From: Deltaproteobacteria bacterium | Lineage (GTDB): Bacteria; UBA10199; JACPAL01; JACOUP01 | Length of the DNA: 64,000 bases | NCBI GenBank assembly: GCA_016177765.1 | Contig: JACOUP010000008.1 | Coordinates: 191,021 to 255,020, forward strand | Direction: 5' to 3' | Shown: positions 1 to 64,000 of the stretch, one piece after another | Layout: each line of letters begins with the position of its first letter | How positions within the stretch are numbered: the stretch's first letter is position 1 | Translations under genes and position numbers: made by a program | Notes under the pieces: model-generated | What the model was told of the DNA's origin: nothing | The model's database searches: none | Seen by the model: the letters and a program-made list of their open reading frames with translations, nothing else

Positions 1-205
1 GATTGTAACCATCAGGAATAAACGCATCCGCCGTCGAACCAAACTGGGGGGAGTAGTAAACGATCCCCGGGTTGATCACTGCATGCCACTCACGAAATAA
101 CCGGCTGCGGATCGCCTCAGCCGGGCCTAAAACGGCGCTCAGGGCGATATCACCGTAGCAATAGGCATGATCCCAAAAACCGTTCGGTTGGGTGCAATCC
201 ACCAT
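1..205 (-). CDS. Partial hypothetical protein (N-terminus, gene runs off the left edge)
   Basis: The first 68 codons of a minus-strand gene that continues beyond position 1. It opens MVDCTQPNGFWDHAYCYGD and has no signal peptide or membrane segment in the visible part. Tyr, Trp and Asp are frequent. I do not recognise the family. The ATG at 203..205 follows a GGGAAGG run only 3 nt away. Just upstream lies the CAAC-N16-CGAA element shared with the large accessory genes to the right, so it probably belongs to the same regulon. The predicted leader is only a few nucleotides. The reading frame stays open to the window edge, which is the main reason to call it a gene. Confidence 0.6.
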   Translation of the reverse strand, partial: MVDCTQPNGFWDHAYCYGDIALSAVLGPAEAIRSRLFREWHAVINPGIVYYSPQFGSTADAFIPDGYN

Positions 206-219
206 AGACCTTCCCTGAT

Positions 220-243
220 TTCGTCAGGAAAAATGGAAAGTTG
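220..243 (-). promoter_or_regulatory. ECF-like promoter element (CAAC-N16-CGAA) for the left-edge gene
   Basis: On the minus strand CAAC occupies 243..240 and CGAA 223..220, with exactly 16 nt between. The context is AGCAACTTT and GACGAAAT. The ATG is 15 nt past the CGAA. One of nine matching elements in the window. Confidence 0.55.
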
Positions 244-279
244 CTGATTTTTTGAGGTATTTAAAGAATTCAGGCCGGT

Positions 280-588
280 TCAGTCCAGATCGACCAAAAC
301 AGACGCCCCTTCAATTTTACAATTAAACTTTTTGACAGAGGCGGCCGGATTGACAGGGGAAACGCCGGTCGTGACGTCGAACTCCCACCCATGCCAGGGA
401 CAGGTCACGACGGTTCCGTTGAGATCCCCTTCCCCCAACGGCCCACCGCGATGGGGACAGTTGTTTTGAATGGCACAAAACTGGCCGTTCACGTTGAAGA
501 GGGCGATCTGTTTTCCCTTCACCTCCACCACACGGCCACTGTCGGCCGGGATTTCATTCGAGGGCAACACTTTAACAAATTCGGACAT
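280..588 (-). CDS. Rieske [2Fe-2S] domain protein (small ferredoxin type)
   Basis: A 102-aa protein that is essentially one Rieske domain. The two cluster-binding motifs are complete: CPHRGG (Cys44, His46) and CPWHGW (Cys63, His66). Stand-alone proteins of this size serve as electron carriers for aromatic dioxygenases or as NirD-like subunits. Nothing nearby identifies the partner. I use the ATG at 586..588, which follows an AAGGAA ribosome-binding site, rather than an in-frame start 48 nt upstream. It is divergent from the crotonase gene, with 56 bp between them. No signal peptide, so cytoplasmic. Confidence 0.9.
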   Translation of the reverse strand: MSEFVKVLPSNEIPADSGRVVEVKGKQIALFNVNGQFCAIQNNCPHRGGPLGEGDLNGTVVTCPWHGWEFDVTTGVSPVNPAASVKKFNCKIEGASVLVDLD

Positions 589-644
589 AAATTTCCTTGA
601 AAGAAAACATAGATCTCTGCTAGCGTCAAGTTTCAATTGGAGGA

Positions 645-1430
645 GTGAAAATACAACCCTTTACCGACATCCTCTACCAGGCCCGAGACGGCGTCGCCAC
701 CCTCACCCTCAACCGCCCCGATAAGATGAACGCCTTTCGGGGGCAGACCATTTCGGAACTGACAGAGGGTCTGGCCCTGGCCCTCAAGGAGAGGTCGGTC
801 GGGGTGATCGTCATCACCGGATCCGGTTCTAAAGCATTCTCGGTTGGTGGCGATATCAGTGAAATGAGTACCCTCAATCAAAAGACGGGAAAACTTTTTG
901 TCGCGAAACTCGGCCGGTTGACAAAGAGGCTCCTCACCTCCCCCAAACCGATCATCGCCCGGATCAATGGCTACTGCCTCGGGGGCGGAAACGAAATCCA
1001 GATCTTTTGCGATATTACCGTGGCGAGTGATCGTTCGTTGATCGGACAGGTCGGCCCCAAGGTGGGAAACGCCCCGCTCTGGGGGGGGACCCAGATCCTG
1101 CCGCTTTTAGTCGGGATCAAGAGGGCCTGTGAGATCACTTTTGTAAACAAACAGTACCCCGCCAGAGAGGCCGCGGAGATCGGGCTTATTAACTTTTGCG
1201 TCCCGGAGGCGGAGCTGGATAAAACGGTGGCCGACCTCTGCCAAGAACTTTTGAACCGGAGCCCGCAGGCGTTGCGGCTGGCAAGGAAGAGCCTTTATGA
1301 TGGCCTCCTGCCGAGAATTCAGAGGGGGCTCAAAGACCTCGAAAAATTATACGGCTCCCCGGAGGCCACAGAAGGGATGAGCGCCTTTTTGGAGAAGAGA
1401 CCAGCCAATTGGAAACAGTTTAGAATGTAG
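645..1430 (+). CDS. Crotonase-family enzyme, BadI/MenB-like (enoyl-CoA hydratase/isomerase superfamily)
   Basis: A 261-aa crotonase fold. The oxyanion-hole segments are present (AFSVGGDIS near residue 73 and YCLGGGNEIQ near 108). The run NRPDKMNAFRG near the start and GQVGPKVG near 140 resemble 2-ketocyclohexanecarboxyl-CoA hydrolase (BadI) and DHNA-CoA synthase (MenB) more than ordinary enoyl-CoA hydratases. That suggests ring-opening or ring-closing chemistry on a cyclic acyl-CoA; the substrate is inferred. The start is GTG at 645, with a GGAGG only about 1 nt upstream, which is unusually tight; I see no better start. It ends 9 bp before the convergent oxidase operon. Confidence 0.85.
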   Translation: MKIQPFTDILYQARDGVATLTLNRPDKMNAFRGQTISELTEGLALALKERSVGVIVITGSGSKAFSVGGDISEMSTLNQKTGKLFVAKLGRLTKRLLTSPKPIIARINGYCLGGGNEIQIFCDITVASDRSLIGQVGPKVGNAPLWGGTQILPLLVGIKRACEITFVNKQYPAREAAEIGLINFCVPEAELDKTVADLCQELLNRSPQALRLARKSLYDGLLPRIQRGLKDLEKLYGSPEATEGMSAFLEKRPANWKQFRM

Positions 1431-1439
1431 GGGCGCAAT

Positions 1440-1811
1440 TTATTTCGCCCGCGACCGCCGCCACCAGGAAAAGGCGACGCCGGAGATCCCCCCCAACACG
1501 AAGAGAACCACCCCGACCAAGACCAGAACCCCCATCTTCGCCCCTTTGGAAAGCGGCGAATCGGGATCTCCCAAACAGACCGTACAGGCCCAAACCGGAA
1601 CCGGGACAAGAAGAGAAGAGCCGATCAGAAGCAGGGCCATCATCTTCCGGGTCTTTTTGATAAACCAAAAGCTGTAAGGGATCAGGGCCAAAAGCAGGCC
1701 ACAGCCAACCGCAAAAAGATAATGGGGCCCTCGGAGACCAAAAAAGGTGAGACCGATCGCCAGCAGAGCTGAAATGGTAATAAAAATAATATGAAACGCC
1801 TTAAGAGACAT
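1440..1811 (-). CDS. Small membrane protein at the end of the cytochrome oxidase operon
   Basis: A 123-aa protein with about four hydrophobic segments (residues 5-25, 28-50, 57-75 and 92-115). A CTVC motif in the middle could bind metal or haem-biogenesis cargo, but that is speculation. It is the last gene of the oxidase operon and overlaps coxD by 11 bp, so it is co-translated with the oxidase genes. A role in oxidase assembly is plausible from position only. The C-terminus is basic (WWRRSRAK), consistent with a cytoplasmic end. I do not recognise a named family. Confidence 0.75.
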   Translation of the reverse strand: MSLKAFHIIFITISALLAIGLTFFGLRGPHYLFAVGCGLLLALIPYSFWFIKKTRKMMALLLIGSSLLVPVPVWACTVCLGDPDSPLSKGAKMGVLVLVGVVLFVLGGISGVAFSWWRRSRAK

Positions 1812-2118
1812 GGCGGAGATTCTTAAAAATTGCCTCCCCTTCAGTCAGAGAGGGAATAAAAAGGAGCAGGACAAAAAAGAGGAGTGTCACGGCCAGGACG
1901 ATAAAGATCAATTTTTTCTCGGAGATCAGGTGCATAAAGTAACAGGCGACCAGTGACCCTTTAATCGTGGCAATCGTGAGGGCTAAAATAATCGCCGGCA
2001 TGGTGCTGAGGTGAAGATAACTCACCCCGACCGTGACCACCGTAAACGCCGCCAGCGCGGCAAAGACGGTCACGTAGAGGCGAACATGCTTTTGAATCTC
2101 GGCAACATCGTGAGACAT
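1801..2118 (-). CDS. coxD: Cytochrome c oxidase subunit IV (prokaryotic CoxD/CtaF type)
   Basis: A 105-aa protein with three membrane helices and the arrangement of prokaryotic cytochrome c oxidase subunit IV: a short polar N-terminus, a YxHLS loop, a helix with KGSLVACYFMHL, then a last helix ending IPSL. The start MSHDVAEIQ (ATG 2116..2118) has a clear AAGGAGG site 4-5 nt upstream; an upstream in-frame start would overlap subunit III. It lies between coxC and the small membrane protein, all on one strand. The subunit stabilises the aa3-type oxidase complex in the inner membrane. Confidence 0.88.
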   Translation of the reverse strand: MSHDVAEIQKHVRLYVTVFAALAAFTVVTVGVSYLHLSTMPAIILALTIATIKGSLVACYFMHLISEKKLIFIVLAVTLLFFVLLLFIPSLTEGEAIFKNLRHVS

Positions 2119-2128
2119 AACGTCCTCC

Positions 2129-2728
2129 TTACAACAAATACAACACGGGAAATAAAAAAATCCAGACCAAATCGACAAAGTGCCAGTACAACCCGGCCGC
2201 CTCCACCCTGCCGGTAAACTGCTTCGGGTTTGTCTTCCAGAGACGGCTCCCCGGGAAGAGAAAATAACCATTCACGAGAATCCCCCCCAGGACATGCAGA
2301 CCGTGCAGACCGGTCATGGTGAAATAGATCGCGTAAAAGGTGGAGGTCGCCGGCGTGATATGGTGTTCCAGCTTCATTCCGTACTCAAACCCCTTCACCA
2401 CCAGAAAACCGAGCGCCAGAAGAACGGTCAACCCCATGTAAAGACGATACCGACCAAAACGGTTCATCATGAGGGAGGCCCAGGCCATCACCATCGTGAC
2501 GCTGGAGGTGATCAGAATCATCGTGTTCAATGTCGCGAGCGGGACATTCAAAAGACTGGAACCGTGCGGCCAGCTTTCAGCCCCGGTCCGGAGCAGGATG
2601 TAGGTGGAAAAAAGCGCCCCAAAGAGCATCACCTCGGAGGCCAAAAAGAGCCAGATCCCCAACTTGGAATTGGTCATCCCTGTCATTGGGTGGGGTTGAT
2701 CGATATGGTGAATGATTGCTGTCGTCAT
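2129..2728 (-). CDS. coxC: Cytochrome c oxidase subunit III
   Basis: A 199-aa haem-copper oxidase subunit III of the short five-helix type. Recognisable stretches are SKLGIWLFLASEVMLFGALF in the first helix, TGLHGLHVLGGI near residue 140 and EAAGLYWHFVDLVWIFLFP in the last helix, with the conserved histidines. The ATG directly abuts the TAA of coxA, with the AGGAG site inside the end of coxA, so the two are translationally coupled. It is part of the terminal oxidase that reduces O2 with electrons from cytochrome c. Confidence 0.95.
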   Translation of the reverse strand: MTTAIIHHIDQPHPMTGMTNSKLGIWLFLASEVMLFGALFSTYILLRTGAESWPHGSSLLNVPLATLNTMILITSSVTMVMAWASLMMNRFGRYRLYMGLTVLLALGFLVVKGFEYGMKLEHHITPATSTFYAIYFTMTGLHGLHVLGGILVNGYFLFPGSRLWKTNPKQFTGRVEAAGLYWHFVDLVWIFLFPVLYLL

Positions 2729-4447
2729 TTATTTCTCCTCATTCTGCGGCCAAAAATCTTCCGTTCGCCCCGGCGGACTGTATTCATAAGGCCCCCGATA
2801 GACCTCCGGCTCCTGCAAAAAGTTGCCATGAGGAGGAGGCGTTGGTGTCGCCCATTCAAGGGTCGTCGCCTGCCACGGATTATCGGACTCCACTTTCTTT
2901 CCCTTTTTGAGACTCCTGAAAAAGTTGAAGATAAAAATCAATTGAACGAGTCCCAGAATCCAGGCCGAGTATGACATGAAGACGTTAGTCCCCTGCACCG
3001 CCTCGGCATGGGCATAAACTGTTGGCATGTAAAGACGCCGTGAGACCCCAGCCAACCCCTGGATAAACATCGGCATAAAAATCCCGTTGAGACACAAAAA
3101 GGATCCCCAGAAGTGGATCTTCCCCAATTTTTCGTTCATCATCCGTCCGGTCACCTTCGGGTACCAATAGTAAACACCGCCGAAGAGGGCAAGCAGTGTC
3201 CCCGGCGCCACCACATAGTGAAAGTGGCCGATCACATAATAGGTGTCATGAAGGGGAATATCGGAGGCGGTCAGCCCCAACGGTAAACCGGTCAAACCGC
3301 CGATCGCAAACATCGGGAGAAAGGCCAAGGCAAAATGCATCGGGACCGTGAATCGGATAGAACCACCCCAGAGCGTCAAAATCAAAACCGTCAAGATAAC
3401 AACCGAGGGGATGGAAATAATCATCGTCGTCGCCTGAAAGAAATTGCTCATCGTGGTCCCCATCCCGGTCATGAACATATGATGGGCCCAGACGACAAAC
3501 GACATGAACCCTAAAAAGAGGACGGAATAGACCATCGTTTTGTAGCCATAGAGCGGTTTTCGGGTGTTGTTCACGATAATCTCGGTCACGATCCCGATCG
3601 CCGGCAGGATCAAAACGTAAACCTCCGGGTGGGCCAGGAACCAGAAGAGGTGTTGCCAAAGGAGCGGGCTCCCTCCCCCGCTGACCCCCAACGGTGTTCC
3701 ACTAATGACAAGACCGCTTGGCAGGAAGAAACTGCTTCCGGCCAGCCGGTCCATCAACTGCAAGACACCGGCCACCTCCAGCGGCGGAAAGGCGAGCAGA
3801 AGGAGAAAAGAAGTCACAAACTGGGCCCAGACAAAAAATGGCAGACGGAAAAACGAAAGCCCCCTGGCCCGGAGATGAACGATCGTCACAATAAAATTGA
3901 CCGAACCCAAAAGCGACGAAGTAATCAGCGCCACCATCCCGAAGAGCCAGAAGGTTTGTCCCATCGTCGCAATATCGGAGAGAGGCGGGTAGGAGGTCCA
4001 TCCGGAATTGGCCGCGCCGCCAGGCACAAAAAAGCTCGCGAACATGACAACCCCCCCCACGAAATAACACCAGTAGCTCGCCGCATTCAGCTTGGGGAAG
4101 GCCATATCGGGCGCCCCGATCTGGAGTGGGACCAGATAATTGCCAAACCCACCGACCGCCAGCGGCACAACCCCCAGGAAGACCATGATCGTCCCATGCA
4201 TCGCCCCCAGTGAATTGTAAAACTCCGGCAACATCACCCCACCCGGCATCGTGGTGTCACTAAAGAGGCCTCCGATGACCGGCAACGGCTCCCCCGGAAA
4301 GGCCAACTGCCAGCGCATCAGCATCATCAGGCAAAAACCGAAAAATAAAAAGACCAGTCCGGTCAACGCATACTGGCAACCGATCACCTTATGATCGACG
4401 GAAAAAATATACTTCTGCCAAAAACTCTGGTGTTCTGAATGACTCAT
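2729..4447 (-). CDS. coxA: Cytochrome c oxidase subunit I
   Basis: A 572-aa catalytic subunit with about 12 membrane helices. Metal ligands are visible: the low-spin haem His in AMHGTIMVFLG, the CuB/tyrosine segment LAHPEVYVL (His cross-linked to Tyr, with the A1-type Glu), the CuB pair in VWAHHMFMTG, and the two haem ligands in HDTYYVIGHFHYV. It reduces O2 and pumps protons. The start is the ATG of MSHSEHQ (4445..4447) with AGGAG upstream; a GTG four codons earlier is less well placed. It lies 31 bp downstream of coxB. Confidence 0.97.
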   Translation of the reverse strand: MSHSEHQSFWQKYIFSVDHKVIGCQYALTGLVFLFFGFCLMMLMRWQLAFPGEPLPVIGGLFSDTTMPGGVMLPEFYNSLGAMHGTIMVFLGVVPLAVGGFGNYLVPLQIGAPDMAFPKLNAASYWCYFVGGVVMFASFFVPGGAANSGWTSYPPLSDIATMGQTFWLFGMVALITSSLLGSVNFIVTIVHLRARGLSFFRLPFFVWAQFVTSFLLLLAFPPLEVAGVLQLMDRLAGSSFFLPSGLVISGTPLGVSGGGSPLLWQHLFWFLAHPEVYVLILPAIGIVTEIIVNNTRKPLYGYKTMVYSVLFLGFMSFVVWAHHMFMTGMGTTMSNFFQATTMIISIPSVVILTVLILTLWGGSIRFTVPMHFALAFLPMFAIGGLTGLPLGLTASDIPLHDTYYVIGHFHYVVAPGTLLALFGGVYYWYPKVTGRMMNEKLGKIHFWGSFLCLNGIFMPMFIQGLAGVSRRLYMPTVYAHAEAVQGTNVFMSYSAWILGLVQLIFIFNFFRSLKKGKKVESDNPWQATTLEWATPTPPPHGNFLQEPEVYRGPYEYSPPGRTEDFWPQNEEK

Positions 4448-4478
4448 CTCTCTCCTCACTCCCCCTCACGGGGCGTTA

Positions 4479-5231
4479 CTACAAATTCTTTGCCGCCTCC
4501 TGCTCCTTCACCCAATTCTCAAACTCTTCCGGCGTATCAATACTGACGTACCCCTTCATGAGGGTATGCCCGACGCCGCAGAGCTGGGCGCAGGCGATCT
4601 CGAACTGGCCTGTCTGCACCGCTTCAAACCAGACAGGGATCCTCATCCCGGGGATCGCATCCTGTTTGACCCGAAGGACCGGGATCGCAAAGCTGTGGAT
4701 CACATCCTTGGACGAAAGATAAACAATCACCGGCTTGTTCACGGGGAAATGAAACTGGTTGATCGAGGCGATGTCATCCTTGGCATTGGGATCATTCCAA
4801 TCAATCCCCAGGGCGTTGCTGTCACTAATCAGGGAAGGATCACTCTTGCCAAAGAGGCGGTCCGGCCCCGGGTAATGGATGTTCCAGACAAACTGCTGGG
4901 CCACCACCCGGACCACCAGCGAGTCGGCCGCCGGCGGAAATTCGTTTTTGACCTTCGACCAGATCGGTATTGAGAGTCCAATTAAAAGGAATACCTCAAA
5001 CAGGACAACACTGATTTCAACCAGTTTTGGCAGTTTACTCTTGGCCGATTCGTAACTGGCGGTGCGACCGGGGCGCTCACGGAACCGAATAAGGGTATAA
5101 AGGAGAAAAATCCCCCACCCGATGAAAAGCGCAATCATGAACCAGTGGACGACATGGATCAACTGATCAATCGCCGCCCCGTGGGCCGAAACATTGGGGG
5201 GGAGATGCCAACCGTAGATTGAGGAATTCAA
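4479..5231 (-). CDS. coxB: Cytochrome c oxidase subunit II
   Basis: A 250-aa subunit II with two N-terminal helices (about residues 24-50 and 77-98) and a periplasmic cupredoxin domain. The CuA site is complete: His in DVIHSFAIP, then CAQLCGVGHTLM (two Cys, His, Met). No cytochrome c domain is fused at the C-terminus. The start I favour is TTG at 5229..5231 (LNSSIYGWHLPPN) with AGGAAGGG 7 nt upstream; upstream in-frame codons lack hydrophobic or family-like sequence. First gene of the oxidase operon, divergent from the 926-aa HTH protein with 136 bp between. Confidence 0.93.
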   Translation of the reverse strand: MNSSIYGWHLPPNVSAHGAAIDQLIHVVHWFMIALFIGWGIFLLYTLIRFRERPGRTASYESAKSKLPKLVEISVVLFEVFLLIGLSIPIWSKVKNEFPPAADSLVVRVVAQQFVWNIHYPGPDRLFGKSDPSLISDSNALGIDWNDPNAKDDIASINQFHFPVNKPVIVYLSSKDVIHSFAIPVLRVKQDAIPGMRIPVWFEAVQTGQFEIACAQLCGVGHTLMKGYVSIDTPEEFENWVKEQEAAKNL

Positions 5232-5328
5232 AAGTTTTCCCTTCCTGTTACCCAATCTGATAAAAAAGGTCTGGTTTTGGTAACATAAGCCGCTCTCTCC
5301 CGTCAAGGAAAAGGCGTTAATTTGGGCA

Positions 5329-5352
5329 CAACCTCTCCCGCTCACTGCCGAT
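5329..5352 (+). promoter_or_regulatory. ECF-like promoter element (CAAC-N16-CGAT) for the multi-HTH protein
   Basis: CAAC 5329..5332 and CGAT 5349..5352, 16 nt apart; the -10-like context is GCCGATAA. The ATG follows the CGAT by 15 nt, so the transcript would be nearly leaderless. Confidence 0.6.
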
Positions 5353-5367
5353 AAAGGTCCACCAATT

Positions 5368-8148
5368 ATGGCTGGCTCTGATTCCATTGATAGAACCTCC
5401 CCGGCGCCGGCCTATGGCGCGACCTTGGCCACCGGGGAGACGGTTGTTTTTGATCAGACCGGTCCCGCAGGAGCTGCCGAGACGGCAACTCCTCCTGATC
5501 GTACAGCAACGATCCTCAAATTTCGGGCCCTTGAACGAGGGGGCAACTCCAATAAGGCCAAACGATCCGTTGACGTCGAAAAAGACGAGATGGGGGTCAA
5601 ATTCTTCCATGTCGTCGGGATTGATTCGGAAGAGCCCAATGATCCAGTCTCTGTCCAACAGGCCGGGGATTTTGAACGAAAAGACCTCTCCTTTCTTGAA
5701 AACGGCCACGGTTTCACCGTAACCGGGCTCGATTCGGTTCAGAGACAGGGCTGGGTCATGACGCAATCTCGGAAAACCTCTCACCGCAACTCCTTTCGAG
5801 CGGAACTGCTGATCAAAATCTACCGTGTCAGGGTTGCCGGCTTCCCTTCCGGGGGACAGGTCGCGATGGTCAGTCTCCTGAACCCGGGGCTCGTCCCTCT
5901 GGATGAAGAGGGGGCCCCCGTTTTTCAACAGGGGGGGCTGGCGCAGGTCATACGAACTCGCCTGAATGCAGGGCTGGGGATGGGAACCACCAACAGCGTT
6001 GTTATCACCATCGGCAACCGGGCTTATGCGGGTGACCCGATCCGTCCCTCCGTTGCCTTCCGGATGAGGGAGACTGAAATCCCTTCTATCGGCGAGATCC
6101 ACCGGGACAGGTTCCACACCACCAGTGACCCCAGATACAAGGCGGTTGCCGCCACATTTTATGAAAAACTCCTTTTGGAATACCGACGCCGTCAGGCACT
6201 AGACGAGGTTGTCGAAGGCGTGCCTGTGGCGATTAAATATTACACCAGTACCGGGGAAGGGACGCGCCTGATGACCTTCATCCCCGGCACCCTCCCCGGT
6301 ATGAGGAGTCTGGTCATTCTTGATGAAAGAGACACGGGAAGGCAGACAACACTTGAAACTCCCATTTTCAGCGAACGTGTCGTCGAAATCCTCCCCTCGG
6401 GAATCATGATCGTCAGCCACAATGATGTGGATCTCCACCGGTCTGACTTTATCGAAAGACTCCTTAGAGATACCGAAGTGAGATTCCGTCAAACAACGAA
6501 CCGGAGACTGGCTGAACAGGAAGAGGCGCTACAACCCACTCAGGATCGTGCCACCCTGCTGGGTCTGAACGACACTGAAAAAAGGGCATTGGCCGGTGCC
6601 TTCAAGGCCGCTCAAGAAACCGAACAACCGAAAGGAACCTACAAAATCTATGAAATCGATCGAAGACGGCTTTCACCTGAGATCCTCCCGAGGGAAGTCA
6701 GGGGTCGTCTGGTTCTCGGCGCCTTGACACACAGTTTTGATCCGCTCACACCAAAAGAGTTGAAAAGTTTAACCGAGAATGAACGGACTATTGTTAACCT
6801 CCTCCTCGCAGGCCACACCTTTGAAGAGGTCCGTCGTCTGAGAAACACCACGGATCACAATCTCCGATACTGGTTCGACAGCGCGCAACGCAAACTGGTT
6901 TCACTGAGAGGAAATGGTGATGAAGACAATTGGACTAACTTTTACAGGGACTTTGTCCGGTTGGAACACACAGGCATCCCCGATATGGATGAGAGTCGAT
7001 TTGCCACCGTTTTGCAAAGAATGGAGGGACGAAGCAATCCCTACCTAAGGCGAATTGTTGAGGCTCAGCAAGAAGGGGCCCAACCGGTCGACGTCCCCAA
7101 CTCCTTCGAAGAGCCGGCACGGGCAACGGTTAAAAACTCAATCACCAATGCACGGATTGTCGCCAGAGAAGAGGCGGTCAGGGTGGTGCTTCCCATTGCG
7201 GAGGTAGAACAGGCATTGGTCCGGGCCGAAATTTTGGGAACCCTTCAAAGAGCCGATGCCCTTGATTTTCTGACACCGGCGGAACAGCGAGTCGTAGAAG
7301 CGATTGAAAACGGGGCGACCAACCAGCCGGAGATCGGCGAGGTCTTGGGCATTTCAAGACTCACAGCGAAGGCTCACATCGACAGCATCCGCCGCAAACA
7401 GGCCGGGAGAAAAGGGGAAGATACGCGAGAAGAAGTCATTCGGAAGGCACGGCGCTGGTGGCTCACCGGTTCCTTTCTTGTTAACGATGATAAAACTCTG
7501 GAACGCCAGATTGCCCTTCTTCCTCCTCAGTGGCAGGCGGCGATCCGCGCCTTCTTGACCACTGACAATCTCTCCGAGGCGACACGCAAACTTCGAAAAG
7601 AAGGAGACACCTCCGTCCAGATGACCGGTTACCAAACCCGTCTGAATCAAGCGGTCACCGCACTGCGTTTACAGACCGCCAACTCTGTCCCTCGGGCAAG
7701 GAGTTATATTCCTGAAGCCTTTAGGATTTCAAACAGCTCCGTCGGCCCTGAGGAACTCGACCTCCCCTACCCTCCGGAGGTCTGGCCCCTTTTTGTCGGT
7801 CAACTCCCCCCGGAAACAGGGGCTGGCCTCATTGCCACCTTTGGCGAAACGGGACCGACTTCACGAGCCGATGTTCTGAGACTTCTCCCAACAACCGATC
7901 AACCCTTCCCTGATTTTGGCCTGAACGGCACCCCCCTCGACAGGCTGGCCCGCGATGTCGGGGCATTGCTGGTCAGCCGGGGGATGGAAATGACTCTCGT
8001 CACCGCAGAGGTTACACAGGCCGCCGCCCTTCTCACCACTAACAACGGAACAACAGCCAGGCCACTCGATGTTGAATCGGGAAAAAGAACCTTGGAAACC
8101 GGAAGACGAGACCTTGCGAGGGACGCTCGCATCATCCCGATCCGATGA
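5368..8148 (+). CDS. 926-aa protein with three helix-turn-helix-like segments
   Basis: I do not recognise this protein as a whole. There is no signal peptide or membrane segment. Three C-terminal segments look like LuxR/sigma-region-4 helix-turn-helix units: about 468-513 (LTENERTIVNLLLAGHTFEE, ending FDSAQRKL), 635-680 (LTPAEQRVVEAIENGATNQ then LGISRLTAKAHIDSIRRK, the best match to a LuxR HTH) and 718-768 (LPPQWQAAIRAFLTTDNLSE, weaker). The N-terminal 400 residues are mixed alpha/beta with no motif I know. LuxR-type HTHs normally occur singly at the C-terminus of ~220-aa regulators. The leader MAGSDS recalls the MAGPGEVR start of the next two genes. There is no clear ribosome-binding site, and the CAAC-N16-CGAT element sits just upstream. 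A DNA-binding role is inferred. Confidence 0.8.
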   Translation: MAGSDSIDRTSPAPAYGATLATGETVVFDQTGPAGAAETATPPDRTATILKFRALERGGNSNKAKRSVDVEKDEMGVKFFHVVGIDSEEPNDPVSVQQAGDFERKDLSFLENGHGFTVTGLDSVQRQGWVMTQSRKTSHRNSFRAELLIKIYRVRVAGFPSGGQVAMVSLLNPGLVPLDEEGAPVFQQGGLAQVIRTRLNAGLGMGTTNSVVITIGNRAYAGDPIRPSVAFRMRETEIPSIGEIHRDRFHTTSDPRYKAVAATFYEKLLLEYRRRQALDEVVEGVPVAIKYYTSTGEGTRLMTFIPGTLPGMRSLVILDERDTGRQTTLETPIFSERVVEILPSGIMIVSHNDVDLHRSDFIERLLRDTEVRFRQTTNRRLAEQEEALQPTQDRATLLGLNDTEKRALAGAFKAAQETEQPKGTYKIYEIDRRRLSPEILPREVRGRLVLGALTHSFDPLTPKELKSLTENERTIVNLLLAGHTFEEVRRLRNTTDHNLRYWFDSAQRKLVSLRGNGDEDNWTNFYRDFVRLEHTGIPDMDESRFATVLQRMEGRSNPYLRRIVEAQQEGAQPVDVPNSFEEPARATVKNSITNARIVAREEAVRVVLPIAEVEQALVRAEILGTLQRADALDFLTPAEQRVVEAIENGATNQPEIGEVLGISRLTAKAHIDSIRRKQAGRKGEDTREEVIRKARRWWLTGSFLVNDDKTLERQIALLPPQWQAAIRAFLTTDNLSEATRKLRKEGDTSVQMTGYQTRLNQAVTALRLQTANSVPRARSYIPEAFRISNSSVGPEELDLPYPPEVWPLFVGQLPPETGAGLIATFGETGPTSRADVLRLLPTTDQPFPDFGLNGTPLDRLARDVGALLVSRGMEMTLVTAEVTQAAALLTTNNGTTARPLDVESGKRTLETGRRDLARDARIIPIR

Positions 8149-8201
8149 GCACCGATAAAGTCGCCAATGCCGTTTCTGCTTCCACTGCCTAAACACCCTA
8201 A

Positions 8202-8239
8202 GGTACCGGGTACCTTTTGGCCAAAAGGTACCTGGTACC
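8202..8239. repeat. 38-bp near-perfect palindrome with KpnI-like arms
   Basis: A 38-bp palindrome with one mismatched pair, centred at 8220/8221 on TTTTGGCCAAAA and flanked by GGTACC motifs on each side (GGTACCGGGTACC and GGTACCTGGTACC). It follows the HTH gene by about 50 bp. It could fold as a terminator hairpin, but no T-run follows on the plus strand. It may instead be a mobile palindromic repeat. Confidence 0.7.
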
Positions 8240-8262
8240 ATCTGTACCCCCCATTTTCTTAG

Positions 8263-8286
8263 CAACCATCCCCACCCGTGGCCGAT
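8263..8286 (+). promoter_or_regulatory. ECF-like promoter element (CAAC-N16-CGAT) for the VWNG-repeat gene
   Basis: CAAC 8263..8266 and CGAT 8283..8286 with 16 nt between. The start codon is about 110 nt downstream, so the leader is long and contains the REP-like hairpin at 8326..8363. Correspondingly, the gene has a strong ribosome-binding site. Confidence 0.55.
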
Positions 8287-8325
8287 GAGGGCGGCATCAG
8301 ACTTATTGACGGCGAACCGTAGACC

Positions 8326-8363
8326 GGTGCCTGGCACCAGACCCCCCTATTGGTGCCAGGCAC
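8326..8363. repeat. REP-like hairpin with GGTGCCTGGCACC motif
   Basis: GGTGCCTGGCACC (8326..8338, itself palindromic) and GGTGCCAGGCAC (8352..8363) form a larger inverted repeat with a 13-bp stem (8327..8339 with 8351..8363) and an 11-nt loop. GTGCCTGGCAC-type repeats are common REP/transposase-associated elements in environmental bacterial genomes. None of the usual Y1 transposase genes lies nearby. Confidence 0.7.
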
Positions 8364-8383
8364 GCGTGAAAGTCATTGAAGAA

Positions 8384-8420
8384 TAAGGAGGTTTTATGGC
8401 CGGACCAGGAGAGGTGAGAG
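8384..8420 (+). repeat. Shared start cassette, copy 1 (RBS plus MAGPGEVR codons)
   Basis: TAAGGAGG, a 4-nt spacer, then ATGGCCGGACCAGGAGA followed by codons completing MAGPGEVR. It is nearly identical to 9962..9999 although the two proteins diverge completely after residue 8. Confidence 0.75.
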
Positions 8421-9964
8421 GAAGCGCAACTTCATATGAAAGAGTGGAAGGTATTAGCGGTTGGCTTTGCGAAAAATGGGGAATGACCCTGTACGGTTTT
8501 GGGCAAACCCCGCAAACAGAACAATGTATTGAAGTCGATGGAAACCGGATTCTAGTTGAAAAAGTTCCGGCAGGCGACACCTACACCGAAATCCCTCCGT
8601 CATCGGAGGCCTCAAAACAGGGACCTGCCTTCGAAGCAAGGGCAACTGGCGCTCCGGCTGTTTGGGGGTGTGCCTGTGCCCCAGAGACAATCCCACCTCC
8701 GGAAAAATCTGGGAGGAAAATTTCCAACAATAGTCAGCCGAACTTCACTCCCTCCATGGTTTGGACGGGCAAGGAGTTCGCTGTCGTTTGGATTAGCGGA
8801 GTGAAGGATGATCATTATGAGGATCATTACGCGGAGCATTACGAGGATTATTACCATGTTGATTTTGCCAGGATCGACGCTCAGGGGAACAAAATAATCC
8901 GGAGAGATCTTTCTACTGAAGGAAATCCCGCTAAGGATGATTTGCAATTAACAGATAGCGAGGGAGTAATGATCTCTTCCGCAATCCTTTTATGGGCGGG
9001 CGATGGATATAGTTTGATTTGGGGGGAGTATACCAGATTAGAAGATAACATAACAAAACTCTATTTTATGCCCTTTCGAATAGATGGCAGGGGAAATATC
9101 ATGGATGAACCCGGTCTAGGTTATCCAGCTCACAAGGTGTTAGTGAGTAAGAGTGGGAAAACTTCTGGGGTCTCTGCGGTCATGATCGATCCTAGCCAGT
9201 ATGGTATCAGCTGGTCATCCGAAGGCGAAGGCTTAGACAGGGGCGGAGCCTTACAAAACTATCATTCTCTCTATTTTGTATTAACAAGTGGTAGTGGACG
9301 CAGAATTCATTACGATGAGAGGCTCACACCGATTGCGCAAAGTACAGAGGATCTTGGACCTCCATCTTTAGTCTGGAATGGAACGGATTTTGCGCTCAGC
9401 TGGGCAGAGGAACAAAATGGAAATCGGGCGATTCATTTTGCGAGGGTCGACGGTCATGGTCGTAAAATCGGCGATGACAGTAAAATCGGTGAAGAGGTCC
9501 CTGTCACCAAAAATACTGTTGCTCCCAGAGTGCCGTCTCTTGTTTGGACAGGTAGCGAATATGGGGTGGCATGGGCGGCTGAGTCAAGCGGCAGTCGGGA
9601 GATCTACTTTGCAAGGTTGGATGCCGAGGGTAAGGTAATCGGTAACGCCGTGCAGATTACGGATGGAGCTCATCGCTATCCGTTTGAGCCTTCCCTTGTG
9701 TGGAACGGGACCGAATACGGTTTAGTTTGGAGGGAAAATGACAAAAGACTTTATTTTATTCGCATCAATGCCGAAGGGCAAAAGCTTGGTGATCCCATTG
9801 CCATAACTGTCAATTCGGCAGTGAATAGTGCTGCACAGTTGGTTTGGAATGGAGTTCGATATGCCGTGGTTTGGTCGGATGAGTATACCTTGGTTTCAAC
9901 AGATATAGAGGATGGCGGAGTCTATTTTGATTTCGTTGATCCGGATCATCCAAGGGTACCTTAA
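8396..9964 (+). CDS. VWNG-repeat protein (beta-propeller-like)
   Basis: A 522-aa protein made largely of repeats of about 50 aa with the pattern [VL]VW[NT]Gxx[YF]xxxW, then I[YH]FxR[VLI][DN]xxGxxxG. Clear copies begin near residues 119, 324, 379 and 432, with a partial copy near 482. Such repeats probably form a beta-propeller used for binding. There is no signal peptide; the protein starts with the shared MAGPGEVR leader. Residues 139-154 hold a small DHYE-like tandem repeat. Codons are visibly more AT-rich than in neighbouring genes, so it may be a more recent acquisition. It has a strong AAGGAGG site, and its TAA overlaps the ribosome-binding site of the next gene, which suggests an operon. 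The function is not known. Confidence 0.85.
   Translation: MAGPGEVRGSATSYERVEGISGWLCEKWGMTLYGFGQTPQTEQCIEVDGNRILVEKVPAGDTYTEIPPSSEASKQGPAFEARATGAPAVWGCACAPETIPPPEKSGRKISNNSQPNFTPSMVWTGKEFAVVWISGVKDDHYEDHYAEHYEDYYHVDFARIDAQGNKIIRRDLSTEGNPAKDDLQLTDSEGVMISSAILLWAGDGYSLIWGEYTRLEDNITKLYFMPFRIDGRGNIMDEPGLGYPAHKVLVSKSGKTSGVSAVMIDPSQYGISWSSEGEGLDRGGALQNYHSLYFVLTSGSGRRIHYDERLTPIAQSTEDLGPPSLVWNGTDFALSWAEEQNGNRAIHFARVDGHGRKIGDDSKIGEEVPVTKNTVAPRVPSLVWTGSEYGVAWAAESSGSREIYFARLDAEGKVIGNAVQITDGAHRYPFEPSLVWNGTEYGLVWRENDKRLYFIRINAEGQKLGDPIAITVNSAVNSAAQLVWNGVRYAVVWSDEYTLVSTDIEDGGVYFDFVDPDHPRVP
8810..8857 (+). repeat. Four 12-bp in-frame tandem units (DHYE-like)
   Basis: Four degenerate 12-bp units encode DHYE, DHYA, EHYE and DYYH. 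They look like slippage expansion in a loop of the VWNG-repeat protein. Confidence 0.8.
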
Positions 9965-9999
9965 GGAGGTAATATGGCCGGACCAGGAGAAGTCAGGAG
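9962..9999 (+). repeat. Shared start cassette, copy 2 (RBS plus MAGPGEVR codons)
   Basis: TAAGGAGGT, 3 nt, then ATGGCCGGACCAGGAGA and codons completing MAGPGEVR, matching 8384..8420. Confidence 0.75.
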
Positions 10000-11914
10000 C
10001 GTTGCCATCACCGCTGCCCAGTTCAATGCCGCCGCCCAACTCGCCAGTCAACCGTATGAGTGGAAGGACGACGGGGACGGCAACCCGGAACCGGGGGAAC
10101 TTTTCTATAACGGCAAACCGACTGAATGGTCCGCCGGATCCCTGGAACAGGCAGCCCTGAGACGAAAGGCCAAAGACCTTCTTGTCTTTGAACCGTCCCG
10201 TGTCACCCCCGAAAGAAGGGTCTATGAAAAAGGGAAGGGGGTCAAGGCGGCACCTTCTCTCAATCTCAATCTCCTTGGGGAATTGAGCGCAGAGGCGATC
10301 AAGGCGACCCTCCAAGAGGCCTTGGCGATCCCTTCGGAGAGTTGTCAGGAAAGGGCCTTCGCCGAATACGTCATTCGGAAATTTAGAGAAATTGGCGTCG
10401 AGGCGAGGATGGATACAATGCTCGAACAACTGGGGGCCTTGCCTCCCGAAAAACAGAAAGATTTTGCCTGCGGTGAGGTGATGCCCAATTCCGGGAACGT
10501 CGTGGCCTTTATCCCCCCGACGAATCCCCACATCCCCCATCTCCCATTGCCCTCCTATAATTTTTCCTTCCACCTCGACCGTGTCCCGAATGCCGGCAAG
10601 ACTGTTATTGAAACAAAGGGACGATTGCACACCGACGGGAAGACACCGCTCGGAGCCGATGATGCCGCCGGCTTTGCCGAGATCTACCACGTCATCAAAC
10701 TGATTCAAGAAAGAAGGATCAACCACGACGGGATCACCATTACCGGTTTGGTCGGGGAGGAGGGAAACCAGACGGGGGCCCATTTCCTGGCCGACCATCA
10801 TAAGGTGGGGGATATTGCCCTTGTGGCCGATAGTCTCATGACGACCGATGTCAACGATGCGGCGCCGGATATCTTTGTCGGTCACCTCAAACTGGACCAA
10901 CCAAAATTACTCACAGCCCCTCCTCTTCCGGTCACAGAGAGATTCCGTCTGGCCTTTGTCGGGGCGAAGCAACATACTGCCTATTCAAGACAGGGGATCT
11001 CGGCGATTGGCCTCACGGTTCAGACCCTTAAAAAAGCAGGGGTTCATGCGGACGGGAGCGTCGGGGACCGAAGCGACGTGCGGGCCCTCTTCCGTCTTCA
11101 GGGAGGTTCACTCGCAAAAGAAAGGTCTGCTGAAGAAGGGGTCGTCAGTCCCAACGGCAATCAGGTCCCCAATTATGCGGTGATCGATTTTGAACTCCAG
11201 GGAAATTCCCCCGAGGCGATCGCCGCCCTTAGGTCCCAGATTGAAAAGATCGCCAATGATGAAGCAGAACTCGCCAGCCGACGCAATAAAGATGGAAAAA
11301 AGGCGAAGGTAATCCTACTTAAAGGGACTGAGAACGCTTTACCCACAGCTGGCAATGTTTCTGCGATCCTGGCGGAGGCGCTCGGCCATATGGATCTTCG
11401 TTCCAACAATTTCCTGGGGGATAACGAGACGGTCCTTCTTCAGGTGAATCAGATCCTTCCGGCATCCGACAGCACACTTGAGGGGAACTGGCCCAATGGT
11501 TGGCAGTTACGGTCAGCAGACCCGAACCGGACAGAGGCCCGAAGAAAAGAGTGGGAGGAAACATTGAAGACGGTCGCCGGGAGCTACGGGGCAACGGCAA
11601 AGCTGGACTACTTAACCGGTGGAAAACTGATGTCCGGTTACAAACTCCCCACCGGGGACCCCGCCCTCTCGGTGGTCCGGAATGCCTACGGCCTCGCCGG
11701 GATCCCCTTCCCCGGATTTATCCCGACCTTCGGTGGGTCGAACGTCAACACCCTCGTTCCGGAGAGAAACGGGGCAACGGTTCTTGTCGGCATCGGGGCC
11801 AACATGATCCATACGGAGGAAGAATATTGGGATATTGAAGACGGCCGTCGCGCCGCTCAGGTGATCCTGGCCTCTGTCCTCTACGCCAACCAATTCGGGC
11901 GTGTCCTTCGTTAA
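9974..11914 (+). CDS. M20-family metallopeptidase, PepT-like, with N-terminal extension
   Basis: 646 aa. Residues ~110-640 match peptidase T-like M20 enzymes: the metal/catalytic stretch FHLDRVP near 196, the LGADDAAG box near 223, GEEGNQTG near 257 with the catalytic Glu, the dimerisation-domain segment GAKQHTAYSRQG near 333 that supplies a His, and FGGSNVN then the metal His in GANMIHTEEE near the C-terminus. It probably cleaves small peptides in the cytoplasm. The first ~90 residues are extra relative to PepT: the MAGPGEVR leader, then an acidic DDGDGNPEPGEL stretch that faintly resembles a calcium loop. It is 9 bp downstream of the VWNG-repeat gene and overlaps the next, convergent gene by 4 bp. 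Confidence 0.85.
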   Translation: MAGPGEVRSVAITAAQFNAAAQLASQPYEWKDDGDGNPEPGELFYNGKPTEWSAGSLEQAALRRKAKDLLVFEPSRVTPERRVYEKGKGVKAAPSLNLNLLGELSAEAIKATLQEALAIPSESCQERAFAEYVIRKFREIGVEARMDTMLEQLGALPPEKQKDFACGEVMPNSGNVVAFIPPTNPHIPHLPLPSYNFSFHLDRVPNAGKTVIETKGRLHTDGKTPLGADDAAGFAEIYHVIKLIQERRINHDGITITGLVGEEGNQTGAHFLADHHKVGDIALVADSLMTTDVNDAAPDIFVGHLKLDQPKLLTAPPLPVTERFRLAFVGAKQHTAYSRQGISAIGLTVQTLKKAGVHADGSVGDRSDVRALFRLQGGSLAKERSAEEGVVSPNGNQVPNYAVIDFELQGNSPEAIAALRSQIEKIANDEAELASRRNKDGKKAKVILLKGTENALPTAGNVSAILAEALGHMDLRSNNFLGDNETVLLQVNQILPASDSTLEGNWPNGWQLRSADPNRTEARRKEWEETLKTVAGSYGATAKLDYLTGGKLMSGYKLPTGDPALSVVRNAYGLAGIPFPGFIPTFGGSNVNTLVPERNGATVLVGIGANMIHTEEEYWDIEDGRRAAQVILASVLYANQFGRVLR

Positions 11915-12969
11915 GAAACCGTCTTGGAATCTTCCCCCAGATAAAAGAAGCAATCGATGTGGATCGCCCGTTCGGAGAGCGACATCATGACCGGCGTGAA
12001 AGGAACCTTGCTTTTGATGGTAACCCCTTCTTGGTAAAAGTAGTCTGAGGCGACGTCCTTTTCACTCCCGTCTTCTTTCATGAGGAAGGGAAACGAGACT
12101 TCCGGTGAACGGAGTCTCCCCACCACCGTCCCGGCCGGCAATTTTCTGAAATTGTAAAGATCCAACCCCTTCGGGATCAGAAAATCCCGCGGACCCGGCG
12201 TTTCATTTTCTTTCGCCCCCTCGACGCCGATCGGGAAGCCTTTGGGAATCAGGACCCGGATCAAGTCCTTGTAAATCTTGACCGGCTTTTTCTCCACAGC
12301 CGGCCGTGGCCCTTTGGCAAAGATCTTGAGAAATGTCTGAAGCGCCTGCTCCGCCGCCTTTTTCGAAGACTCCAGCATTCGCTGGCCGCACTCCATCGTG
12401 AAAGCGAGGCAAAACTTCCCCATCGCGGTGGTGAGACAGCCGGTCAGGGGGCTAAAGATCCCGACACCCGAGAGGTGAGAGGCGATCTGGATCCGGTCCG
12501 GATCCTCCTCCGTCACAACGACAAAAGGGGGATTCACCCCCGTGGTATTGTGGATATCGAGGCTGGCAATCAGGTTCTTGGTCTTTAAAAATCGGAGGAT
12601 GGCACCCGCCGTCTTCTTGAGCGGCGTGGTCTCTGCGACATCCCAGCAACGGTTCATATCCTCACCCTCCGGCGGGACCACGCGTCGTTCATACCGATTC
12701 CCCCAAAGGGCGGCCGGGACATTGCCAATCATAAAATAGAGGTCCCAGGGGTAATCTTTCGGCGGCCTCTTCAAAAAATCCCGCAAAACCCTCCAGCCGC
12801 TGTCCTCATTGCCATGTTGAAGGGTCGAGACAAAGACGGCCCGGGACGAATCCTTCCCCTGGACCCGGATCAAGGTCGTCTCTCCCAGCCTCTTCAAAAC
12901 GGCAAAGTGGTCAAGAGAGTCGTCGGCAAAAACCGGCGGCACGCCGTCAAAGTATTGAAAATCAGGCAT
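11911..12969 (-). CDS. Succinylglutamate desuccinylase/aspartoacylase (AstE/AspA) family protein
   Basis: A 352-aa M14-like zinc hydrolase. Zinc ligands and catalytic residues are in the family order: QHGNEDSG (HxxE, near residue 72), the substrate-binding EDMNRCWD near 123, and DIHNTTG with the third zinc ligand near 158. Length fits the family. Known members remove acyl groups from amino acids or act as carboxypeptidases; the substrate cannot be read from the sequence. The start at 12967..12969 has AGAAGGG directly upstream. It is convergent with the PepT-like gene (4-bp overlap) and divergent from the phosphodiesterase gene. Two peptidase-like genes end to end suggest a peptide-processing theme. 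Confidence 0.88.
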   Translation of the reverse strand: MPDFQYFDGVPPVFADDSLDHFAVLKRLGETTLIRVQGKDSSRAVFVSTLQHGNEDSGWRVLRDFLKRPPKDYPWDLYFMIGNVPAALWGNRYERRVVPPEGEDMNRCWDVAETTPLKKTAGAILRFLKTKNLIASLDIHNTTGVNPPFVVVTEEDPDRIQIASHLSGVGIFSPLTGCLTTAMGKFCLAFTMECGQRMLESSKKAAEQALQTFLKIFAKGPRPAVEKKPVKIYKDLIRVLIPKGFPIGVEGAKENETPGPRDFLIPKGLDLYNFRKLPAGTVVGRLRSPEVSFPFLMKEDGSEKDVASDYFYQEGVTIKSKVPFTPVMMSLSERAIHIDCFFYLGEDSKTVS

Positions 12970-13067
12970 ACCCTTCTATAAGATATTTTCCTCAAAACGC
13001 GCAACAGGATTTTCCGAGGACGAATAAACTGGACAACCGATCCCGGCTCGCTACAATCGGCCGAGAC

Positions 13068-14849
13068 GTGAAAAGATTATTTCTTTCTCTAGCGATCCTT
13101 CTTTTCTGGCCCGTCCTGGTTCCGGCCGCTGACAAAACCATTATCGTCATCGTGAGTCTGGACGGTTTCGGGGCGAACCGGCTTTCCCCTGAGCTGAATC
13201 AAAAAGTCCTGCGCCACTATGCACAAAAGGACTCCCGCTCTTTTTTTCAAGCGCCGGACCTTCCCTTTTTAAGAAACCTTTCTCAATCGCCGGGGGTACT
13301 CTACAAAAGAAATGGCATCGCCCCGGTCTTTCCCTCCATCACCAACACGAATCATGCGAGTCTCCTGACCGGCAAACAGCCGCGCGACCACCGGCTGGTC
13401 GGAAACTATTTTGCCGAACCGGTTCCGGGGCGCGGTTACAAGATGGTTTCGTTTCAGGCCAGCGAGCGAAAGGAATTTTACGAGGAGATCCACCCTCCCG
13501 AAGTGATTCTGCAAAATTTTAACGTCGGGACCGTCTTTTGGCCCTCCACCTCCGGCCCCCGAACCCACGACCCCCGCTTCTCGATCCCAGAAATTTTCCT
13601 GCCGGATCAGGTGGCCCCCCCTTTCCGAAGTCAACAATCTTTGTTCTTCTATCACTCCTCCTTTTCCCTGGAGGAATACGCCCAACTCCTGCACGGCCAA
13701 AGCGTCGTCGGTCCAGAAGCAAGCGAGGTCCTCTGCACCGAAAGAAGCCTCCGCCCCTTGATCCTCCCGCTTTTATCGCAAATCGACTCCGAAAAATTCT
13801 ACCCGCAGTTCATCGAAACGGTCTCCCGCGTAAAACAAAACTGCCCCGCCGTCTCTCCTCTCCCCCCGCGGGTCGCCCTCCGTTTTTTTCTGGATCTCTT
13901 CAACTTAAGAAAAGGGATCGAATCGGTCGAACGGATGATCCGCGAAGGGGACAAGGATCATTCCCTCCTTTTTCTCCACCTGATCACGACCGACACCGCC
14001 CAGCATGAAAACCGGGGGGTTGGTTTCAGCTTTGAAATGGCCGACAGGATGCTGGAGAAACTGAACGAGGTCCTGGATAAAACCCGAAACGGGAATCCCC
14101 TCGCACTCATTTTGACGGCCGACCATGGTGTTGCTTTTATGGAAAAGGAGATTTTTCTGGAAAAGTTTCTGATCGAATCCGGCATGATTGCCTTTAACGA
14201 GAAAAAGGGGGTCGGGTACCTTTTCGACAAGACCTGGGATGTTGCCAAGAAGGACCGTTACTACTCTTTCGAAAGCCCCGCCTATTGGAGCGGTGTGAGC
14301 GGGATGCACTACTCCCTTCGACTGAAGAAACCGGAAGAGGCTGCGAACATTGTTCGTTTGATCAGAAACGGTTCTTTTCCCGGCCAAAAACAGTTGGGGG
14401 ATTGTTACTATTGGGAAAAACCGGCCCGCCTTGACTCGCAGGCGAGGCAGGCCCGCCTTGTGGCAATGTCTGAAAAACCGGTGCCGGAGGAGGTCCGGTC
14501 AGCCCTCCCCAACCCCTTTACCTTTGAGACCGCCCCCCATATTTTTTGCGTCCCCAAGGACAGCCACACCTTTTTTGCCCAGGCTAAAAAGGGGATGAAC
14601 GGGGAATGGATCGAAAAAACTGCCCGCGGCAAAGGATGGCACGGCTACTTTGCGGATGAAAAATCGCCGGAATTGCGGGCCCTTTTTCTCACCACCTTCC
14701 AGGGGGATGATACTTTCTGGAAAACCTGCCTAAAAAAGGGGTTCTCTTCCGTTCAAACGACGCGCGAGGTGGTGAAAAAAATCGAAAAAGAAATTTTATC
14801 TAGATGTCTTGAGTCACCCGGTAGCCCCCCTGCCGGAGTTTCCCGATAA
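13068..14849 (+). CDS. Secreted alkaline-phosphatase-superfamily phosphodiesterase/pyrophosphatase
   Basis: A 593-aa protein with a Sec signal peptide (MKRLFLSLAILLFWPVLVPA then AD). The core is a type I phosphodiesterase/nucleotide-pyrophosphatase fold: VSLDGFG (metal Asp32), FPSITNTNHASLLTG (nucleophile Thr92), DTAQHENRG near 305 and LTADHGV near 348 (metal Asp/His). It should act in the periplasm on phosphodiester or pyrophosphate bonds. The start is GTG with a weak ribosome-binding site. A loose CAAC-N15-CGAA match lies at 13002..13024, one base short of the shared element. The last 50 bp overlap the convergent ilvA gene. Confidence 0.85.
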   Translation: MKRLFLSLAILLFWPVLVPAADKTIIVIVSLDGFGANRLSPELNQKVLRHYAQKDSRSFFQAPDLPFLRNLSQSPGVLYKRNGIAPVFPSITNTNHASLLTGKQPRDHRLVGNYFAEPVPGRGYKMVSFQASERKEFYEEIHPPEVILQNFNVGTVFWPSTSGPRTHDPRFSIPEIFLPDQVAPPFRSQQSLFFYHSSFSLEEYAQLLHGQSVVGPEASEVLCTERSLRPLILPLLSQIDSEKFYPQFIETVSRVKQNCPAVSPLPPRVALRFFLDLFNLRKGIESVERMIREGDKDHSLLFLHLITTDTAQHENRGVGFSFEMADRMLEKLNEVLDKTRNGNPLALILTADHGVAFMEKEIFLEKFLIESGMIAFNEKKGVGYLFDKTWDVAKKDRYYSFESPAYWSGVSGMHYSLRLKKPEEAANIVRLIRNGSFPGQKQLGDCYYWEKPARLDSQARQARLVAMSEKPVPEEVRSALPNPFTFETAPHIFCVPKDSHTFFAQAKKGMNGEWIEKTARGKGWHGYFADEKSPELRALFLTTFQGDDTFWKTCLKKGFSSVQTTREVVKKIEKEILSRCLESPGSPPAGVSR

Positions 14850-16008
14850 TCTCTTCGACATGCTCCGGCCCGCGGGTTTCCAGAGTCACCGCGACCTCCG
14901 TTTCCGCATAACCAACATCGGCAAAGGCCCGGTTATGGACGATCTCCATAATATTCGCACGGGATTCGGCAATCAGACGCGTCAATCCAGAAAGCCCGCC
15001 GGGCCGATCGGAAACGAGAATCCTCAACTTAACGAGGCGGCCGTCCTTCACGAGTCCCTTTTCAATAATCCGGGAAAGGATGTTGACATCGATATTCCCC
15101 CCCGAAACAACCACCGCCACTTTTTTGCCGGAAAGATCGGTCCTCTTTTGCAAAAGGGCGGCGACACCGACAGCACCGGCCCCCTCCGCCACGGTTTTTT
15201 CCCTTTCCAAAAGAAAAAGAATCGCATTCGCAATCTCCTCTTCATCAACCGTCACGATGGCATCCACATATTTTTGGACCAACGGGAGCGTCTGTTCACC
15301 GACCTTTCTGACCGCAATCCCATCGGCCATCGTTTGACCCGGGGGGAGTTCCGGACATTTCCCCTGCCTGACCGCCTCAATCATGGAAGGAACCGCGGCC
15401 GACTGAACACCGATCACACGGATTTTTGGTTTTTTTTGTTTGACCGCGAGCGCAATGCCGCCGATCAACCCGCCACCGCCCACCGGAACAACCACAGCCT
15501 CGATCTCCGGATTCTGCTCCAGGATTTCCAACCCGCAGGTCCCCTGCCCGGCAATAATATCCGGGTCGTCAAAGGCATGGATGAAAACCCCTTTCGCCTG
15601 ATCGCAAAGCCGGCGCGCCTCCCGATAGGCATCGTCATAGGTCGGGCCGTTTAAAATAACATGGGCGCCGTAACCGCGCGTGGAGGTCAGTTTGATGAGG
15701 GGGGTCCCGGACGGCATTACGATCGTTGACTGGATCCCCAAACGGCGGGCATGGTAGGCAACCCCCTGGGCATGATTCCCGGCGCTCGCCGCAAAGACAC
15801 CACGCGCCCGTTCCTCCGGTGAAAGAGCAAGCATCTTATTTAACGCCCCCCGTTCCTTGAAAGAACCAGTCATCTGCAGATTTTCCAGTTTGACAAACAC
15901 CCGGTTGCCGGAGGCCTCACTCAAGACCTCGGAGGAGGCGAGCGGGGAATAATAGATGGCATCGCGGGTCCGTTTGCGGGCCTCCTCAATTTGCGTGAGA
16001 GTCACCAC
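14800..16008 (-). CDS. ilvA: Threonine ammonia-lyase (threonine deaminase) with ACT domain
   Basis: A 402-aa PLP enzyme. The PLP lysine is in TGSFKERGA (Lys51), the phosphate-binding loop is VPVGGGGLIGG near 175, and SAGNHAQGVAYHA near 85 is typical. Residues ~325-402 are an ACT-type regulatory domain, as in the ~400-aa single-ACT form. It converts threonine to 2-oxobutyrate in isoleucine synthesis or threonine breakdown. The start is one of two consecutive GTG codons (16003..16008) without an obvious ribosome-binding site. No ilv genes are adjacent. The 3' end overlaps the convergent phosphodiesterase gene by 50 bp. Confidence 0.93.
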   Translation of the reverse strand: MVTLTQIEEARKRTRDAIYYSPLASSEVLSEASGNRVFVKLENLQMTGSFKERGALNKMLALSPEERARGVFAASAGNHAQGVAYHARRLGIQSTIVMPSGTPLIKLTSTRGYGAHVILNGPTYDDAYREARRLCDQAKGVFIHAFDDPDIIAGQGTCGLEILEQNPEIEAVVVPVGGGGLIGGIALAVKQKKPKIRVIGVQSAAVPSMIEAVRQGKCPELPPGQTMADGIAVRKVGEQTLPLVQKYVDAIVTVDEEEIANAILFLLEREKTVAEGAGAVGVAALLQKRTDLSGKKVAVVVSGGNIDVNILSRIIEKGLVKDGRLVKLRILVSDRPGGLSGLTRLIAESRANIMEIVHNRAFADVGYAETEVAVTLETRGPEHVEEIIGKLRQGGYRVTQDI

Positions 16009-16055
16009 CGCGCGCTTAGTTACGATTTTTACAAAAACAATGCAAGAAAGCTCTT

Positions 16056-18710
16056 TTAAGGACGGCGGGGCAATCCGTTCACCGAGGCATAGAAGTGGGA
16101 GATCCAGATCTGTCGTTGGAGTTCGGCCGCCTCCGGATCGAACGCGAGGGTCGGTTGTCCGTCGGGCCCGATAACAACCTTTTCAGGGGTATCGGTTGTG
16201 CGGTATTCCACCGTGGGGATCGGTGAATTTCTTTTTGAAAGATGAAAACCATCTCCCAGACCCTGCCTTCCGGCCCGGGCTGTGACGTAATTATCCAGAT
16301 TAATCTCCCCGACATGACGCGGCCAGAGGCTCCGATAACGCTCAGCAATCCTCACAAAATGGTCCGCCTCCGTCTCTCCCGGCTGCCGATTCCAGAAAGG
16401 GCTCGCCACTTCATCCCATGCCGCAGAGGTCCTCTCCGCCGGCGTCAGTTCCGGGGCGGCCTCCCTCTTTTGCGGGGGGGCGATATACATCCTCCTTTGA
16501 GGGGCCGGCGGAAACGCCTCGACAAGAAACGGCCGATCTTCTCCATAGGCCCGGAGGATACGGATCGCCGGGTCAAACGACTCGTCCGTCCGGATCCCGT
16601 CACGGGTCACGAGCGGCATCCCGGCATGGGTCTGCAAGGCGACACAATCGCCGCGCGAATTGCCGTACGCCCCGGACTCGGCCAGCGCCCGATAGGTCAC
16701 CCGGAGGAAATCGTCATAGACACCCCCGGCCCGAAGGCCATGGTAGATCACCTCGATCGCCCAATTCAGCTCCCAGGTCAGATCAACCCCCAACTCCACC
16801 CCATCCCGTCTCGCCACAAGACGGGTATAAGGGGCCCGATCGACAAGCGGTCTCGGATCGACGCCGGTTTCCATCCCATGCCGGAATGACCGATACGCCT
16901 CTTCAAAGGAATCAAAACGGCCGGTAAAATAATCAGGGTCCACACCGTTACCGTAACGGAAGGTTTCGAGATGAACCCGGCTCCTTTGATACGACCAGAT
17001 ATGGAGGGCCCCATTCCGTTCCTTGAAGAATCCGAATTCCTGTCTTTGACCGCTCCGGATCGCCTCCCTCACCTCTTCCACAGGGATCCCCAATTCCGAG
17101 GCCAACGCCTCGCGGGCATGGCGAAGATTCAACTTGAGCCTCTTAAAAACGGTGACCGCGGCATCCTCCACCGCTCCTCGCTCGACCGGTTCTATCCCCT
17201 CCATCAATCGTCCGTTTCGGTAGACCAGGATCGCCAGGTCTCCCGAGGCCTGGGAAAAATGGATCCGGAACCGGTCGCCGCGCAGTTCAAAATCGAGAAC
17301 GACGTTTGGAAAAACCTTCACCTCTCGACCAACCGCTATCGGGAGCGACGGCTGTTTCTCTACAGCCCAGCCTTCGCGGGTCAAGGCCTCCGTCAACGTA
17401 TCCAATACCTCACCGATCCGCATCGGTTCACCCGGATTCAAACGACTCGGCCCCGCCATAATTTCCAGTTCTTCCCCGAGGCGTTGACCGTCGGCAACCG
17501 CACGCGGGTAGTATTCCCCCACAAGCCAACGAAGCCAACGGGCCGCCTCCCCCCGATGGATCGCCTCATCCAGATCCCCTTTCTTGACCTCGACTCCCAT
17601 ATGCCGGAGGACCGCCGGCAGGAGTTCCCGATAGCGAAAACCGGAGGGATCGCTGGCCAACCCCAGAAGTTCTTCACGCCGTGTCACAACCTGTCGTGCC
17701 GTCTCCTGCGACCGGAAATCCCCCTCGATAGACCCACGGCTTCTTTCCGCCGCCCGGTAGGTAAAATGTTCGGGCCAGGGTGATCCACCCAACCCTTCGG
17801 CATCCAGAAAAAGGGCGGTCAGGTAGTAAGGGTCCCCCGCGACTCTTTGAACACCCTCGATACCACTGGCCAACAACCGTTGGGCAACCCGTTCCCCGAC
17901 GATTTCGACATCGGTTCCCCTGACCATGCCACGCCGGAAGAGTCGTCCCGCTGTTTCAAAATCATGCCGACGAAGACCGAAGGCCAAGGCCGAACCTCCC
18001 TGCAACCCGATCAAAACCGCCTTTTCGTAAGAGGGATCGTCCACCCACTCCCCTCGGAGGGTCGTGAGCGCGACTGTATCTACGTAGCTGTTGGCCGCCA
18101 AAAGTCCCATTTGGGCCGTGTAGAGCGCCCGGATCTGACGTGTGGTGGCGGCATCCGGAAAAATGATATCCCCCTGACGTAGGCGGGCCAAAATCCTTTC
18201 GCGACCGACCCCGACACCGATGTTGGCCAGGGCCAGGGCGGCCCCCACCATGACCAGCCGGTCCCATTCTCTTTCCTCTTCGGTCCCCTCACCCGTAACC
18301 AGTCGCACCCCGGAACGGGCGCTCTGCCAGCCGATACCGGCGAGACCGGCATACGCAACCCGGCGGAAGGCAATGGGGGTGGCAAAAGGGGCGGTAAATC
18401 GACTGGCCCGGCTGAAACCGGCACTCTGAAAATAGGGGTGGGCCCGATAAAGAAGCGCCCCCGTCATCCCATAAGCGGACGCTCCCAGAGAGAGAAGATC
18501 CACCGAGGAAACAAACGTGGACCCATTTTTTTCAACCCTTGGGTGAAGCACCCTTGTGGAAGGAGAGAGGAGAGTGTTTGGAGACTCTTCAGCCCCTGAA
18601 TAAGTGGGAACGGAAGGAGGCTCGGGCAGGGCCGAGCCGGATCCCGGGGCCAAAAACCACTGGCCTACCGGATCGGAAGGACCCGCATCAACCTCTCGAG
18701 GGGAAGCCAT
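16056..18710 (-). CDS. Large accessory protein, RGDC-motif family, paralogue A (884 aa)
   Basis: I do not recognise the family. It shares full-length similarity with the proteins at 20086..22725 and 25816..28503. The shared layout is a short leader with WFL then a Pro-rich PEPxxxPxY stretch (residues 17-45), several moderately hydrophobic helices (about 68-250) with FPDAATTRQI near 184, a central mixed region, then GAYGNSRGDCVALQTH (680-695), EAFPPAPQRRMYIAPP (731-746), RHVGEINLDNYVTARA (798-813), and a terminal block ending DPEAAELQRQIW. The invariant Cys689 and His695 are reminiscent of transglutaminase-like or papain-like active sites (RGDC), but that is speculation. No signal peptide and no ribosome-binding site; the shared promoter element ends about 13 nt from the ATG. 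Residues 51-59 are encoded by the scattered GGGTG repeat. Confidence 0.8.
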   Translation of the reverse strand: MASPREVDAGPSDPVGQWFLAPGSGSALPEPPSVPTYSGAEESPNTLLSPSTRVLHPRVEKNGSTFVSSVDLLSLGASAYGMTGALLYRAHPYFQSAGFSRASRFTAPFATPIAFRRVAYAGLAGIGWQSARSGVRLVTGEGTEEEREWDRLVMVGAALALANIGVGVGRERILARLRQGDIIFPDAATTRQIRALYTAQMGLLAANSYVDTVALTTLRGEWVDDPSYEKAVLIGLQGGSALAFGLRRHDFETAGRLFRRGMVRGTDVEIVGERVAQRLLASGIEGVQRVAGDPYYLTALFLDAEGLGGSPWPEHFTYRAAERSRGSIEGDFRSQETARQVVTRREELLGLASDPSGFRYRELLPAVLRHMGVEVKKGDLDEAIHRGEAARWLRWLVGEYYPRAVADGQRLGEELEIMAGPSRLNPGEPMRIGEVLDTLTEALTREGWAVEKQPSLPIAVGREVKVFPNVVLDFELRGDRFRIHFSQASGDLAILVYRNGRLMEGIEPVERGAVEDAAVTVFKRLKLNLRHAREALASELGIPVEEVREAIRSGQRQEFGFFKERNGALHIWSYQRSRVHLETFRYGNGVDPDYFTGRFDSFEEAYRSFRHGMETGVDPRPLVDRAPYTRLVARRDGVELGVDLTWELNWAIEVIYHGLRAGGVYDDFLRVTYRALAESGAYGNSRGDCVALQTHAGMPLVTRDGIRTDESFDPAIRILRAYGEDRPFLVEAFPPAPQRRMYIAPPQKREAAPELTPAERTSAAWDEVASPFWNRQPGETEADHFVRIAERYRSLWPRHVGEINLDNYVTARAGRQGLGDGFHLSKRNSPIPTVEYRTTDTPEKVVIGPDGQPTLAFDPEAAELQRQIWISHFYASVNGLPRRP
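18535..18556. repeat. GGGTG/CACCC in-frame repeat within paralogue A (frame 2)
   Basis: ACCCTTGGGTGAAGCACCC plus flanks. In the coding strand it is read as RVLHPRV, not as the KGGSP frame used in most other copies. Confidence 0.75.
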
Positions 18711-18723
18711 AGGCCGAACCGGT

Positions 18724-18747
18724 ATCGCGGTCCCCTCAAAAAGGTTG
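18724..18747 (-). promoter_or_regulatory. ECF-like promoter element (CAAC-N16-CGAT) for paralogue A
   Basis: Minus strand: CAAC 18747..18744, CGAT 18727..18724, 16 nt apart; contexts CGCAACCTTT and CGCGATAC. The ATG follows 13 nt after CGAT. Confidence 0.6.
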
Positions 18748-18765
18748 CGGGATTAGGCATCCGTC

Positions 18766-18794
18766 TTGACATACCGTTATTAAAATATTATCCT
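18766..18794 (+). promoter_or_regulatory. Sigma-70 promoter for the AAA/DUF4143 gene, probably leaderless
   Basis: TTGACA (18766..18771), a 17-nt spacer, TATCCT (18789..18794). The expected start site (~18801) is about 2 nt before the ATG at 18803, and there is no ribosome-binding site. Confidence 0.6.
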
Positions 18795-18802
18795 CATCTC
18801 TG

Positions 18803-20131
18803 ATGAGGTTTTTTATAAATCAAAAAGAGTCTAATAATATTAATATATTAGATGGCGATATTTCTGTCGCTGAGGCCTCTTCAATCTGGGGGAAAGAGGA
18901 TCTATTCAAAAAATCATCAGTTGACTTGAGGATCTTCAAAACCCCTTTCGGATCGATCTCGCTCCTTTATGGCCCCCGACAGATAGGAAAGACCTCCTCA
19001 CTCAAGCTCTTTCTCTCGCAACTGGAGGATTCTCAAACGATTCTCTTTACCGACTGTTCCGCCATCCTGAACAAGACCGACCTCTACCAGCACCTCTTCG
19101 GTCTCATCGCCGGAAAGACAACGATCGTCCTTGACGAGGTTCAGGAGGTGGAGGGGTGGCATCTTGCCCTCAGATCCCTTCACTCCGAGGGACGACTCAA
19201 AGAATGCCGGATCTGGTGCACCGGGAGCGAGGCAAGGTATTTGATCGAAAGTGGAGAGCGCCTTCCGGGAAGGCGTGGCGAAGGGAAAACCGTCTTTGCA
19301 CGCCCCTGGAGTTTCCGGGAATTCATGGATTTTTTTCACCGGGATGAAACCATCCCCTACCGGAAGATCAACTTCCAACATATCAACCAGCGGTGGCTGG
19401 GCGAGCAGAGGGTGGACTGGTCTCCCTTTTGGCAAAGCTACTGCCTGACAGGGGGGGTCCCGAAAGCGGTCGGCACCTTTCACAAGAACGGGAATCTCCC
19501 GGACACCCTTTGGAGAGTCTATGTCGATTGGATACTGGGGAGTTGGTCAAAGATGCGAACACCGGAGAGGAGTCTCTCCTCGCTTGCCCGGAGACTCTGC
19601 GAAACTTTAAACAGCCGCGTCGGCTACGAATCACTGAAGAAAGGGACCGATATCCAAAGCGCCAATACGATCAAGACCCTCCTCAACATCCAGGAAGACC
19701 ATTTTTCGATCCGCGTTCTCCCCCGATACGATCTGCAAAGGGGTAAATTTCTCCCCTCAAAGTTAAAGAAGATCTATCCGCTGGACCCCTTCATGGCTCG
19801 CGTCTTTGCCGCCATCGGCTGGAATCTGAGACGCCTGTACGACGAATCGCTCCCCCCTTTAAGACTGGACGAATGCGCCTTTTTGACCCAGATGACCCGC
19901 TGGATTGACCCTCCCGAAGTAAGCTACCTCTACAGCGAAAAGAGCCAGTCCGAGGTCGATTTCTATTTTGAGGAATGCGGTTTTGAGCTTAAATCAGCGG
20001 GAGACCCGACCGCCAAACAACGGGAGATTCTTAAACTTTGCCCTCACGCGTTTGTCCTCACAAAGGAGAAGATTCCTCTGATGGCCTACCTGATCGGTGA
20101 AGAAAGAGGCCAGCCGTTGGCGGAGGCATGA
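18803..20131 (+). CDS. AAA+ ATPase with DUF4143-type C-terminal domain
   Basis: A 442-aa member of the AAA_14/DUF4143 family. Walker A is GPRQIGKTS (57-65), Walker B is TTIVLDEVQEV (~110-120), and a sensor-like TGSEARYL follows. The C-terminal half carries SEVDFYFEECGFELKSAG (Glu-Val-Asp, then Glu-x-Lys), the restriction-endonuclease-like pattern common in DUF4143 proteins. Members are widespread, often mobile, and functionally unclear (proposed toxin-antitoxin-like or DNA-related roles). The first ~60 bp are AT-rich compared with everything around. It lies in opposite orientation between paralogues A and B and overlaps the 3' end of B by 46 bp, as if it had landed in the cluster. Confidence 0.9.
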   Translation: MRFFINQKESNNINILDGDISVAEASSIWGKEDLFKKSSVDLRIFKTPFGSISLLYGPRQIGKTSSLKLFLSQLEDSQTILFTDCSAILNKTDLYQHLFGLIAGKTTIVLDEVQEVEGWHLALRSLHSEGRLKECRIWCTGSEARYLIESGERLPGRRGEGKTVFARPWSFREFMDFFHRDETIPYRKINFQHINQRWLGEQRVDWSPFWQSYCLTGGVPKAVGTFHKNGNLPDTLWRVYVDWILGSWSKMRTPERSLSSLARRLCETLNSRVGYESLKKGTDIQSANTIKTLLNIQEDHFSIRVLPRYDLQRGKFLPSKLKKIYPLDPFMARVFAAIGWNLRRLYDESLPPLRLDECAFLTQMTRWIDPPEVSYLYSEKSQSEVDFYFEECGFELKSAGDPTAKQREILKLCPHAFVLTKEKIPLMAYLIGEERGQPLAEA

Positions 20132-22725
20132 AAGAGGGAGGCCCAGACCCTTCTCTGGAAATTGACCCCCTCCGGGTCGATCGCCAGATACCTGTTGCCA
20201 TCGGGACCTTTCGTCATCCTCTCCGGTGTATTGGGGACACGGAATTCAACTGTCGGCGGAGGCCTGAGCCCGTTGGTAATATGCAAGAGGTCGCTTAACT
20301 CGGCTGTGTGAGGGCCTTCCACTCCCCGGGCCAACCGGCTCTTGGCCCGGGCCTTGATCAGATTATCCAGATTGATCGCCCCGAAGTGGCGCGGCCAGAG
20401 GACTTCGACCCTGCGGGCGATCCTGACGAAATACGCCTCGTCCGTCTCCCCAGGTTTAGGGTCCCACCGAGGCGACATGATCTCACCAAGCGCCTTCCCT
20501 TCATAAACAGAAAGGGGGAGTTGCGACTGTTCCGGAGAAGGCACCCGCGGATGGGCGATATACCTCCGCCGTTGGGGAGCGGGGGGGAAGGCGGCGACCA
20601 GAGGGTCCCAATTTTCTAAAAACCTTCTCACCACCCGGACCGCCGGGACAAACGATTCTTCCGTATCCAAACCATCCTCCGTACGCGGCGTAAAGGAGTG
20701 ATGCGCCTGGGCCGCGGTGCAATCCCCACGGCTGGTCCCGTAGGCCCCCGCCCGTGAAAGGGCTTCGACACTGTCTCTCACGATCGCGTCATAAAGAGGG
20801 CCCGGTTTGATGTCATGATAGATCAGCTCAATCGCCCAAAGGGTCTCCCAGGTAAAATCGATCGTGACCGCCGCATCCCCCTCCTGAATGACAATCCCGT
20901 CATACCTCAGATCGGTTTGGAGATTCCTCGGCTCCGTCTCCATCGATTGCCGGAGGGCGTAATAGGCCTCCTCAAAGGTGTCGTATTCCCCCCGGAAATA
21001 AGGGTCTCCCGCATCTTGCAGGGGACTCAAGAAAATGCGTCCTTTCGATTCCCCTTCCTTCACAAAATGCCAGGGATGAAAACTGTTGTTTAAGTCACGG
21101 AGGCTTCCTTCCAGACTGACCCGGCCGCTCCCCATCGCCGACTCCACCTCTTCCGGTTTCACCCTTAAATAGTCGGCCAGTTCCTCAATCGCATGCCTCC
21201 GATTGGTCTCAAAGCGTTGCCAGACAACCTCCCTGGCGTTATCGACCTCCCCCCCCTGCAAGACATCAATATCCAACAATCTCCTTTCCCCCCGATTCAT
21301 TTCATAGACAAGGAGCAAGGGGTCTCCCGTTCCCTGATGGACGATGACACGGAAATCCCTTCCATTCACGGGAAAATGGTAGTCGGCGGTGACGTAAACC
21401 TTGACCCCCTTCCCTACCGGAACCGGTCCGGTTTCTTTCAGCCGGATCGTTCTTCCCTCCCTCTCCAGTCCCTTCGCAACAATGGACAGGAGTTCATCCA
21501 TCTCCATGGTGGTCCCCGGATGGAGAACGCTCGGTCCCGGCATCGCCTCCACCTCCAGGCCGGATCGCTGGTTCAAGCCAACGACACGCGACGAATAGTA
21601 GCTCTCCGTCAGCCATCTGAGCCAGCGTCCCGCCTCCCAGCGTTGGGCCGCCGCCTGAAAGTCCTGTGTCGTCACCTCCCGTCCCATCGACCTTAAAACC
21701 GCCTGCAGGGTCTCCTCCGGTGGAAAACTGCGCGGGTCGTTCAAGACACCCAGCAGAGGACGCCCATCCGGTCCGGTCCCGTTCATGATCTCTTGCGCAA
21801 CGAGTTGCGAGGCAAAATCTCCTTCGCTCTTGCCACGGCTGTTCTCCGCGGCACGCCAGGTGTAATGCTCCGGCAACCCCTCGGCATGAAGGAAAAGGGC
21901 CGTCAGCCAAAATGGATCGCTCGCCAGATCCTGGGCGGTCACCCCGTCGACCACAACCCCGCTTCTGATAATCCTCTCCGCAACCGCTTTACCGACCGCC
22001 TCGACATGACGATTATCCAGCCGTCGGGCCCAGAGTTTCACCTGCTCCAGATCGCGCCGCCCGACGCCAAAGAGGAGTGTAGCTCCCCCCTGGAGACCCA
22101 GCATCAAGGCGGTCTCCAGCGATGCCTCCTCACGCCATCTTTCATGAAGATGGGTCGCGGTCACGGCATCCAGGGCAAGATTCGCCCCGATGGTTCCCGC
22201 CTGGGTATAGGCAAGCGTCTTGATCTGACGGACTGTTGCCGCCTCGGGGAAAAGAACCCCTCTCTTCGCCATCCCAGTCAGGATTCTCTCTCTCCCGATC
22301 CCGACCCCGACATTCATCGCCGCTGTCCCCATCGTCGCCAACAAAAGCCAATTGAGAACCGGGTCTGGCCCCCCTTCTTCAAAGATCAATTCTTCAGCCG
22401 CCCGTCCGGTTTGCCAGAGGAGCCCAGAGATCCCGATCCATCCGGCGTTTCGGAAGGCACGATAGTCCGCGTAGGGACGAAACCGGTGATACCCGGCCCC
22501 CAGCACACTGTAACCAACCGCCCCGGTGGCAATCAGGTCGACGGCCCTGATACCGGCCGGTTCCTTTTTGACGACAACTGACGGCTTTGCAGGAGGGAAC
22601 GATTCGTAGCCGGGGTAAGGGGGGACCGGGGCTGGTTCCGGAAATTCCGGTTTGGGGAGGGAATCCGCATGCGCCTCTCCCAAAAACCACCGACTGACAC
22701 GATCTAAAACGACAGGGGGGGTCAT
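20086..22725 (-). CDS. Large accessory protein, RGDC-motif family, paralogue B (879 aa)
   Basis: Full-length paralogue of A and C. It starts MTPPVVLDRVSRWFLGEAH, then the Pro-rich stretch PKPEFPEPAPVPPYPGYES. Hydrophobic helices span roughly residues 60-80, 95-115, 125-150, 185-200 and 215-235. The signature motifs are FPEAATVRQIK, GAYGTSRGDCTAAQAH, FPPAPQRRRYIAHP, RHFGAINLDNLIKARA and DPEGVNFQRRVW. Relative to A it carries a few small insertions near the C-terminus. No signal peptide. There is no ribosome-binding site; its CAAC-N16-CGAT element overlaps the 3' end of the 969-aa gene upstream, so it has its own promoter. Its function is not known; the Cys-His motif may be catalytic, by analogy only. 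Confidence 0.8.
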   Translation of the reverse strand: MTPPVVLDRVSRWFLGEAHADSLPKPEFPEPAPVPPYPGYESFPPAKPSVVVKKEPAGIRAVDLIATGAVGYSVLGAGYHRFRPYADYRAFRNAGWIGISGLLWQTGRAAEELIFEEGGPDPVLNWLLLATMGTAAMNVGVGIGRERILTGMAKRGVLFPEAATVRQIKTLAYTQAGTIGANLALDAVTATHLHERWREEASLETALMLGLQGGATLLFGVGRRDLEQVKLWARRLDNRHVEAVGKAVAERIIRSGVVVDGVTAQDLASDPFWLTALFLHAEGLPEHYTWRAAENSRGKSEGDFASQLVAQEIMNGTGPDGRPLLGVLNDPRSFPPEETLQAVLRSMGREVTTQDFQAAAQRWEAGRWLRWLTESYYSSRVVGLNQRSGLEVEAMPGPSVLHPGTTMEMDELLSIVAKGLEREGRTIRLKETGPVPVGKGVKVYVTADYHFPVNGRDFRVIVHQGTGDPLLLVYEMNRGERRLLDIDVLQGGEVDNAREVVWQRFETNRRHAIEELADYLRVKPEEVESAMGSGRVSLEGSLRDLNNSFHPWHFVKEGESKGRIFLSPLQDAGDPYFRGEYDTFEEAYYALRQSMETEPRNLQTDLRYDGIVIQEGDAAVTIDFTWETLWAIELIYHDIKPGPLYDAIVRDSVEALSRAGAYGTSRGDCTAAQAHHSFTPRTEDGLDTEESFVPAVRVVRRFLENWDPLVAAFPPAPQRRRYIAHPRVPSPEQSQLPLSVYEGKALGEIMSPRWDPKPGETDEAYFVRIARRVEVLWPRHFGAINLDNLIKARAKSRLARGVEGPHTAELSDLLHITNGLRPPPTVEFRVPNTPERMTKGPDGNRYLAIDPEGVNFQRRVWASLFHASANGWPLSSPIR

Positions 22726-22737
22726 ACGGGGTCGCTT

Positions 22738-22761
22738 ATCGCCGTCTCCTTTGGAAAGTTG
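22738..22761 (-). promoter_or_regulatory. ECF-like promoter element (CAAC-N16-CGAT) for paralogue B
   Basis: Minus strand: CAAC 22761..22758, CGAT 22741..22738, 16 nt apart; contexts ACACAACTTT and GGCGATAA. The ATG begins 12 nt after CGAT. Confidence 0.6.
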
Positions 22762-22764
22762 TGT

Positions 22765-25674
22765 CTATTTCCCCGTCTCCGGGATGGCGAGCCCATGAAC
22801 GATATTGGACAGCGCCAGATAACGGTTCAAAAGCAGAAAGAGTCTTTTGTCCACCTGGTCCGATCTCGCTTCAACGAGCACCAACTGCGGCCTCATCAAA
22901 CTGGAATACGCCTCCGGGACCGTCTTGAAACCGGCCTTTTCGGCATCGGGCAACAACGCCTTCTCGACCAATGCAAAATCGTGCCGGATACGCTCGACAA
23001 AGGCCCGCGCCTCTCTGACGCGGGGGTGCCCTTCCCTCAATCTCCAGCTCCCTGTCGGGGTTTTTTCAACAGCCTCCAGACGGGTCAGGACCTCTTCCGG
23101 AATACCGGTATCTGTCAAGGGAACGGAAGTCGAGACCCCCATTTTTTCAAATTCGAGGACAACCCAGGCGGTCAACGTCACCTCTTCCCAGCGACCGAGC
23201 GATTTTACGACACGATTGGCCTCCATCGAGTCAATTGCGTAAGGCCTGATCTCCTCCAACCGCTCCATCAACCAAAGGCCGTTGTTCGCCCCCTCGGGGG
23301 AATTGAGGAGAAACCAGGTGGCGAACTCCTCCTGCAACAGCTCTTCGGGTGAGAGCGGTTTTCCACCAAAAATCTCCTGATCATAAATGCCGGGGGTCGC
23401 CGCCGATTCAGTGATGCCGCTATACAACGCCACAAGGGGAGCCAGTCTTGGAACCACCTCCCCCGTGTAGCGATCGATCCAGTCCCCCAGGGAACCGGTT
23501 TCGATCCCTTCTCTGGCGGCAAACGTCACCAGGGCACGGAGGTGGGTCAAAAAGAGGGCCCCCTGATCCGGCCCTTCCTCAAAAACCTGCCCGCTTCCCT
23601 GACTGATCGCCAGGGGTCTTTCCACCTGCCTCCGGAAGGCCTGATACCCGGCTTCCTCCTGGGAAGAAGCTTCTCTTTGCTCCAGGAGACCGGCGGCATC
23701 CTCCTCAAGATTGAGGCCAATCCGGATGATCTGATCCGTCACCGAACGGTGGACCGCCGACCGCGACCTTTTTTTAAAATCCTCCGAAAGATTTTCGAGA
23801 CTCTCTTCCAACGGTTCCGAAGGACCGAGTCCGGCCAGGAAAAGGGCGGAATGGGCGAATAGGTTCCCCCTTTCGCCGCCGGGGACCAAAAAGATTTCGT
23901 AATCTTTCTCCGCACGACGGGGATCGGTCAGACTCCAACCGATCGGAGAGGGGACAAAAAACTGGCCGCGCGGCAACGATTCCCCTCCGGAAAACGGATC
24001 AAATTCCTTTTTCCAGGCACTGCCGGCAAAAAGAGGGTAGCGGACACGCCACCCTTGGGTGAAGCACCCTTCGGAAGAGGGATCCTCTCTTAAAACATCC
24101 CGCACGTAGGCCTCAACCGCTTCCACCCAACTGGACCCGGAGGCCCCGATGTTAAAGGGATCCACCCCCCAGGCAGAAATCCCCCCCGGAATCCGGGAGG
24201 AGGCTTGGAACGAGGAGAGGATCATCGCGGCCGCCGCATAGGCAATCGCCTCTTTTTCATGCTGACCTTGCAGGGAGGCGACACCGGTCCGTTCCCCAAC
24301 GGTGATCTTTCTCGAAAGCTCCTCGATCTCCGGCCTGTTCCTTCTCACACCGTCAGCCCATTGCGCCAAGGCATGGATTTCTCCAAAACTCAAGGCGTCC
24401 CATTTCTTCTTTGGGGGGAGCCCTTCTACAGAAACGAGTGGCGGAAAAACCTCCGCAGGGGCGAGCGGGATGCCGGCCTCTTCAAACCTCTCTCGTGGGA
24501 CAATCACCGTTTCGGCAGAAAGGGTCGGCAACCGTCGGACCCAGGCGGCAAACCGGACCTTGTCCTTCACCACCAATTGTCCAAACTTTTTTGTCTCCCC
24601 ACCTACCCTTCTTTCTTCTTCCTGATAATCAAAGATCCGACGGACTTCTCCCACAATATCGGGATGAGGAGCCGCCTCCGGCACCCAGGGGTTTTCCGCC
24701 TTCCAGAGGGAGATCACCCAGGAGCGAAGATCGGAATCGAGCTCGGTAAATAATTTCTCCAATGCCTCCGGTCTGTCCAAAAGGTCGGCTGGGGCGGGGG
24801 GGTCAGGAGAATAGATCGTTGCGCGGTCCGCCAGATCGAGCAGGACCACCTGCACCATTGTCCCGATCCGGAGGAGTGTGTCTTCCAGACGCGCGTATTG
24901 ATAAAGCTCCGGTTTCCCCCGGTGATTAAAAAGACCATCATGCACCGAAGGGATCGCCCGATGGGCAAACCAGAGGATCGGTTTCTGCCAGGACCAAAAG
25001 AGGTGATCGCTCAACCAGGCCTGTTGGGAACGATAGACATGTTCATCGATGGCAGGGGTATAAACTTCCCCGAGGGGGCTTTGTGATTCCCAGGCCGCGT
25101 TGACCAGCAAGGCGGCCCCTTCCACCAGAAAGAGACGACCGACGGTATTCCCCCCATAGCGGCCGACGGCACCGACCCGCGACGCCGCCGCCGCGGGAAG
25201 ACGACGGACAAGCGGGGCCCCGAGAAAACGCCCCGCTCTTGCCAGCACCGATTTTTCACCCCGCGCCAGGAGATCCGCCCCACCGAGCCACCAGACCCCA
25301 CGGTCGGCGACCCAGGCCAGATTGTTCTCCTGATCGATACCGCAAAAATCCTCAATCTGTCCCGGGGCTCCGTAAAAGAGCGCCCCGTAACCGAGCAGTC
25401 GGGAGGTCGGCCCGCTAACCGGGCTCGCGAACCCGTGGCCGATCTTCCGGCCAAAACCGGCGACCCCACTCCAGAGCGATTTCATTTTTTTACCGACGGC
25501 AACAAGGGGTGCTCCACCCAAGGCCGGAGAAATCGCCGCCTGCCGGTAGGAATCCGGGAGAGGTTCAATCGATTGAAGATCGTCACTGCGGAAAAGAGGC
25601 TCTTCCGGCAGGCAGGCTAACACCGGTTCCGGGAAGACCGGTTTCGGGGCAACAGGACCACAATAATCAGCCAT
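22765..25674 (-). CDS. Large accessory protein D (969 aa), related context but divergent sequence
   Basis: I do not recognise it. It lies between paralogues B and C on the same strand, is of similar size, and likewise begins without a signal peptide and with a Pro-rich leader (PKPVFPEPVLACLPEEP, residues 11-27). Weakly hydrophobic segments are at about 93-104, 180-196 and 272-285. It lacks the GAYG..RGDC motif, so it is at best a distant relative. Residues 533-542 (EGCFTQGW) are encoded by the scattered GGGTG repeat, read in a third frame. Unlike A-C, it has a good AGAGGAG ribosome-binding site and a ~110-nt leader behind its promoter element, which lies just past the stop codon of C. Confidence 0.75.
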   Translation of the reverse strand: MADYCGPVAPKPVFPEPVLACLPEEPLFRSDDLQSIEPLPDSYRQAAISPALGGAPLVAVGKKMKSLWSGVAGFGRKIGHGFASPVSGPTSRLLGYGALFYGAPGQIEDFCGIDQENNLAWVADRGVWWLGGADLLARGEKSVLARAGRFLGAPLVRRLPAAAASRVGAVGRYGGNTVGRLFLVEGAALLVNAAWESQSPLGEVYTPAIDEHVYRSQQAWLSDHLFWSWQKPILWFAHRAIPSVHDGLFNHRGKPELYQYARLEDTLLRIGTMVQVVLLDLADRATIYSPDPPAPADLLDRPEALEKLFTELDSDLRSWVISLWKAENPWVPEAAPHPDIVGEVRRIFDYQEEERRVGGETKKFGQLVVKDKVRFAAWVRRLPTLSAETVIVPRERFEEAGIPLAPAEVFPPLVSVEGLPPKKKWDALSFGEIHALAQWADGVRRNRPEIEELSRKITVGERTGVASLQGQHEKEAIAYAAAAMILSSFQASSRIPGGISAWGVDPFNIGASGSSWVEAVEAYVRDVLREDPSSEGCFTQGWRVRYPLFAGSAWKKEFDPFSGGESLPRGQFFVPSPIGWSLTDPRRAEKDYEIFLVPGGERGNLFAHSALFLAGLGPSEPLEESLENLSEDFKKRSRSAVHRSVTDQIIRIGLNLEEDAAGLLEQREASSQEEAGYQAFRRQVERPLAISQGSGQVFEEGPDQGALFLTHLRALVTFAAREGIETGSLGDWIDRYTGEVVPRLAPLVALYSGITESAATPGIYDQEIFGGKPLSPEELLQEEFATWFLLNSPEGANNGLWLMERLEEIRPYAIDSMEANRVVKSLGRWEEVTLTAWVVLEFEKMGVSTSVPLTDTGIPEEVLTRLEAVEKTPTGSWRLREGHPRVREARAFVERIRHDFALVEKALLPDAEKAGFKTVPEAYSSLMRPQLVLVEARSDQVDKRLFLLLNRYLALSNIVHGLAIPETGK
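24051..24072. repeat. GGGTG/CACCC in-frame repeat within protein D (frame 3)
   Basis: Same 22-bp sequence as at 18535 apart from the last base, but read as GCFTQGW in the coding frame. Confidence 0.75.
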
Positions 25675-25787
25675 CGGGACTCCTCTTTAGCGGGGGCCCC
25701 GTACTCCGCCTCAGGTGGATCCGATGGCCCCCGTACCCCCGCGTTCACGCCGGCAAAGCCGGACGTTCACTATAAATCGTCCCTATT

Positions 25788-25811
25788 TTCGACCGTTTGG
25801 CCTCAAAGTTG
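25788..25811 (-). promoter_or_regulatory. ECF-like promoter element (CAAC-N16-CGAA) for protein D
   Basis: Minus strand: CAAC 25811..25808, CGAA 25791..25788, 16 nt apart; contexts CGCAACTTT and GTCGAAAA. A long leader follows, containing a small GCCGGC/GCCGG hairpin near 25750. Confidence 0.5.
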
Positions 25812-25815
25812 CGGC

Positions 25816-28503
25816 TTATTTGCGCGAGATGCCGACCCGGGAGGGGTGGGACCGTTCCAGCGTCTTCCCAGAGGAGACGGCCTGGAAAAAAGCGGCCCAG
25901 ACCCGCCTTTGGAAGGCCAGTCCCTCCGGATCGACCACAAGATCGGGGTTCCCATCGGCACCCACAACCAGTTTCTCCGGCGTATCCCGTGTCCGGAATT
26001 CGACCGTTGGGGGAGGATTACTGCGGGAAACCAGTTTCAGCTGAGGGTTCGGATCACCCGCCACTCGGGCACGGGCGGTTACAATGTTGTCGAGATTAAT
26101 CTCCCCCGTATGACGGTCCCAAAGGACGGCGATCCGCTCCCCGATCCGGACAAAATAATCGTCATCCCCCTCGTTGGGGTAGCGGCTCCAAAAGGGTCCT
26201 TCCACCTCGGCCCAGGCCTCCGCTACTTGCGTCTTGGGGAGGGCCGAAGCCTCCCTCTTGCGGGGGGGTGAGATATACATCGATCTCTGGGGGGCCGGCG
26301 GAAAGGCCTCCACTAAATCGGCCCGATACCGTGAATAGGCCCGTGCGACACGAACCACCGGTTCAAAAGGTTTTGACGGATCGGCCGGATCGATAGACGG
26401 AGGAAAGGAAAGATGATTCTGATGAGCCATGCAATCCCCTCTGTGACACCCGTACGCCCCGGTCTCTTCAAGAACACGATAGGTTGTTGTCATCAGCTCA
26501 TCATACAAACCGCCCGCCCGCATCCCGTGATAGAGCAACTCGATTCCGCCGATCCAATCACGGCCGAATTCAAGTTCCACGGGGGGATTCGGACTAAAAC
26601 CGTCCCGTGCCAAGGCAAGACGGGTGTGCGAGGCGTTGTTCACAAAAGGACGAGGATCCACCAGTCTTTCAAGCCCGGCACGGAGTTGCACATAGGCCTG
26701 CTCAATATCAGCAAAAGAACCGTCACCCGGTTCCTCTCCGGCCTCCTTCCTGACAACCCCCAGGAAATATTCGGGATCCTCCCCTTCCGCATACCGGAGA
26801 CTGTCCCAGTGAACACGTCCCGCCGCTCCTTCAGTCGGCCGAAAACTCCAATTGTGCAGATTCCCGGAGAGATCCTTTAAGAAACCATTGTAGTCGGTGG
26901 TACCCTCCTTGATGGCCTTCTTCACCTCTTCCGAAGAAACTCCCAGGCGTCTGGCCAAAACCGCCCGCGCCTGTTTCAGGTTCACCTTGAACCGTTTAAA
27001 AACCGTAATCGGGGCGTCATCGACAGGCCCCAGTTCTCTGGGGGTGATTTTGATAAAACCGTTATCCACAAAGGCATAGAGGATCGGGTTTCCCGAGGCC
27101 TGGGAATAAATAATGCGACATTGGTGTCCGCCGACACGGAAACTCACAATGGCATTGAGATAAACCTTGGACCCCTTCCCCATCCGGATTGGGTTGGCCG
27201 GCAACCGGGTTGCCACCCACCCCTGGCCTTGCAGTGCCGACATCAATTCCGTCATGATCTCGTCGATCTCCATCGGATGTCCGGGGTTCGAACGGCTCGG
27301 GCCCGGCATGAACTCCACCTCCTCCCCTACCCTCAGGCCGGCAAGAACCGCCTGGTCATAATATTCATCAATCAACCATCGCAACCACCGCCCCGACTCT
27401 CCCCGCTGAACCGCCTTCTCCAGGTCTTTTTGCCGGACCTCCCGCCCCATATGCCTCAAGACGGCTGGCATCATATCGGCATAAGGGAAACTCCGCGGGT
27501 CCTGCACAACCCCCAGGAGCGGACGACCGTCCGGACCGGTTTTCTCAATAATCTGGCGGGCCACCTGCATCCGGCTCAAATCCCCTCCGATCACCTGCCC
27601 ATGGCTCCTCTCCGCCGCACCGTAAGTCAGGTGTTCCGGCAGTCCTTCCAGGTCCAAAAACAACGCCACCAGATAATAGGGGTCACTGGCGACATCCTGC
27701 GCGGTTACCCCATTGACCCGGATGCCGCTCGCCAGAATCCTTCGGGCCACCGTCTCCCCGACCGCCTCGACATCCCAAGACTGCCGCCGCTTGAACCAAA
27801 CCTTGGCCCGTTCCAGATCGTGACGGCCGACACCAAACAAGACAACAGAGCCTGCCTGGATACCGAGGGCGATCCCGTTCTGCCAGTCCGGTTCCTCACG
27901 CCACCGCTCCCTCAAGTGGGTAGCGGTCAGGGCGTCAAATCCCAGATTGACAGCCCCAAGACCGATCTGGGTGCCGGTCAGGTAGCGGAGCTGTGCCACC
28001 GTTGCCGCATCCGGAAAGGCCAACCCTCCCTGGAGAACACGGTGGACTATCCGTTCCCGTGCCATACCGACGCTGACGTTCATAACCGCAAGCCCCATCC
28101 CCCCAACCAACAGGTAGTTGAAAACAGGATCTTCCCCCCCCTCTTCAAAAAAGAGTTCGTATCCGGCATGCCCCGCCTGCCAGCCGAAACTCCCGAGTCC
28201 GATGAAACCGGCGTTACGGAAACGGGCATAATTGCCAAAATACCCGTTCGGTTGGAATCGGCGTGAAGCGGCCGCCACAAGGGCATAACCCCCCCCCACC
28301 TGGGAGAGCCAGTCGGCGGTCTCTCTCCAGACAGGAGGAGGTACGGCGGGAGGAGGGGGGAGGGGAATCGGCTTCGGCGGCGCCCCCTCAAATTCCCGAT
28401 AAGGGGCCACCTCTTCCGGTTCAGGAAGCTCACCGGCGGGAGGAGGGGGGAGCTGGGCCAGAAACCAGCGTCCAACGTTATCAGCAGGGGTCGGTGGGGC
28501 CAT
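25816..28503 (-). CDS. Large accessory protein, RGDC-motif family, paralogue C (895 aa)
   Basis: Full-length paralogue of A and B. The start I use, MAPPTPADNVGRWFLAQL (ATG 28501..28503), aligns with the starts of A and B; an in-frame ATG 13 codons upstream would precede the predicted transcription start. A long Pro-rich leader (PEPEEVAPYREFEG, then a PPPP run) is followed by hydrophobic helices, FPDAATVAQLR, GAYGCHRGDCMAHQNH, EAFPPAPQRSMYISPP, RHTGEINLDNIVTARA and DPEGLAFQRRVW. No signal peptide or ribosome-binding site. It has its own promoter element and is divergent from the CPG2-like M20 peptidase, which has one too. The function is not known. Confidence 0.8.
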   Translation of the reverse strand: MAPPTPADNVGRWFLAQLPPPPAGELPEPEEVAPYREFEGAPPKPIPLPPPPAVPPPVWRETADWLSQVGGGYALVAAASRRFQPNGYFGNYARFRNAGFIGLGSFGWQAGHAGYELFFEEGGEDPVFNYLLVGGMGLAVMNVSVGMARERIVHRVLQGGLAFPDAATVAQLRYLTGTQIGLGAVNLGFDALTATHLRERWREEPDWQNGIALGIQAGSVVLFGVGRHDLERAKVWFKRRQSWDVEAVGETVARRILASGIRVNGVTAQDVASDPYYLVALFLDLEGLPEHLTYGAAERSHGQVIGGDLSRMQVARQIIEKTGPDGRPLLGVVQDPRSFPYADMMPAVLRHMGREVRQKDLEKAVQRGESGRWLRWLIDEYYDQAVLAGLRVGEEVEFMPGPSRSNPGHPMEIDEIMTELMSALQGQGWVATRLPANPIRMGKGSKVYLNAIVSFRVGGHQCRIIYSQASGNPILYAFVDNGFIKITPRELGPVDDAPITVFKRFKVNLKQARAVLARRLGVSSEEVKKAIKEGTTDYNGFLKDLSGNLHNWSFRPTEGAAGRVHWDSLRYAEGEDPEYFLGVVRKEAGEEPGDGSFADIEQAYVQLRAGLERLVDPRPFVNNASHTRLALARDGFSPNPPVELEFGRDWIGGIELLYHGMRAGGLYDELMTTTYRVLEETGAYGCHRGDCMAHQNHLSFPPSIDPADPSKPFEPVVRVARAYSRYRADLVEAFPPAPQRSMYISPPRKREASALPKTQVAEAWAEVEGPFWSRYPNEGDDDYFVRIGERIAVLWDRHTGEINLDNIVTARARVAGDPNPQLKLVSRSNPPPTVEFRTRDTPEKLVVGADGNPDLVVDPEGLAFQRRVWAAFFQAVSSGKTLERSHPSRVGISRK

Positions 28504-28524
28504 AGCTATAACACCGTGCCCTGT

Positions 28525-28548
28525 ATCGTCTTTCTCCCCCAAAAGTTG
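28525..28548 (-). promoter_or_regulatory. ECF-like promoter element (CAAC-N16-CGAT) for paralogue C
   Basis: Minus strand: CAAC 28548..28545, CGAT 28528..28525, 16 nt apart; contexts ACACAACTTTT and GACGATAC. The ATG is 21 nt past the CGAT. Confidence 0.6.
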
Positions 28549-28582
28549 TGTTTTTTAAGGGGGGAAACCCCTCTTTTTCTAG

Positions 28583-28606
28583 CAACTTCCTCCCAGATCC
28601 TCCGAT
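28583..28606 (+). promoter_or_regulatory. ECF-like promoter element (CAAC-N16-CGAT) for the CPG2-like peptidase
   Basis: CAAC 28583..28586, CGAT 28603..28606, 16 nt apart; contexts AGCAACTTCC and CCGATTT. The ATG is 24 nt downstream with no ribosome-binding site. It sits back to back with the paralogue C element. Confidence 0.55.
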
Positions 28607-28630
28607 TTAAGGGGGTACAGAAACCATCCT

Positions 28631-30283
28631 ATGGGTGAGCCGAATACCATCAATCAGAGTGTCCCCATTTCCAGCATCCCGCTCCCTCCCGATGCCACGC
28701 CGGAGCAGTACAGTTCGATGGATAGAAACGGAGACCGAGTCATCGATTTTCAGACAGAATACCTCCTCGCCGAACAGGGGAGGTTATTCGCCAACCAGCC
28801 GGCGTTGTTGGGGGCGATCCGAACCGCCTTTTTCGGGAATGATTTTGCCGGCTATACGTTCCGAACCGCCAATCCGGGAAGAACCACCGAGATGATCTTC
28901 GAAAACAGGGAAACCCTCGAAGTCAAGAAAGTCCGGATCGGGAGTGACAACCGGTGGACCGAAACAACAACCTCCCCCAACAGTATTCTGACAGAGCCGG
29001 AGACACGGAGAAAAATGATCCGGTACCTTCGGACCCTCGTCGAAACAACTTCTTACAGTGAAAACCCCGAGGGGGTTAGCCATGTTATCGACACCCTGGA
29101 TCCCGCTTTCCAGGCGCTCCGATTCACCACTCAGACGATCCGACCGGAAGATTATCCCGCTGAATTTGTCTGTGACGAGCAGGGACGTGCGGAGCCCAAA
29201 AAACGGACCGTTGGCAACCATTTCCTGGCCAAACGAAAAGGACGAGAGGGGGCGATCCCGATCCTTCTGGTCGGGCACACGGATACGGTCTACCCCCTCA
29301 AAAGGGTGGAGGAGGGGGGGTTCATCCGGATGGAGCCGCAGGGTACCGACAACCCGGGTATTCCTCGCTATGTGGGACCTGGCATTGCCGATATGAAGGG
29401 AGGGATCGTTGTCATCCTCTTTACCCTCTATACTCTGGACCAGTTGGGCTTTCTGGATGATTTTGACGTAACCGTTTTTCTGGGTAGCGATGAGGAGATC
29501 GGTTCGCTCGATTCCCGGAAACATATTGAAAGATTGGCGGCCGGCCAGGCCGGCTGTTTTGTCTTTGAAAGAAACGCCGGGGATTCGATGGCGATCGAAC
29601 GGCAGGGAATCGGACATATCCGCCTCCTTTTTGAAGGAAAATCGGCCCCCTCCTCCAAACCGGGAGAAGGGGCCAGTGCGATTCTGGAAAGAAATTTCAC
29701 CGAACTAGCAGTGGACGCCCTGAACAGGGAGTATCAAAAACGGGCCCAGAGAGATAAGTCTTACCGCGGGATTCTTTTTAATATCGGACGGAGTCGCGGC
29801 GGTACCGGGGCGAATACGGTCCCCAGTTGCGCCGATACCTTGATTGAGGTCCGCTACGAAAACCGGTCCCAAGAGGCCCTTATCCGGAAAGACCTGGCAG
29901 AAATTGTCGCCAAGGTTGACGTTCACACGGCCGAGGGAAAACCGGTCGTGACCAAACCGGACATCCAGTTTCACCGTCCTCCCAAAAGGGATACCCCGGA
30001 AACCGCTACCGCCTTTGAGAGGGCGAGAGGACTCTTCGCCCTTTATGCACGGGAATCGACGAGGATCACCGGCAGACCTTTCGTGGAAAAACCGGAGGCC
30101 GGTGCCGCGGACGGCAGTATCACGCAAGCGGTCGGTTGTCCTACCCTCGATTCCGTCGGCGTTGAGGGAGGAAGCGTCCACACGCCGGGTCAAAGGATCG
30201 AGTTTATGGATACCGCCAGCCTCTTCAACCGAACTGAAATTATGGTCCATACACTGGCTCGAATTCGGGAAGAACGTCGTTAG
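28631..30283 (+). CDS. M20-family metallopeptidase, carboxypeptidase G2-like, with EF-hand-like N-terminus
   Basis: 550 aa. Residues ~190-545 match the CPG2 branch of M20: VGHTDTVYP (metal His/Asp), GPGIADMKGG (bridging Asp), GSDEEIGS (catalytic Glu) and GAADGS, with the C-terminal His in GSVHTPGQ. The dimerisation-domain His that CPG2-like enzymes supply to the active site appears to be missing: where GKASHAG is expected, the sequence is GKSAPSSKPGEG. The N-terminal ~180 residues are extra. They contain DRNGDRVIDFQTE (31-43), which resembles an EF-hand/dockerin loop with the last acidic residue shifted by one. No signal peptide. It shares the regulon promoter. It may have lost or altered catalysis. 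Confidence 0.85.
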   Translation: MGEPNTINQSVPISSIPLPPDATPEQYSSMDRNGDRVIDFQTEYLLAEQGRLFANQPALLGAIRTAFFGNDFAGYTFRTANPGRTTEMIFENRETLEVKKVRIGSDNRWTETTTSPNSILTEPETRRKMIRYLRTLVETTSYSENPEGVSHVIDTLDPAFQALRFTTQTIRPEDYPAEFVCDEQGRAEPKKRTVGNHFLAKRKGREGAIPILLVGHTDTVYPLKRVEEGGFIRMEPQGTDNPGIPRYVGPGIADMKGGIVVILFTLYTLDQLGFLDDFDVTVFLGSDEEIGSLDSRKHIERLAAGQAGCFVFERNAGDSMAIERQGIGHIRLLFEGKSAPSSKPGEGASAILERNFTELAVDALNREYQKRAQRDKSYRGILFNIGRSRGGTGANTVPSCADTLIEVRYENRSQEALIRKDLAEIVAKVDVHTAEGKPVVTKPDIQFHRPPKRDTPETATAFERARGLFALYARESTRITGRPFVEKPEAGAADGSITQAVGCPTLDSVGVEGGSVHTPGQRIEFMDTASLFNRTEIMVHTLARIREERR

Positions 30284-30287
30284 ACTG

Positions 30288-30327
30288 TTCTCATTTTGAT
30301 AAAATTCTCATTTTGAGAACGGTTCTC
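30288..30327. promoter_or_regulatory. Cluster of TTCTC/GAGAA half-sites (candidate operator or enhancer)
   Basis: TTCTCATTTTGA occurs at 30288..30299 and 30305..30316, 17 bp apart. The second copy is half of a palindrome (TTCTCA-TTT-TGAGAA, 30305..30319), which overlaps another (GAGAAC-G-GTTCTC, 30315..30327). It lies ~75-100 bp upstream of the sigma-54-like promoter, where an enhancer-binding activator would sit. It may instead be the terminator of the peptidase gene. Confidence 0.45.
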
Positions 30328-30388
30328 CTTTCTTCCTCGTTACAACCAAATGATTTAACTCTGTTTTTTAGTCAGTTTCTCCGTCTCC

Positions 30389-30406
30389 CTGGCATCCCTC
30401 TTGCAT
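30389..30406 (+). promoter_or_regulatory. Sigma-54-like promoter of the NHL lipoprotein gene
   Basis: CTGGCATCCCTCTTGCAT has GG and GC with the required 10 nt between them and a near-consensus -12 TTGCA. The predicted start site (~30416) is only about 3 nt before the ATG at 30419, which is a difficulty for this reading. Confidence 0.4.
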
Positions 30407-30418
30407 CTCTAGCAAGGT

Positions 30419-33253
30419 ATGTCCCTCCGAGCGGTTCTCTTGACTCTTTTTGTCAGCCTTCTTCTCGCCGCCTGTGTGGAGAAAGAGGTCGAATATGTCA
30501 CGGTCGAAAAAGAGGGGGGTTCTGGTTCCCCCAATAATCAGACCCCTGAGGGGAGTTCTCCCCAAGGCAATTCACAAAATAACGGCCTCCAATCTTACTC
30601 CGGGGGGATTCTCAAATTCAGATTGATCGGCGCCGACGGTTCCCCCTCTTCAACGGCCAGGACGATTGAGGTCCTGAAAGGTTCCGAGGTCACCCTGGAA
30701 TGGGAAACCGAAAAACCATTTACCGCCTCACTCCTCAAGGATAATGAAACCCTCGCCTCTCCGCTCCCGGCCCAAGGCTCCCATACGGTCACTGTGGACA
30801 AGGATGCGATCTACTCCCTCGTCATTCCCGGAAAGGAAGGGATTCAGGCCGCCACCCTTGCGCTGAAAGTGACCAACACCCTCTGTCTGGGGCAACCCAA
30901 CTGTAGCACCAATATTGGGAAACAAAAGGGGATCGGTTATACCTACTATCAACCATTTGCCTGCCAGAAACCGGATGGAACGGTCTGCGTCATGCTGGCC
31001 GATGCCGGAGACCACCGGGTCCTCCGCTGGTGTGGCGATAATATCCAAAAAGGGGAGCCAGATCTTGTTTTAGGGCAAACCGATTTCTATTCTTCGGCGG
31101 CCAACCGCGGCGGCACCGCTCACCTGGGGACATTGAGCGAACCCCGCGGCGTCTGGTGTGACGGGCGAAGGGTGGTTGTTGCCGACACCAAGAATCACCG
31201 CGTCCTGATCTGGAACCGTTTTGAGACGCTCCAGAACGGCGATGCGGCCGACGTGGTGATCGGTCAACCGAACCCGCAGTGGAATCTGCCAAATCAGGGG
31301 GGAGGACCGACCAACAAGTCGCTCCGGAGTCCCACCGGGGTCTGGGTGGACCCTCCCACAGGATCGCTCTTTGTGACCGACTCGGAAAACCACCGGATCC
31401 TGATCAAGAGAAACTGGCCCACAACAGACGGTCAGGGCTTTGACGTCGTGATCGGACAGGCTAATTTCATCTCAGCCGCCCAGAACAGGGGGGGCGGGGA
31501 TACCGGTCCCGCCGCCAACAGCCTCTTTGCGGCCCATGGGGTCTCCACCTTCAACGGGAAACTGATCATCAGCGACTCCTGGAACAACCGGGTCCTGATT
31601 TTTAACCAGATCCCGCAGGAGAACGACGCCTCAGCCGACTTCGTCATCGGTCAACCCGGTCCTACCACAAACAATACCAATAATGCGGGGCGATGGTTAC
31701 ACCCCTTCAACACCATCGACAAGGAGAGGGGGATCCCCAACGCCACAACCCTTGTCTACCCTGTCTCGGCCTACGCCACGGAAGAGGGGTTGTGGGTCTC
31801 CGACCACCTCAACCACCGGCTCCTCCGGTTTCCGATCGACTTCACAGCCAATCTCCAGTCTCCGGAGGTCCCTCGGTGTGTTGATGACAATAATGTCCCC
31901 CTGAACAACGACACGGGAACCCCCCTTTGTCCTGTGGCAGACCGGGTCCTTGGCTTCGAAAATTTTACACAGAAAAATCAGGACCTTTTCCCGGAAGGAA
32001 CCCTCTACCGGCTCAACAAGACCCTGACGCTTTCCGCCGCGACAGCGCCTCCTGTAGGGTGCCGACTCTTCGTGGCTGTCGCCAACTCGAGTGTGCGCGA
32101 GTTCAACCTCTGTGAAGAAGGGAATAACCTCACGGCCGTCGGGCTGATCGGCCAGCCCCGTTATGATTCCCGTGGAACCAATCATGCCCTTCCCTCAGCC
32201 TCGCTCATCAACAGTGCCCACGGTATCTGGGCCGACAGGAAAGGGGTTTGGATTACCGATCCGGAAAACCATCGGGTGATCGGTTACAAGGGAATTCCCC
32301 TCTTCTCCGGGGCCAAGGCCTCCTTTGTCCTGGGACAGGCGGATTTTGAAAAAGACCTCTCCCAACAAGGGGAGGCCTCCCCCAACCGGGAGACGATGGT
32401 TTTTCCCCAATCGGTCGCGGCCGATAATTCACGGATCTATGTGGCTGGCGGCAATAACCGAGTCCTCATCTGGGGGAGAGACCCAACCACAGGGGCCCCC
32501 AGTGGCCCCCCTCAGATCCTCGGTCAGTCCAGTCCGACCGACGCGGCCGACCCTCCCCTGACCAACCCGACCTGCGGGCGGTTCAGCCCAAGTTCCGTGG
32601 TGAGTGACGGCCGACAGCTCTGGGTGATGGATACCGGAAAATACCAAGGCGACCCCACCAAAAGACGCTACCGGGTCTTGGGTTTCAGTCTGGAATCATT
32701 CAATACCCTCCCGCCTGAGGGGGGGCTTCTTACAGCCACCCGCCTCTTCGGGGAAAGGGATTGCACCACCACCGGCTCGGGGAGATTCTATATCCCGAGG
32801 CATGCCTTTTCGGATGGGACACGTTTGCTGATCAGCGACACCCCCAACCACCGGGTCTTCTATTATGAAACTATCCCCGAAGACCCGATGGCCCTCCCCA
32901 CGGCGACGATCGGCGTCGCCAATCCGGACGGCCGACCGACCGCCTTTTCACTCAATCTCCCGGATTCGGCCGTCTTCTGGAAAAATCTGATCTTCGTCGC
33001 GGATAGTGGAAACCACCGGATTCTTGTCTTTCAGAAGCCGGCGGCTGACAGGCCGAGCGCCATTGCGGTCCTAGGTCAGGACAACATGACCTTGAACTTC
33101 ACCAACGGGAACAGACCGCTCTCCGGAGACGGCTTCGCCTGGCCCCGACGCCTCTGGATCGAGGGAAACCTCCTTTTCATCGCCGATAATGGCAACCAGC
33201 GGGTGGTCGTCAAAAATATCGAAGAGTTATTAAGCAGGTACGGAACGGAGTGA
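30419..33253 (+). CDS. NHL-repeat beta-propeller lipoprotein
   Basis: A 944-aa protein. It has a lipoprotein signal (lipobox LLAAC, Cys19), then a Ser/Pro/Asn-rich linker to about residue 60, an Ig-like region to ~150, and about ten NHL-type units recognisable by [GE]NHR[VI]L[IRV][WF] cores (DHRVLRW, NHRVLIW, NHRILIK, NNRVLIF, NHRLLRF, NHRVIGY, NNRVLIW, NHRVFYY, NHRILVF, NQRVVVK). The units alternate with VLGQ..F..N.GG linkers. It is probably a membrane-anchored surface or periplasmic binding protein; the ligand is not evident. A sigma-54-like promoter and repeated half-sites lie upstream. The last 24 bp overlap the convergent DAHP synthase gene. Confidence 0.88.
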   Translation: MSLRAVLLTLFVSLLLAACVEKEVEYVTVEKEGGSGSPNNQTPEGSSPQGNSQNNGLQSYSGGILKFRLIGADGSPSSTARTIEVLKGSEVTLEWETEKPFTASLLKDNETLASPLPAQGSHTVTVDKDAIYSLVIPGKEGIQAATLALKVTNTLCLGQPNCSTNIGKQKGIGYTYYQPFACQKPDGTVCVMLADAGDHRVLRWCGDNIQKGEPDLVLGQTDFYSSAANRGGTAHLGTLSEPRGVWCDGRRVVVADTKNHRVLIWNRFETLQNGDAADVVIGQPNPQWNLPNQGGGPTNKSLRSPTGVWVDPPTGSLFVTDSENHRILIKRNWPTTDGQGFDVVIGQANFISAAQNRGGGDTGPAANSLFAAHGVSTFNGKLIISDSWNNRVLIFNQIPQENDASADFVIGQPGPTTNNTNNAGRWLHPFNTIDKERGIPNATTLVYPVSAYATEEGLWVSDHLNHRLLRFPIDFTANLQSPEVPRCVDDNNVPLNNDTGTPLCPVADRVLGFENFTQKNQDLFPEGTLYRLNKTLTLSAATAPPVGCRLFVAVANSSVREFNLCEEGNNLTAVGLIGQPRYDSRGTNHALPSASLINSAHGIWADRKGVWITDPENHRVIGYKGIPLFSGAKASFVLGQADFEKDLSQQGEASPNRETMVFPQSVAADNSRIYVAGGNNRVLIWGRDPTTGAPSGPPQILGQSSPTDAADPPLTNPTCGRFSPSSVVSDGRQLWVMDTGKYQGDPTKRRYRVLGFSLESFNTLPPEGGLLTATRLFGERDCTTTGSGRFYIPRHAFSDGTRLLISDTPNHRVFYYETIPEDPMALPTATIGVANPDGRPTAFSLNLPDSAVFWKNLIFVADSGNHRILVFQKPAADRPSAIAVLGQDNMTLNFTNGNRPLSGDGFAWPRRLWIEGNLLFIADNGNQRVVVKNIEELLSRYGTE

Positions 33254-34231
33254 GGCGACCAGTTCTTCAAACTGCCGGAAGTTGAGCGATTGGTACCCAT
33301 CGGAAAGGGCCTTGGCCGGTTCCTTGTGGACTTCAACGATAATCCCATCGGCCCCGACGGCGATCGCGGCCCGGGAGAGGGGGGGCACCAAACTGCTTTT
33401 GCCGGTCCCATGGGAAGGGTCAACGATGATCGGGAGGTGAGAGACCTCCTTGATATAGGCCACCGCATTCAGGTCGAGCGTATTCCGGGTGGCGGTCTCA
33501 AAGGTCCGAATCCCCCTTTCACAAAGGACCACCTGCTGATTGCCACCCGCCAGGATATATTCTGCCGCTAAAAGAAATTCCTCGATCGTCGCCGCCATCC
33601 CCCTTTTGAGCAGGACCGGTTTTTTGATTTTACCCAACCGTTGAAGCATCTCAAAGTTTTGCATGTTCCTGGCCCCGACCTGGATCATATCGGCATGGGC
33701 GACTACCTCATCAAAATATTCCAGATGCAAAAGTTCCGTGACCACCGAGATCTTGTGCCGGTGGGCCCCCTTCTGGAGAATTTTTAACCCCTCCACCCCC
33801 TTCCCTTGAAAGGCGTAGGGGGAGGTTCTTGGTTTGAAGGCACCGCCCCGCATCGCCTTGACCCCCAGCCTGGAAAGAAATTCGGCCGTCTCCTCCACCT
33901 GCTGTTCCGACTCAACACTGCAAGGACCGGCAATAATGACAGGTTGGTTTTTTCCACCAAAGACCGCCCCATGGGGCAACTTGACCGTGGTATCCTCGGC
34001 CTTCCATTCCCGCGAGACCAACTTGTACGGCTTGGTGACATGGATAATCTCTTTGACCGCATCATTCGGCGGAATTGTCGATTCATCGATGTAACCGGTA
34101 TTCCCGCGGATCCCGATCGCCACCCTCTCGGACCCCGGGAGAAAGTCGGGCTTGTGCCCTGCCCGCTTGAGGTTCTCCATGATCTCATCGATCTGGGCCT
34201 GGGTGGCATCTTTTTTGAGGACAATGAGCAT
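33230..34231 (-). CDS. aroF: 3-deoxy-7-phosphoheptulonate (DAHP) synthase, type I-beta with N-terminal ACT-like domain
   Basis: A 333-aa protein. Residues 1-70 (MLIVLKKDATQAQIDEIMEN) form the ferredoxin-like/ACT regulatory domain of the Bacillus/Thermotoga type. The barrel follows: VIIAGPCSVESE near 90, MRGGAFKPRTSPYAFQG near 120, GARNMQNFEML near 185, KPVLLKRGMAAT near 205, the metal-binding LCERGIRTFE and IVDPSHGTGK near 270. It condenses phosphoenolpyruvate and erythrose-4-phosphate, the first step of aromatic amino acid synthesis. No other aro gene is adjacent. There is no clear ribosome-binding site. Confidence 0.96.
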   Translation of the reverse strand: MLIVLKKDATQAQIDEIMENLKRAGHKPDFLPGSERVAIGIRGNTGYIDESTIPPNDAVKEIIHVTKPYKLVSREWKAEDTTVKLPHGAVFGGKNQPVIIAGPCSVESEQQVEETAEFLSRLGVKAMRGGAFKPRTSPYAFQGKGVEGLKILQKGAHRHKISVVTELLHLEYFDEVVAHADMIQVGARNMQNFEMLQRLGKIKKPVLLKRGMAATIEEFLLAAEYILAGGNQQVVLCERGIRTFETATRNTLDLNAVAYIKEVSHLPIIVDPSHGTGKSSLVPPLSRAAIAVGADGIIVEVHKEPAKALSDGYQSLNFRQFEELVASLRSVPA

Positions 34232-34302
34232 GAGGGTCTTTTCGTATTTGAAAGATGCGAAGATCTCAAGTATGAAATAAAATGAACTTTAAGGAGGTTT
34301 CT

Positions 34303-35094
34303 ATGGATCAAACCAATGCCGTTCTTTACCAGAGAAAAGGAACCGTCGCCGAAATCACGCTCAACCGTCCCGAGTCACTCAACGCGATGAACCTCGCCCT
34401 CATTGAGGGTTTGTTTCAGGCAGTAAAAAAGGCTGAAGAGGAAAAAGGACTTCGTCTGGTTGTTCTCAAGGGAAGCGGTCGTTGTTTTTGCGCCGGGGGG
34501 GATATCAAGTTTTTCAGGTCCCAATTGGAATCGGAGACCCCGGTCAACAAAGAGATGCCCGACCGACTCCACACCATGATTGAAAAACTAAGGGCGCTCC
34601 CTCTGCCTGTTTTGGCCTCTATCCATGGTTCGGCCGGAGGGGCAGGAACGAGTCTGGCACTCGCCTGTGATCTCGTCGTCTGCGCCGATGATGTGAAGTT
34701 CAATCTTGCCTACTGCCGGATCGGTCTTTCACCGGATGGAGGATCCACCTATTTTCTCCCCCGTCATGTTGGGCTTAAAAAGGCGATGGAGATTTTTTTG
34801 GCGAGCCAGAACCTGACAGCCCAAGAGGCCCTCGCCCTGGGTTTGATCAATAAAATTGTCCCGGCCGCCGATCTTCAAAAAACAACCGAGACCATCGCCG
34901 AGATCATTTCTTTGGGGGCGACAGAGGCCTTCGCCCGGACAAAAAAACTCCTGAACGCCAGTTTTCACAACAGCCTTCACAACCAGCTCTCGCTGGAATC
35001 AGAGATGATTGTCGAATCGGCCCGGACCCATGACTTTCGCGAAGGGGTCACCGCGTTTCTTGAAAAGAGGATGCCTGAGTTTAAAGGAAATTAA
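34303..35094 (+). CDS. Enoyl-CoA hydratase/isomerase, PaaG-like
   Basis: A 263-aa crotonase. The oxyanion segments are CFCAGGDIKFF near 60 and HGSAGGAGTSLALACD near 105. The run IGLSPDGGSTYFLPRHVG resembles PaaG (epoxyphenylacetyl-CoA isomerase) and related isomerases, where the Asp of SPDGG is catalytic. The substrate remains open. The start ATG at 34303 has a perfect AAGGAGG 5 nt upstream. It is divergent from aroF. Together with the BadI-like crotonase and the dienoyl-CoA reductase-like SDR it indicates acyl-CoA or aromatic acid catabolism in this organism. Confidence 0.9.
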   Translation: MDQTNAVLYQRKGTVAEITLNRPESLNAMNLALIEGLFQAVKKAEEEKGLRLVVLKGSGRCFCAGGDIKFFRSQLESETPVNKEMPDRLHTMIEKLRALPLPVLASIHGSAGGAGTSLALACDLVVCADDVKFNLAYCRIGLSPDGGSTYFLPRHVGLKKAMEIFLASQNLTAQEALALGLINKIVPAADLQKTTETIAEIISLGATEAFARTKKLLNASFHNSLHNQLSLESEMIVESARTHDFREGVTAFLEKRMPEFKGN

Positions 35095-35096
35095 TC

Positions 35097-36446
35097 TTAA
35101 CAAACAGTCAAAGCTTTCTTGAGATCAAGGACTAAATCGTCCGCATCCTCAAGACCGATCGATAGCCGGATCCCCCCCGGTTCGATCCCCTTTTTGGTTT
35201 TTTCTTTTTCCGGCAAGGCCGAGTGGGTCATCGAAAACGGATTTTCAATCAAGGTCCGGATCTGTCCGAGACTGACAGCGAGCGTAATCGTGTAGGCCTT
35301 TCGGGCCACATGATCGATAAACTTCTCTGCGGCCTCGTTCCCTCCCTTTGTGGGTGAACCACCCTTGGGTGAACCACCCTTGGGTGAATCACCCTTCTCC
35401 TTCAAGACAAAATAGATCATACTCCCGGGGGCAAATCGCCCTTCGTAATCGGTCATCTGTCGCTGGGCCAGTTTGTATTGCGGAAAACTCTTGAGCCCCG
35501 GGTAAGAGACCCTGGCGACCTTTGGGTGATTTTCCAAAAAAGAGGCGATCTTGAGCGCCGTCTCCTCCTGTTTTTTCATCCGGAGCTGGAGCGTCGGCAG
35601 ACCATAAACAAGGATCGGCCAGGCACTTTTGGGAGAGATCACAGCCCCAAAATCTTTTCGAAACAGAAAGAGCGGGCTTTCATATTTTTCGGACGTCATC
35701 ACCGCCCCCCCCATGTCGGTCCCGAACCCACCAATATCCTTCGTTAAACTGTGGACAACGATATCGGCTCCCATCTCCAGCGGCCTCTGGCAAAACGGTG
35801 TGGCAAAGGTGTTGTCGATCACCATACTGATTCTCTCCCTCTCATCCCGCTTGGCATTGGCCCGGTTAATCACCTCGCGAATCTTCCTGATGTCGATCAG
35901 TTGAAGGTTGGGGTTGATCGGGGTTTCAAAATAGACGACACGGGTCTTGGGGGTGATCCTTTTTTCAAACGAATCTTTGGTCAGATTGGCAAAACGTGTC
36001 TTGATTCCAAACCTCGGCAACCAGTTGGTTAGCAGACTGTAAGTACAACCGTAAAGGATCTCATGCGCCAGAACTTCATCCCCCGCTTTTAGTAAAATAC
36101 AGCAGGCGGCGGAAACAGCCGCCATGCCGGAAGAAAAGGTGACCGCAATTTCAGACCCTTCGGCATACGCCAGATTTTCTTCCAGCAACCCCCGCGTTGG
36201 TTCATCCAAACGGTCATAGATGTAGATCGGCACCTCTCTTTTTTTATGGAGATGGTCACAGGCAAATTCAAAGAACCCCTTGGCCCCCCGTTGCGAGGTG
36301 TCCAGACGGAAGGCGGCCGAGGAGGTAATCGGAGGAATGACATGATGTTTGTACTCCCACTTGTCGGTATGAAACTTGCCATGAATCAGGTGAGTCGACT
36401 TTTTGTAGTTGGCCAAGTCCGACAGGTCTTTTTTTTCACGTGCCAT
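35097..36446 (-). CDS. Cys/Met-metabolism PLP enzyme (cystathionine gamma-synthase / methionine gamma-lyase family)
   Basis: A 449-aa protein. The PLP lysine is in HSLTKDIGGFG. Other family marks are YIYDRLDEPTRGLLEENLA, FSSGMAAVSA, FETPINPN and VIDNTFATP. Members make or break C-S bonds of cystathionine, homocysteine or methionine; which reaction applies is not clear from the sequence. About residues 350-367 form a Gly/Ser/Pro/Lys insertion (KGDSPKGGSPKGGSPTKGG) encoded by three units of the scattered 15-bp repeat. Family proteins have a plain loop there, which explains the length above the usual ~390-400 aa. It starts 5 bp upstream-side of the cobA-hemD stop, so it may not be in the same transcript. 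Confidence 0.9.
   Translation of the reverse strand: MAREKKDLSDLANYKKSTHLIHGKFHTDKWEYKHHVIPPITSSAAFRLDTSQRGAKGFFEFACDHLHKKREVPIYIYDRLDEPTRGLLEENLAYAEGSEIAVTFSSGMAAVSAACCILLKAGDEVLAHEILYGCTYSLLTNWLPRFGIKTRFANLTKDSFEKRITPKTRVVYFETPINPNLQLIDIRKIREVINRANAKRDERERISMVIDNTFATPFCQRPLEMGADIVVHSLTKDIGGFGTDMGGAVMTSEKYESPLFLFRKDFGAVISPKSAWPILVYGLPTLQLRMKKQEETALKIASFLENHPKVARVSYPGLKSFPQYKLAQRQMTDYEGRFAPGSMIYFVLKEKGDSPKGGSPKGGSPTKGGNEAAEKFIDHVARKAYTITLAVSLGQIRTLIENPFSMTHSALPEKEKTKKGIEPGGIRLSIGLEDADDLVLDLKKALTVC
35341..35397. repeat. KGGSP repeat array in the gamma-lyase family gene (3 units)
   Basis: Three tandem 15-bp units of the type GGGTGAACCACCCTT (one with GAATCACCC), in frame, adding Lys-Gly-Gly-Ser-Pro units to the protein. 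Confidence 0.85.
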
Positions 36447-36451
36447 AAGGA

Positions 36452-37987
36452 TCAGTCCATCCTAGTCTGTTTTTTTAATTTGTCCAGAATCGCGCTCGCC
36501 AGGTGAGGAATTGTGGCCTGGCGCGGCTGGATAATCCTGGAAAATCCGGCCTTTCGAACGGTTCGTGTCGTCAAGGGGCCGATGGAGGCGACCGGAATAC
36601 TCTTGGCGAGGTGAAAATGGGATTTCCCCAACAATCTCGAAAAATTTTCAACCGTCGCTGAACTGGCGAAAGTAAGACAGTCGATCGGAGGCTTGGTCAT
36701 CAGTTGAACCAGTTCTCTTCGCCGATGAACGGGAAATTTCATCCGGTAGGCCGCTACCTCGGTGACCCTGGCCCCCATTTTTTTTAATTTTTCAGGCAGG
36801 AGGACTCTCGCCACCTCGGCCCTTGCCACCAAGACTGTTTTCCCTTTCAGGGGATGTCGGCTCATCGCCCGAAGAAGCCCTTCGGCTCTGTACTCCTCGG
36901 CAACGGCACTCACCTTGAGATGAAATTTTTCGATGGCCTTGGCCGTTGCCGGGCCAACCGCCGCAAAACGGATTCCGGCAAGATCCCGAATATCTTTTTT
37001 CAGATGAACCCAACGGTCAAAAAAGGCCTGAACCCCATTCACGCTGGTCCAGAGAACCCAATCGAATCTTCGGATATTCCGGATCGCCTTGTCTAACGCC
37101 TTAAAATTTTTCGGCGGCCGGATCTCAATCGCCGGGAATTCAACAACGTCAGCCCCTTCCGCCGAAAGGAGTCGGGAGAGTTCACCGGCCTGACTCCGAG
37201 GCCGGGTGACCAGAATCCTCCTGCCAAAGAGCGGTTTTTTCTCAAACCAGTTTATTTTCCTGCGGAGATTCACAACGGAACCGACAATAATCACGGTCGG
37301 CGGTTTGATCTTGGCCCGAAACACCTCTCCAGCAATGCTGGCTAACGTCCCAACAACAACCCTTTGCCGGGAAAGGGTCCCCCATTCGACAACAGCAGTG
37401 GGTGTCTTCGGATCCCGGCCCGCCCCCACCAATTTTCGGGCGATCTCTGCCAGATTTCTCCAACCCATCAGAAAGACCACCGTGCCGATCCTGGCGAGGG
37501 CCTTCCAATCCGGAGGTGAGGCCCCTTGTTCATCCTTTTCATGACCCGTCACAAAGGCAACATCCGAGACAAAATCGCGGTGGGTCACCGGGATGCCGGC
37601 GTAGGCCGGGACGGCGATGGCCGACGTCACCCCGGGCACTACCTCGAAGGGGACCCCGGCTTCAGCCAACGCCTCTGCCTCTTCCCCTCCGCGACCGAAG
37701 ACAAAAGGGTCTCCCCCCTTCAGCCGAACGACAATTTTGCCGCGACGGGCCTCCCGCACCAAAAGGGCATTGATCCCTTCCTGCGATTGCGAATGAAAAG
37801 CCCCTTTTTTGCCAACGTAGACCATTTTTGCCAGGGGGGGGACATTCTGAAGAAGCGAACGATTTGCCAGATGATCGTAGACCACAACGGCCGCCTTCTT
37901 CAGGCATTCGAGCCCCTTCACCGTGATGAGTCCCGGATCACCCGGCCCGGCCCCGACCAGACAAACCTTTCCTTTATTCTTCTTCAT
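36452..37987 (-). CDS. cobA-hemD: Fused uroporphyrinogen-III C-methyltransferase / uroporphyrinogen-III synthase
   Basis: A ~511-aa fusion. Residues ~1-250 are the SAM-dependent methyltransferase (VGAGPGDPGLIT, the GGDPFVFGRGGEE loop, PGVTSAIAVPAYAGIPVTHR). Residues ~258-505 are a HemD-like synthase (LVTRPRSQAGELSRLL, LTFASSATVENF). It closes hydroxymethylbilane to uroporphyrinogen III and methylates it to precorrin-2, the branch to siroheme, fitting the siroheme reductase gene nearby. It overlaps the end of hemC by 14 bp, so the two are translated together. A GTG immediately before the ATG is an alternative start. The fusion is common in Gram-positive and deltaproteobacterial genomes. Confidence 0.95.
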   Translation of the reverse strand: MKKNKGKVCLVGAGPGDPGLITVKGLECLKKAAVVVYDHLANRSLLQNVPPLAKMVYVGKKGAFHSQSQEGINALLVREARRGKIVVRLKGGDPFVFGRGGEEAEALAEAGVPFEVVPGVTSAIAVPAYAGIPVTHRDFVSDVAFVTGHEKDEQGASPPDWKALARIGTVVFLMGWRNLAEIARKLVGAGRDPKTPTAVVEWGTLSRQRVVVGTLASIAGEVFRAKIKPPTVIIVGSVVNLRRKINWFEKKPLFGRRILVTRPRSQAGELSRLLSAEGADVVEFPAIEIRPPKNFKALDKAIRNIRRFDWVLWTSVNGVQAFFDRWVHLKKDIRDLAGIRFAAVGPATAKAIEKFHLKVSAVAEEYRAEGLLRAMSRHPLKGKTVLVARAEVARVLLPEKLKKMGARVTEVAAYRMKFPVHRRRELVQLMTKPPIDCLTFASSATVENFSRLLGKSHFHLAKSIPVASIGPLTTRTVRKAGFSRIIQPRQATIPHLASAILDKLKKQTRMD

Positions 37988-38927
37988 CACGGCAACTTTT
38001 TAAAATTTCCTTGGCCCCCTTGGCCAGGAGCGAACGCCCCATCTGCCTCCCAAGGGAGACCGGATCCTTCACAAACCCGGTCACCTGATCCCGGATCAAC
38101 TCCCGCCCGTCGGGAGAGGCCACAAGCCCGGTCAGTTCCATCGCCAGGCCGTTTGGTTCGGCATAACCGGCAATCGGTGATTGACAATCCCCCCCCAGCT
38201 CCTTGAGAAAGCTCCTTTCCGCCAAGAGACAGGCCTCAGTCACCGGGTCATTGAGGGAACGGGCCAATGACTCCGCCTCCGGGTCCCCCACCCTTCCCTC
38301 AATACCGATCACCCCCTGCCCTACCGCCGGAATCATCAAGGTTGTCGGGAGATACTCCCGAATTTTTGCAGTGAAACCGAGCCGGATCAACCCGGCTGCC
38401 GCCAAAATCATGGCGTCACAACCCCCTTTGCCGATCTTGCGCAGGCGGGTCTCCACATTCCCCCGGACCGGAACGATTTTGAAATCGGGACGGAAATTCT
38501 TGAGCTGGGCCTGACGGCGAAGCGAACCGGTGCCGATCACCGATCGTCGCGGAAGCCCCAGGATCGAATCGTACTTTTTGGAGACAAAGACATCCCGAGG
38601 GTCCTCCCGCTTGAGAACGCCAAAGATCTGAAGTTCATCAGGGAGATCAATCGGGAGATCCTTCATGCTGTGAACCGCCAGATCAATCTTGCCGGCGAGC
38701 AGGGCCTCTTCAATCTCCTTGATAAAAAGCCCCTTGCCCCCTATTTTGGCCAAAGAGGCCTTTTTAAGCTTATCGCCGCTGGTCTTGATCGCCCTGATGG
38801 AAATCTTAAGCCCTAGGTGTTTGGCCTGAAGACCCTTCTGGACAAAGTGGGCCTGCCAGAGGGCCAACGGGCTGCCACGCGTGCCGATAATGAGAGGACG
38901 GAAGGCCACGGAAGAGGTCTCTAGCAT
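37974..38927 (-). CDS. hemC: Hydroxymethylbilane synthase (porphobilinogen deaminase)
   Basis: A 317-aa enzyme. GTRGSPLALWQA is at the N-terminus, HSMKDLP near 90, the substrate-binding RREDPRDVFVS-like segment near 105, GTGSLRRQAQL near 140 and the dipyrromethane cofactor Cys in LGGDCQSPIAGYA near 245. It polymerises four porphobilinogens into hydroxymethylbilane for haem and siroheme synthesis. It precedes and overlaps cobA-hemD. The start at 38925..38927 has only a weak ribosome-binding site. Confidence 0.97.
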   Translation of the reverse strand: MLETSSVAFRPLIIGTRGSPLALWQAHFVQKGLQAKHLGLKISIRAIKTSGDKLKKASLAKIGGKGLFIKEIEEALLAGKIDLAVHSMKDLPIDLPDELQIFGVLKREDPRDVFVSKKYDSILGLPRRSVIGTGSLRRQAQLKNFRPDFKIVPVRGNVETRLRKIGKGGCDAMILAAAGLIRLGFTAKIREYLPTTLMIPAVGQGVIGIEGRVGDPEAESLARSLNDPVTEACLLAERSFLKELGGDCQSPIAGYAEPNGLAMELTGLVASPDGRELIRDQVTGFVKDPVSLGRQMGRSLLAKGAKEILKSCRDEEE

Positions 38928-38963
38928 GAACCCGCTAAAAGGAAAACAAAATTGGAAACGGCT

Positions 38964-40052
38964 TCAGGCCCGCTGAAATGAAAGGACAAAGAGGGTCCCT
39001 TTGCCGGGACTGCTCTGGACCTTGATCTCCCCCTTATTTTTCTCCAAAAGCTGTTTGGAGATCGTCAGGCCAAGACCGGTCCCTTTTGGCTTGGTGGAAA
39101 AGAGGGGCTGGAAAATTTTGGAGATCGTTTCCTCCGTCATCCCCAACCCACCGTCTTTAAACTGAACAAGCGCCCTCGGGCCGTCGGAAAGGGTCTTGAC
39201 CTCCAGTCCTCCCCCTTCCGGCATCGCTTCAATCGCATTAAGAATCAGATTGATAAAGACCTGCTTCAATTGGCCGGGATCGGCGTTGACGACAGGGGTC
39301 GCGGGATCCAGATGACAGAGGACCTGAACAGAGATTGGCGGCCTCGCCTGATCGAGGCTCTCCTCCACCAGGCGGTTCAGCGAAACCACCTGCGGCACCG
39401 CCTCCTTGTCGCGGGCAAAATGGAGCAGATTTTCGACAATCTGGTCAGAAGCGGCCACCTGACGGACAATCATGTCCAGATATTCCTTGTTTTTTCCTTC
39501 CTCCTTCCCGAGGCCGGAAAGCTTGAGAACGGAAACAGCATTTTGTAAAACCATAAAGGGAGTCCTGAGTTCATGGGCGATCGAGCTGGCCAACTGCCCA
39601 ATCGCCACAAACCGTTCAGAGCGAACAAGTTCTTCCTCATCCGCAACCAACCGCTGGATCATCCGGTTCCGAACACGGATGACTTCCCCCAGCTCATCGG
39701 GGGGAATTTCCCCCTCAGGGATCAGCGACTCTCTCAGCCGGCCGGCGGTGACCTGACGGTCTTTTTCACGAAGGAGGGTAATCGGCCTTAGAAGACTGCT
39801 AGCGACATTCCTGTTAACAACATAAACGGCCAGGGCTGTTGTCAAGCTGATCACCACCACAAAGATGACAAGCCTGTAGAAAGGGGAGAGAAAAGAAAAA
39901 TTGGCAAAAGAGAGCGGCTCGTTGGTCCCGAGGGTCACCAGAACGATCACCAAAAGAAAGAGAACGAGGGGAGCCACTCCGGCCAAAAGGAAGGTGATCA
40001 GAAACCGGAAAGAAATCTCTTTAGCAAATCTCCTTTTGAGTTTTTTAAACAT
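38964..40052 (-). CDS. Membrane sensor histidine kinase
   Basis: A 362-aa kinase. Two membrane helices (about 17-41 and 61-81) with only ~20 residues between them leave almost no periplasmic sensor domain. They are followed by a HAMP-like linker (~82-135), a HisKA domain (SSIAHELRTP, phosphoacceptor His160) and a HATPase domain (NLILNAIEAMPEGG, DGGLGM, GTGLGLTISKQL). Such short-loop kinases usually sense membrane or intracellular signals. No response regulator is adjacent, so it is an orphan here. It lies 36 bp downstream-side of hemC on the same strand. Confidence 0.93.
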   Translation of the reverse strand: MFKKLKRRFAKEISFRFLITFLLAGVAPLVLFLLVIVLVTLGTNEPLSFANFSFLSPFYRLVIFVVVISLTTALAVYVVNRNVASSLLRPITLLREKDRQVTAGRLRESLIPEGEIPPDELGEVIRVRNRMIQRLVADEEELVRSERFVAIGQLASSIAHELRTPFMVLQNAVSVLKLSGLGKEEGKNKEYLDMIVRQVAASDQIVENLLHFARDKEAVPQVVSLNRLVEESLDQARPPISVQVLCHLDPATPVVNADPGQLKQVFINLILNAIEAMPEGGGLEVKTLSDGPRALVQFKDGGLGMTEETISKIFQPLFSTKPKGTGLGLTISKQLLEKNKGEIKVQSSPGKGTLFVLSFQRA

Positions 40053-40079
40053 GAGGAGATTCCATCACAAAACGAGGCC

Positions 40080-40931
40080 TCACTTCCTGGATGTCATCGC
40101 CTGCCAGTCTTCAGGCGTCAACTGGCTCGCCCAGTTAAATTGGCCAGCCCCCTGGAGCCATTCTCCCCCATCGATCGTCACAATTTCTCCGTTGATATAG
40201 GCGGCATAGGGGGAAATGAGGTACGCGGCCAGATCGGCCAGTTCTTCGTGCCGACCCAGACGACGAAGAGGGATCCGCTGGAGCATCTTTTCTTCAACCC
40301 CCGGGGGGACAAGATTTTTCCAGGCCCCTTCGGTGTGAAACGGACCTGGGGCAATCGCATTGAGACGGATCTTGTATCGGGCCCACTCGACCGCGAGCGA
40401 CTGGGTCATGGCGGCCACCCCCGCCTTGCCACAGGCGGAAGGGACCACGTAGGCCGAGCCGGTCCAAACATACGTCGTAACGATGCTCAAAATCCGGCCG
40501 CCGCGGCCTGACTCAATCATCTTTCGACCGGCCGCCAAGGTGCAGTTGAAACTTCCATGGAGAACGATCCCAACAACGGCATTGAAGGCATTGTAAGAGA
40601 GCATCTCGGTCGGGCACAAAAAGTTTCCGGCGGCGTTGTTGATCAATACATCGATCCGACCCATCTCCTTCATGGTCTTCTCGACCATTGCCTCGACCTC
40701 TTCCGGCTTGCGGATATCACAAGGGATGGTAAGGACCTGAGGCGCGTGCCCGAAGCGGGCCCCCCTTTGTTTCATCTCGGCGCCGGCCTTTTCAAGATTT
40801 TCCTTCTTTCGGCTGGTCAGAACCAGCGAGGCGCCCAGCTCCGCGAAACGGAGCCCCATCGAACGGCCAAGACCGGTGCCGCCCCCTGTGATGATCACCA
40901 CTTCCCCCTTGAGAAAGGGCTCCTTAAACAT
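40080..40931 (-). CDS. Short-chain dehydrogenase, 2,4-dienoyl-CoA reductase (DECR)-like
   Basis: A 283-aa SDR. The cofactor loop is TGGGTGLG (16-23), followed by the DIRKPEEV and NNAAGNFLCPTE segments. The usual Tyr-x3-Lys is replaced by PSACGKAGV: Ser stands where the Tyr normally is and the Lys is kept. This is as in mitochondrial-type 2,4-dienoyl-CoA reductases (PSASAKAGV), whose catalytic Tyr lies earlier (here in TTYVWTGS). The C-terminal INGEIVTIDGGEW also fits. It would use NADPH to reduce dienoyl-CoA in unsaturated fatty acid degradation. Its start overlaps the upstream siroheme reductase gene by 8 bp. Confidence 0.88.
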   Translation of the reverse strand: MFKEPFLKGEVVIITGGGTGLGRSMGLRFAELGASLVLTSRKKENLEKAGAEMKQRGARFGHAPQVLTIPCDIRKPEEVEAMVEKTMKEMGRIDVLINNAAGNFLCPTEMLSYNAFNAVVGIVLHGSFNCTLAAGRKMIESGRGGRILSIVTTYVWTGSAYVVPSACGKAGVAAMTQSLAVEWARYKIRLNAIAPGPFHTEGAWKNLVPPGVEEKMLQRIPLRRLGRHEELADLAAYLISPYAAYINGEIVTIDGGEWLQGAGQFNWASQLTPEDWQAMTSRK

Positions 40932-43122
40932 AGAGATTATCCGGGACCGCCGGCTTTACCGCCCCCTTCCGGGGAGAATTCGCCGCTACTTCAGGTTCCT
41001 TCTCGAGGCACTCTTTCACAAACCGGCCGGCCTGTTCAAGAAGTTTTTCGGCAATTTCTTCGGTCGGTTTTTCCTTCCGCAGATGCTGGAGTTGCTGATG
41101 AAATTTTTTCCACTGCGGGAGCAGTCCCGTCCTGACAAAATGATTTTCAAACTCGTGGGTCGTCTCAACATCATTGAAGGTCTGTACCAGACGATAATAA
41201 AGGAGGCCATCCGCCGCCTTGACGATCGCCTCGTACGCCTTATCGGCCGCCTCTTCAAATTTTCCATGACCCAAAAGGGCCTTCGCGGTAGCCAAAGAGG
41301 TCTCGCCACCTGCGACCTTCGGGACAACATCGGCCACCGTCTGCCCCGCACACTCCCCGATCACCCCCTTCTGCAAGGCAAACTCTTCTTTTCCTTCCCA
41401 ATCGGTATAAAAATCGGGCCGTTTTTCATAAGGGGGAATCTTGGTCAGATCCTCGAGGAGCGTCACTATCGTTTCTTTTCCAAGATGGTCATAATATTGA
41501 CTGAAGGATTCCTTCGGTTTTTTATTCTTTAAAAAATGCTGGATCAGACGAACGACGGCCTCAGGGATATTCTTGGAGGGGATCTGGCAGATCGGCGTGG
41601 CAACCACCATCTCACGGCCGAAACTTCCCCCCAGCATCAGCTGAAAAGCAGGGACAACATGGCCATCGACTGAAATCCCGCCGCCGTAAAAACCGAGACT
41701 TGCAAGATGGTGTTGCCCGCAGGAATTGGGGCAACCGCTGATCTTGATCCTTAAACTGCGGGCGGCGGCATTAATCGCCCCATCCTCCTTATAGAGACGC
41801 TCTTCCAACACCCGGGCAAGCCCCATGGAGGAGGAGATCCCCAGACGGCAGGTATCGGTCCCGGGGCAGGCGGTAATGTCATAAACCGTCTGGGCATCTT
41901 TTTTGACCAGCCCTATTTTTTCTAATCCTTCATAGAGAGCGGGCAGGTCCTGATCGCGAACCCAACGGATCAGGAGATTTTGGTGGACCATCGTCCGGAC
42001 CTTCCCGCCGGCATAACAGCGCAAGAGGAGTGCCAGGGGACGCATTTGCCTGGGCAAGATATCTCCCGTCGTCAGACGGATCTCAACCATGGAATATCCC
42101 TTTTGCTTCTGCGGCCAGACGTTTGTCTTCTTCCAGGCCAAGAAATCCCCCCCACCCCCCTTTGACAAAGGGGGAGAGCCTTCATCAATCTTCGGAGGCT
42201 CCTCAACCCAATCATCAAGATGTTTGAGATACTCATTCCATTCCGGAGGAACTTCCAGGCTCTTCCGTTCCTCTTCGACAAGTCTCTTGAACTGATCAAA
42301 CCCAAACTTTTCAATCAGAAATTTCATCCTCGCCTTCATCCGGACCTTCCGTTCCCCGTACCGGTCAAAGACCCTGATGATTGACTCCCCAAACGGAATT
42401 ATTTCTTCTTCCGCTAGAAAGTCGTAAAAAAGTTTGGCGACCCTGGGGCTCGAACCAAGACCACCTCCTGTGTAGACCTTGAATCCCCTTTTCTCCCGGC
42501 CCCCCACTTTCTGGACACAGGCAATGAAACCGATCTCATGGAGCATCGGCAGTGCGGTCATCACCCCACCGCCGTCAAAGGCGACCTTGAATTTTCTTCC
42601 AAGATTCTGGCAAATCGGGTTTCGGATCATATGCGCCGCAAAGGCCGCCATGTAAGGGGTCACATCAAAAACTTCCTCGGGATCGACGCCGGCGCTTGGA
42701 GAGGCGGTTACATTCCGCACCGTATTGCCGCAGGCCTCACGGGTGGTAATCCCGACGGCGGCCAGCTTTCTCATCAACATCGGCACATTTTCCAATTTCA
42801 CATAATGGATCTGAATGTCCTGCCGGGTGGTGATATGGGCGTTGTTGTGACCGATCGTTTCGGCAAGATCGGCCAGGCATTCCATCTGGTCGGCATTCAA
42901 AAGACCGCCGGGGATCTTGATCCGGACCATCTGGACCCCTTCCTGCCTCTGCCCATAGATGCCATGCTGGAGACGGAATTTCTGAAAGGTGTCCTGACTG
43001 ACCTCCCCGGCCCTGAACTTCTTGACCATCGCCTCAAAATAATCGATCTCCTGATCGATATTTTCGGGGACGACATCAGGCACAGCCTTGGGTGCACTGC
43101 CCCTGGGTGAACCACCCTTCAT
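40924..43122 (-). CDS. Siroheme/[4Fe-4S] nitrite or sulfite reductase with C-terminal helical domain
   Basis: A 732-aa protein. The two-fold ferredoxin-like repeats typical of assimilatory nitrite/sulfite reductases span ~20-560. The cluster Cys are TACPGTDTC (C-x5-C) and SGCPNSCG (C-x3-C) near 435-480. About 140 residues at the C-terminus (after GECAGQTV) form a helical HEPN-like extension seen in some bacterial homologues. Which substrate is used is not decided by sequence. The N-terminus MKGGSPRGSAPK is made of the scattered repeat starting right after ATG, and a second kind of insertion (GSPPLSKGGGGDF) sits in the linker near 325-337. Its ATG overlaps the TGA of the Rrf2 regulator gene. 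Confidence 0.92.
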   Translation of the reverse strand: MKGGSPRGSAPKAVPDVVPENIDQEIDYFEAMVKKFRAGEVSQDTFQKFRLQHGIYGQRQEGVQMVRIKIPGGLLNADQMECLADLAETIGHNNAHITTRQDIQIHYVKLENVPMLMRKLAAVGITTREACGNTVRNVTASPSAGVDPEEVFDVTPYMAAFAAHMIRNPICQNLGRKFKVAFDGGGVMTALPMLHEIGFIACVQKVGGREKRGFKVYTGGGLGSSPRVAKLFYDFLAEEEIIPFGESIIRVFDRYGERKVRMKARMKFLIEKFGFDQFKRLVEEERKSLEVPPEWNEYLKHLDDWVEEPPKIDEGSPPLSKGGGGDFLAWKKTNVWPQKQKGYSMVEIRLTTGDILPRQMRPLALLLRCYAGGKVRTMVHQNLLIRWVRDQDLPALYEGLEKIGLVKKDAQTVYDITACPGTDTCRLGISSSMGLARVLEERLYKEDGAINAAARSLRIKISGCPNSCGQHHLASLGFYGGGISVDGHVVPAFQLMLGGSFGREMVVATPICQIPSKNIPEAVVRLIQHFLKNKKPKESFSQYYDHLGKETIVTLLEDLTKIPPYEKRPDFYTDWEGKEEFALQKGVIGECAGQTVADVVPKVAGGETSLATAKALLGHGKFEEAADKAYEAIVKAADGLLYYRLVQTFNDVETTHEFENHFVRTGLLPQWKKFHQQLQHLRKEKPTEEIAEKLLEQAGRFVKECLEKEPEVAANSPRKGAVKPAVPDNLYV
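42134..42176. repeat. PPLSKGG-type palindromic insertion in the siroheme reductase gene
   Basis: A C-rich run, CCCCCTTTG, ACA, then CAAAGGGGGAG: a hairpin-forming in-frame insertion between the two halves of the enzyme. The PPLSKGG type of repeat is known by eye from many cyanobacterial and deltaproteobacterial genomes. Confidence 0.65.
43088..43119. repeat. KGGSP repeat forming the N-terminus of the siroheme reductase
   Basis: Two units (one decayed) begin at the second codon: ATG then AAGGGTGGTTCACCC, encoding KGGSPRGSAP. Confidence 0.8.
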
Positions 43123-43526
43123 CTAGCAATCCCTTCTCTCAGTTGGTCAAAGGTGACGCTGCCAAGATAATCCATCAGTTTCACCTGGGCATTCTTCCAG
43201 ACATTCTTCATCGTGCAAAGATGCTCGTGGAGACAATCGCATTTCTCTCCCAGACACTCATTCATGACGAGAGGCCCTTCAATCGCCTCAAGAACCTCCA
43301 GAAAACTGATCTGCGCCGGTTGTCGGGAAAGACGATACCCCCCCTTCGAACCGTACACAGAGACCACAACCCCCTTCCGCACCAGTTTCGGCATGATCCT
43401 CACCAAAAATTTCGGGGGGATCTCCTGTTTTTTGGAGATCTCCGCCGCCGATACCGTCCGACCAGCCGTCGTGGCCAGATAAACGACCGCGCGAAGCCCG
43501 TAATCCCCTTCCCTGGTAACTCTCAT
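43119..43526 (-). CDS. Rrf2-family transcriptional regulator with Fe-S-type cysteines
   Basis: A 135-aa Rrf2 regulator: winged HTH at the N-terminus (GDYGLRAVVYLA, AEISKKQEIPPKFL, VSVYGSKGGYRL) and a Cys cluster ECLGEKCDCLHEHLC (~92-106) able to hold an iron-sulfur cluster, as in NsrR/IscR-like sensors. It probably controls its own operon, including the siroheme reductase to which it is translationally coupled (ATGA overlap), in response to nitrosative, iron or sulfur signals. A sigma-70 promoter lies just upstream. Confidence 0.93.
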   Translation of the reverse strand: MRVTREGDYGLRAVVYLATTAGRTVSAAEISKKQEIPPKFLVRIMPKLVRKGVVVSVYGSKGGYRLSRQPAQISFLEVLEAIEGPLVMNECLGEKCDCLHEHLCTMKNVWKNAQVKLMDYLGSVTFDQLREGIAR

Positions 43527-43557
43527 AGGAGGCTCCCTTTCTTTTTAAGAGGTTCCG

Positions 43558-43587
43558 ATACTATGAAATAAAAAGCTCGGCTGTCAA
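43558..43587 (-). promoter_or_regulatory. Sigma-70 promoter of the Rrf2-siroheme reductase operon
   Basis: Minus strand: TTGACA (43587..43582), 18-nt spacer, TAGTAT (43563..43558). The ATG of the regulator is about 32 nt downstream, behind a purine-rich stretch. Confidence 0.6.
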
Positions 43588-43639
43588 CCGACTAGAAAGC
43601 GTTGACTTTGTCGGCTATACTCCTTAGTAAGGGGCTTCC

Positions 43640-44812
43640 ATGTCTTCATTGGACGGATTGATTTCAAAGGCCAAAAAGGAGACCCAAGAACTCTCCCCCG
43701 ACGAGGTCCAGGACAAGAAGCGGGAAAACCCGAAAATTGTTTTGATCGACGTTCGTGAGGCGGAGGAGGTTGAAGCGGGGTTGGTGCCGGGGGCGGTCAC
43801 GATCCCTCGCGGTTTTCTGGAGTTGCAGATCGAGGAGGAGGTCCCTGACCGGTCAACCGAGATCGTCTGTTACTGCGCTGGCGGCATTCGATCGGCGCTC
43901 GCGGCAAAAACACTGCAGGAGATGGGGTATAAAAAAGTCTACTCGATGGCCGGCGGTTTTACCCGCTGGAAAAACTCCGGTCTCCCGGTTGCCAGGAAAA
44001 AGGGGCTGACACCGGCTCAAAGTAGCCGCTACTCGCGACATACGCTCCTTCCCGAGGTCGGCGAAGAAGGCCAGGTCAAGCTCCTCGAATCGAAGGTCCT
44101 TTTGATCGGTGCCGGAGGGCTCGGTTGCCCGACGGCCATCTACCTTGCCGCCGCCGGAGTCGGGACGCTGGGGATCATCGACTTTGACGACGTCGACCTG
44201 ACGAATCTTCAGCGACAGATCCTCCATACGGAAGAAGAGGTCGGCAGACCGAAGGTGGAATCGGCCAAAAAGAGGATCGCCGGTATTAATTCAGAAACCA
44301 GGGTGATCCCTTACCGTGAAAAGTTGTCCCGTGACAATGTGATGAAGATTATCGCCGACTACGACATCATCGTGAACGGCTGTGATAATTTCCCGACCCG
44401 TTACCTCTTGAACGACGCCTGCGTCTTTGCCAAAAAACCGATGGTCGATGGCTCCATTTTTCGCTTTGAAGGACAGGTAACCATCTTTAGCCCTGGTCAA
44501 GGCCCTTGCTATCGCTGCCTCTACCCGGAACCGCCGCCGCCCGACATGGCCCCATCGTGTGCCGAGGGAGGGGTATTGGGGGTCCTCTGCGGAATCATCG
44601 GTTCCATTCAAGGGATTGAAACGATCAAGTTATTGCTCGGCATCGGCGAACCATTGATCGGTCGACTAATCCTATACAATGCCCTGCGCCAGCAATTCAA
44701 GGAGATGAAGGTCCGCCGCGACCCCACCTGCCCGGTCTGCGGCGACAAACCAACCATCAAGGAACTGATCGATTACGACTGGTTTTGCTCCGGCGGGAAG
44801 GGCCAAAAATAG
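43640..44812 (+). CDS. Rhodanese-ThiF/MoeB fusion (sulfur-carrier adenylyltransferase)
   Basis: A 390-aa protein. Residues ~15-118 are a rhodanese domain with active-site CYCAGGIRS (Cys ~76). Residues ~128-385 are a ThiF/MoeB E1-like domain: ATP loop IGAGGLGCP, DFDDVDLTNLQRQ, NGCDNFPTRYL, and zinc cysteines CYRCLYP and CPVCGD. It should adenylate the C-terminus of a ThiS/MoaD-like carrier and pass persulfide sulfur to it. In the usual MOCS3/MoeZ arrangement the rhodanese is C-terminal; here it is N-terminal. A stand-alone rhodanese at 46768 is closely similar to this domain. The start has a GGGG site. Confidence 0.92.
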   Translation: MSSLDGLISKAKKETQELSPDEVQDKKRENPKIVLIDVREAEEVEAGLVPGAVTIPRGFLELQIEEEVPDRSTEIVCYCAGGIRSALAAKTLQEMGYKKVYSMAGGFTRWKNSGLPVARKKGLTPAQSSRYSRHTLLPEVGEEGQVKLLESKVLLIGAGGLGCPTAIYLAAAGVGTLGIIDFDDVDLTNLQRQILHTEEEVGRPKVESAKKRIAGINSETRVIPYREKLSRDNVMKIIADYDIIVNGCDNFPTRYLLNDACVFAKKPMVDGSIFRFEGQVTIFSPGQGPCYRCLYPEPPPPDMAPSCAEGGVLGVLCGIIGSIQGIETIKLLLGIGEPLIGRLILYNALRQQFKEMKVRRDPTCPVCGDKPTIKELIDYDWFCSGGKGQK

Positions 44813-44816
44813 GGAC

Positions 44817-44846
44817 TTTACACCGACCAAAATGGTCTGGTATAGG
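44817..44846 (+). promoter_or_regulatory. Putative promoter of the peroxiredoxin gene with an internal palindrome
   Basis: TTTACA (44817..44822), 18-nt spacer, TATAGG (44841..44846). The spacer holds GACCA-AAA-TGGTC (44825..44837), placed where a repressor would block RNA polymerase. Confidence 0.45.
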
Positions 44847-44875
44847 GACCCCTCACCCCAAAAGGAGGAACAACC

Positions 44876-45460
44876 ATGTTACAAGTCGGTCAGAAGGCCC
44901 CTGAATTTACCGCCGAGGCGGTTGTCGGGGAAGAGTTCAAAAAGATCTCACTGGCGGATTACAAAGGAAAGTGGGTGGTGCTCTTTTTCTACCCGCTCGA
45001 TTTTACCTTCGTCTGCCCGACCGAGATTACGTCCTTTTCAGACAGTTACGAATCATTCCGGAAGCTCGGCTGTGAAGTGCTCGCCTGCTCGGTGGACAGC
45101 AAGTTCTCCCACCTCGCCTGGACCAAGACCTCAAGAACCGACGGGGGATTGGGAAAGATCAACTACCCCCTGCTGGCCGACATCAACAAAAAAATCGCTC
45201 AGGACTTTGGTGTGCTACTCCCTGGCGGTGTTGCCCTCCGCGGTCTTTTTCTGATCGATCCGGAAGGAACGATCCAGTACGCCGTCGTTCACAACCTTGG
45301 AGTCGGACGCTCCGTGGAGGAGACACTCCGGGTCATTCAGGCATTCCAGACCACCGCCAAGACCGGCGAGGTCTGCCCGGCAAACTGGAAGCCCGGTGCC
45401 AAGACGATGAAACCGGATCCAAGGGGTTCCAAGGAGTTTTTTGCTACCGCCGGGAAATAA
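44876..45460 (+). CDS. 2-Cys peroxiredoxin (AhpC/TSA, Prx1 type)
   Basis: A 194-aa peroxiredoxin. The peroxidatic Cys is in [14 protein letters not shown] (Cys ~47) and the resolving Cys in [11 protein letters not shown] near 166. The GGLG and C-terminal helix features are those of typical 2-Cys enzymes. It reduces H2O2 and organic peroxides, using thioredoxin or AhpF. It has a strong AAAGGAGG site and a possible repressor palindrome in its promoter. Its last 17 bp overlap the convergent membrane-protein gene. Confidence 0.95.
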
Positions 45461-45935
45461 AAAAGATCCCGACCACGGTTCCCGCAATTAGCAAAAGATT
45501 GATGAGTGAGACCCGCCATATTTTTTTGGCGTAACGGTCTATGGTCGCCTCGTCACCCGGGATCACCCCCATCACCATCCGACCATATTTAAGCCCTGTC
45601 CCGATCGCTTGCATGCAAGCGGTGTTAAAGATAAGGAGCGTCATCCCGAATTTGAACATCAGGAGTCCTCCGACCTGGTCAAAATAGGAACCCCCCAACC
45701 CCTCCTTGAGGTCGGTCAACCGGAAGGCCCCCGAGAGGAAAATCAGACAAAGCCCCCCCAGGAAAAAGGGGTGATAGTAACGGATCAATTGGGCCAGTAG
45801 GAGGTGCCGTTCTTTTTTCTCCGGAAGAAACTTGAGTGAGGGGTAGAGGATAAAATTAAAGAAGAGCGGCCCTCCCAGGGCGATGCAGAGACCGAGAAGG
45901 TGAAAAAAGTGAAGCACCGGAGAATTTGGTACCAT
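45444..45935 (-). CDS. Four-helix membrane protein (CopD/DUF2269-like appearance)
   Basis: A 163-aa protein with four membrane helices (about 10-38, 55-78, 98-120, 140-160) and a conserved-looking His pair in LHFFHLLG. It resembles small integral membrane proteins of the CopD/DUF2269 kind, but I cannot assign it firmly. I use the ATG of [12 protein letters not shown] (45933..45935); an upstream in-frame start adds a basic stretch that does not resemble a membrane protein. It is divergent from the DUF4149 gene, which has a similar architecture. Confidence 0.7.
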
Positions 45936-45998
45936 TGGCTTTTTTCTATGGTATATTCGGCCGCGGAAGGCAACTCGTAAGATACGGGACAAAAATTA

Positions 45999-46454
45999 AT
46001 GCTGTTTTCCTTTCTGCACCTTCTCTCCCTGGCCCTCTGGATCGGCACAATCCTCTTTTTCTCGGCGGCAGTCGCCCCGACCCTTTTCAAGAAAATGGGA
46101 AAGGAAGAAGGGGGCAAGGTGGTCAGTCTTCTTTTCCCGGTCTATTTCAGGATTGGCATCCTCTGCGGGCTCACCGCCGTTCTGACACTCCTCTTGGCTC
46201 CTCCTAAAGACAGCCCTTTCCCGATTGGAAGGGTTTTGCTCCTCGTCATCATGACCACCATCACCGTCTATAACACCATCAATGTTTATCCCAAGGCCCG
46301 TTCTCTCAAGGAAGAACTCGGTTCGACCAGCGAGGAGACGCTCAAACCCTCTCTCCTCGAGGAATTCCACCGGGCGCACCAGTACTCCGTTGCCCTCAAC
46401 GTTGTTGTTCTGGTTCTGGGATTGATTGTTCTATTTCTGATGAGTCGGACGTAG
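45999..46454 (+). CDS. DUF4149-like membrane protein
   Basis: A 151-aa protein with four helices, starting FLHLLSLALWIGTILFFSAAVAPTLF. The WIG...F.....P segment and a C-terminal EEFHRAHQYSVALNVV helix match the DUF4149 (TMEM205-like) pattern. The role is unknown; such proteins sit in the inner membrane, often near haem or metal genes. It overlaps the 3' end of the convergent cutA gene by 24 bp. Confidence 0.8.
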   Translation: MLFSFLHLLSLALWIGTILFFSAAVAPTLFKKMGKEEGGKVVSLLFPVYFRIGILCGLTAVLTLLLAPPKDSPFPIGRVLLLVIMTTITVYNTINVYPKARSLKEELGSTSEETLKPSLLEEFHRAHQYSVALNVVVLVLGLIVLFLMSRT

Positions 46455-46766
46455 CGATTCTTCAATCCAACGCAGGTATTTTTTCAAACCATACTGGATC
46501 GGCAAAACAATCATCTCCGGAGTTTCATAAGAGTGGTTTTGGACCAATACCTTTTCCAATCGTGCGAGCTTGGTCTTTGCCGTCTTGAGGAACAAAAGAA
46601 ATTCGGTATCCTTGCAAATTTTTCCATCCCATGAATAGTGCGACGTCACCCCGGGAACCACGTTCACACAGGCAACAAGTTTGGTTTTCAAAAAGAGCGT
46701 GGCAAGACGATTCGCCTCTTTTTTCGATCGAACGGTGGTGAGAACGACAACAAAGGGGGAGCCCAC
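46431..46766 (-). CDS. cutA: CutA1 divalent-ion tolerance protein
   Basis: About 111 aa. VVVLTTVRSKKEANRLA, then LVACVNVVPGVTSHYSWDGKI and HSYETPEMIVLPI are the CutA1 signature; the protein forms a small trimer. I place the start at GTG 46764..46766, one base after the stop of the upstream rhodanese gene; an earlier GTG would give a 10-residue extension overlapping it. CutA is linked to copper/divalent cation tolerance, with a poorly understood mechanism. Confidence 0.9.
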   Translation of the reverse strand: MGSPFVVVLTTVRSKKEANRLATLFLKTKLVACVNVVPGVTSHYSWDGKICKDTEFLLFLKTAKTKLARLEKVLVQNHSYETPEMIVLPIQYGLKKYLRWIEESLRPTHQK

Positions 46767-46767
46767 T

Positions 46768-47106
46768 TTAGGGAACCCAGTTTTTAAACCCACCAATCAT
46801 TGAGGAGACGTTCTCATACCCCATCTCTTTGAGGGTATCGGCGGCCAGGAGAGAGCGGACACCGCCGGCGCAATAACAGACAATCTCCTGATTGCGGTTG
46901 GGGACCACTTTTTCAATCTGGAGTTCCAGAAGGCCGCGCGGGATCGGCAAGGCTCCTTCGATCTTCCCCTGGGCGACCTCCTGGGGCTCGCGAACATCGA
47001 GGAAGAGGAGATTCCCCTTTTTTAATCTTTCCTTCGCCTCCTGAGGGGTCACTTCCTTGACCCTCGTTTTGGCCTCTTGCAAGAGTTGCTGCGCTGATTT
47101 TGACAT
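46768..47106 (-). CDS. Single-domain rhodanese-like sulfurtransferase
   Basis: A 112-aa rhodanese with active-site loop CYCAGGVRS and FLDVREPQEVAQGKIEGALPIPRG. It is strikingly similar to the N-terminal domain of the rhodanese-ThiF fusion at 43640 (IPRG.LELQIE..VP.R..EIVCYCAGG.RS), so the two are probably recent paralogues. The ATG at 47104..47106 follows GAGGGAGG. It forms a two-gene unit with cutA. Confidence 0.93.
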   Translation of the reverse strand: MSKSAQQLLQEAKTRVKEVTPQEAKERLKKGNLLFLDVREPQEVAQGKIEGALPIPRGLLELQIEKVVPNRNQEIVCYCAGGVRSLLAADTLKEMGYENVSSMIGGFKNWVP

Positions 47107-47159
47107 AGGACCTCCCTCAGGGCAATTAAACACCATCCCCCTTCGGTTTCAATCACAAA

Positions 47160-47187
47160 TTGCATTTTTAGATAAATTTGCTAGGAT
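47160..47187 (+). promoter_or_regulatory. Promoter of tRNA-Pro
   Basis: TTGCAT (47160..47165), 16-nt spacer, TAGGAT (47182..47187), with the tRNA beginning 12 nt later. Confidence 0.5.
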
Positions 47188-47198
47188 GGCAACATTAA

Positions 47199-47272
47199 CG
47201 GGGCGTAGCGCAGCCCGGTAGCGCACCTGCTTTGGGAGCAGGGGGTCCTCGGTTCAAATCCGAGCGCCCCGA
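47199..47272 (+). tRNA. tRNA-Pro (TGG anticodon)
   Basis: A 74-nt cloverleaf. The acceptor stem CGGGGCG pairs with CGCCCCG, the anticodon stem is CCTGC/GCAGG around the loop TTTGGGA (anticodon TGG at 47233..47235), and the T-arm is CTCGG-TTCAAAT-CCGAG. The discriminator is A and CCA is not encoded. Confidence 0.96.
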
Positions 47273-47276
47273 CAGT

Positions 47277-47312
47277 AAAAAGGCGGCCTCCGCCTAGGGC
47301 GGAGGCCGCCTT
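47277..47312 (-). terminator. Rho-independent terminator after the Cys-rich secreted protein gene
   Basis: A perfect 15-bp stem (47280..47294 with 47298..47312) and a 3-nt loop, followed on the minus strand by TTTTT. On the plus strand only two Ts follow, so it would stop the tRNA-Pro transcript weakly. Confidence 0.8.
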
Positions 47313-47338
47313 GATCCCCTCACAAAACACCACTTCCC

Positions 47339-48307
47339 TTAAGGAACTCCCTGCTGATTCGCCGCGAAGGTGCAGGTCTGTGACGAGGTCTCCCCCAGTT
47401 TCAGCGAAAAACCGCTGGTGGCACAAACCGTGTCTGATGAATCAGGCCCCGTATTGGGGCCACTGTTGTTGACATCCTGAAAACAGCCGATCTGCTTATA
47501 GGCAACCCCCTCACTGCTGGCCGCAAGGCTCAGCGTGAAAGTCGCCGTTCCATCCCCATTGTTGGTCCCCTTCCCCCCACCGCCGTCAGGACCTCCCCCT
47601 TCCTGAGGATCATTCTTCTTGAACACCCCGCAATAGATCCCCCCACTGGGGGCCGCGCCGGACATACTTAAGCTAACCGTTCCGCTTTGCCCTTCATCAA
47701 TAGAGGCCCCACTGACCGGTTTAAAAATGAACAGCGGGGTTCCTTGCGCCATCTGCACATTAAACTTGAATGAGGCTGTGGTGTCCGTGTTTGTCTTGAC
47801 CGGGAGTGTTGACGGATAGTTCGTATCCCCGGGACAAGAATCGCTCCCCCGCATGTACATGTTCGTCATAAAATCAGAGACCCCTGTTTCCTGAGCAAGA
47901 GCCGCTGTCATATTACAGGTGCTTCCTGCCGTCGTCATGAGAATCTGCGAGACATTGGCCACGGCACAAGGGTAAGAGGTGCTCTTTTGGAGGCTCCCCA
48001 TGGTGAGACCGCTCACACCGGACAGGTCCAGACCACTCCCAAGATTCATCACATCAATCTCGGCCCCATCCGCAGCCGTAAACAGGTTATCCCGGTCTGC
48101 CGTCTCGCACGACGGCTTCCCATCCTTGACGGGACAGAAATCAACCGACTTGAAACACATCTTGACGGAGGTCGGCATCTCCTGCGACATCATCTCACTC
48201 TGGGTACAGGTCGTGACGGAGGCCGCATCGGTACAGGCCGCCTTCGCCGTCCCCCTCATCCCCAAGACTACTCCTCCCACTGCCAGGACAATCAATATTC
48301 TTTTCAT
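47339..48307 (-). CDS. Cys-rich secreted protein
   Basis: A 322-aa protein with a Sec signal (MKRILIVLAVGGVVLGMRG then AKAACTD). The mature part has about 15 cysteines spread along its length, suggesting several disulfides, and a Gly-rich loop (EGGGPDGGGGKG near 240). No domain recognised. It is probably an exported surface or periplasmic protein. It sits 21 bp downstream of a 54-aa lipoprotein gene and ends in a strong terminator, so the two form a small operon. The start has GAGGGGG upstream. Confidence 0.82.
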   Translation of the reverse strand: MKRILIVLAVGGVVLGMRGTAKAACTDAASVTTCTQSEMMSQEMPTSVKMCFKSVDFCPVKDGKPSCETADRDNLFTAADGAEIDVMNLGSGLDLSGVSGLTMGSLQKSTSYPCAVANVSQILMTTAGSTCNMTAALAQETGVSDFMTNMYMRGSDSCPGDTNYPSTLPVKTNTDTTASFKFNVQMAQGTPLFIFKPVSGASIDEGQSGTVSLSMSGAAPSGGIYCGVFKKNDPQEGGGPDGGGGKGTNNGDGTATFTLSLAASSEGVAYKQIGCFQDVNNSGPNTGPDSSDTVCATSGFSLKLGETSSQTCTFAANQQGVP

Positions 48308-48328
48308 GATCTTCCCCCTCTTTAATGG

Positions 48329-48493
48329 TTAAAGGTTATACTGGCTGTCACCGGTGACCGTCACCGACGGGGTGACCCCTTTGTTGGTGGTTGTCGTCTC
48401 ATCCGAACTACTGCTACTCCCACAGCCGACCCCGGCAGTGATCAGGGCCAAGACCATGATCACCCAAACAAGAACCGTTCTTTCTTTCCTCAT
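48329..48493 (-). CDS. 54-aa lipoprotein
   Basis: A short gene. Signal MRKERTVLVWVIMVLALITA, then GVGC as a lipobox-like site (Cys24) followed by GSSSSSDETTTTNKG, and a short C-terminus ending DSQYNL. The ATG (48491..48493) is preceded by AAGGGGGGG, a plausible ribosome-binding site. It probably encodes a membrane-anchored peptide expressed together with the Cys-rich secreted protein 21 bp downstream. Small lipoproteins of this sort can act as anchors or entericidin-like peptides; no function can be assigned. Confidence 0.7.
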   Translation of the reverse strand: MRKERTVLVWVIMVLALITAGVGCGSSSSSDETTTTNKGVTPSVTVTGDSQYNL

Positions 48494-48601
48494 AATCCCC
48501 CCCTTAGGTTAGTTGTCAGAAAAACGATAACAGGTTCTATTGTACACGCTTTCATCCTTCCTGGGAAATAAAATTTCAGCGGATTTTTTATAAAGATTAC
48601 A

Positions 48602-48626
48602 CAACTTTATCTCTTCTCCTGCCGAT
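48602..48626 (+). promoter_or_regulatory. ECF-like promoter element with 17-nt spacer (CAAC-N17-CGAT)
   Basis: CAAC 48602..48605, CGAT 48623..48626; contexts ACACAACTTTA and GCCGATAAGG, otherwise matching the element of the multi-HTH gene at 5329. The ATG is 12 nt past CGAT and has no ribosome-binding site. Confidence 0.5.
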
Positions 48627-48638
48627 AAGGGTTACAAG

Positions 48639-49334
48639 ATGGCACGGCTCCTTGGTGATATCGATATTGACAGGCTCCCCTTTCAGAAAATCCATTTGAG
48701 GGGAGACTCCATCGAACTGGAGGAATCCCTCTGCCCTTGTAACCAAGGGGAAAATCCTCCTTTTCTAAGGATCGTTGACACCAATTTTGCGGATGATCCG
48801 AAGAGGCTGACCTTCGATAGAGCGGAACTCGTCATCGACTCACACGGTATCCAGGCGGTCCCTGTGACGATCGACCTCGCCTCCTACAACGCCAAATATA
48901 CCTTGTCCGAGATGGATAAACTGATCCGTTTTGCCGGTGCCTATTTCTCCTCTCCGGAGAAACAGAAAGATTGCCGGGCTATCTCCGATGGGAAAAAGCC
49001 CCCCAGATTTTGCGCGGTGACCGATTTTTTTGATCCGAAGACAGGGGGATACTACGATTTTGAAAAAGAAGGGACAGAACCCTCTACAAACAGGAAACCA
49101 TCGACCATCCCCCTTGTCGTCAGTTACACCGATAACGGAAAAAAGGGGGAGCGGGATGCCGAGGACCTCATCAGGATCAACGTTGGCACAATAACAGATC
49201 AAACAATGATCTTCATCCACGGCGACTCTCCATACGCCGCGCTTTTTCAGAATCCGTTTGCTTCGCCGCCTCCGCCCTCCCCCTCGCCTGCCTCGCCTGC
49301 GGCGACGCAAGGCGGGCCCACTCCTCTTCCTTAA
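48639..49334 (+). CDS. Hypothetical protein (231 aa), probable member of the accessory regulon
   Basis: I do not recognise it. MARLLGDIDIDRLPFQKIHL, no signal peptide. The body contains CPCNQGENPPFLRIVDTNFA, a DRAELVIDSHG strand-like region and a Pro-rich tail (SPPPPSPSPASPAATQGG) with low-complexity character. The near-leaderless arrangement and promoter element match those of the large accessory genes 20-40 kb away, which suggests the same regulon. It ends about 24 bp before a strong terminator that serves the opposite strand. Confidence 0.7.
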   Translation: MARLLGDIDIDRLPFQKIHLRGDSIELEESLCPCNQGENPPFLRIVDTNFADDPKRLTFDRAELVIDSHGIQAVPVTIDLASYNAKYTLSEMDKLIRFAGAYFSSPEKQKDCRAISDGKKPPRFCAVTDFFDPKTGGYYDFEKEGTEPSTNRKPSTIPLVVSYTDNGKKGERDAEDLIRINVGTITDQTMIFIHGDSPYAALFQNPFASPPPPSPSPASPAATQGGPTPLP

Positions 49335-49349
49335 ACGCCCCCTTCCCCC

Positions 49350-49387
49350 CAAAAAAAATCCCCCTCTCCTTTTAGGGAGAGGGGGAT
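49350..49387 (-). terminator. Strong intrinsic terminator for the minus-strand RNA
   Basis: A 12-bp perfect stem (49358..49369 with 49376..49387), a 6-nt loop, then a run of eight T on the minus strand. It abuts the inverted-repeat arm of the candidate RNA. Confidence 0.85.
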
Positions 49388-49403
49388 AAAATTATCGTTT
49401 AGG
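49388..49403. repeat. Right arm (transcript 3' side) of the 16-bp inverted repeat
   Basis: AAAATTATCGTTTAGG; its exact reverse complement lies at 49955..49970. Confidence 0.9.
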
Positions 49404-49954
49404 ATGGAAAGTTTGGTTCCTCTAGAGTTTTGAAGCCCGACCGGTAGGCCGTATGCCTTTCGGCACCGCATTCCCTCTTGTTGTTGGCTTCCTTTCAGCT
49501 AGCCAGCCGTAGACTGGTTAACCGAAAGTACCTCAGCTTCAGGGATTTTTGCCACCCAGTCGTCGCCGGTAACTTTTGGCCGGTAGGATTACCGCGGCCT
49601 TTGGTTACCTGTCCTCCCCTGGAATTTCCTTGGCCCATAAGGGCTTCGGTCCCACCCCTGAGATCCTGCTTCCAAGATCTTCCTCTTTTCTCCTTTGTTC
49701 CCCAGACCACAAGGGCCTGAAGATTCAGGGAGTTTAGAGTTTCCCTCGGGGCGTTCCCTATTTCCTCCATTTGCACGGAGGAAACTCCTTTCTGACCTTA
49801 TTGTCGCTTTCAACTCCCCCTTTCAGATGCCCCGCCCCCCCTGGCTCCGGATTCCCCTGCCTGCGGGTGACCTCACGGTCCCCTGGCCTCGGCAGGTTCA
49901 AGAGACTCGAGACACCTTCCTGACGGAGGAAGAGTTACAGTTCGACGACCTTCC

Positions 49955-49970
49955 CCTAAACGATAATTTT
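49955..49970. repeat. Left arm (transcript 5' side) of the 16-bp inverted repeat
   Basis: CCTAAACGATAATTTT, the exact reverse complement of 49388..49403. Confidence 0.9.
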
Positions 49971-49980
49971 TCAAAGAGCA
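49968..49980 (-). promoter_or_regulatory. boxA-like antitermination sequence
   Basis: TGCTCTTTGAAAA on the minus strand, like the boxA of rRNA leaders (TGCTCTTTAA). It is placed directly before the inverted-repeat arm. Confidence 0.5.
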
Positions 49981-50037
49981 AACTTGATGGTTCGCTTTGA
50001 CCACACCCCGTTCGGACAAACAACCGATTTTTTTGCC

Positions 50038-50117
50038 TGTGGATGGAGAACAATTCAACACCCTGAAACTACTATAAAAAACATTCAAAAAAATGTTATC
50101 CACAGCTCTGTGAACAA
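50038..50117. other. Cluster of DnaA-box-like 9-mers in an AT-rich gap
   Basis: A perfect TTATCCACA at 50096..50104, TGTGAACAA at 50109..50117 (one mismatch, opposite strand) and TGTGGATGG at 50038..50046 (two mismatches), with an AT-rich stretch and an AACATT/AATGTT hairpin between. Confidence 0.35.
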
Positions 50118-50164
50118 TGCTGAGACGTTCGATAAGGCAGTATTACTCATTATAAAACAGCGCG

Positions 50165-50791
50165 TTATAAGAAATAGGGGATGATTTTCTTGAGCTCTTC
50201 CAAGGCCCTCCCGCGATGACTCAGCCGATTCTTTTCTTCAAGGCTGATTTGGGCCATTGTCTTCTGTAAGATTGGCAAGAAAAAAATTGGGTCGTAGCCA
50301 AATCCGCCGTCCCCTTTCGGTTCTTCCGCAATGACCCCTTCACAGGTAGCCCTTATCAGACGCTCCTTTCCCGTTGGTAGCACAAGAGCCAAGACACAAA
50401 CATAAATCGCCCCCCTTTTTTCGACAGGAATCCTCTTCATGGCGTCAAGGAGTTTTTTGTTATTGTCGTCAGCAGTAGCGGCCGGCCCGGCCCGCCTCGC
50501 CAAAGACGACGAGTCGAGGCGGGCGTAGCGCGCAGAAAGCACTCCCGGTTCTCCTCCCAACGTCGGAACAACAAGCCCACTATCATCCCCCAAGGCCAGA
50601 GACCCTGTCACCTGGCAGGCAACCCTCGCCTTTTTGAGTGCGTTCCCCTCAAAGGTCTGGGAATCTTCAACGATCTCTCCAACCTCCTGGAATTCCGTCA
50701 GTGAATGAATTTTTATTGGGCAAGAAGCCAGGGCCTTGCGGATCTCTTCCAGTTTTCCCTTATTTCTTGTGGCAATAACTAATGGCGTCAC
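50165..50791 (-). CDS. rdgB: XTP/dITP diphosphatase (RdgB/HAM1 family)
   Basis: A 208-aa enzyme that removes non-canonical purine triphosphates. Family marks are VIATRNKGKLEEI at the start, FEGNALKKAR near 48, LGDDSGLVVPTLGGEPGVLSARYA near 72, and FGYDPIFFLP and EKNRLSHRGRAL near the C-terminus. About 12 residues (RLDSSSLARRAG) after SARYA are extra and coincide with a hairpin-forming insertion in the DNA. The start is GTG overlapping the TGA of dnaB. It is the last protein gene of the ispE-to-rdgB block. Confidence 0.95.
   Translation of the reverse strand: MTPLVIATRNKGKLEEIRKALASCPIKIHSLTEFQEVGEIVEDSQTFEGNALKKARVACQVTGSLALGDDSGLVVPTLGGEPGVLSARYARLDSSSLARRAGPAATADDNNKKLLDAMKRIPVEKRGAIYVCVLALVLPTGKERLIRATCEGVIAEEPKGDGGFGYDPIFFLPILQKTMAQISLEEKNRLSHRGRALEELKKIIPYFL
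50491..50523. repeat. Palindromic in-frame insertion within rdgB
   Basis: CCCGCCTCG (50491..50499) and CGAGGCGGG (50515..50523) form a 9-bp stem within the extra residues of RdgB. Its sequence is different from the GGGTG repeat. Confidence 0.6.
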
Positions 50792-52179
50792 GATTCAAAA
50801 TCAGGGGGAGGCATCGCCGCTTCAAACTCCCGGGCCAGATTCTCAAAGCGGGTGATGGAAGAAAGAAAGGCCAGCTTCACAAACCCGGTCGGGCCGTTCC
50901 TCTGTTTCCCAATAATCACCTCAGCGACCCCTTTATTGAGACTCTCCCGGTCATAAACCTCTTCCCGGTAGATGAAGGCAATGACATCGGCATCCTGCTC
51001 AATCGCCCCGGACTCGCGGAGGTCGGCCAGGACCGGAATCGGCGGTTTGCGATTCTCAACCATCCGGTTTAACTGGGAAAGGGCCACCACAGGAACGGAG
51101 AGTTCCTTGGCCAGTTCCTTCAAGGAACGGGAGATCTCCGAGATTTCTCTTTCACGACTCTCGGACCCGGCATACCCCCTCATCAACTGGAGATAATCGA
51201 CAATCACCAGCCCCAAACCATGCTCCCTCTGGAGCCTCCTTGCCTTGGCCCGCATATCCAGGACCGTAAGAGCCGGAGAGTCGTCAATAAAGATGGGGGC
51301 CTCCGAGAGGATCCCGGCGGCCCGGGTCAGTTTGGGCCAGTCACTTTCGGACAAAAAACCGGAACGGAGTTTGGAAGAATCAACCCTCGCCTCGGTACAG
51401 AGCATCCTCTGCACCAGCTGTTCCTTGGACATTTCCAGTGAAAAAACGGCGCAAGGGACTTTGGCCACCGTCGAGGCATGAACCACCATGTTCAGCGCCA
51501 AGGCCGTCTTTCCCATTGAGGGACGACCGGCAATGACAATCAAATCTGAGGCCTGAAGTCCGGCCGTCAGACGGTCAATTTCAACAAAACCGGTCGGGAC
51601 CCCGGTGATCAGTTCTTTTCGTTCGTAGAGTCTTTCGATCGCCTTGAAGCTGTCTTTGACGATATCCTTCACCGCATGAAACGGCTGTTTGATTTTCTTC
51701 TGGGCAATTTCAAAGATGCTCTTCTCGGCATAATCCAGAAACCAGTCGGCGTCCCCTCCCCCCTGATACCCTTGGGTGATAATATCAGTCGCGCTCTGGA
51801 TCAACCTCCTGAGGATCGACTTTTCCCGGACAATTTTGGCATAGTGACTGATATTGGCGGCCGTCGGGATCCTGTCGACCAGCGAAGAAAGGGTGGCGAC
51901 ACCGCCAATGGCCTCAAGGTCTCCCTGCCGGATCAACTCTTCTTTGAGGGTAATGAGGTCGGCCGGTTCGTTCCTTTCAAAAAGGGAAAGGATCGCGCGA
52001 TAGATTTTTTTATGGGACTCCCTGTAGAAATCGTCGGGGACAATGATTTCCAAAACACGGTTGATCGACTGGTTTTCCAGGAGCACCGCCCCCAGGACTG
52101 ACTGCTCCGCATCGAGGTCCTGAGGCGGGACCCGCGTCGAGAGGATTTCCAGTTTGGCGGCCCTTTCCGCAGTCATCAC
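50788..52179 (-). CDS. dnaB: Replicative DNA helicase DnaB
   Basis: 463 aa. The N-terminal DnaB domain (PPQDLDAEQSVLGAVLLEN) is followed by the RecA-like motor: Walker A GRPSMGKTALALN near 205, the VIVDYLQLM Walker B segment near 320, and DLRESGAIEQDADVIAFIYRE near 395. No intein or insertion is seen. It unwinds DNA ahead of the replisome. It is translationally coupled on both sides (4-bp overlap with rplI, GTGA overlap with rdgB). Confidence 0.98.
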   Translation of the reverse strand: MMTAERAAKLEILSTRVPPQDLDAEQSVLGAVLLENQSINRVLEIIVPDDFYRESHKKIYRAILSLFERNEPADLITLKEELIRQGDLEAIGGVATLSSLVDRIPTAANISHYAKIVREKSILRRLIQSATDIITQGYQGGGDADWFLDYAEKSIFEIAQKKIKQPFHAVKDIVKDSFKAIERLYERKELITGVPTGFVEIDRLTAGLQASDLIVIAGRPSMGKTALALNMVVHASTVAKVPCAVFSLEMSKEQLVQRMLCTEARVDSSKLRSGFLSESDWPKLTRAAGILSEAPIFIDDSPALTVLDMRAKARRLQREHGLGLVIVDYLQLMRGYAGSESREREISEISRSLKELAKELSVPVVALSQLNRMVENRKPPIPVLADLRESGAIEQDADVIAFIYREEVYDRESLNKGVAEVIIGKQRNGPTGFVKLAFLSSITRFENLAREFEAAMPPPDFES

Positions 52180-52616
52180 TTCACCACTTTCACCTTCACC
52201 ATGGCGGTGACTTCGGCATGAAGCCTCACACCCACCGTATAAGACCCCAACTGCTTGATCGGCTCTTCCAGATGGATCAATTTTTTATCAACGGCCAGTC
52301 CTTCCTTGGCCAGACCCTGAGCGATATCCATGGCCGTCACTGAGCCAAATAATTTATCTTCTTCGCCAGCCTGTTTGGTAATCGTGCAGACGAGCGTCGC
52401 CAATTTTTTCGCAAAATTGTTCGCCTCTTCGATCTCTTTTGCCCGTTTGGCCTCTCTCTTCTTTTTTTCCTGTTCCCAGAGTTTCTTATTCTGCTCATCG
52501 GCGATCAACGCCTTCTTCTGGGGGAGGAGGTAGTTTCTCCCGTACCCCTCCTTGACCCTGATAATATCACCGGCCTTGCCAAGATTCGGCATATCTTCCT
52601 TCAAGATCACTTCCAT
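52176..52616 (-). CDS. rplI: 50S ribosomal protein L9
   Basis: 146 aa. MEVILKEDMPNLGKAGDIIRVKEGYGRNYLLPQ is the L9 N-terminal domain (quoted here only to identify it by its first residues, MEVILKEDMPNLGK); a long central helix and a C-terminal domain ending TAMVKVKVV follow. It binds 23S rRNA near the L1 stalk and limits frameshifting. It lies 4 bp from the DUF2232 gene and overlaps dnaB by 4 bp. Confidence 0.97.
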   Translation of the reverse strand: MEVILKEDMPNLGKAGDIIRVKEGYGRNYLLPQKKALIADEQNKKLWEQEKKKREAKRAKEIEEANNFAKKLATLVCTITKQAGEEDKLFGSVTAMDIAQGLAKEGLAVDKKLIHLEEPIKQLGSYTVGVRLHAEVTAMVKVKVVK

Positions 52617-52619
52617 AAA

Positions 52620-53534
52620 TTACCCCTTTCTGACCTTCCTAAAATCAAACCAGATGTCAAATAGCCCCAGGCCAATCACCATAAAACCGACGGTTTGCAC
52701 AAACAGAAAAATCACCAAATAGACCGCCATCCGAAAAAGAGAGGAGGGACGCCGCCCCAGAAACGAGGCGACCACCGCCATCCCCTGCATAAAATAGAGC
52801 ATCCCATAGAGGACGAGGCCGTTAATCACTCCATCGGTCAACCAGCCGATCCGTATAGAATAGGCGTTGGCAAAATACAAGATCCCTATGAAAATAAGTC
52901 CCCAAACGGCCTTGTCATTGACCTTCCAGGAGGTCAGATCATGGCCTGAAAGCCTAAAAAACCGGCGGGCCATCACCAGATTCACCCAGATAACCGTCGC
53001 CAGACTCACCAAGAAGAGAGAGGGGGTGGTCCGGATCAAACGGTCCACAAAGACCTCCTTGTACTGTGTCATGAAAAGCAGCTCCTCACCCGAAAGGGAC
53101 GACTTCTTCTGGTTTAAGGAAAGGACCTGCTCCACCAGGGAGAGGAGGGAGGCACGAAACTCCGGGATCGGGTTCCCGGACCAATACCAGAAAACGGCAA
53201 GAAGGAGGAGACTCCAGAGAAAAACAGCCCCGAGAACCAGAAGAAACCCCTTGCCAATTTCCAGATTTTTAAAAAGGACCTCGGCCAAAAGGATGCCGAT
53301 CAGGAAAAACAGGCTATAATAGGCCACCGGCAGGAGCGTGTGATAGAAGAAAAAGAGGAGGAGGCCGGAGATGAGAAAGGAGGCGAGGACCCACCCCCGG
53401 TTGTAAGAAAGGTCTTTTTTCTGCCAGAAATAAAAGAAGGGAAGCGGCGTGAAGATGACAAAAAGGCCGCTGCCATAAAGCGCCAAACCGCCCAGGACTA
53501 TCAACGCCAGCCTTCGCCAGAAGTGAAAATTCAC
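52620..53534 (-). CDS. DUF2232 membrane protein
   Basis: A 304-aa inner-membrane protein with seven or eight hydrophobic helices. Its position between rpsR and rplI, its length and the C-terminal membrane segments match DUF2232 proteins found at this place in many deltaproteobacteria and Firmicutes. The molecular role is unknown. It has a GGR-rich loop (FLGRRPSSLF) near residue 265. It lies 9 bp after rpsR, in the same operon. Confidence 0.88.
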   Translation of the reverse strand: MNFHFWRRLALIVLGGLALYGSGLFVIFTPLPFFYFWQKKDLSYNRGWVLASFLISGLLLFFFYHTLLPVAYYSLFFLIGILLAEVLFKNLEIGKGFLLVLGAVFLWSLLLLAVFWYWSGNPIPEFRASLLSLVEQVLSLNQKKSSLSGEELLFMTQYKEVFVDRLIRTTPSLFLVSLATVIWVNLVMARRFFRLSGHDLTSWKVNDKAVWGLIFIGILYFANAYSIRIGWLTDGVINGLVLYGMLYFMQGMAVVASFLGRRPSSLFRMAVYLVIFLFVQTVGFMVIGLGLFDIWFDFRKVRKG

Positions 53535-53543
53535 AAAAATCTT

Positions 53544-53885
53544 CTACCGCTGGGCGGCCATGAATGGAATCAGCGCCAAGATCCGCGCCCTTTTGACGGC
53601 CTCGGTGACCCGCTTTTGATGAAAAGCACAGTTGCCGGTCATCCGGCGAGGCACGATCTTGCCCCGTTCAGAGAGGAACGGCCCCAAAAGTCTCGGCTCT
53701 TTGTAATCCAAAATAATCTGGGCGTCCGAACAGAAACGGCAGGCCTTCTTCCGGCCTGTCCCCATCATCTTCTTTTTACTCGGATCCATCTCCTTGGCCG
53801 AACCGGCCTTGGAGGAGCCCCCCTTGGAAAAACCCCCTTTGGAGAACCCCCCCTTCGAGGAAGAACTCTTGTAGGTCGGCCTCAT
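53544..53885 (-). CDS. rpsR: 30S ribosomal protein S18 with repetitive N-terminal extension
   Basis: 113 aa. The S18 core starts near residue 45 (KKACRFCSDAQIILDYKEP) and includes RGKIVPRRMTGNCAFHQKRV. The first ~40 residues (MRPTYKSSSSKGGFSKGGFS and so on) are SKGG repeats, absent in typical 75-85-aa S18, and encoded by a G-rich tandem array related in character to the KGGSP elements. The extension is probably disordered and RNA-binding. The ATG overlaps the TGA of rpsF. Confidence 0.95.
   Translation of the reverse strand: MRPTYKSSSSKGGFSKGGFSKGGSSKAGSAKEMDPSKKKMMGTGRKKACRFCSDAQIILDYKEPRLLGPFLSERGKIVPRRMTGNCAFHQKRVTEAVKRARILALIPFMAAQR
53811..53858. repeat. SKGG tandem array in the rpsR extension
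   Basis: Three to four 15-bp units of the type TCCAAAGGGGGGTTC on the coding strand. They resemble the KGGSP repeat in length and lysine-glycine coding but lack the CACCC arm. Confidence 0.7.
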
Positions 53886-54307
53886 CGAGCCCTCCCTTCT
53901 TCCGCGGTCTCAACCCTGGAGGACGGACCCGCTGGGGGGGTGACACTCCCCTCGGAACCGAAAGCCGGTTCCTGAAACTTTTTCGCCTCGAATTCTTTTT
54001 TTCGCTTTTCCACATCTACCTCATCCGACACCTTGACCGTCAGGAACCGAATCACCTCTTCGGTGTACCGGAAGATCTTCTCCAGCTCGGTGATAATGGC
54101 CCCTTCCCCGAGAAAGCTCAAAAGATAGTAATTCCCTCTCGTCTCCTTCTCAATCCGGTAGGCCAGCATTTTCTTCCCCAGATAACGGAGACCCAAGAGA
54201 ATCCCTTTGTTCCGTCCCACCAGTTCCTTGATCTTCTCCCCGATCTTTTCCGCCGCCGGGCCTTCCAGATTCCCTTTCAGGATATAGACAATCTCATACT
54301 CACGCAT
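53882..54307 (-). CDS. rpsF: 30S ribosomal protein S6
   Basis: 141 aa. The core MREYEIVYILKGNL, LGLRYLGKKMLAYRI and RGNYYLLSF is standard S6. The C-terminal ~40 residues beyond DVEKRKKEF are an acidic, Ala/Pro-rich tail. It pairs with S18 on the small subunit. It overlaps pth by 8 bp upstream and rpsR by 4 bp downstream. Confidence 0.97.
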   Translation of the reverse strand: MREYEIVYILKGNLEGPAAEKIGEKIKELVGRNKGILLGLRYLGKKMLAYRIEKETRGNYYLLSFLGEGAIITELEKIFRYTEEVIRFLTVKVSDEVDVEKRKKEFEAKKFQEPAFGSEGSVTPPAGPSSRVETAEEGRAR

Positions 54308-54854
54308 CGTTGCTCTCCTTTATAAACTTCTCAATTAATTTGACTGACTCCTTCTTTAAATCGTTTAATCGAACCTTTTCCTCCTTTGAAAACCGGCTAA
54401 GGACATAACCGACAACATCACCATTTGGTCTTCCCACCCCGAACCGCAACCGGTGAAAGGCAGAACTCCCCAACGCCTCGATAACCGACTGGACCCCGCG
54501 ATGCCCTGCCGAGCCCGAATCGTAGCCCCACTTCAAAGAACCAAAAGGGAGGTCAATATCATCATGAACCACCAACATTGTCTCCGGCAACCAACGGTAA
54601 TAATCCAGAACCTGCCGGACCACCCCTCCCGAGAGATTCATGAAGGTTTGGGGAAGGGTGAGAAGGAGTTCCTGCCCGCCGACGGCTCCCTTTCCGCAAA
54701 GAACCTTTCCCCCCTCAAACTTTTTTTCCTTAAGTGAGATCCCGGCATCACCCGCGATCTCTTCAATAATCTCAAACCCAATATTATGCCTCGTCCCTTC
54801 GTAATCGGGTCCGGGATTCCCCAGCCCGACGATCACCTTGAGACGACCCACCAT
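54300..54854 (-). CDS. pth: Peptidyl-tRNA hydrolase
   Basis: 184 aa. VGLGNPGPDYEGTRHNIGFE (catalytic His ~22), the LTLPQTFMNLSGG segment near 65, VVHDDIDLPFG near 97 and GSAGHRGVQS near 115 are all present. It recycles peptidyl-tRNA released from stalled ribosomes. Its ATG overlaps the TAA of rplY by one base. The rplY-pth pairing is classic in bacteria. Confidence 0.97.
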   Translation of the reverse strand: MVGRLKVIVGLGNPGPDYEGTRHNIGFEIIEEIAGDAGISLKEKKFEGGKVLCGKGAVGGQELLLTLPQTFMNLSGGVVRQVLDYYRWLPETMLVVHDDIDLPFGSLKWGYDSGSAGHRGVQSVIEALGSSAFHRLRFGVGRPNGDVVGYVLSRFSKEEKVRLNDLKKESVKLIEKFIKESNDA

Positions 54855-55642
54855 TACTTCTTCTCAGGTTTAGCCGCTGCCGGAGCCGGGCCCTTGGGGG
54901 CAGCACCACCCTTGGGTGAACCACCCTTCGGGGCTTCGCCTGGTTTGGGTGATTCACCCTTGGGGGAAGCACCCTCAGCAGGAGCTGCTGCTCCCTCGGC
55001 CGGGACAGCACCTTCGGCCGGGGTTGGGGCTACTTCTTCCGCGGCCGGGGCCACAATGGCAACGATGGTAAAGTTGGTCTCCCGGATCGCCTCAACCCCT
55101 TCGGGGAGTTGGATCTGATCGATATGGATGGAATCCCCGATATCCAGCGGGGTGATATCCACTTCAATATGGTTCGGGATATTTGTCGGCAGACATTTCA
55201 CTTCCAGTTCTCTCTTCGCCTGTTCGATCAACCCTCCCTTCACCACCCCTTGTGATTTTCCGGTCAGGTGGACAGGGATCATGACGGTAATTTTTTCCTT
55301 GAGGTCCACCTTGAGAAGATCAACATGGGTCAGTTGGCGGCTGATGATATCAGCCTGATAATCCTTCAACATGACAACCAGCACCCCCTTCTTGGCAACC
55401 TTGGGTGAATCACCCCTGGGGGGAGCATCCTTATCTCCTTCTACATTCAAGGTGATCAAGGCGTTCATCCCGGCCGAGGTGGAAAGGATCTTGTCCAGTT
55501 CTTCCCCCTTGAGCGACAGTGACCTCGGGTTTATCCCCTTGCCATAAAGAACCGCTGGCACCAGCCCCTTGACCCGGAGCCTCCGGGCCTCGGACTTGCC
55601 GACCTTTTCCCTCTCAAACGCCTGCAGGTGCAACTGTTCCAT
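54854..55642 (-). CDS. rplY: 50S ribosomal protein L25/TL5 (Ctc family) with repeat-derived tail
   Basis: 262 aa. N-terminal L25 domain (KSEARRLRVKGLVPAVLYGK), then a TL5-type C-terminal beta domain (HIEVDITPLDIGDSIHID). It binds 5S rRNA and is often stress-linked. Two places carry the scattered repeat: an internal loop (APPRGDSPKVAKK, ~71-83) and the last ~50 residues, an Ala/Pro/Gly/Lys tail with PKGGSPKGG units. Typical TL5 proteins are ~200-220 aa, so the tail accounts for most of the excess. It heads the pth-rpsF-rpsR run. Confidence 0.95.
   Translation of the reverse strand: MEQLHLQAFEREKVGKSEARRLRVKGLVPAVLYGKGINPRSLSLKGEELDKILSTSAGMNALITLNVEGDKDAPPRGDSPKVAKKGVLVVMLKDYQADIISRQLTHVDLLKVDLKEKITVMIPVHLTGKSQGVVKGGLIEQAKRELEVKCLPTNIPNHIEVDITPLDIGDSIHIDQIQLPEGVEAIRETNFTIVAIVAPAAEEVAPTPAEGAVPAEGAAAPAEGASPKGESPKPGEAPKGGSPKGGAAPKGPAPAAAKPEKK
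54889..54974. repeat. KGGSP repeat array in the rplY tail
   Basis: Several 15-bp units of GGGTGAACCACCCTT type, some decayed (TTGGGGGAAGCACC, TTGGGTGATTCACCC), all in the KGGSP frame. Confidence 0.85.
55399..55430. repeat. KGGSP repeat, internal loop of rplY
   Basis: CCTTGGGTGAATCACCCC and a decayed neighbour, in frame, encoding PPRGDSPK. Confidence 0.8.
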
Positions 55643-55670
55643 AAAACAACCTCTCCTTTTTTATCCTCAA

Positions 55671-56621
55671 TTATACAAACAATCCGGAAACTGAATCGCC
55701 GGTATGAATCCTCCGGATCGCCTCTCCCAAATAACTGCCGATCGAAAGCACGGTAATCTTTTTGGTCAACTTTGTCTTTTCCCCGAGCGGGATGGTGTCG
55801 GCCACAACCACCTTTTCAAGGACCGACTGATTAATCCGGTCAACCGCCGGACCGGAAAGGACCGGGTGCGTGCAGACCGCGAACACCTTCTTGGCCCCCT
55901 TTTTCTTCACCGCCTCCGCCGCCTGTGTTAACGTGCCGGCGGTATCCACAATATCATCAATAATAATCGCATTCCGTCCCTCGACATCCCCGATCAGGTT
56001 CATCACTTCAGATTTGTTGGCGGATGTCCGGCGTTTGTCGATCACTGCCAGCTCCGCATTGAGCCGTTTGGCGTACGCCCGGGCCCGCTCCGTTCCTCCG
56101 GCATCCGGTGAAACCAGGACAAGATTTTCAGTCATCTTCTCCTTGGCCAGATAGTCCAGAAAGATCGGCGTCGCATAGAGATGATCAAACGGGATATTGA
56201 AGAAACCCTGGATTTGACCCGCATGAAGATCGATCGATAAGACCCGATCGGTCCCAGCCGCCGTCAGCAGGTCAGCTACCAATTTTGACGTAATCGGCGT
56301 TCGGGGTTGCACCTTCCGGTCCTGACGGGCGTAACCATAGTAAGGCATAACCGCTGTGATCCGGTCGGCCGAGGCCCTCTTCAGGGCGTCGATGACGATC
56401 AGGAGTTCCATCAGGTGTTCATTCGCCGGGTACGAGGTGGATTGAACGATAAAGACATCCATCCCCCGGACGTTTTCATCGATCTCCACAAAGACCTCAC
56501 CGTCCGAGAAACGGTGGATCACCATATTCCCTAACGGAACGCCAATCTGACCGGCAATCTTTTTGGCCAGTTCGGGATTCGAGGTGCCGGAGAAGATTTT
56601 TAATTGTTGATAGGGTGCCAT
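55671..56621 (-). CDS. prs: Ribose-phosphate pyrophosphokinase
   Basis: 316 aa, the usual length. KIFSGTSNPELA, the FSDGEVFVEIDENVRG substrate segment, YYGYARQDRKVQPRTPI, VSPDAGGTERARAYA and IIDDIVDTAGTL (PRPP-binding loop) are all present. It makes PRPP for nucleotide, His and Trp synthesis. It precedes rplY by 28 bp. The tRNA-Gln gene lies just upstream on the other strand. Confidence 0.98.
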   Translation of the reverse strand: MAPYQQLKIFSGTSNPELAKKIAGQIGVPLGNMVIHRFSDGEVFVEIDENVRGMDVFIVQSTSYPANEHLMELLIVIDALKRASADRITAVMPYYGYARQDRKVQPRTPITSKLVADLLTAAGTDRVLSIDLHAGQIQGFFNIPFDHLYATPIFLDYLAKEKMTENLVLVSPDAGGTERARAYAKRLNAELAVIDKRRTSANKSEVMNLIGDVEGRNAIIIDDIVDTAGTLTQAAEAVKKKGAKKVFAVCTHPVLSGPAVDRINQSVLEKVVVADTIPLGEKTKLTKKITVLSIGSYLGEAIRRIHTGDSVSGLFV

Positions 56622-56646
56622 AAATATTTTACACTTTCGTTCGTTT

Positions 56647-56717
56647 TCGGGGATCGTCTAATGGTAGGACACCGCCCTTTGAAGGCGAGAATCGTGGTTC
56701 GAGTCCACGTCCCCGAG
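56647..56717 (+). tRNA. tRNA-Gln (TTG anticodon), antisense to the surrounding operon
   Basis: 71 nt. The acceptor TCGGGGA pairs with TCCCCGA and the discriminator is G. The U1-A72 pair and G73 are glutamine identity features. The anticodon loop is CTTTGAA (TTG at 56679..56681) and the T-arm is CGTGG-TTCGAGT-CCACG. CCA is not encoded. It lies on the plus strand between ispE and prs, which are both minus. Confidence 0.92.
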
Positions 56718-56720
56718 TAG

Positions 56721-57590
56721 TCAGAACGCCACTTCTACGGGGAAAACCTTCCAGGCGGGAGGTCTCTTCTCTTCGAAGAGTCTCAACGCACGGTCCCTAC
56801 CTTCTTCATCCCTGAAGACCGCAAACACGGTCGGCCCGCTACCACTCATCAAGCTCGCGGCCGCCCCCCTTTTTGATAATTCCTTTTTGATCTCCCCCAC
56901 GACCGGGTAACGATCGAGAACCACTTTCTCCAGGTCGTTTTCCAGAAACGGGAGCAGATCTTCCAAAGAGCCGAAGGGTGAATCACCCAAATGCGGCGGC
57001 AAGCTAGCAACCTTGCCGGTTCCTGTCAACGGGGAACTATACGCCTCAAACACCTCCCTCGTGGAAACCGGAAATCCCGGATTCACTAGAATAAGCGACA
57101 GTTTGGGCAAGTTTTTTAAGGGGGTTAGCCTCTCCCCCACCCCTTCGGCGATCTGGGGCCCCTCCTTCATAAAAAACGGGATGTCGGCCCCCAACTTTTT
57201 GGTCTCCTCGATCCAGGAGGAGTCTTCCAGTGAAACATCATAAAGTTGGGCCAACCCCTTAATCACTGTGGCGGCATTACTACTCCCTCCGCCAAGCCCG
57301 GCGGCAACCGGGATATTTTTCCTCAAAATAATCTTTATCCCCCCGGGGCACCCTGTCTTTTGAAAAAAGAGTTCTGCCGCCCGGTAGGCCAGATTGGTCC
57401 GATCTGCCGGCAGTTCTTGGGATTCAGAAATCAGTTCAACCCCTGCGGAGGTTTTCTCTAGCTGGATCTCGTCCGCCAGACTAACCCGCGTCATGATCAT
57501 CGAAAGATCATGGTACCGATCTGGCCGCTGGCCCAAGACCTTGAGCCGGAGATTAATTTTGGCGGGGGAGGAAAGTTTTAGTATTTCCAT
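56721..57590 (-). CDS. ispE: 4-diphosphocytidyl-2-C-methyl-D-erythritol kinase
   Basis: 289 aa from MEILKLSSPAKINLRLKVLG. GHMP-kinase motifs: SPAKINL at the N-terminus, the ATP loop VAAGLGGGSSNAATVI near 95, and LMSGSGPTVFAVF near 255. It phosphorylates CDP-ME in the MEP isoprenoid pathway. I use the ATG at 57588..57590; another ATG six codons upstream is possible. A single repeat unit (GDSPFG, ~202-207) lies in a loop. Confidence 0.95.
   Translation of the reverse strand: MEILKLSSPAKINLRLKVLGQRPDRYHDLSMIMTRVSLADEIQLEKTSAGVELISESQELPADRTNLAYRAAELFFQKTGCPGGIKIILRKNIPVAAGLGGGSSNAATVIKGLAQLYDVSLEDSSWIEETKKLGADIPFFMKEGPQIAEGVGERLTPLKNLPKLSLILVNPGFPVSTREVFEAYSSPLTGTGKVASLPPHLGDSPFGSLEDLLPFLENDLEKVVLDRYPVVGEIKKELSKRGAAASLMSGSGPTVFAVFRDEEGRDRALRLFEEKRPPAWKVFPVEVAF
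56976..56988. repeat. Single GGGTG/CACCC unit in ispE
   Basis: GGGTGAATCACCC, read as LGDSPF in the coding strand, the same frame as the KGGSP copies. Confidence 0.7.
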
Positions 57591-57614
57591 GAGTTGGTCC
57601 GTCTCCATAAAGCG

Positions 57615-57667
57615 TTCAATAAAGTCAACTGTTTTTCATAAAGTTTTCATAAAGTCTTTCGTAAAGT
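57615..57667. repeat. Short direct repeats upstream of ispE
   Basis: Four copies of TTC(A)ATAAAGT-like 10-11-mers: 57615..57625, 57635..57644, 57646..57655 and 57658..57667. On the minus strand they read ACTTTATGAA and precede the ispE start. Confidence 0.6.
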
Positions 57668-57700
57668 AAATCCCTGGCAAGAGGACTTTCGAGCCACTTT

Positions 57701-57934
57701 CTATCTTGCCTCCAAAAAAACTGTGGTCATTCCCGGATTAAAGGGGGTGCGCTCAAAACTTTTGACATACGGGTAGCTCCGCAACCACTGCGGCAATTTT
57801 TCGGCAATCACCCCAAAACCGTGAATGATCCGCCCACTCGCCTCCCCATGATACTGGAGCTGATCCACAAACCGCATCACCTCGGCCTCCGCCTCCTCCA
57901 ACCGCAGGCCATGGAGGTCAATTTCGGTTTTCAT
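57701..57934 (-). CDS. Small Smr-domain protein
   Basis: 77 aa, a single Smr domain. DLHGLRLEEAEAEV and GRIIHGFGV carry the conserved DLHG and HGxG motifs of the MutS2/Smr nuclease-like fold. An earlier TTG start would add 12 residues. Stand-alone Smr domains may nick or bind nucleic acid; the target is unknown. It is divergent from the hydrolase gene. Confidence 0.88.
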   Translation of the reverse strand: MKTEIDLHGLRLEEAEAEVMRFVDQLQYHGEASGRIIHGFGVIAEKLPQWLRSYPYVKSFERTPFNPGMTTVFLEAR

Positions 57935-57991
57935 GACCCAAGGATTTATCACCCTTGCCTTCTTTGGCAAGAGTTATAAGATTCGTGGCGC

Positions 57992-58930
57992 ATGGCAACC
58001 ACCCAGCGATTTGTAACGGAAAGAAGCCGGGGGCGACTCTCTTCTCAGGTCTCTGTCACGGAAGGAAAGACTTTTTCCTTCGATAAAACCCCGATCGTTT
58101 ACCGCTCTGTCGGTGAAGGAAACCCGATCATTTGTTGCAACGGGCTTGGGGTCTCCACTTTTTTTTGGGTCTATCTGGAACGATTTTTCAAGGGGTCCTA
58201 TCAAATCGTGACTTGGGACTATCGCGGGCATGGCCATTCTGGGCTGAATAAAAATATCAAAAATTACTCCGTCGACGCCCTGGTCAAAGACTTGAAGGCG
58301 GTGGTTGACCGTTTAAAAATCAAAAAGGCGATCTTCACCGGGCACAGCCTGGGGGTTCAGGTGATTCTGGAATTCTACCGCCGTTATCCCGAAAGGGTTC
58401 GGGCCCTGATCCCTTGCCTTGGGACCTACGGCCACCCGATGGATACCTTTTATAACATGCGCCTCTCGCGGTACATCTTTCAGGCCTGTTACTGGCTGGG
58501 AATCCATTTCCCGCGAGAAGCAAACCTGATCAGCCGGTTCTTTCTGAACAACCCTGCCTCGTTTTTTCTCGGAGGCATCTTGAAAGTAATGCACACCGGG
58601 ATGATCAGCCATGAAGATTGCGACCGGTATGTGAACCATGTGCTCGCGATGGACCCGCTCTTTTTCTCCACCCTCTGGAAGAGCTATCACGAACATTCCA
58701 CCGAAGATGTCTTGAAGAAGATCCGGGTCCCGACCTTGATCATCGCCGGTGAGGATGACCAGTTCACCCCGGTCTGGATCTCCAAAAAAATGAGCCGGCT
58801 GATCCCCCGCTCCGAATTGTTGATTGTCAAAAAAGGAACCCACGCCGCCCTCGTGGAGCAACCGGAATTGTTAAATTTGAGAATCGAAAAATTTCTCAAC
58901 GAACGACTCCGGTTGCGATCACGATCGTAA
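57992..58930 (+). CDS. Alpha/beta hydrolase
   Basis: 312 aa. Oxyanion and nucleophile region: CCNGLGVSTFFW and DYRGHGHSG, with nucleophile Ser in TGHSLGVQV (~117), acid Asp in AGEDDQFTP (~254) and catalytic His in GTHAALVEQPE (~283). It is probably a cytoplasmic esterase or lipase-like enzyme; the substrate is unknown. The C-terminal tail (LNERLRLRSRS) is unusual, and a second copy of the preceding segment appears 130 bp downstream (59010..59066). Confidence 0.9.
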   Translation: MATTQRFVTERSRGRLSSQVSVTEGKTFSFDKTPIVYRSVGEGNPIICCNGLGVSTFFWVYLERFFKGSYQIVTWDYRGHGHSGLNKNIKNYSVDALVKDLKAVVDRLKIKKAIFTGHSLGVQVILEFYRRYPERVRALIPCLGTYGHPMDTFYNMRLSRYIFQACYWLGIHFPREANLISRFFLNNPASFFLGGILKVMHTGMISHEDCDRYVNHVLAMDPLFFSTLWKSYHEHSTEDVLKKIRVPTLIIAGEDDQFTPVWISKKMSRLIPRSELLIVKKGTHAALVEQPELLNLRIEKFLNERLRLRSRS

Positions 58931-58974
58931 GTGAGGATCAGGCTCTGCCTGTCCGAACGAACCAGTGGGGGCAC

Positions 58975-59000
58975 GGGGGCGTTGGTAAAACCAAACCCCC
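58975..59000 (+). terminator. Possible hairpin terminator after the hydrolase gene
   Basis: GGGGG and TTGGT pair with ACCAA and CCCCC around an AAA loop, with a small bulge. No clear T-run follows. Confidence 0.35.
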
Positions 59001-59009
59001 GCTTCAAAA

Positions 59010-59066
59010 GAGCAGCCAGAGTTGCTTAATTTGAGAATTGAAAAGTTTTTGAAAGAAAGAGTCTAG
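59010..59066 (+). pseudogene. Remnant of a duplicated alpha/beta hydrolase C-terminus
   Basis: Eighteen codons plus TAG read EQPELLNLRIEKFLKERV, matching EQPELLNLRIEKFLNER at the end of the intact hydrolase. Most base differences are synonymous, so this looks like the tail of a once-functional tandem paralogue, the rest of which has been lost. Confidence 0.75.
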
Positions 59067-59068
59067 TC

Positions 59069-60556
59069 TCATCTCGTAAACGCAAAAAAGATCGTCGCCT
59101 CCTCCCGTTTCACAAAGAGACGAATCACCCCCTTGGCAGGAACCGCTTTCTTGAAATCAGCCGTGCTGTTGATCTTGACGCCATCGACCTCAAGGATGAT
59201 GTCCCCCCTCCGGATCCCGGCATTCGCCGCCACCCCTGAGGGGTCCACATTCACGACAAAAACCCCCTTTTTGCCCTGAGCCAGTCCTAATTCTACCGCC
59301 TCTTCCGGCATGATCTCCCGAACGGTGACCCCCAGCCCTTCTGATTCGCTCTCAGTCTGGGCATTCTTCTCCCCCTGCTCCATCTCAGCCAAGGTCACTT
59401 TAGCTTCACGTTCTTTCCCGTCCCTCAGGTATTTCACCGCCACTGTCTTGCCGACAGGAGTCCGGGCCACCAGGGCCGGCAGTTCATGCGATTCATTGAT
59501 CTCATGCCCATCAAAACTCCGGATGATATCACCGGACTGCAGTCCGGCCTTTTCTGCCGGGCTCTTGGCAAAAACATTGGCGACCAACGCCCCTTTTTGA
59601 TCCGGCAGACTAAACGACTTGGCGAGCTCCGGCGTGATATCCTGCATCCCAACCCCCAACCAGGCTCGCGTCACCTTCCCCTTGGTGATGAGCTGTGGGA
59701 CAAGATCCTTCGCCATGTTGATCGGGATCGCAAAACCGATCCCTTGGCCCGAGGCGACAATTGCGGTATTGACCCCCACCACCTCACCGTCGGCGTTGAA
59801 AAGCGGTCCTCCCGAATTACCCGGATTGATCGAGGCATCGGTCTGGATAAAATCGTCATAAGGCCCCGCCCCGATTACACGCCCCTTGGCGGAAACGATC
59901 CCGGCGGTCACCGTCAGTTCAAGGCCGAACGGATTCCCCACCGCCACCACCCATTCCCCGACTTCCAGACGATCGGATTCTCCCAGCACCACGGAGGGAA
60001 GATCCTTCCCGTCAATCTTGATCACCGCCACATCGGTCTTCGGGTCGTTCCCCACAACCTTGGCCTTCAGTTTTCTCTTGTCGGCCAAGGTGACCTGAAT
60101 CTCATCCGCCCCCTCGATCACATGGTTGTTGGTGAGGATATGCCCATCCTTGTTAATGATAAAACCGGTGCCGAGGCTTTTTTGGGTCTTTTCGGCCGGT
60201 CCCTGAAAAAACCGGTCAAAGAAATCCTCAAAGGGATCGTTGGGGCCAAAATGGCGGAAATTGTCCGGTCGGCGCTGGCGTTTGAAGGTCTTGCTGGTGC
60301 TGATGTTCACCACCGCCGGTTTCACCTTCTTGACCAGGTCCACAAAGGAGGGAAGACCACCGATGTTAAAACCAACCGATTGGATCGGCGCCGCAACTCC
60401 TTCTGGGGAAATCTGTCGGGGAGGGCTCCCCTCCTGGAAGTACTCTACCGCCCGAAGGCGGCTGACCCAATCCATCCGGACGGCGATAAAAAGACCGGTC
60501 ATCACCGCTAGCAGGGCGATAAAGAACACCCTTTTGGCAGAAAATAGCCCCCTCAT
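59069..60556 (-). CDS. htrA: HtrA/DegP-family periplasmic serine protease
   Basis: 495 aa. An N-terminal membrane anchor or signal (residues ~8-28) is followed by a trypsin-like domain with His in TNNHVIEG (~145), Asp in KTDVAVIK (~175) and Ser in NPGNSGGPL (~250), then two PDZ domains (~305-390 and ~405-490). It degrades or refolds misfolded periplasmic proteins. It overlaps the DUF1844 gene by 4 bp and is divergent from rpoH, the heat-shock sigma factor, a fitting neighbour. Confidence 0.96.
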   Translation of the reverse strand: MRGLFSAKRVFFIALLAVMTGLFIAVRMDWVSRLRAVEYFQEGSPPRQISPEGVAAPIQSVGFNIGGLPSFVDLVKKVKPAVVNISTSKTFKRQRRPDNFRHFGPNDPFEDFFDRFFQGPAEKTQKSLGTGFIINKDGHILTNNHVIEGADEIQVTLADKRKLKAKVVGNDPKTDVAVIKIDGKDLPSVVLGESDRLEVGEWVVAVGNPFGLELTVTAGIVSAKGRVIGAGPYDDFIQTDASINPGNSGGPLFNADGEVVGVNTAIVASGQGIGFAIPINMAKDLVPQLITKGKVTRAWLGVGMQDITPELAKSFSLPDQKGALVANVFAKSPAEKAGLQSGDIIRSFDGHEINESHELPALVARTPVGKTVAVKYLRDGKEREAKVTLAEMEQGEKNAQTESESEGLGVTVREIMPEEAVELGLAQGKKGVFVVNVDPSGVAANAGIRRGDIILEVDGVKINSTADFKKAVPAKGVIRLFVKREEATIFFAFTR

Positions 60557-60828
60557 CCAGAAACCCCCTTTTTGGTTCGCTCCACGTACTGCAAACGCAG
60601 GTTGTGCAAAACAGCTTCCATCAACTGGTTTTCTTCTTCGCTCAAATTCCCCTTGGTCTTTTCCTGAAGAAGCGCGATCAGATCGATCGTCTGGCGGGCC
60701 ATCGGGAGGTTCGGCGCCTCTTTCTGGGTCGTCGGATCCGGAACCATCCCGAGCTGGATCTGGGCCGAGGCGGCCAAGGAAAAGACAAAGGTGGAAAAAT
60801 CAATCGCCTGCTGTTGTTCGTCCCCCAT
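60553..60828 (-). CDS. DUF1844 protein
   Basis: 91 aa. IDFSTFVFSLAASAQIQLG and MARQTIDLIALLQEKTKGNLSEEE are typical of DUF1844, a small family often found beside htrA or sigma factors in deltaproteobacteria and Acidobacteria. Function unknown. The ATG (60826..60828) has an AGGGGGGGG run 1 nt upstream. Further upstream lies a repeat array. Confidence 0.9.
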   Translation of the reverse strand: MGDEQQQAIDFSTFVFSLAASAQIQLGMVPDPTTQKEAPNLPMARQTIDLIALLQEKTKGNLSEEENQLMEAVLHNLRLQYVERTKKGVSG

Positions 60829-60834
60829 ACCCCC

Positions 60835-60882
60835 CCCTGGGTGAACCACCCTTGGGTGAGGCACCCTTGGGTGAACCACCCC
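60835..60882. repeat. GGGTG/CACCC repeat array in the htrA-rpoH divergent region
   Basis: Three units of GGGTGAACCACCCTT type between the DUF1844 start and the rpoH -35 box. This is the one array here that is intergenic. Confidence 0.85.
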
Positions 60883-60912
60883 TTGACAAAAAAGATGAGG
60901 GGTCCTTATACT
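60883..60912 (+). promoter_or_regulatory. Sigma-70 promoter of rpoH
   Basis: TTGACA (60883..60888), 18-nt spacer, TATACT (60907..60912): near-consensus, 35 nt before the ATG. Confidence 0.75.
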
Positions 60913-60947
60913 TGAGGGAGGTTTAGCGAGTCAAGAGGGAGAGTTCT

Positions 60948-61703
60948 ATGAATCGTAATCTGCCGGTACCGCAAAGTTCGCTCTCGACCTACCTGGTTGA
61001 AATCAGCCGGTTTCCTCTCCTTTCCAAGGAGGAGGAGTTCGAATTGGCGAGCCGTTATCAAAAAACCGGGGATGTCGAAGCGGCCCATAAACTGGTGACT
61101 TCCAACCTCCGGTTCGTCGTCAAGATCGCCTATGAGTACGCCTCTTATGGGATCCGGATGGGGGATCTGATCCAGGAAGGGAACATCGGGCTCATGAAGG
61201 CGGTCAAGAAGTTCGACCCGGCCAAGGGGTATCGTCTGATCTCCTATGCCGTCTGGTGGATCCGCGCCACCATCCGGAATTTCATCCTGCAGACCTGGAG
61301 CCTTGTCAAGATCGGGACAACGCAGGCCCAAAGGAAACTTTTTTACAAAATGGACAAGGCAAAAAAGGCATTCTTGCGGGATTTCTCACTAGACACCCCA
61401 CTCAGCGATGACAGCCAGACCACCTACCTGGACCAGGTCCCTTCCGCCGACAACCAGGAAGAGTCTCTGGCCCGAGCTGAGGAAAGAACTGTTCTTCAAG
61501 ATAAGGTCCAGCAGGCCGTCGCCCAATTGAACGACCGTGAACGATTCATCGTGGAAAAACGGCTGATGAATGATGACCCTCTCACCCTTCAGGAGATCGG
61601 CAACTTCTACCAGATCTCCCGCGAACGGGCCCGCCAGCTGGAAGAAAAAGTTAAAGGGAAGCTGAAGAAAATATTGATTGAATCATCCCCGCAGATTGCC
61701 TAG
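60948..61703 (+). CDS. rpoH: RNA polymerase sigma-32 factor (heat shock)
   Basis: 251 aa. Regions 1.2 to 4 are present: YLVEISRFPLLSKEEE, DLIQEGNIGLMKAVKKFDP (region 2.1-2.2), YAVWWIRATIRNFILQTWSLVKIGTTQAQRKLF in part (the QRKLF RpoH box) and ISRERARQLEEK (region 4.2). It is shorter than the 284-aa E. coli protein, mainly in linkers. It directs transcription of chaperone and protease genes, possibly including the divergent htrA. The ATG has GAGGGAGAG upstream. Confidence 0.93.
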   Translation: MNRNLPVPQSSLSTYLVEISRFPLLSKEEEFELASRYQKTGDVEAAHKLVTSNLRFVVKIAYEYASYGIRMGDLIQEGNIGLMKAVKKFDPAKGYRLISYAVWWIRATIRNFILQTWSLVKIGTTQAQRKLFYKMDKAKKAFLRDFSLDTPLSDDSQTTYLDQVPSADNQEESLARAEERTVLQDKVQQAVAQLNDRERFIVEKRLMNDDPLTLQEIGNFYQISRERARQLEEKVKGKLKKILIESSPQIA

Positions 61704-61713
61704 ACTCCCCGGC

Positions 61714-62475
61714 GTGTCTTCTCAAAGGTTTTTCCGCATTTCTCTTTTACTGTCGTTCCTGGCCCTCACCGGCCTGATCTCCTGTTCCAAGAGACCACTC
61801 CTCGCCGGGAAAACCGACCCTGTTTCTGCCAAGATGGAATGTGACGGGCTCTCCCTCAAAAACGACTACGAAGAAGCGATCAAGTGTTACGAGCTCTTAA
61901 AAAGCCGGTTTCCGGGGACACCGGAGGCGGTTGAATCGGAGATTCATATCGGCGACAACTATTTCCGCCAGAAGGAATACCTCGTCGCCGCGGAATCGTA
62001 TGCCGGCTTCATCAAGATTCACCCGACCCACCCGCGGCTCGATTACGTCTATTACCGGACCGGTCTCTCGTACCTGAAGGCCTCGCCAAAGGCGATTGAC
62101 CGGAACCAGGAATACCTGGATGATTCGGTCGCCTACCTGGAGGCGGTCTTGGGGCAATTCCCGGGGAGCGACTACACCAATGTTGCCCGGGAGAAGTGGG
62201 AGGCGGCGCGGCGGCGTCTGGCAAAAAGACACCTTTATATCGGCCGGTTTTACTACAAGACTGGCGAGTATCTTGCCTCCCTCAACCGTTTTGAGGAGGT
62301 GATCAAACGGTACGGGGACCTGGGATTGGATGAAAGGGCCTATTACTGGTTGGGCCGTTCTTACCTCAAACTCTCCCGGAAGGAGAAGGCGTTGGAGGCC
62401 CTGGAGGGGCTTGAAAAGAAGTACCCGGCGGGCCGTTTTAGAAAAAAGCTTGCCGGCAAGCTGGGACTCAGTTAG
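61714..62475 (+). CDS. bamD: Outer-membrane assembly lipoprotein BamD
   Basis: 253 aa from GTG 61714 (MSSQRFFRISLLLSFLALTG, lipobox LISC). Five TPR-like helical hairpins carry the family pattern YxxA...Y..L...FP...... and FIKIHPTHPRLDYVYYRTGLSYL in part. It is part of the BAM complex that inserts outer-membrane proteins, so the organism is Gram-negative in envelope type. It begins 10 bp after rpoH; a TTG start inside rpoH is possible but would place a non-signal leader first. Confidence 0.9.
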   Translation: MSSQRFFRISLLLSFLALTGLISCSKRPLLAGKTDPVSAKMECDGLSLKNDYEEAIKCYELLKSRFPGTPEAVESEIHIGDNYFRQKEYLVAAESYAGFIKIHPTHPRLDYVYYRTGLSYLKASPKAIDRNQEYLDDSVAYLEAVLGQFPGSDYTNVAREKWEAARRRLAKRHLYIGRFYYKTGEYLASLNRFEEVIKRYGDLGLDERAYYWLGRSYLKLSRKEKALEALEGLEKKYPAGRFRKKLAGKLGLS

Positions 62476-62487
62476 AAAAGGACCGCA

Positions 62488-63246
62488 ATGGACACCTCTG
62501 TCAAAGAACTCTTCGATGCCGGCAAACAGTACTATGAAACCAAAAACTACCCTCGTGCCGAGCAATACTTTCTAAAAATCCTTCGTCAGGGGCACAAGTT
62601 TGCCGATGTCCTGAATATGCTCGGTATTATCTATCATACAGATGGCAAGTTCTCCAGCGCCATTGACTGTTTTGAACAGGCCCTGCTGGTTAATCCCAAT
62701 TACACAGAGGCCACCCTCAATCTCGCCGTCCTTTATAATGATCTTGGAAACTATAAAAAGGCCAAGGCCCTCTATGGCCGGATCACCAAACGGGCCAAAA
62801 CGTCCGCCCCCATCGACCCGGTGATCAAGGGAAAACTCTCCAATATGCATGCCCACATTGGGGACACCTACCGTGGCATCGGGTTTTATAAAGAGGCGAT
62901 CGACGAATACAAAAAGGCCCTGGGCTTGAACCACACATTTATCGACATCAAGACAAAACTGGGAGTGGCCTATCGGGAAAACGGGAATTTGAAGGAATCG
63001 CTCGCCGAACTGGCAGAGGCGGTTAAGAGTACACCGCATTCGGTCTTGGCGCGGAACCAGTTGGGAGTCACTTTCTATTCCCTCAAAAAATCCAAAGAGG
63101 CCCTGCAAGAATGGCAGCAGGTCTTAAAACGGGACCCCGGCAACCCGACCGCCAAGATGTACCTCAAACTCTGCGAGGGTGGTTCACCCAAGGGTGGTTC
63201 ACCCCACCCGAACGGTGCAAAGCCGAAAAAGGGGTCGCACCGATGA
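62488..63246 (+). CDS. TPR-repeat protein with KGGSP tail
   Basis: 252 aa with about six TPR units (residues ~6-225), including AEQYFLKIL, AIDCFEQALLVNPNY, KEAIDEYKKALGLN and EALQEWQQVLKRDPGN. It has no signal peptide, so it is a cytoplasmic scaffold. The C-terminal 25 residues are repeat-derived (GGSPKGGSP) and basic. It lies 12 bp after bamD, and its TGA overlaps the ATG of the next gene. Confidence 0.92.
   Translation: MDTSVKELFDAGKQYYETKNYPRAEQYFLKILRQGHKFADVLNMLGIIYHTDGKFSSAIDCFEQALLVNPNYTEATLNLAVLYNDLGNYKKAKALYGRITKRAKTSAPIDPVIKGKLSNMHAHIGDTYRGIGFYKEAIDEYKKALGLNHTFIDIKTKLGVAYRENGNLKESLAELAEAVKSTPHSVLARNQLGVTFYSLKKSKEALQEWQQVLKRDPGNPTAKMYLKLCEGGSPKGGSPHPNGAKPKKGSHR
63176..63206. repeat. 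KGGSP repeat in the TPR protein tail
   Basis: GGGTGGTTCACCCAAGGGTG followed by GTTCACCCC: two units, in the KGGSP frame. Confidence 0.85.
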
Positions 63247-64000
63247 AGTCCAAAGTTCTTATTGTCCTGCTTGGCTTCATCCTGACCGGTTGCGGCGGTT
63301 GTCCCGCCGACACCACCGATGACTCTTCTGACAATCCGGGGGAAGGATCTGAATCGGAGTCTCTCCTCAACAATCAATGGGATCAAACGCGGGGACAGAT
63401 GTCGGTTTCCCTCCACGACAAACCGTCAGCGGGGGGGAATATCGAAAAAGTGGAGATCCCTGTCTCCTTTGTAGAAATCAGTCCCGCTAATGACCAGTGG
63501 CAGACCATCAGCAAGGGATCGCAGATCTTTGACCTCCTCACCTTAAAAGATGGTGTTGAGGCGGTCTTGGCCCAATCGTCCCTCGCCGTCGGAACCTATG
63601 AACAGATCCGCCTGCACCTGGCCGACAACCCAAGGGTGTTGGTCGATGGTACGTGGCAACCGCTCCGGATCCCGAGCGGTTTTCAGACAGGCCTTAAACT
63701 AAACGGCCCGTTTGAAATCCGGGCGGGGCAGATTACCAAGCTGATTCTGGATATGGATCCGGACAAAAATATCCACTACGTCCCGGGACAAAACCAATGG
63801 TACCTGCAACCCTCTCTGGAGATGGAGGCAATTTACATTGGGATTGAAACCCCGGAGGGGGAATTTCAACCGACAGCGGTGATTGAACCGGTGACCGCCA
63901 CCGGCGGAGGAACGATCGAGCTGGGGGATGGGGCGTCGCTTGTCATCCCTGCCGGGGCTCTCCAGTCAGATACCCAAATAAGCCTGGAGAAGGCAGTTGG
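63243..64000 (+). CDS. Lipoprotein with DUF4382 and ZU5-like domains (partial, cut by the right edge)
   Basis: The first 252 codons of a gene leaving the window. Lipoprotein signal MKSKVLIVLLGFILTGCGGC (lipobox LTGC, Cys17), an acidic Ser/Glu linker, then a DUF4382 domain (~50-195: MSVSLHDKPSAGG, VEIPVSFVEISP, YEQIRLHLADNPRV). The last visible stretch GGGTIELGDGASLVIPAGAL resembles a ZU5 domain. It is probably an outer-membrane or surface-anchored protein. The ATG overlaps the TGA of the TPR gene. Confidence 0.85.
   Translation, partial: MKSKVLIVLLGFILTGCGGCPADTTDDSSDNPGEGSESESLLNNQWDQTRGQMSVSLHDKPSAGGNIEKVEIPVSFVEISPANDQWQTISKGSQIFDLLTLKDGVEAVLAQSSLAVGTYEQIRLHLADNPRVLVDGTWQPLRIPSGFQTGLKLNGPFEIRAGQITKLILDMDPDKNIHYVPGQNQWYLQPSLEMEAIYIGIETPEGEFQPTAVIEPVTATGGGTIELGDGASLVIPAGALQSDTQISLEKAV

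Follow-up and report, generated by a model that had tools for sequence, protein, structure and literature searches.

The 64,000-nt stretch of DNA analysed here (the window) carries on its minus strand a segment between inverted repeats, which the initial annotation had read as an undescribed processed RNA with rRNA-like ends. The question raised by this locus is whether the segment is indeed a gene for a structured RNA and, if so, how that RNA would be made and to what known system it is related.

Anatomy of the locus and its relation to known RNAs

The elements first noticed by eye were all found again (Table 1). The arms form a perfect 16-bp inverted repeat with 551 nt inside and 583 nt from arm to arm; the boxA-like sequence, GCTCTTTGAAAA, described as standing just before the first arm, overlaps the start of that arm; the terminator placed after the second arm consists of a 12-bp hairpin (49387-49358) and a T run; and the internal hairpin with the GAAA tetraloop reads CCGAAAGG. 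A terminator hairpin also lies 3' of the RNA in those homologues that were read by eye. For the promoter, a consensus scan picked 50099-50071 instead of the region given in the table, and the hexamers could not be fixed.

Table 1. Features of the RNA locus, in window positions
Feature	Position	Strand	Basis or remark
Exact DnaA box, reading TGTGGATAA on the RNA strand	50096..50104	-	127 nt upstream of boxA
Degenerate second DnaA-like box, CCATCCACA	50038..50046	-	Direct reading; 2 mismatches (1 in sister genome G001)
Candidate promoter region, between DnaA box and boxA	49995..50023	-	Suggested by upstream comparison
rRNA-type boxA	49968..49979	-	Sequence, other loci, rRNA leaders
Terminal stem, 5' arm (leader strand)	49955..49970	-	Inverted repeat; covariation (helix 1)
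Structured RNA, 583 nt with both arms	49388..49970	-	Inverted repeat, folding, covariation
5' domain (A), helices 2-10	49804..49945	-	Covariation alignment
Middle domain (B), helices 11-14	49632..49797	-	Covariation alignment
3' domain (C), most conserved, helices 15-25; core of models R1-R3	49417..49624	-	Covariation
GAAA-tetraloop hairpin; GACAA-type loop in some homologues	49455..49464	-	Sequence and alignment
Terminal stem, 3' arm (trailer strand)	49388..49403	-	Inverted repeat
Intrinsic terminator, 12-bp hairpin and T run	49350..49387	-	Inverted repeat and terminator scan

The 583-nt strand folded with an energy z-score of -6.5, and none of 100 shuffled sequences was equally stable. It is to be noted that the folding of one genome's sequence alone is weak evidence, and that the size and stalk of the RNA recall known RNAs, so that an ordinary explanation had to be weighed, i.e., a known RNA (a divergent RNase P, tmRNA, SRP or 6S RNA, an rRNA fragment or an intron), a coding gene, or a chance repeat. 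A search with Infernal found no Rfam family at gathering score in the window locus, where relaxed E-values brought up only terminator-driven chance matches. Similarly, cmscan at relaxed E-values detected no Rfam family in the window locus or six homologous loci, including OLE, ROOL, GOLLD, HEARO and raiA. The SSU, LSU and 5S rRNA models had no match in the locus or its homologues, the group I and group II intron models had none at the locus, which instead has its own upstream region and terminator, and no tRNA or tmRNA was found there. The cores of RNase P RNA and tmRNA had been judged missing by eye, and no model matched them at the locus; the genuine copies sit elsewhere in the genome (C8:937384-937721 and C8:900529-900871, respectively). 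Reading frames were not conserved, and stop-free frames were generally no longer than in shuffled sequence, the longest ones falling at differing places and mostly inside the shuffled range. The genuine copies elsewhere, the absent frame and the massive covariation described below together refute RNase P RNA, tmRNA, a coding gene and chance; moreover, a chance arrangement is ruled out by the recurrence of the whole arrangement in other genomes of the phylum. The probability left to the ordinary explanation is thus negligible. No description of the RNA was found in the open-access literature.

Covariation and distribution of the RNA

Two alignments were examined, both of which are biased towards structure, the core alignment having been fitted to its own model and the full-length structure derived from its own alignment; the truncated copy of genome G042 was excluded. 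The full-length alignment of 27 copies (47% mean identity) supports a structure of 128 pairs with 89.0% of cells paired, changes on both sides in 115 pairs, and 720 compensatory cells against 241±15 in shuffles. As a control, sliding the partners by one column cut the pairing from 89% to 48%. In the 3' core (28 sequences, 38 pairs), 93.5% of the cells are paired, 35 of the pairs have two-sided changes, and there are 253 compensatory cells against 65.6±7.7 in shuffles, while the terminal stem has double changes in 15 of its 16 pairs. The margin of covariation far exceeds the bias of the alignments towards structure. Covariation among homologues, which had been set as a test of the RNA, is therefore very strong, and we regard a real, conserved RNA gene as practically certain. 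None of the three outcomes named at the outset as fatal to an undescribed RNA (a strong Rfam hit, a lack of covariation, a conserved protein frame) was found; the RNA is conserved, non-coding, structured and without an Rfam match. Three domains (A, B and C) hang off the terminal stem; an extra helix in domain B is visible but misregistered (CUCU with AGAG, and elsewhere CCCC/GGGG or CGCG/CGCG), and the consensus leaves conserved loops and junction strands unpaired.

Covariance models covering only the 3' core, namely R1 and the refined R2, agreed in detecting the RNA in 24 of the 46 genomes of the phylum, spread over 12 families and usually as a single copy; by DNA search of 60 genomes, the relatives were at most 82% identical. 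The remaining 22 genomes of the phylum gave chance matches only, even under permissive filters, none of which combines an exact DnaA box, boxA and stem arms. Since no copy is detectable in these 22 genomes, the RNA is no universal requirement. Weak model matches in G048 and G385, both within coding DNA, and a match from the DNA search in G006 were likewise dismissed as chance. The truncated copy, at locus L051 of G042 (1501-1626), has an incomplete 3' core and, in what was seen of it, neither the 5' part nor boxA; it may be a pseudogene or the result of an assembly break. Diverged tandem copies occur in two genomes, four in G041 (L013) and two in G044 (L014). Every copy has a boxA and a terminal stem of its own, and a single terminator follows the last one, an organization that may be likened to an rRNA-style polycistronic precursor. 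The identity among tandem copies is only 67-81%, which indicates that they are old.

Among 339 genomes of other phyla, the core model had one convincing match, in G223 (32.2 bits, E 3e-6 per genome). This locus (L123, minus strand, ~1.05 kb around 1962-2311) is intergenic and has no Rfam match; an 18-bp terminal stem (GAGCGAGGTGATCGCTCA / TGAGCGATCACTTCGCTC) encloses the ~1.05 kb including the 3' core, a DnaA box lies ~107 nt ahead of the stem, and boxA is not evident there. It is a probable distant, larger relative in another phylum. A second weak model match was seen just upstream of the core in the same RNA, both here (2149-2311) and in G018 (L119, 1501-1660), a hint that an ancient internal duplication may have given rise to domains B and C.

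RNA ends, gene neighbours and DnaA boxes

The ends of the RNA were then compared with those of rRNA precursors. The motif TCTTT[GAT]A[ACG]AA stands directly before the leader arm in 22 of the 27 copies and has one or two deviations in the other five (G022, G033, G028, G010, G032), and the inner stem AUCGUUUAGG/CCUAAACGAU is conserved and covarying. The 16S leaders of the same genomes bear TCTTTGAAAACTAAATAG, the same boxA as in the RNA copies; as 16S is absent from the window genome's own assembly, the leaders for this comparison were taken from relatives. The RNA therefore has the rRNA feature of a boxA followed by a long leader-trailer helix, and the covariation together with the shared boxA backs an rRNA-like birth pathway. 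In E. coli, the antitermination complex is nucleated at boxA, and 30S subunits require the leader-trailer helix in order to form (PMC10250234). The parallel with rRNA is one of architecture, from which transcription and processing of the RNA, including cleavage, are predicted. The leader-trailer stalk itself is hardly in doubt, and antitermination driven by boxA is very likely.

The neighbours of the RNA in the window are a gene of the Ham1 family (RdgB-like) and dnaB. In other families, judged from the flanking translations as read without profiles, they are HisG, TsaE and UbiD, a thioesterase, a GST-like protein or UbiA. None is conserved from family to family, and a cis-regulatory leader was rejected in view of these varying neighbours and of the terminator directly after the RNA. 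Because the neighbouring genes differ between families, action in trans is argued, and a trans-acting machine is rather probable. A separate observation was made in locus L015 of G032, where a long inverted repeat of the AGAGAGAGTCC... type (~170-310 and 775-925) flanks a tsaE-like gene near the RNA; this is perhaps a small mobile element.

The upstream regions hold a feature that the initial annotation had overlooked, namely DnaA boxes at set distances from the RNA. In upstream regions aligned on boxA, one locus per genome (n=23), the exact box TTATCCACA occurs in 17 and a box with at most one mismatch in 20; six loci are without an exact box, three of them without a box even at one mismatch. 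There are 26 exact boxes in 7,275 nt of upstream sequence versus 1 in 48,043 nt of flanks, and the number expected upstream is 0.05, from the genome rate and likewise from shuffled upstream sequence. Relative to boxA, the boxes cluster tightly at -116 to -149, -220 to -238 and -273 to -289, the three clusters being centred near −133, −229 and −283. Exact boxes are scarce in the window genome, which has 13 in 1.92 Mb; one of these lies immediately upstream of dnaA. Within the window, the sole other exact box is at 27062-27070. DnaA is an established transcription factor (PMC8203912), and it is reported to prefer closely spaced pairs of sites (PMC11317965); such pairs are present at several of the loci. 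Control of the RNA by DnaA appears highly probable. Two further occurrences are recorded. An inverted exact pair, TTATCCACA AC TGTGGATAA, lies between genes, upstream of a thiolase-like gene, in locus L088 (G000, C3, ~8066-8085), possibly as another DnaA-controlled site, and an exact box is found upstream of the rRNA operon (16S) in locus L097 of G022, the other complete 16S leaders read having none.

The boxes allow two other interpretations of the locus. It could mainly be a DNA element that titrates or reactivates DnaA, comparable to datA or DARS of E. coli, with the transcript serving the site. Exact boxes at conserved positions and a location away from oriC agree with this, but the full 583 nt show clear selection for RNA pairing, which a DNA titration site would not need, and boxA and the terminator would be left unexplained, which makes this interpretation very improbable. 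The locus was also rejected as oriC itself: GC skew over 19 sampled stretches (one masked) and the window changes sign near dnaA (C8:745 kb), with the RNA at C8:240 kb, i.e., ~505 kb from dnaA/oriC. One to three DnaA boxes and T tracts lie upstream of the RNA, and this number of boxes is small for an origin. The RNA is transcribed with the replication fork in the window genome. Alternatively, the RNA could regulate DnaA or the initiation of replication, for instance in a feedback through binding of DnaA or of the dnaA mRNA, as the boxes upstream of the RNA and the one upstream of dnaA in the window genome might suggest. An interaction between the RNA and DnaA is nonetheless without support, half of the phylum manages without the RNA, and DnaA controls unrelated genes too (PMC8203912); such regulation is quite improbable, if less so than titration.

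Proposed pathway and comparison with known systems

By comparison across the genomes, the locus is an RNA gene with a conserved structure, a terminal stem, a boxA and positioned DnaA boxes, and without conserved neighbours. From this architecture we infer binding of DnaA and Nus factors, processing, stability and a machine-like function. The RNA gene would be its own transcription unit, with one to three DnaA boxes upstream of the point where RNA polymerase initiates. Once transcribed, the rRNA-type boxA would recruit the Nus antitermination complex to the nascent RNA and so let the polymerase reach the end of this long untranslated transcript. Its leader and trailer strands would pair into a long stalk to be cut by RNase III, and the intrinsic terminator would close the unit. 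This would yield a stable three-domain RNA of ~550-580 nt that most likely serves as a ribozyme or as the core of a ribonucleoprotein, and DnaA would couple its supply to growth or replication. We favour, with somewhat better than even confidence, the view that this is a new class of large, structured, trans-acting non-coding RNA made by rRNA-type antitermination and processing, with its synthesis tied to DnaA. The broader proposal is of a further major stable RNA machine, made with boxA and stalk under direct DnaA control, that is present in roughly half of one phylum and, enlarged, in a second; it is put forward tentatively, at slightly less than an even chance.

To our knowledge, very few bacterial RNAs are both large and strongly conserved, and the known ones are ribonucleoprotein complexes, ribozymes or RNA cages. 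The present RNA is probably an unknown cellular RNA machine. Its rRNA-like birth pathway and fixed-position DnaA boxes, together with the lack of any known relative, form a combination without a match among the RNA classes found described. The link that it suggests between an RNA machine and the control of replication can be tested directly and, if true, would imply an unknown RNA-based activity tied to the replication cycle.

Among the known systems, OLE RNA (RF01071) is likewise ~600 nt long, ornate, multi-domain, chromosomal and trans-acting, with highly conserved islands; it differs in lineage, occurring in Bacillota, and the present RNA has no Rfam match to it. We know of no boxA stalk or DnaA boxes for OLE. 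ROOL and GOLLD are also ornate RNAs without a known role, the sizes in question ranging from ~580 to over 800 nt, and, as in GOLLD, the possible distant relative in G223 keeps the 3' region and alters the 5' region and the size. ROOL, GOLLD and OLE form RNA-only oligomers (PMC12286853). The similar size and multi-domain fold, and the conserved strands left unpaired in the consensus, would therefore also suit an RNA-only cage or oligomer, or a ribozyme, in place of a ribonucleoprotein core, with the same biogenesis. However, GOLLD and ROOL are typically phage-borne and near tRNA islands, whereas the present RNA is chromosomal, with housekeeping genes as neighbours and neither phage context nor a nearby tRNA island in the contigs read, and two pattern scans for viral copies led to three contigs, none of which matched the model. 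It also differs from both in its rRNA-like ends and missing Rfam match. That the RNA works alone in this way is unlikely, though the strongest of the alternatives.

Regarding its biogenesis, CRISPR arrays are known as boxA-led transcripts other than rRNA. Targets of the Nus complex outside rRNA exist in E. coli as well (PMC5725501). These share with the present RNA a boxA outside rRNA operons, but, as mRNA leaders or crRNA precursors, they have neither a terminal stem nor a single compact structured product. Compared with bacterial pre-rRNA, the RNA matches SSU, LSU or 5S neither in sequence nor by profile, is a single short unit with its own terminator, and has upstream DnaA boxes, a feature shared by just one of the rRNA leaders examined. 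Nevertheless, it is likewise a large untranslated RNA, co-directional with replication in the window genome, and the boxA sequence of the phylum's rRNA leaders stands just before the leader strand of its long terminal helix, as in pre-rRNA (PMC10250234).
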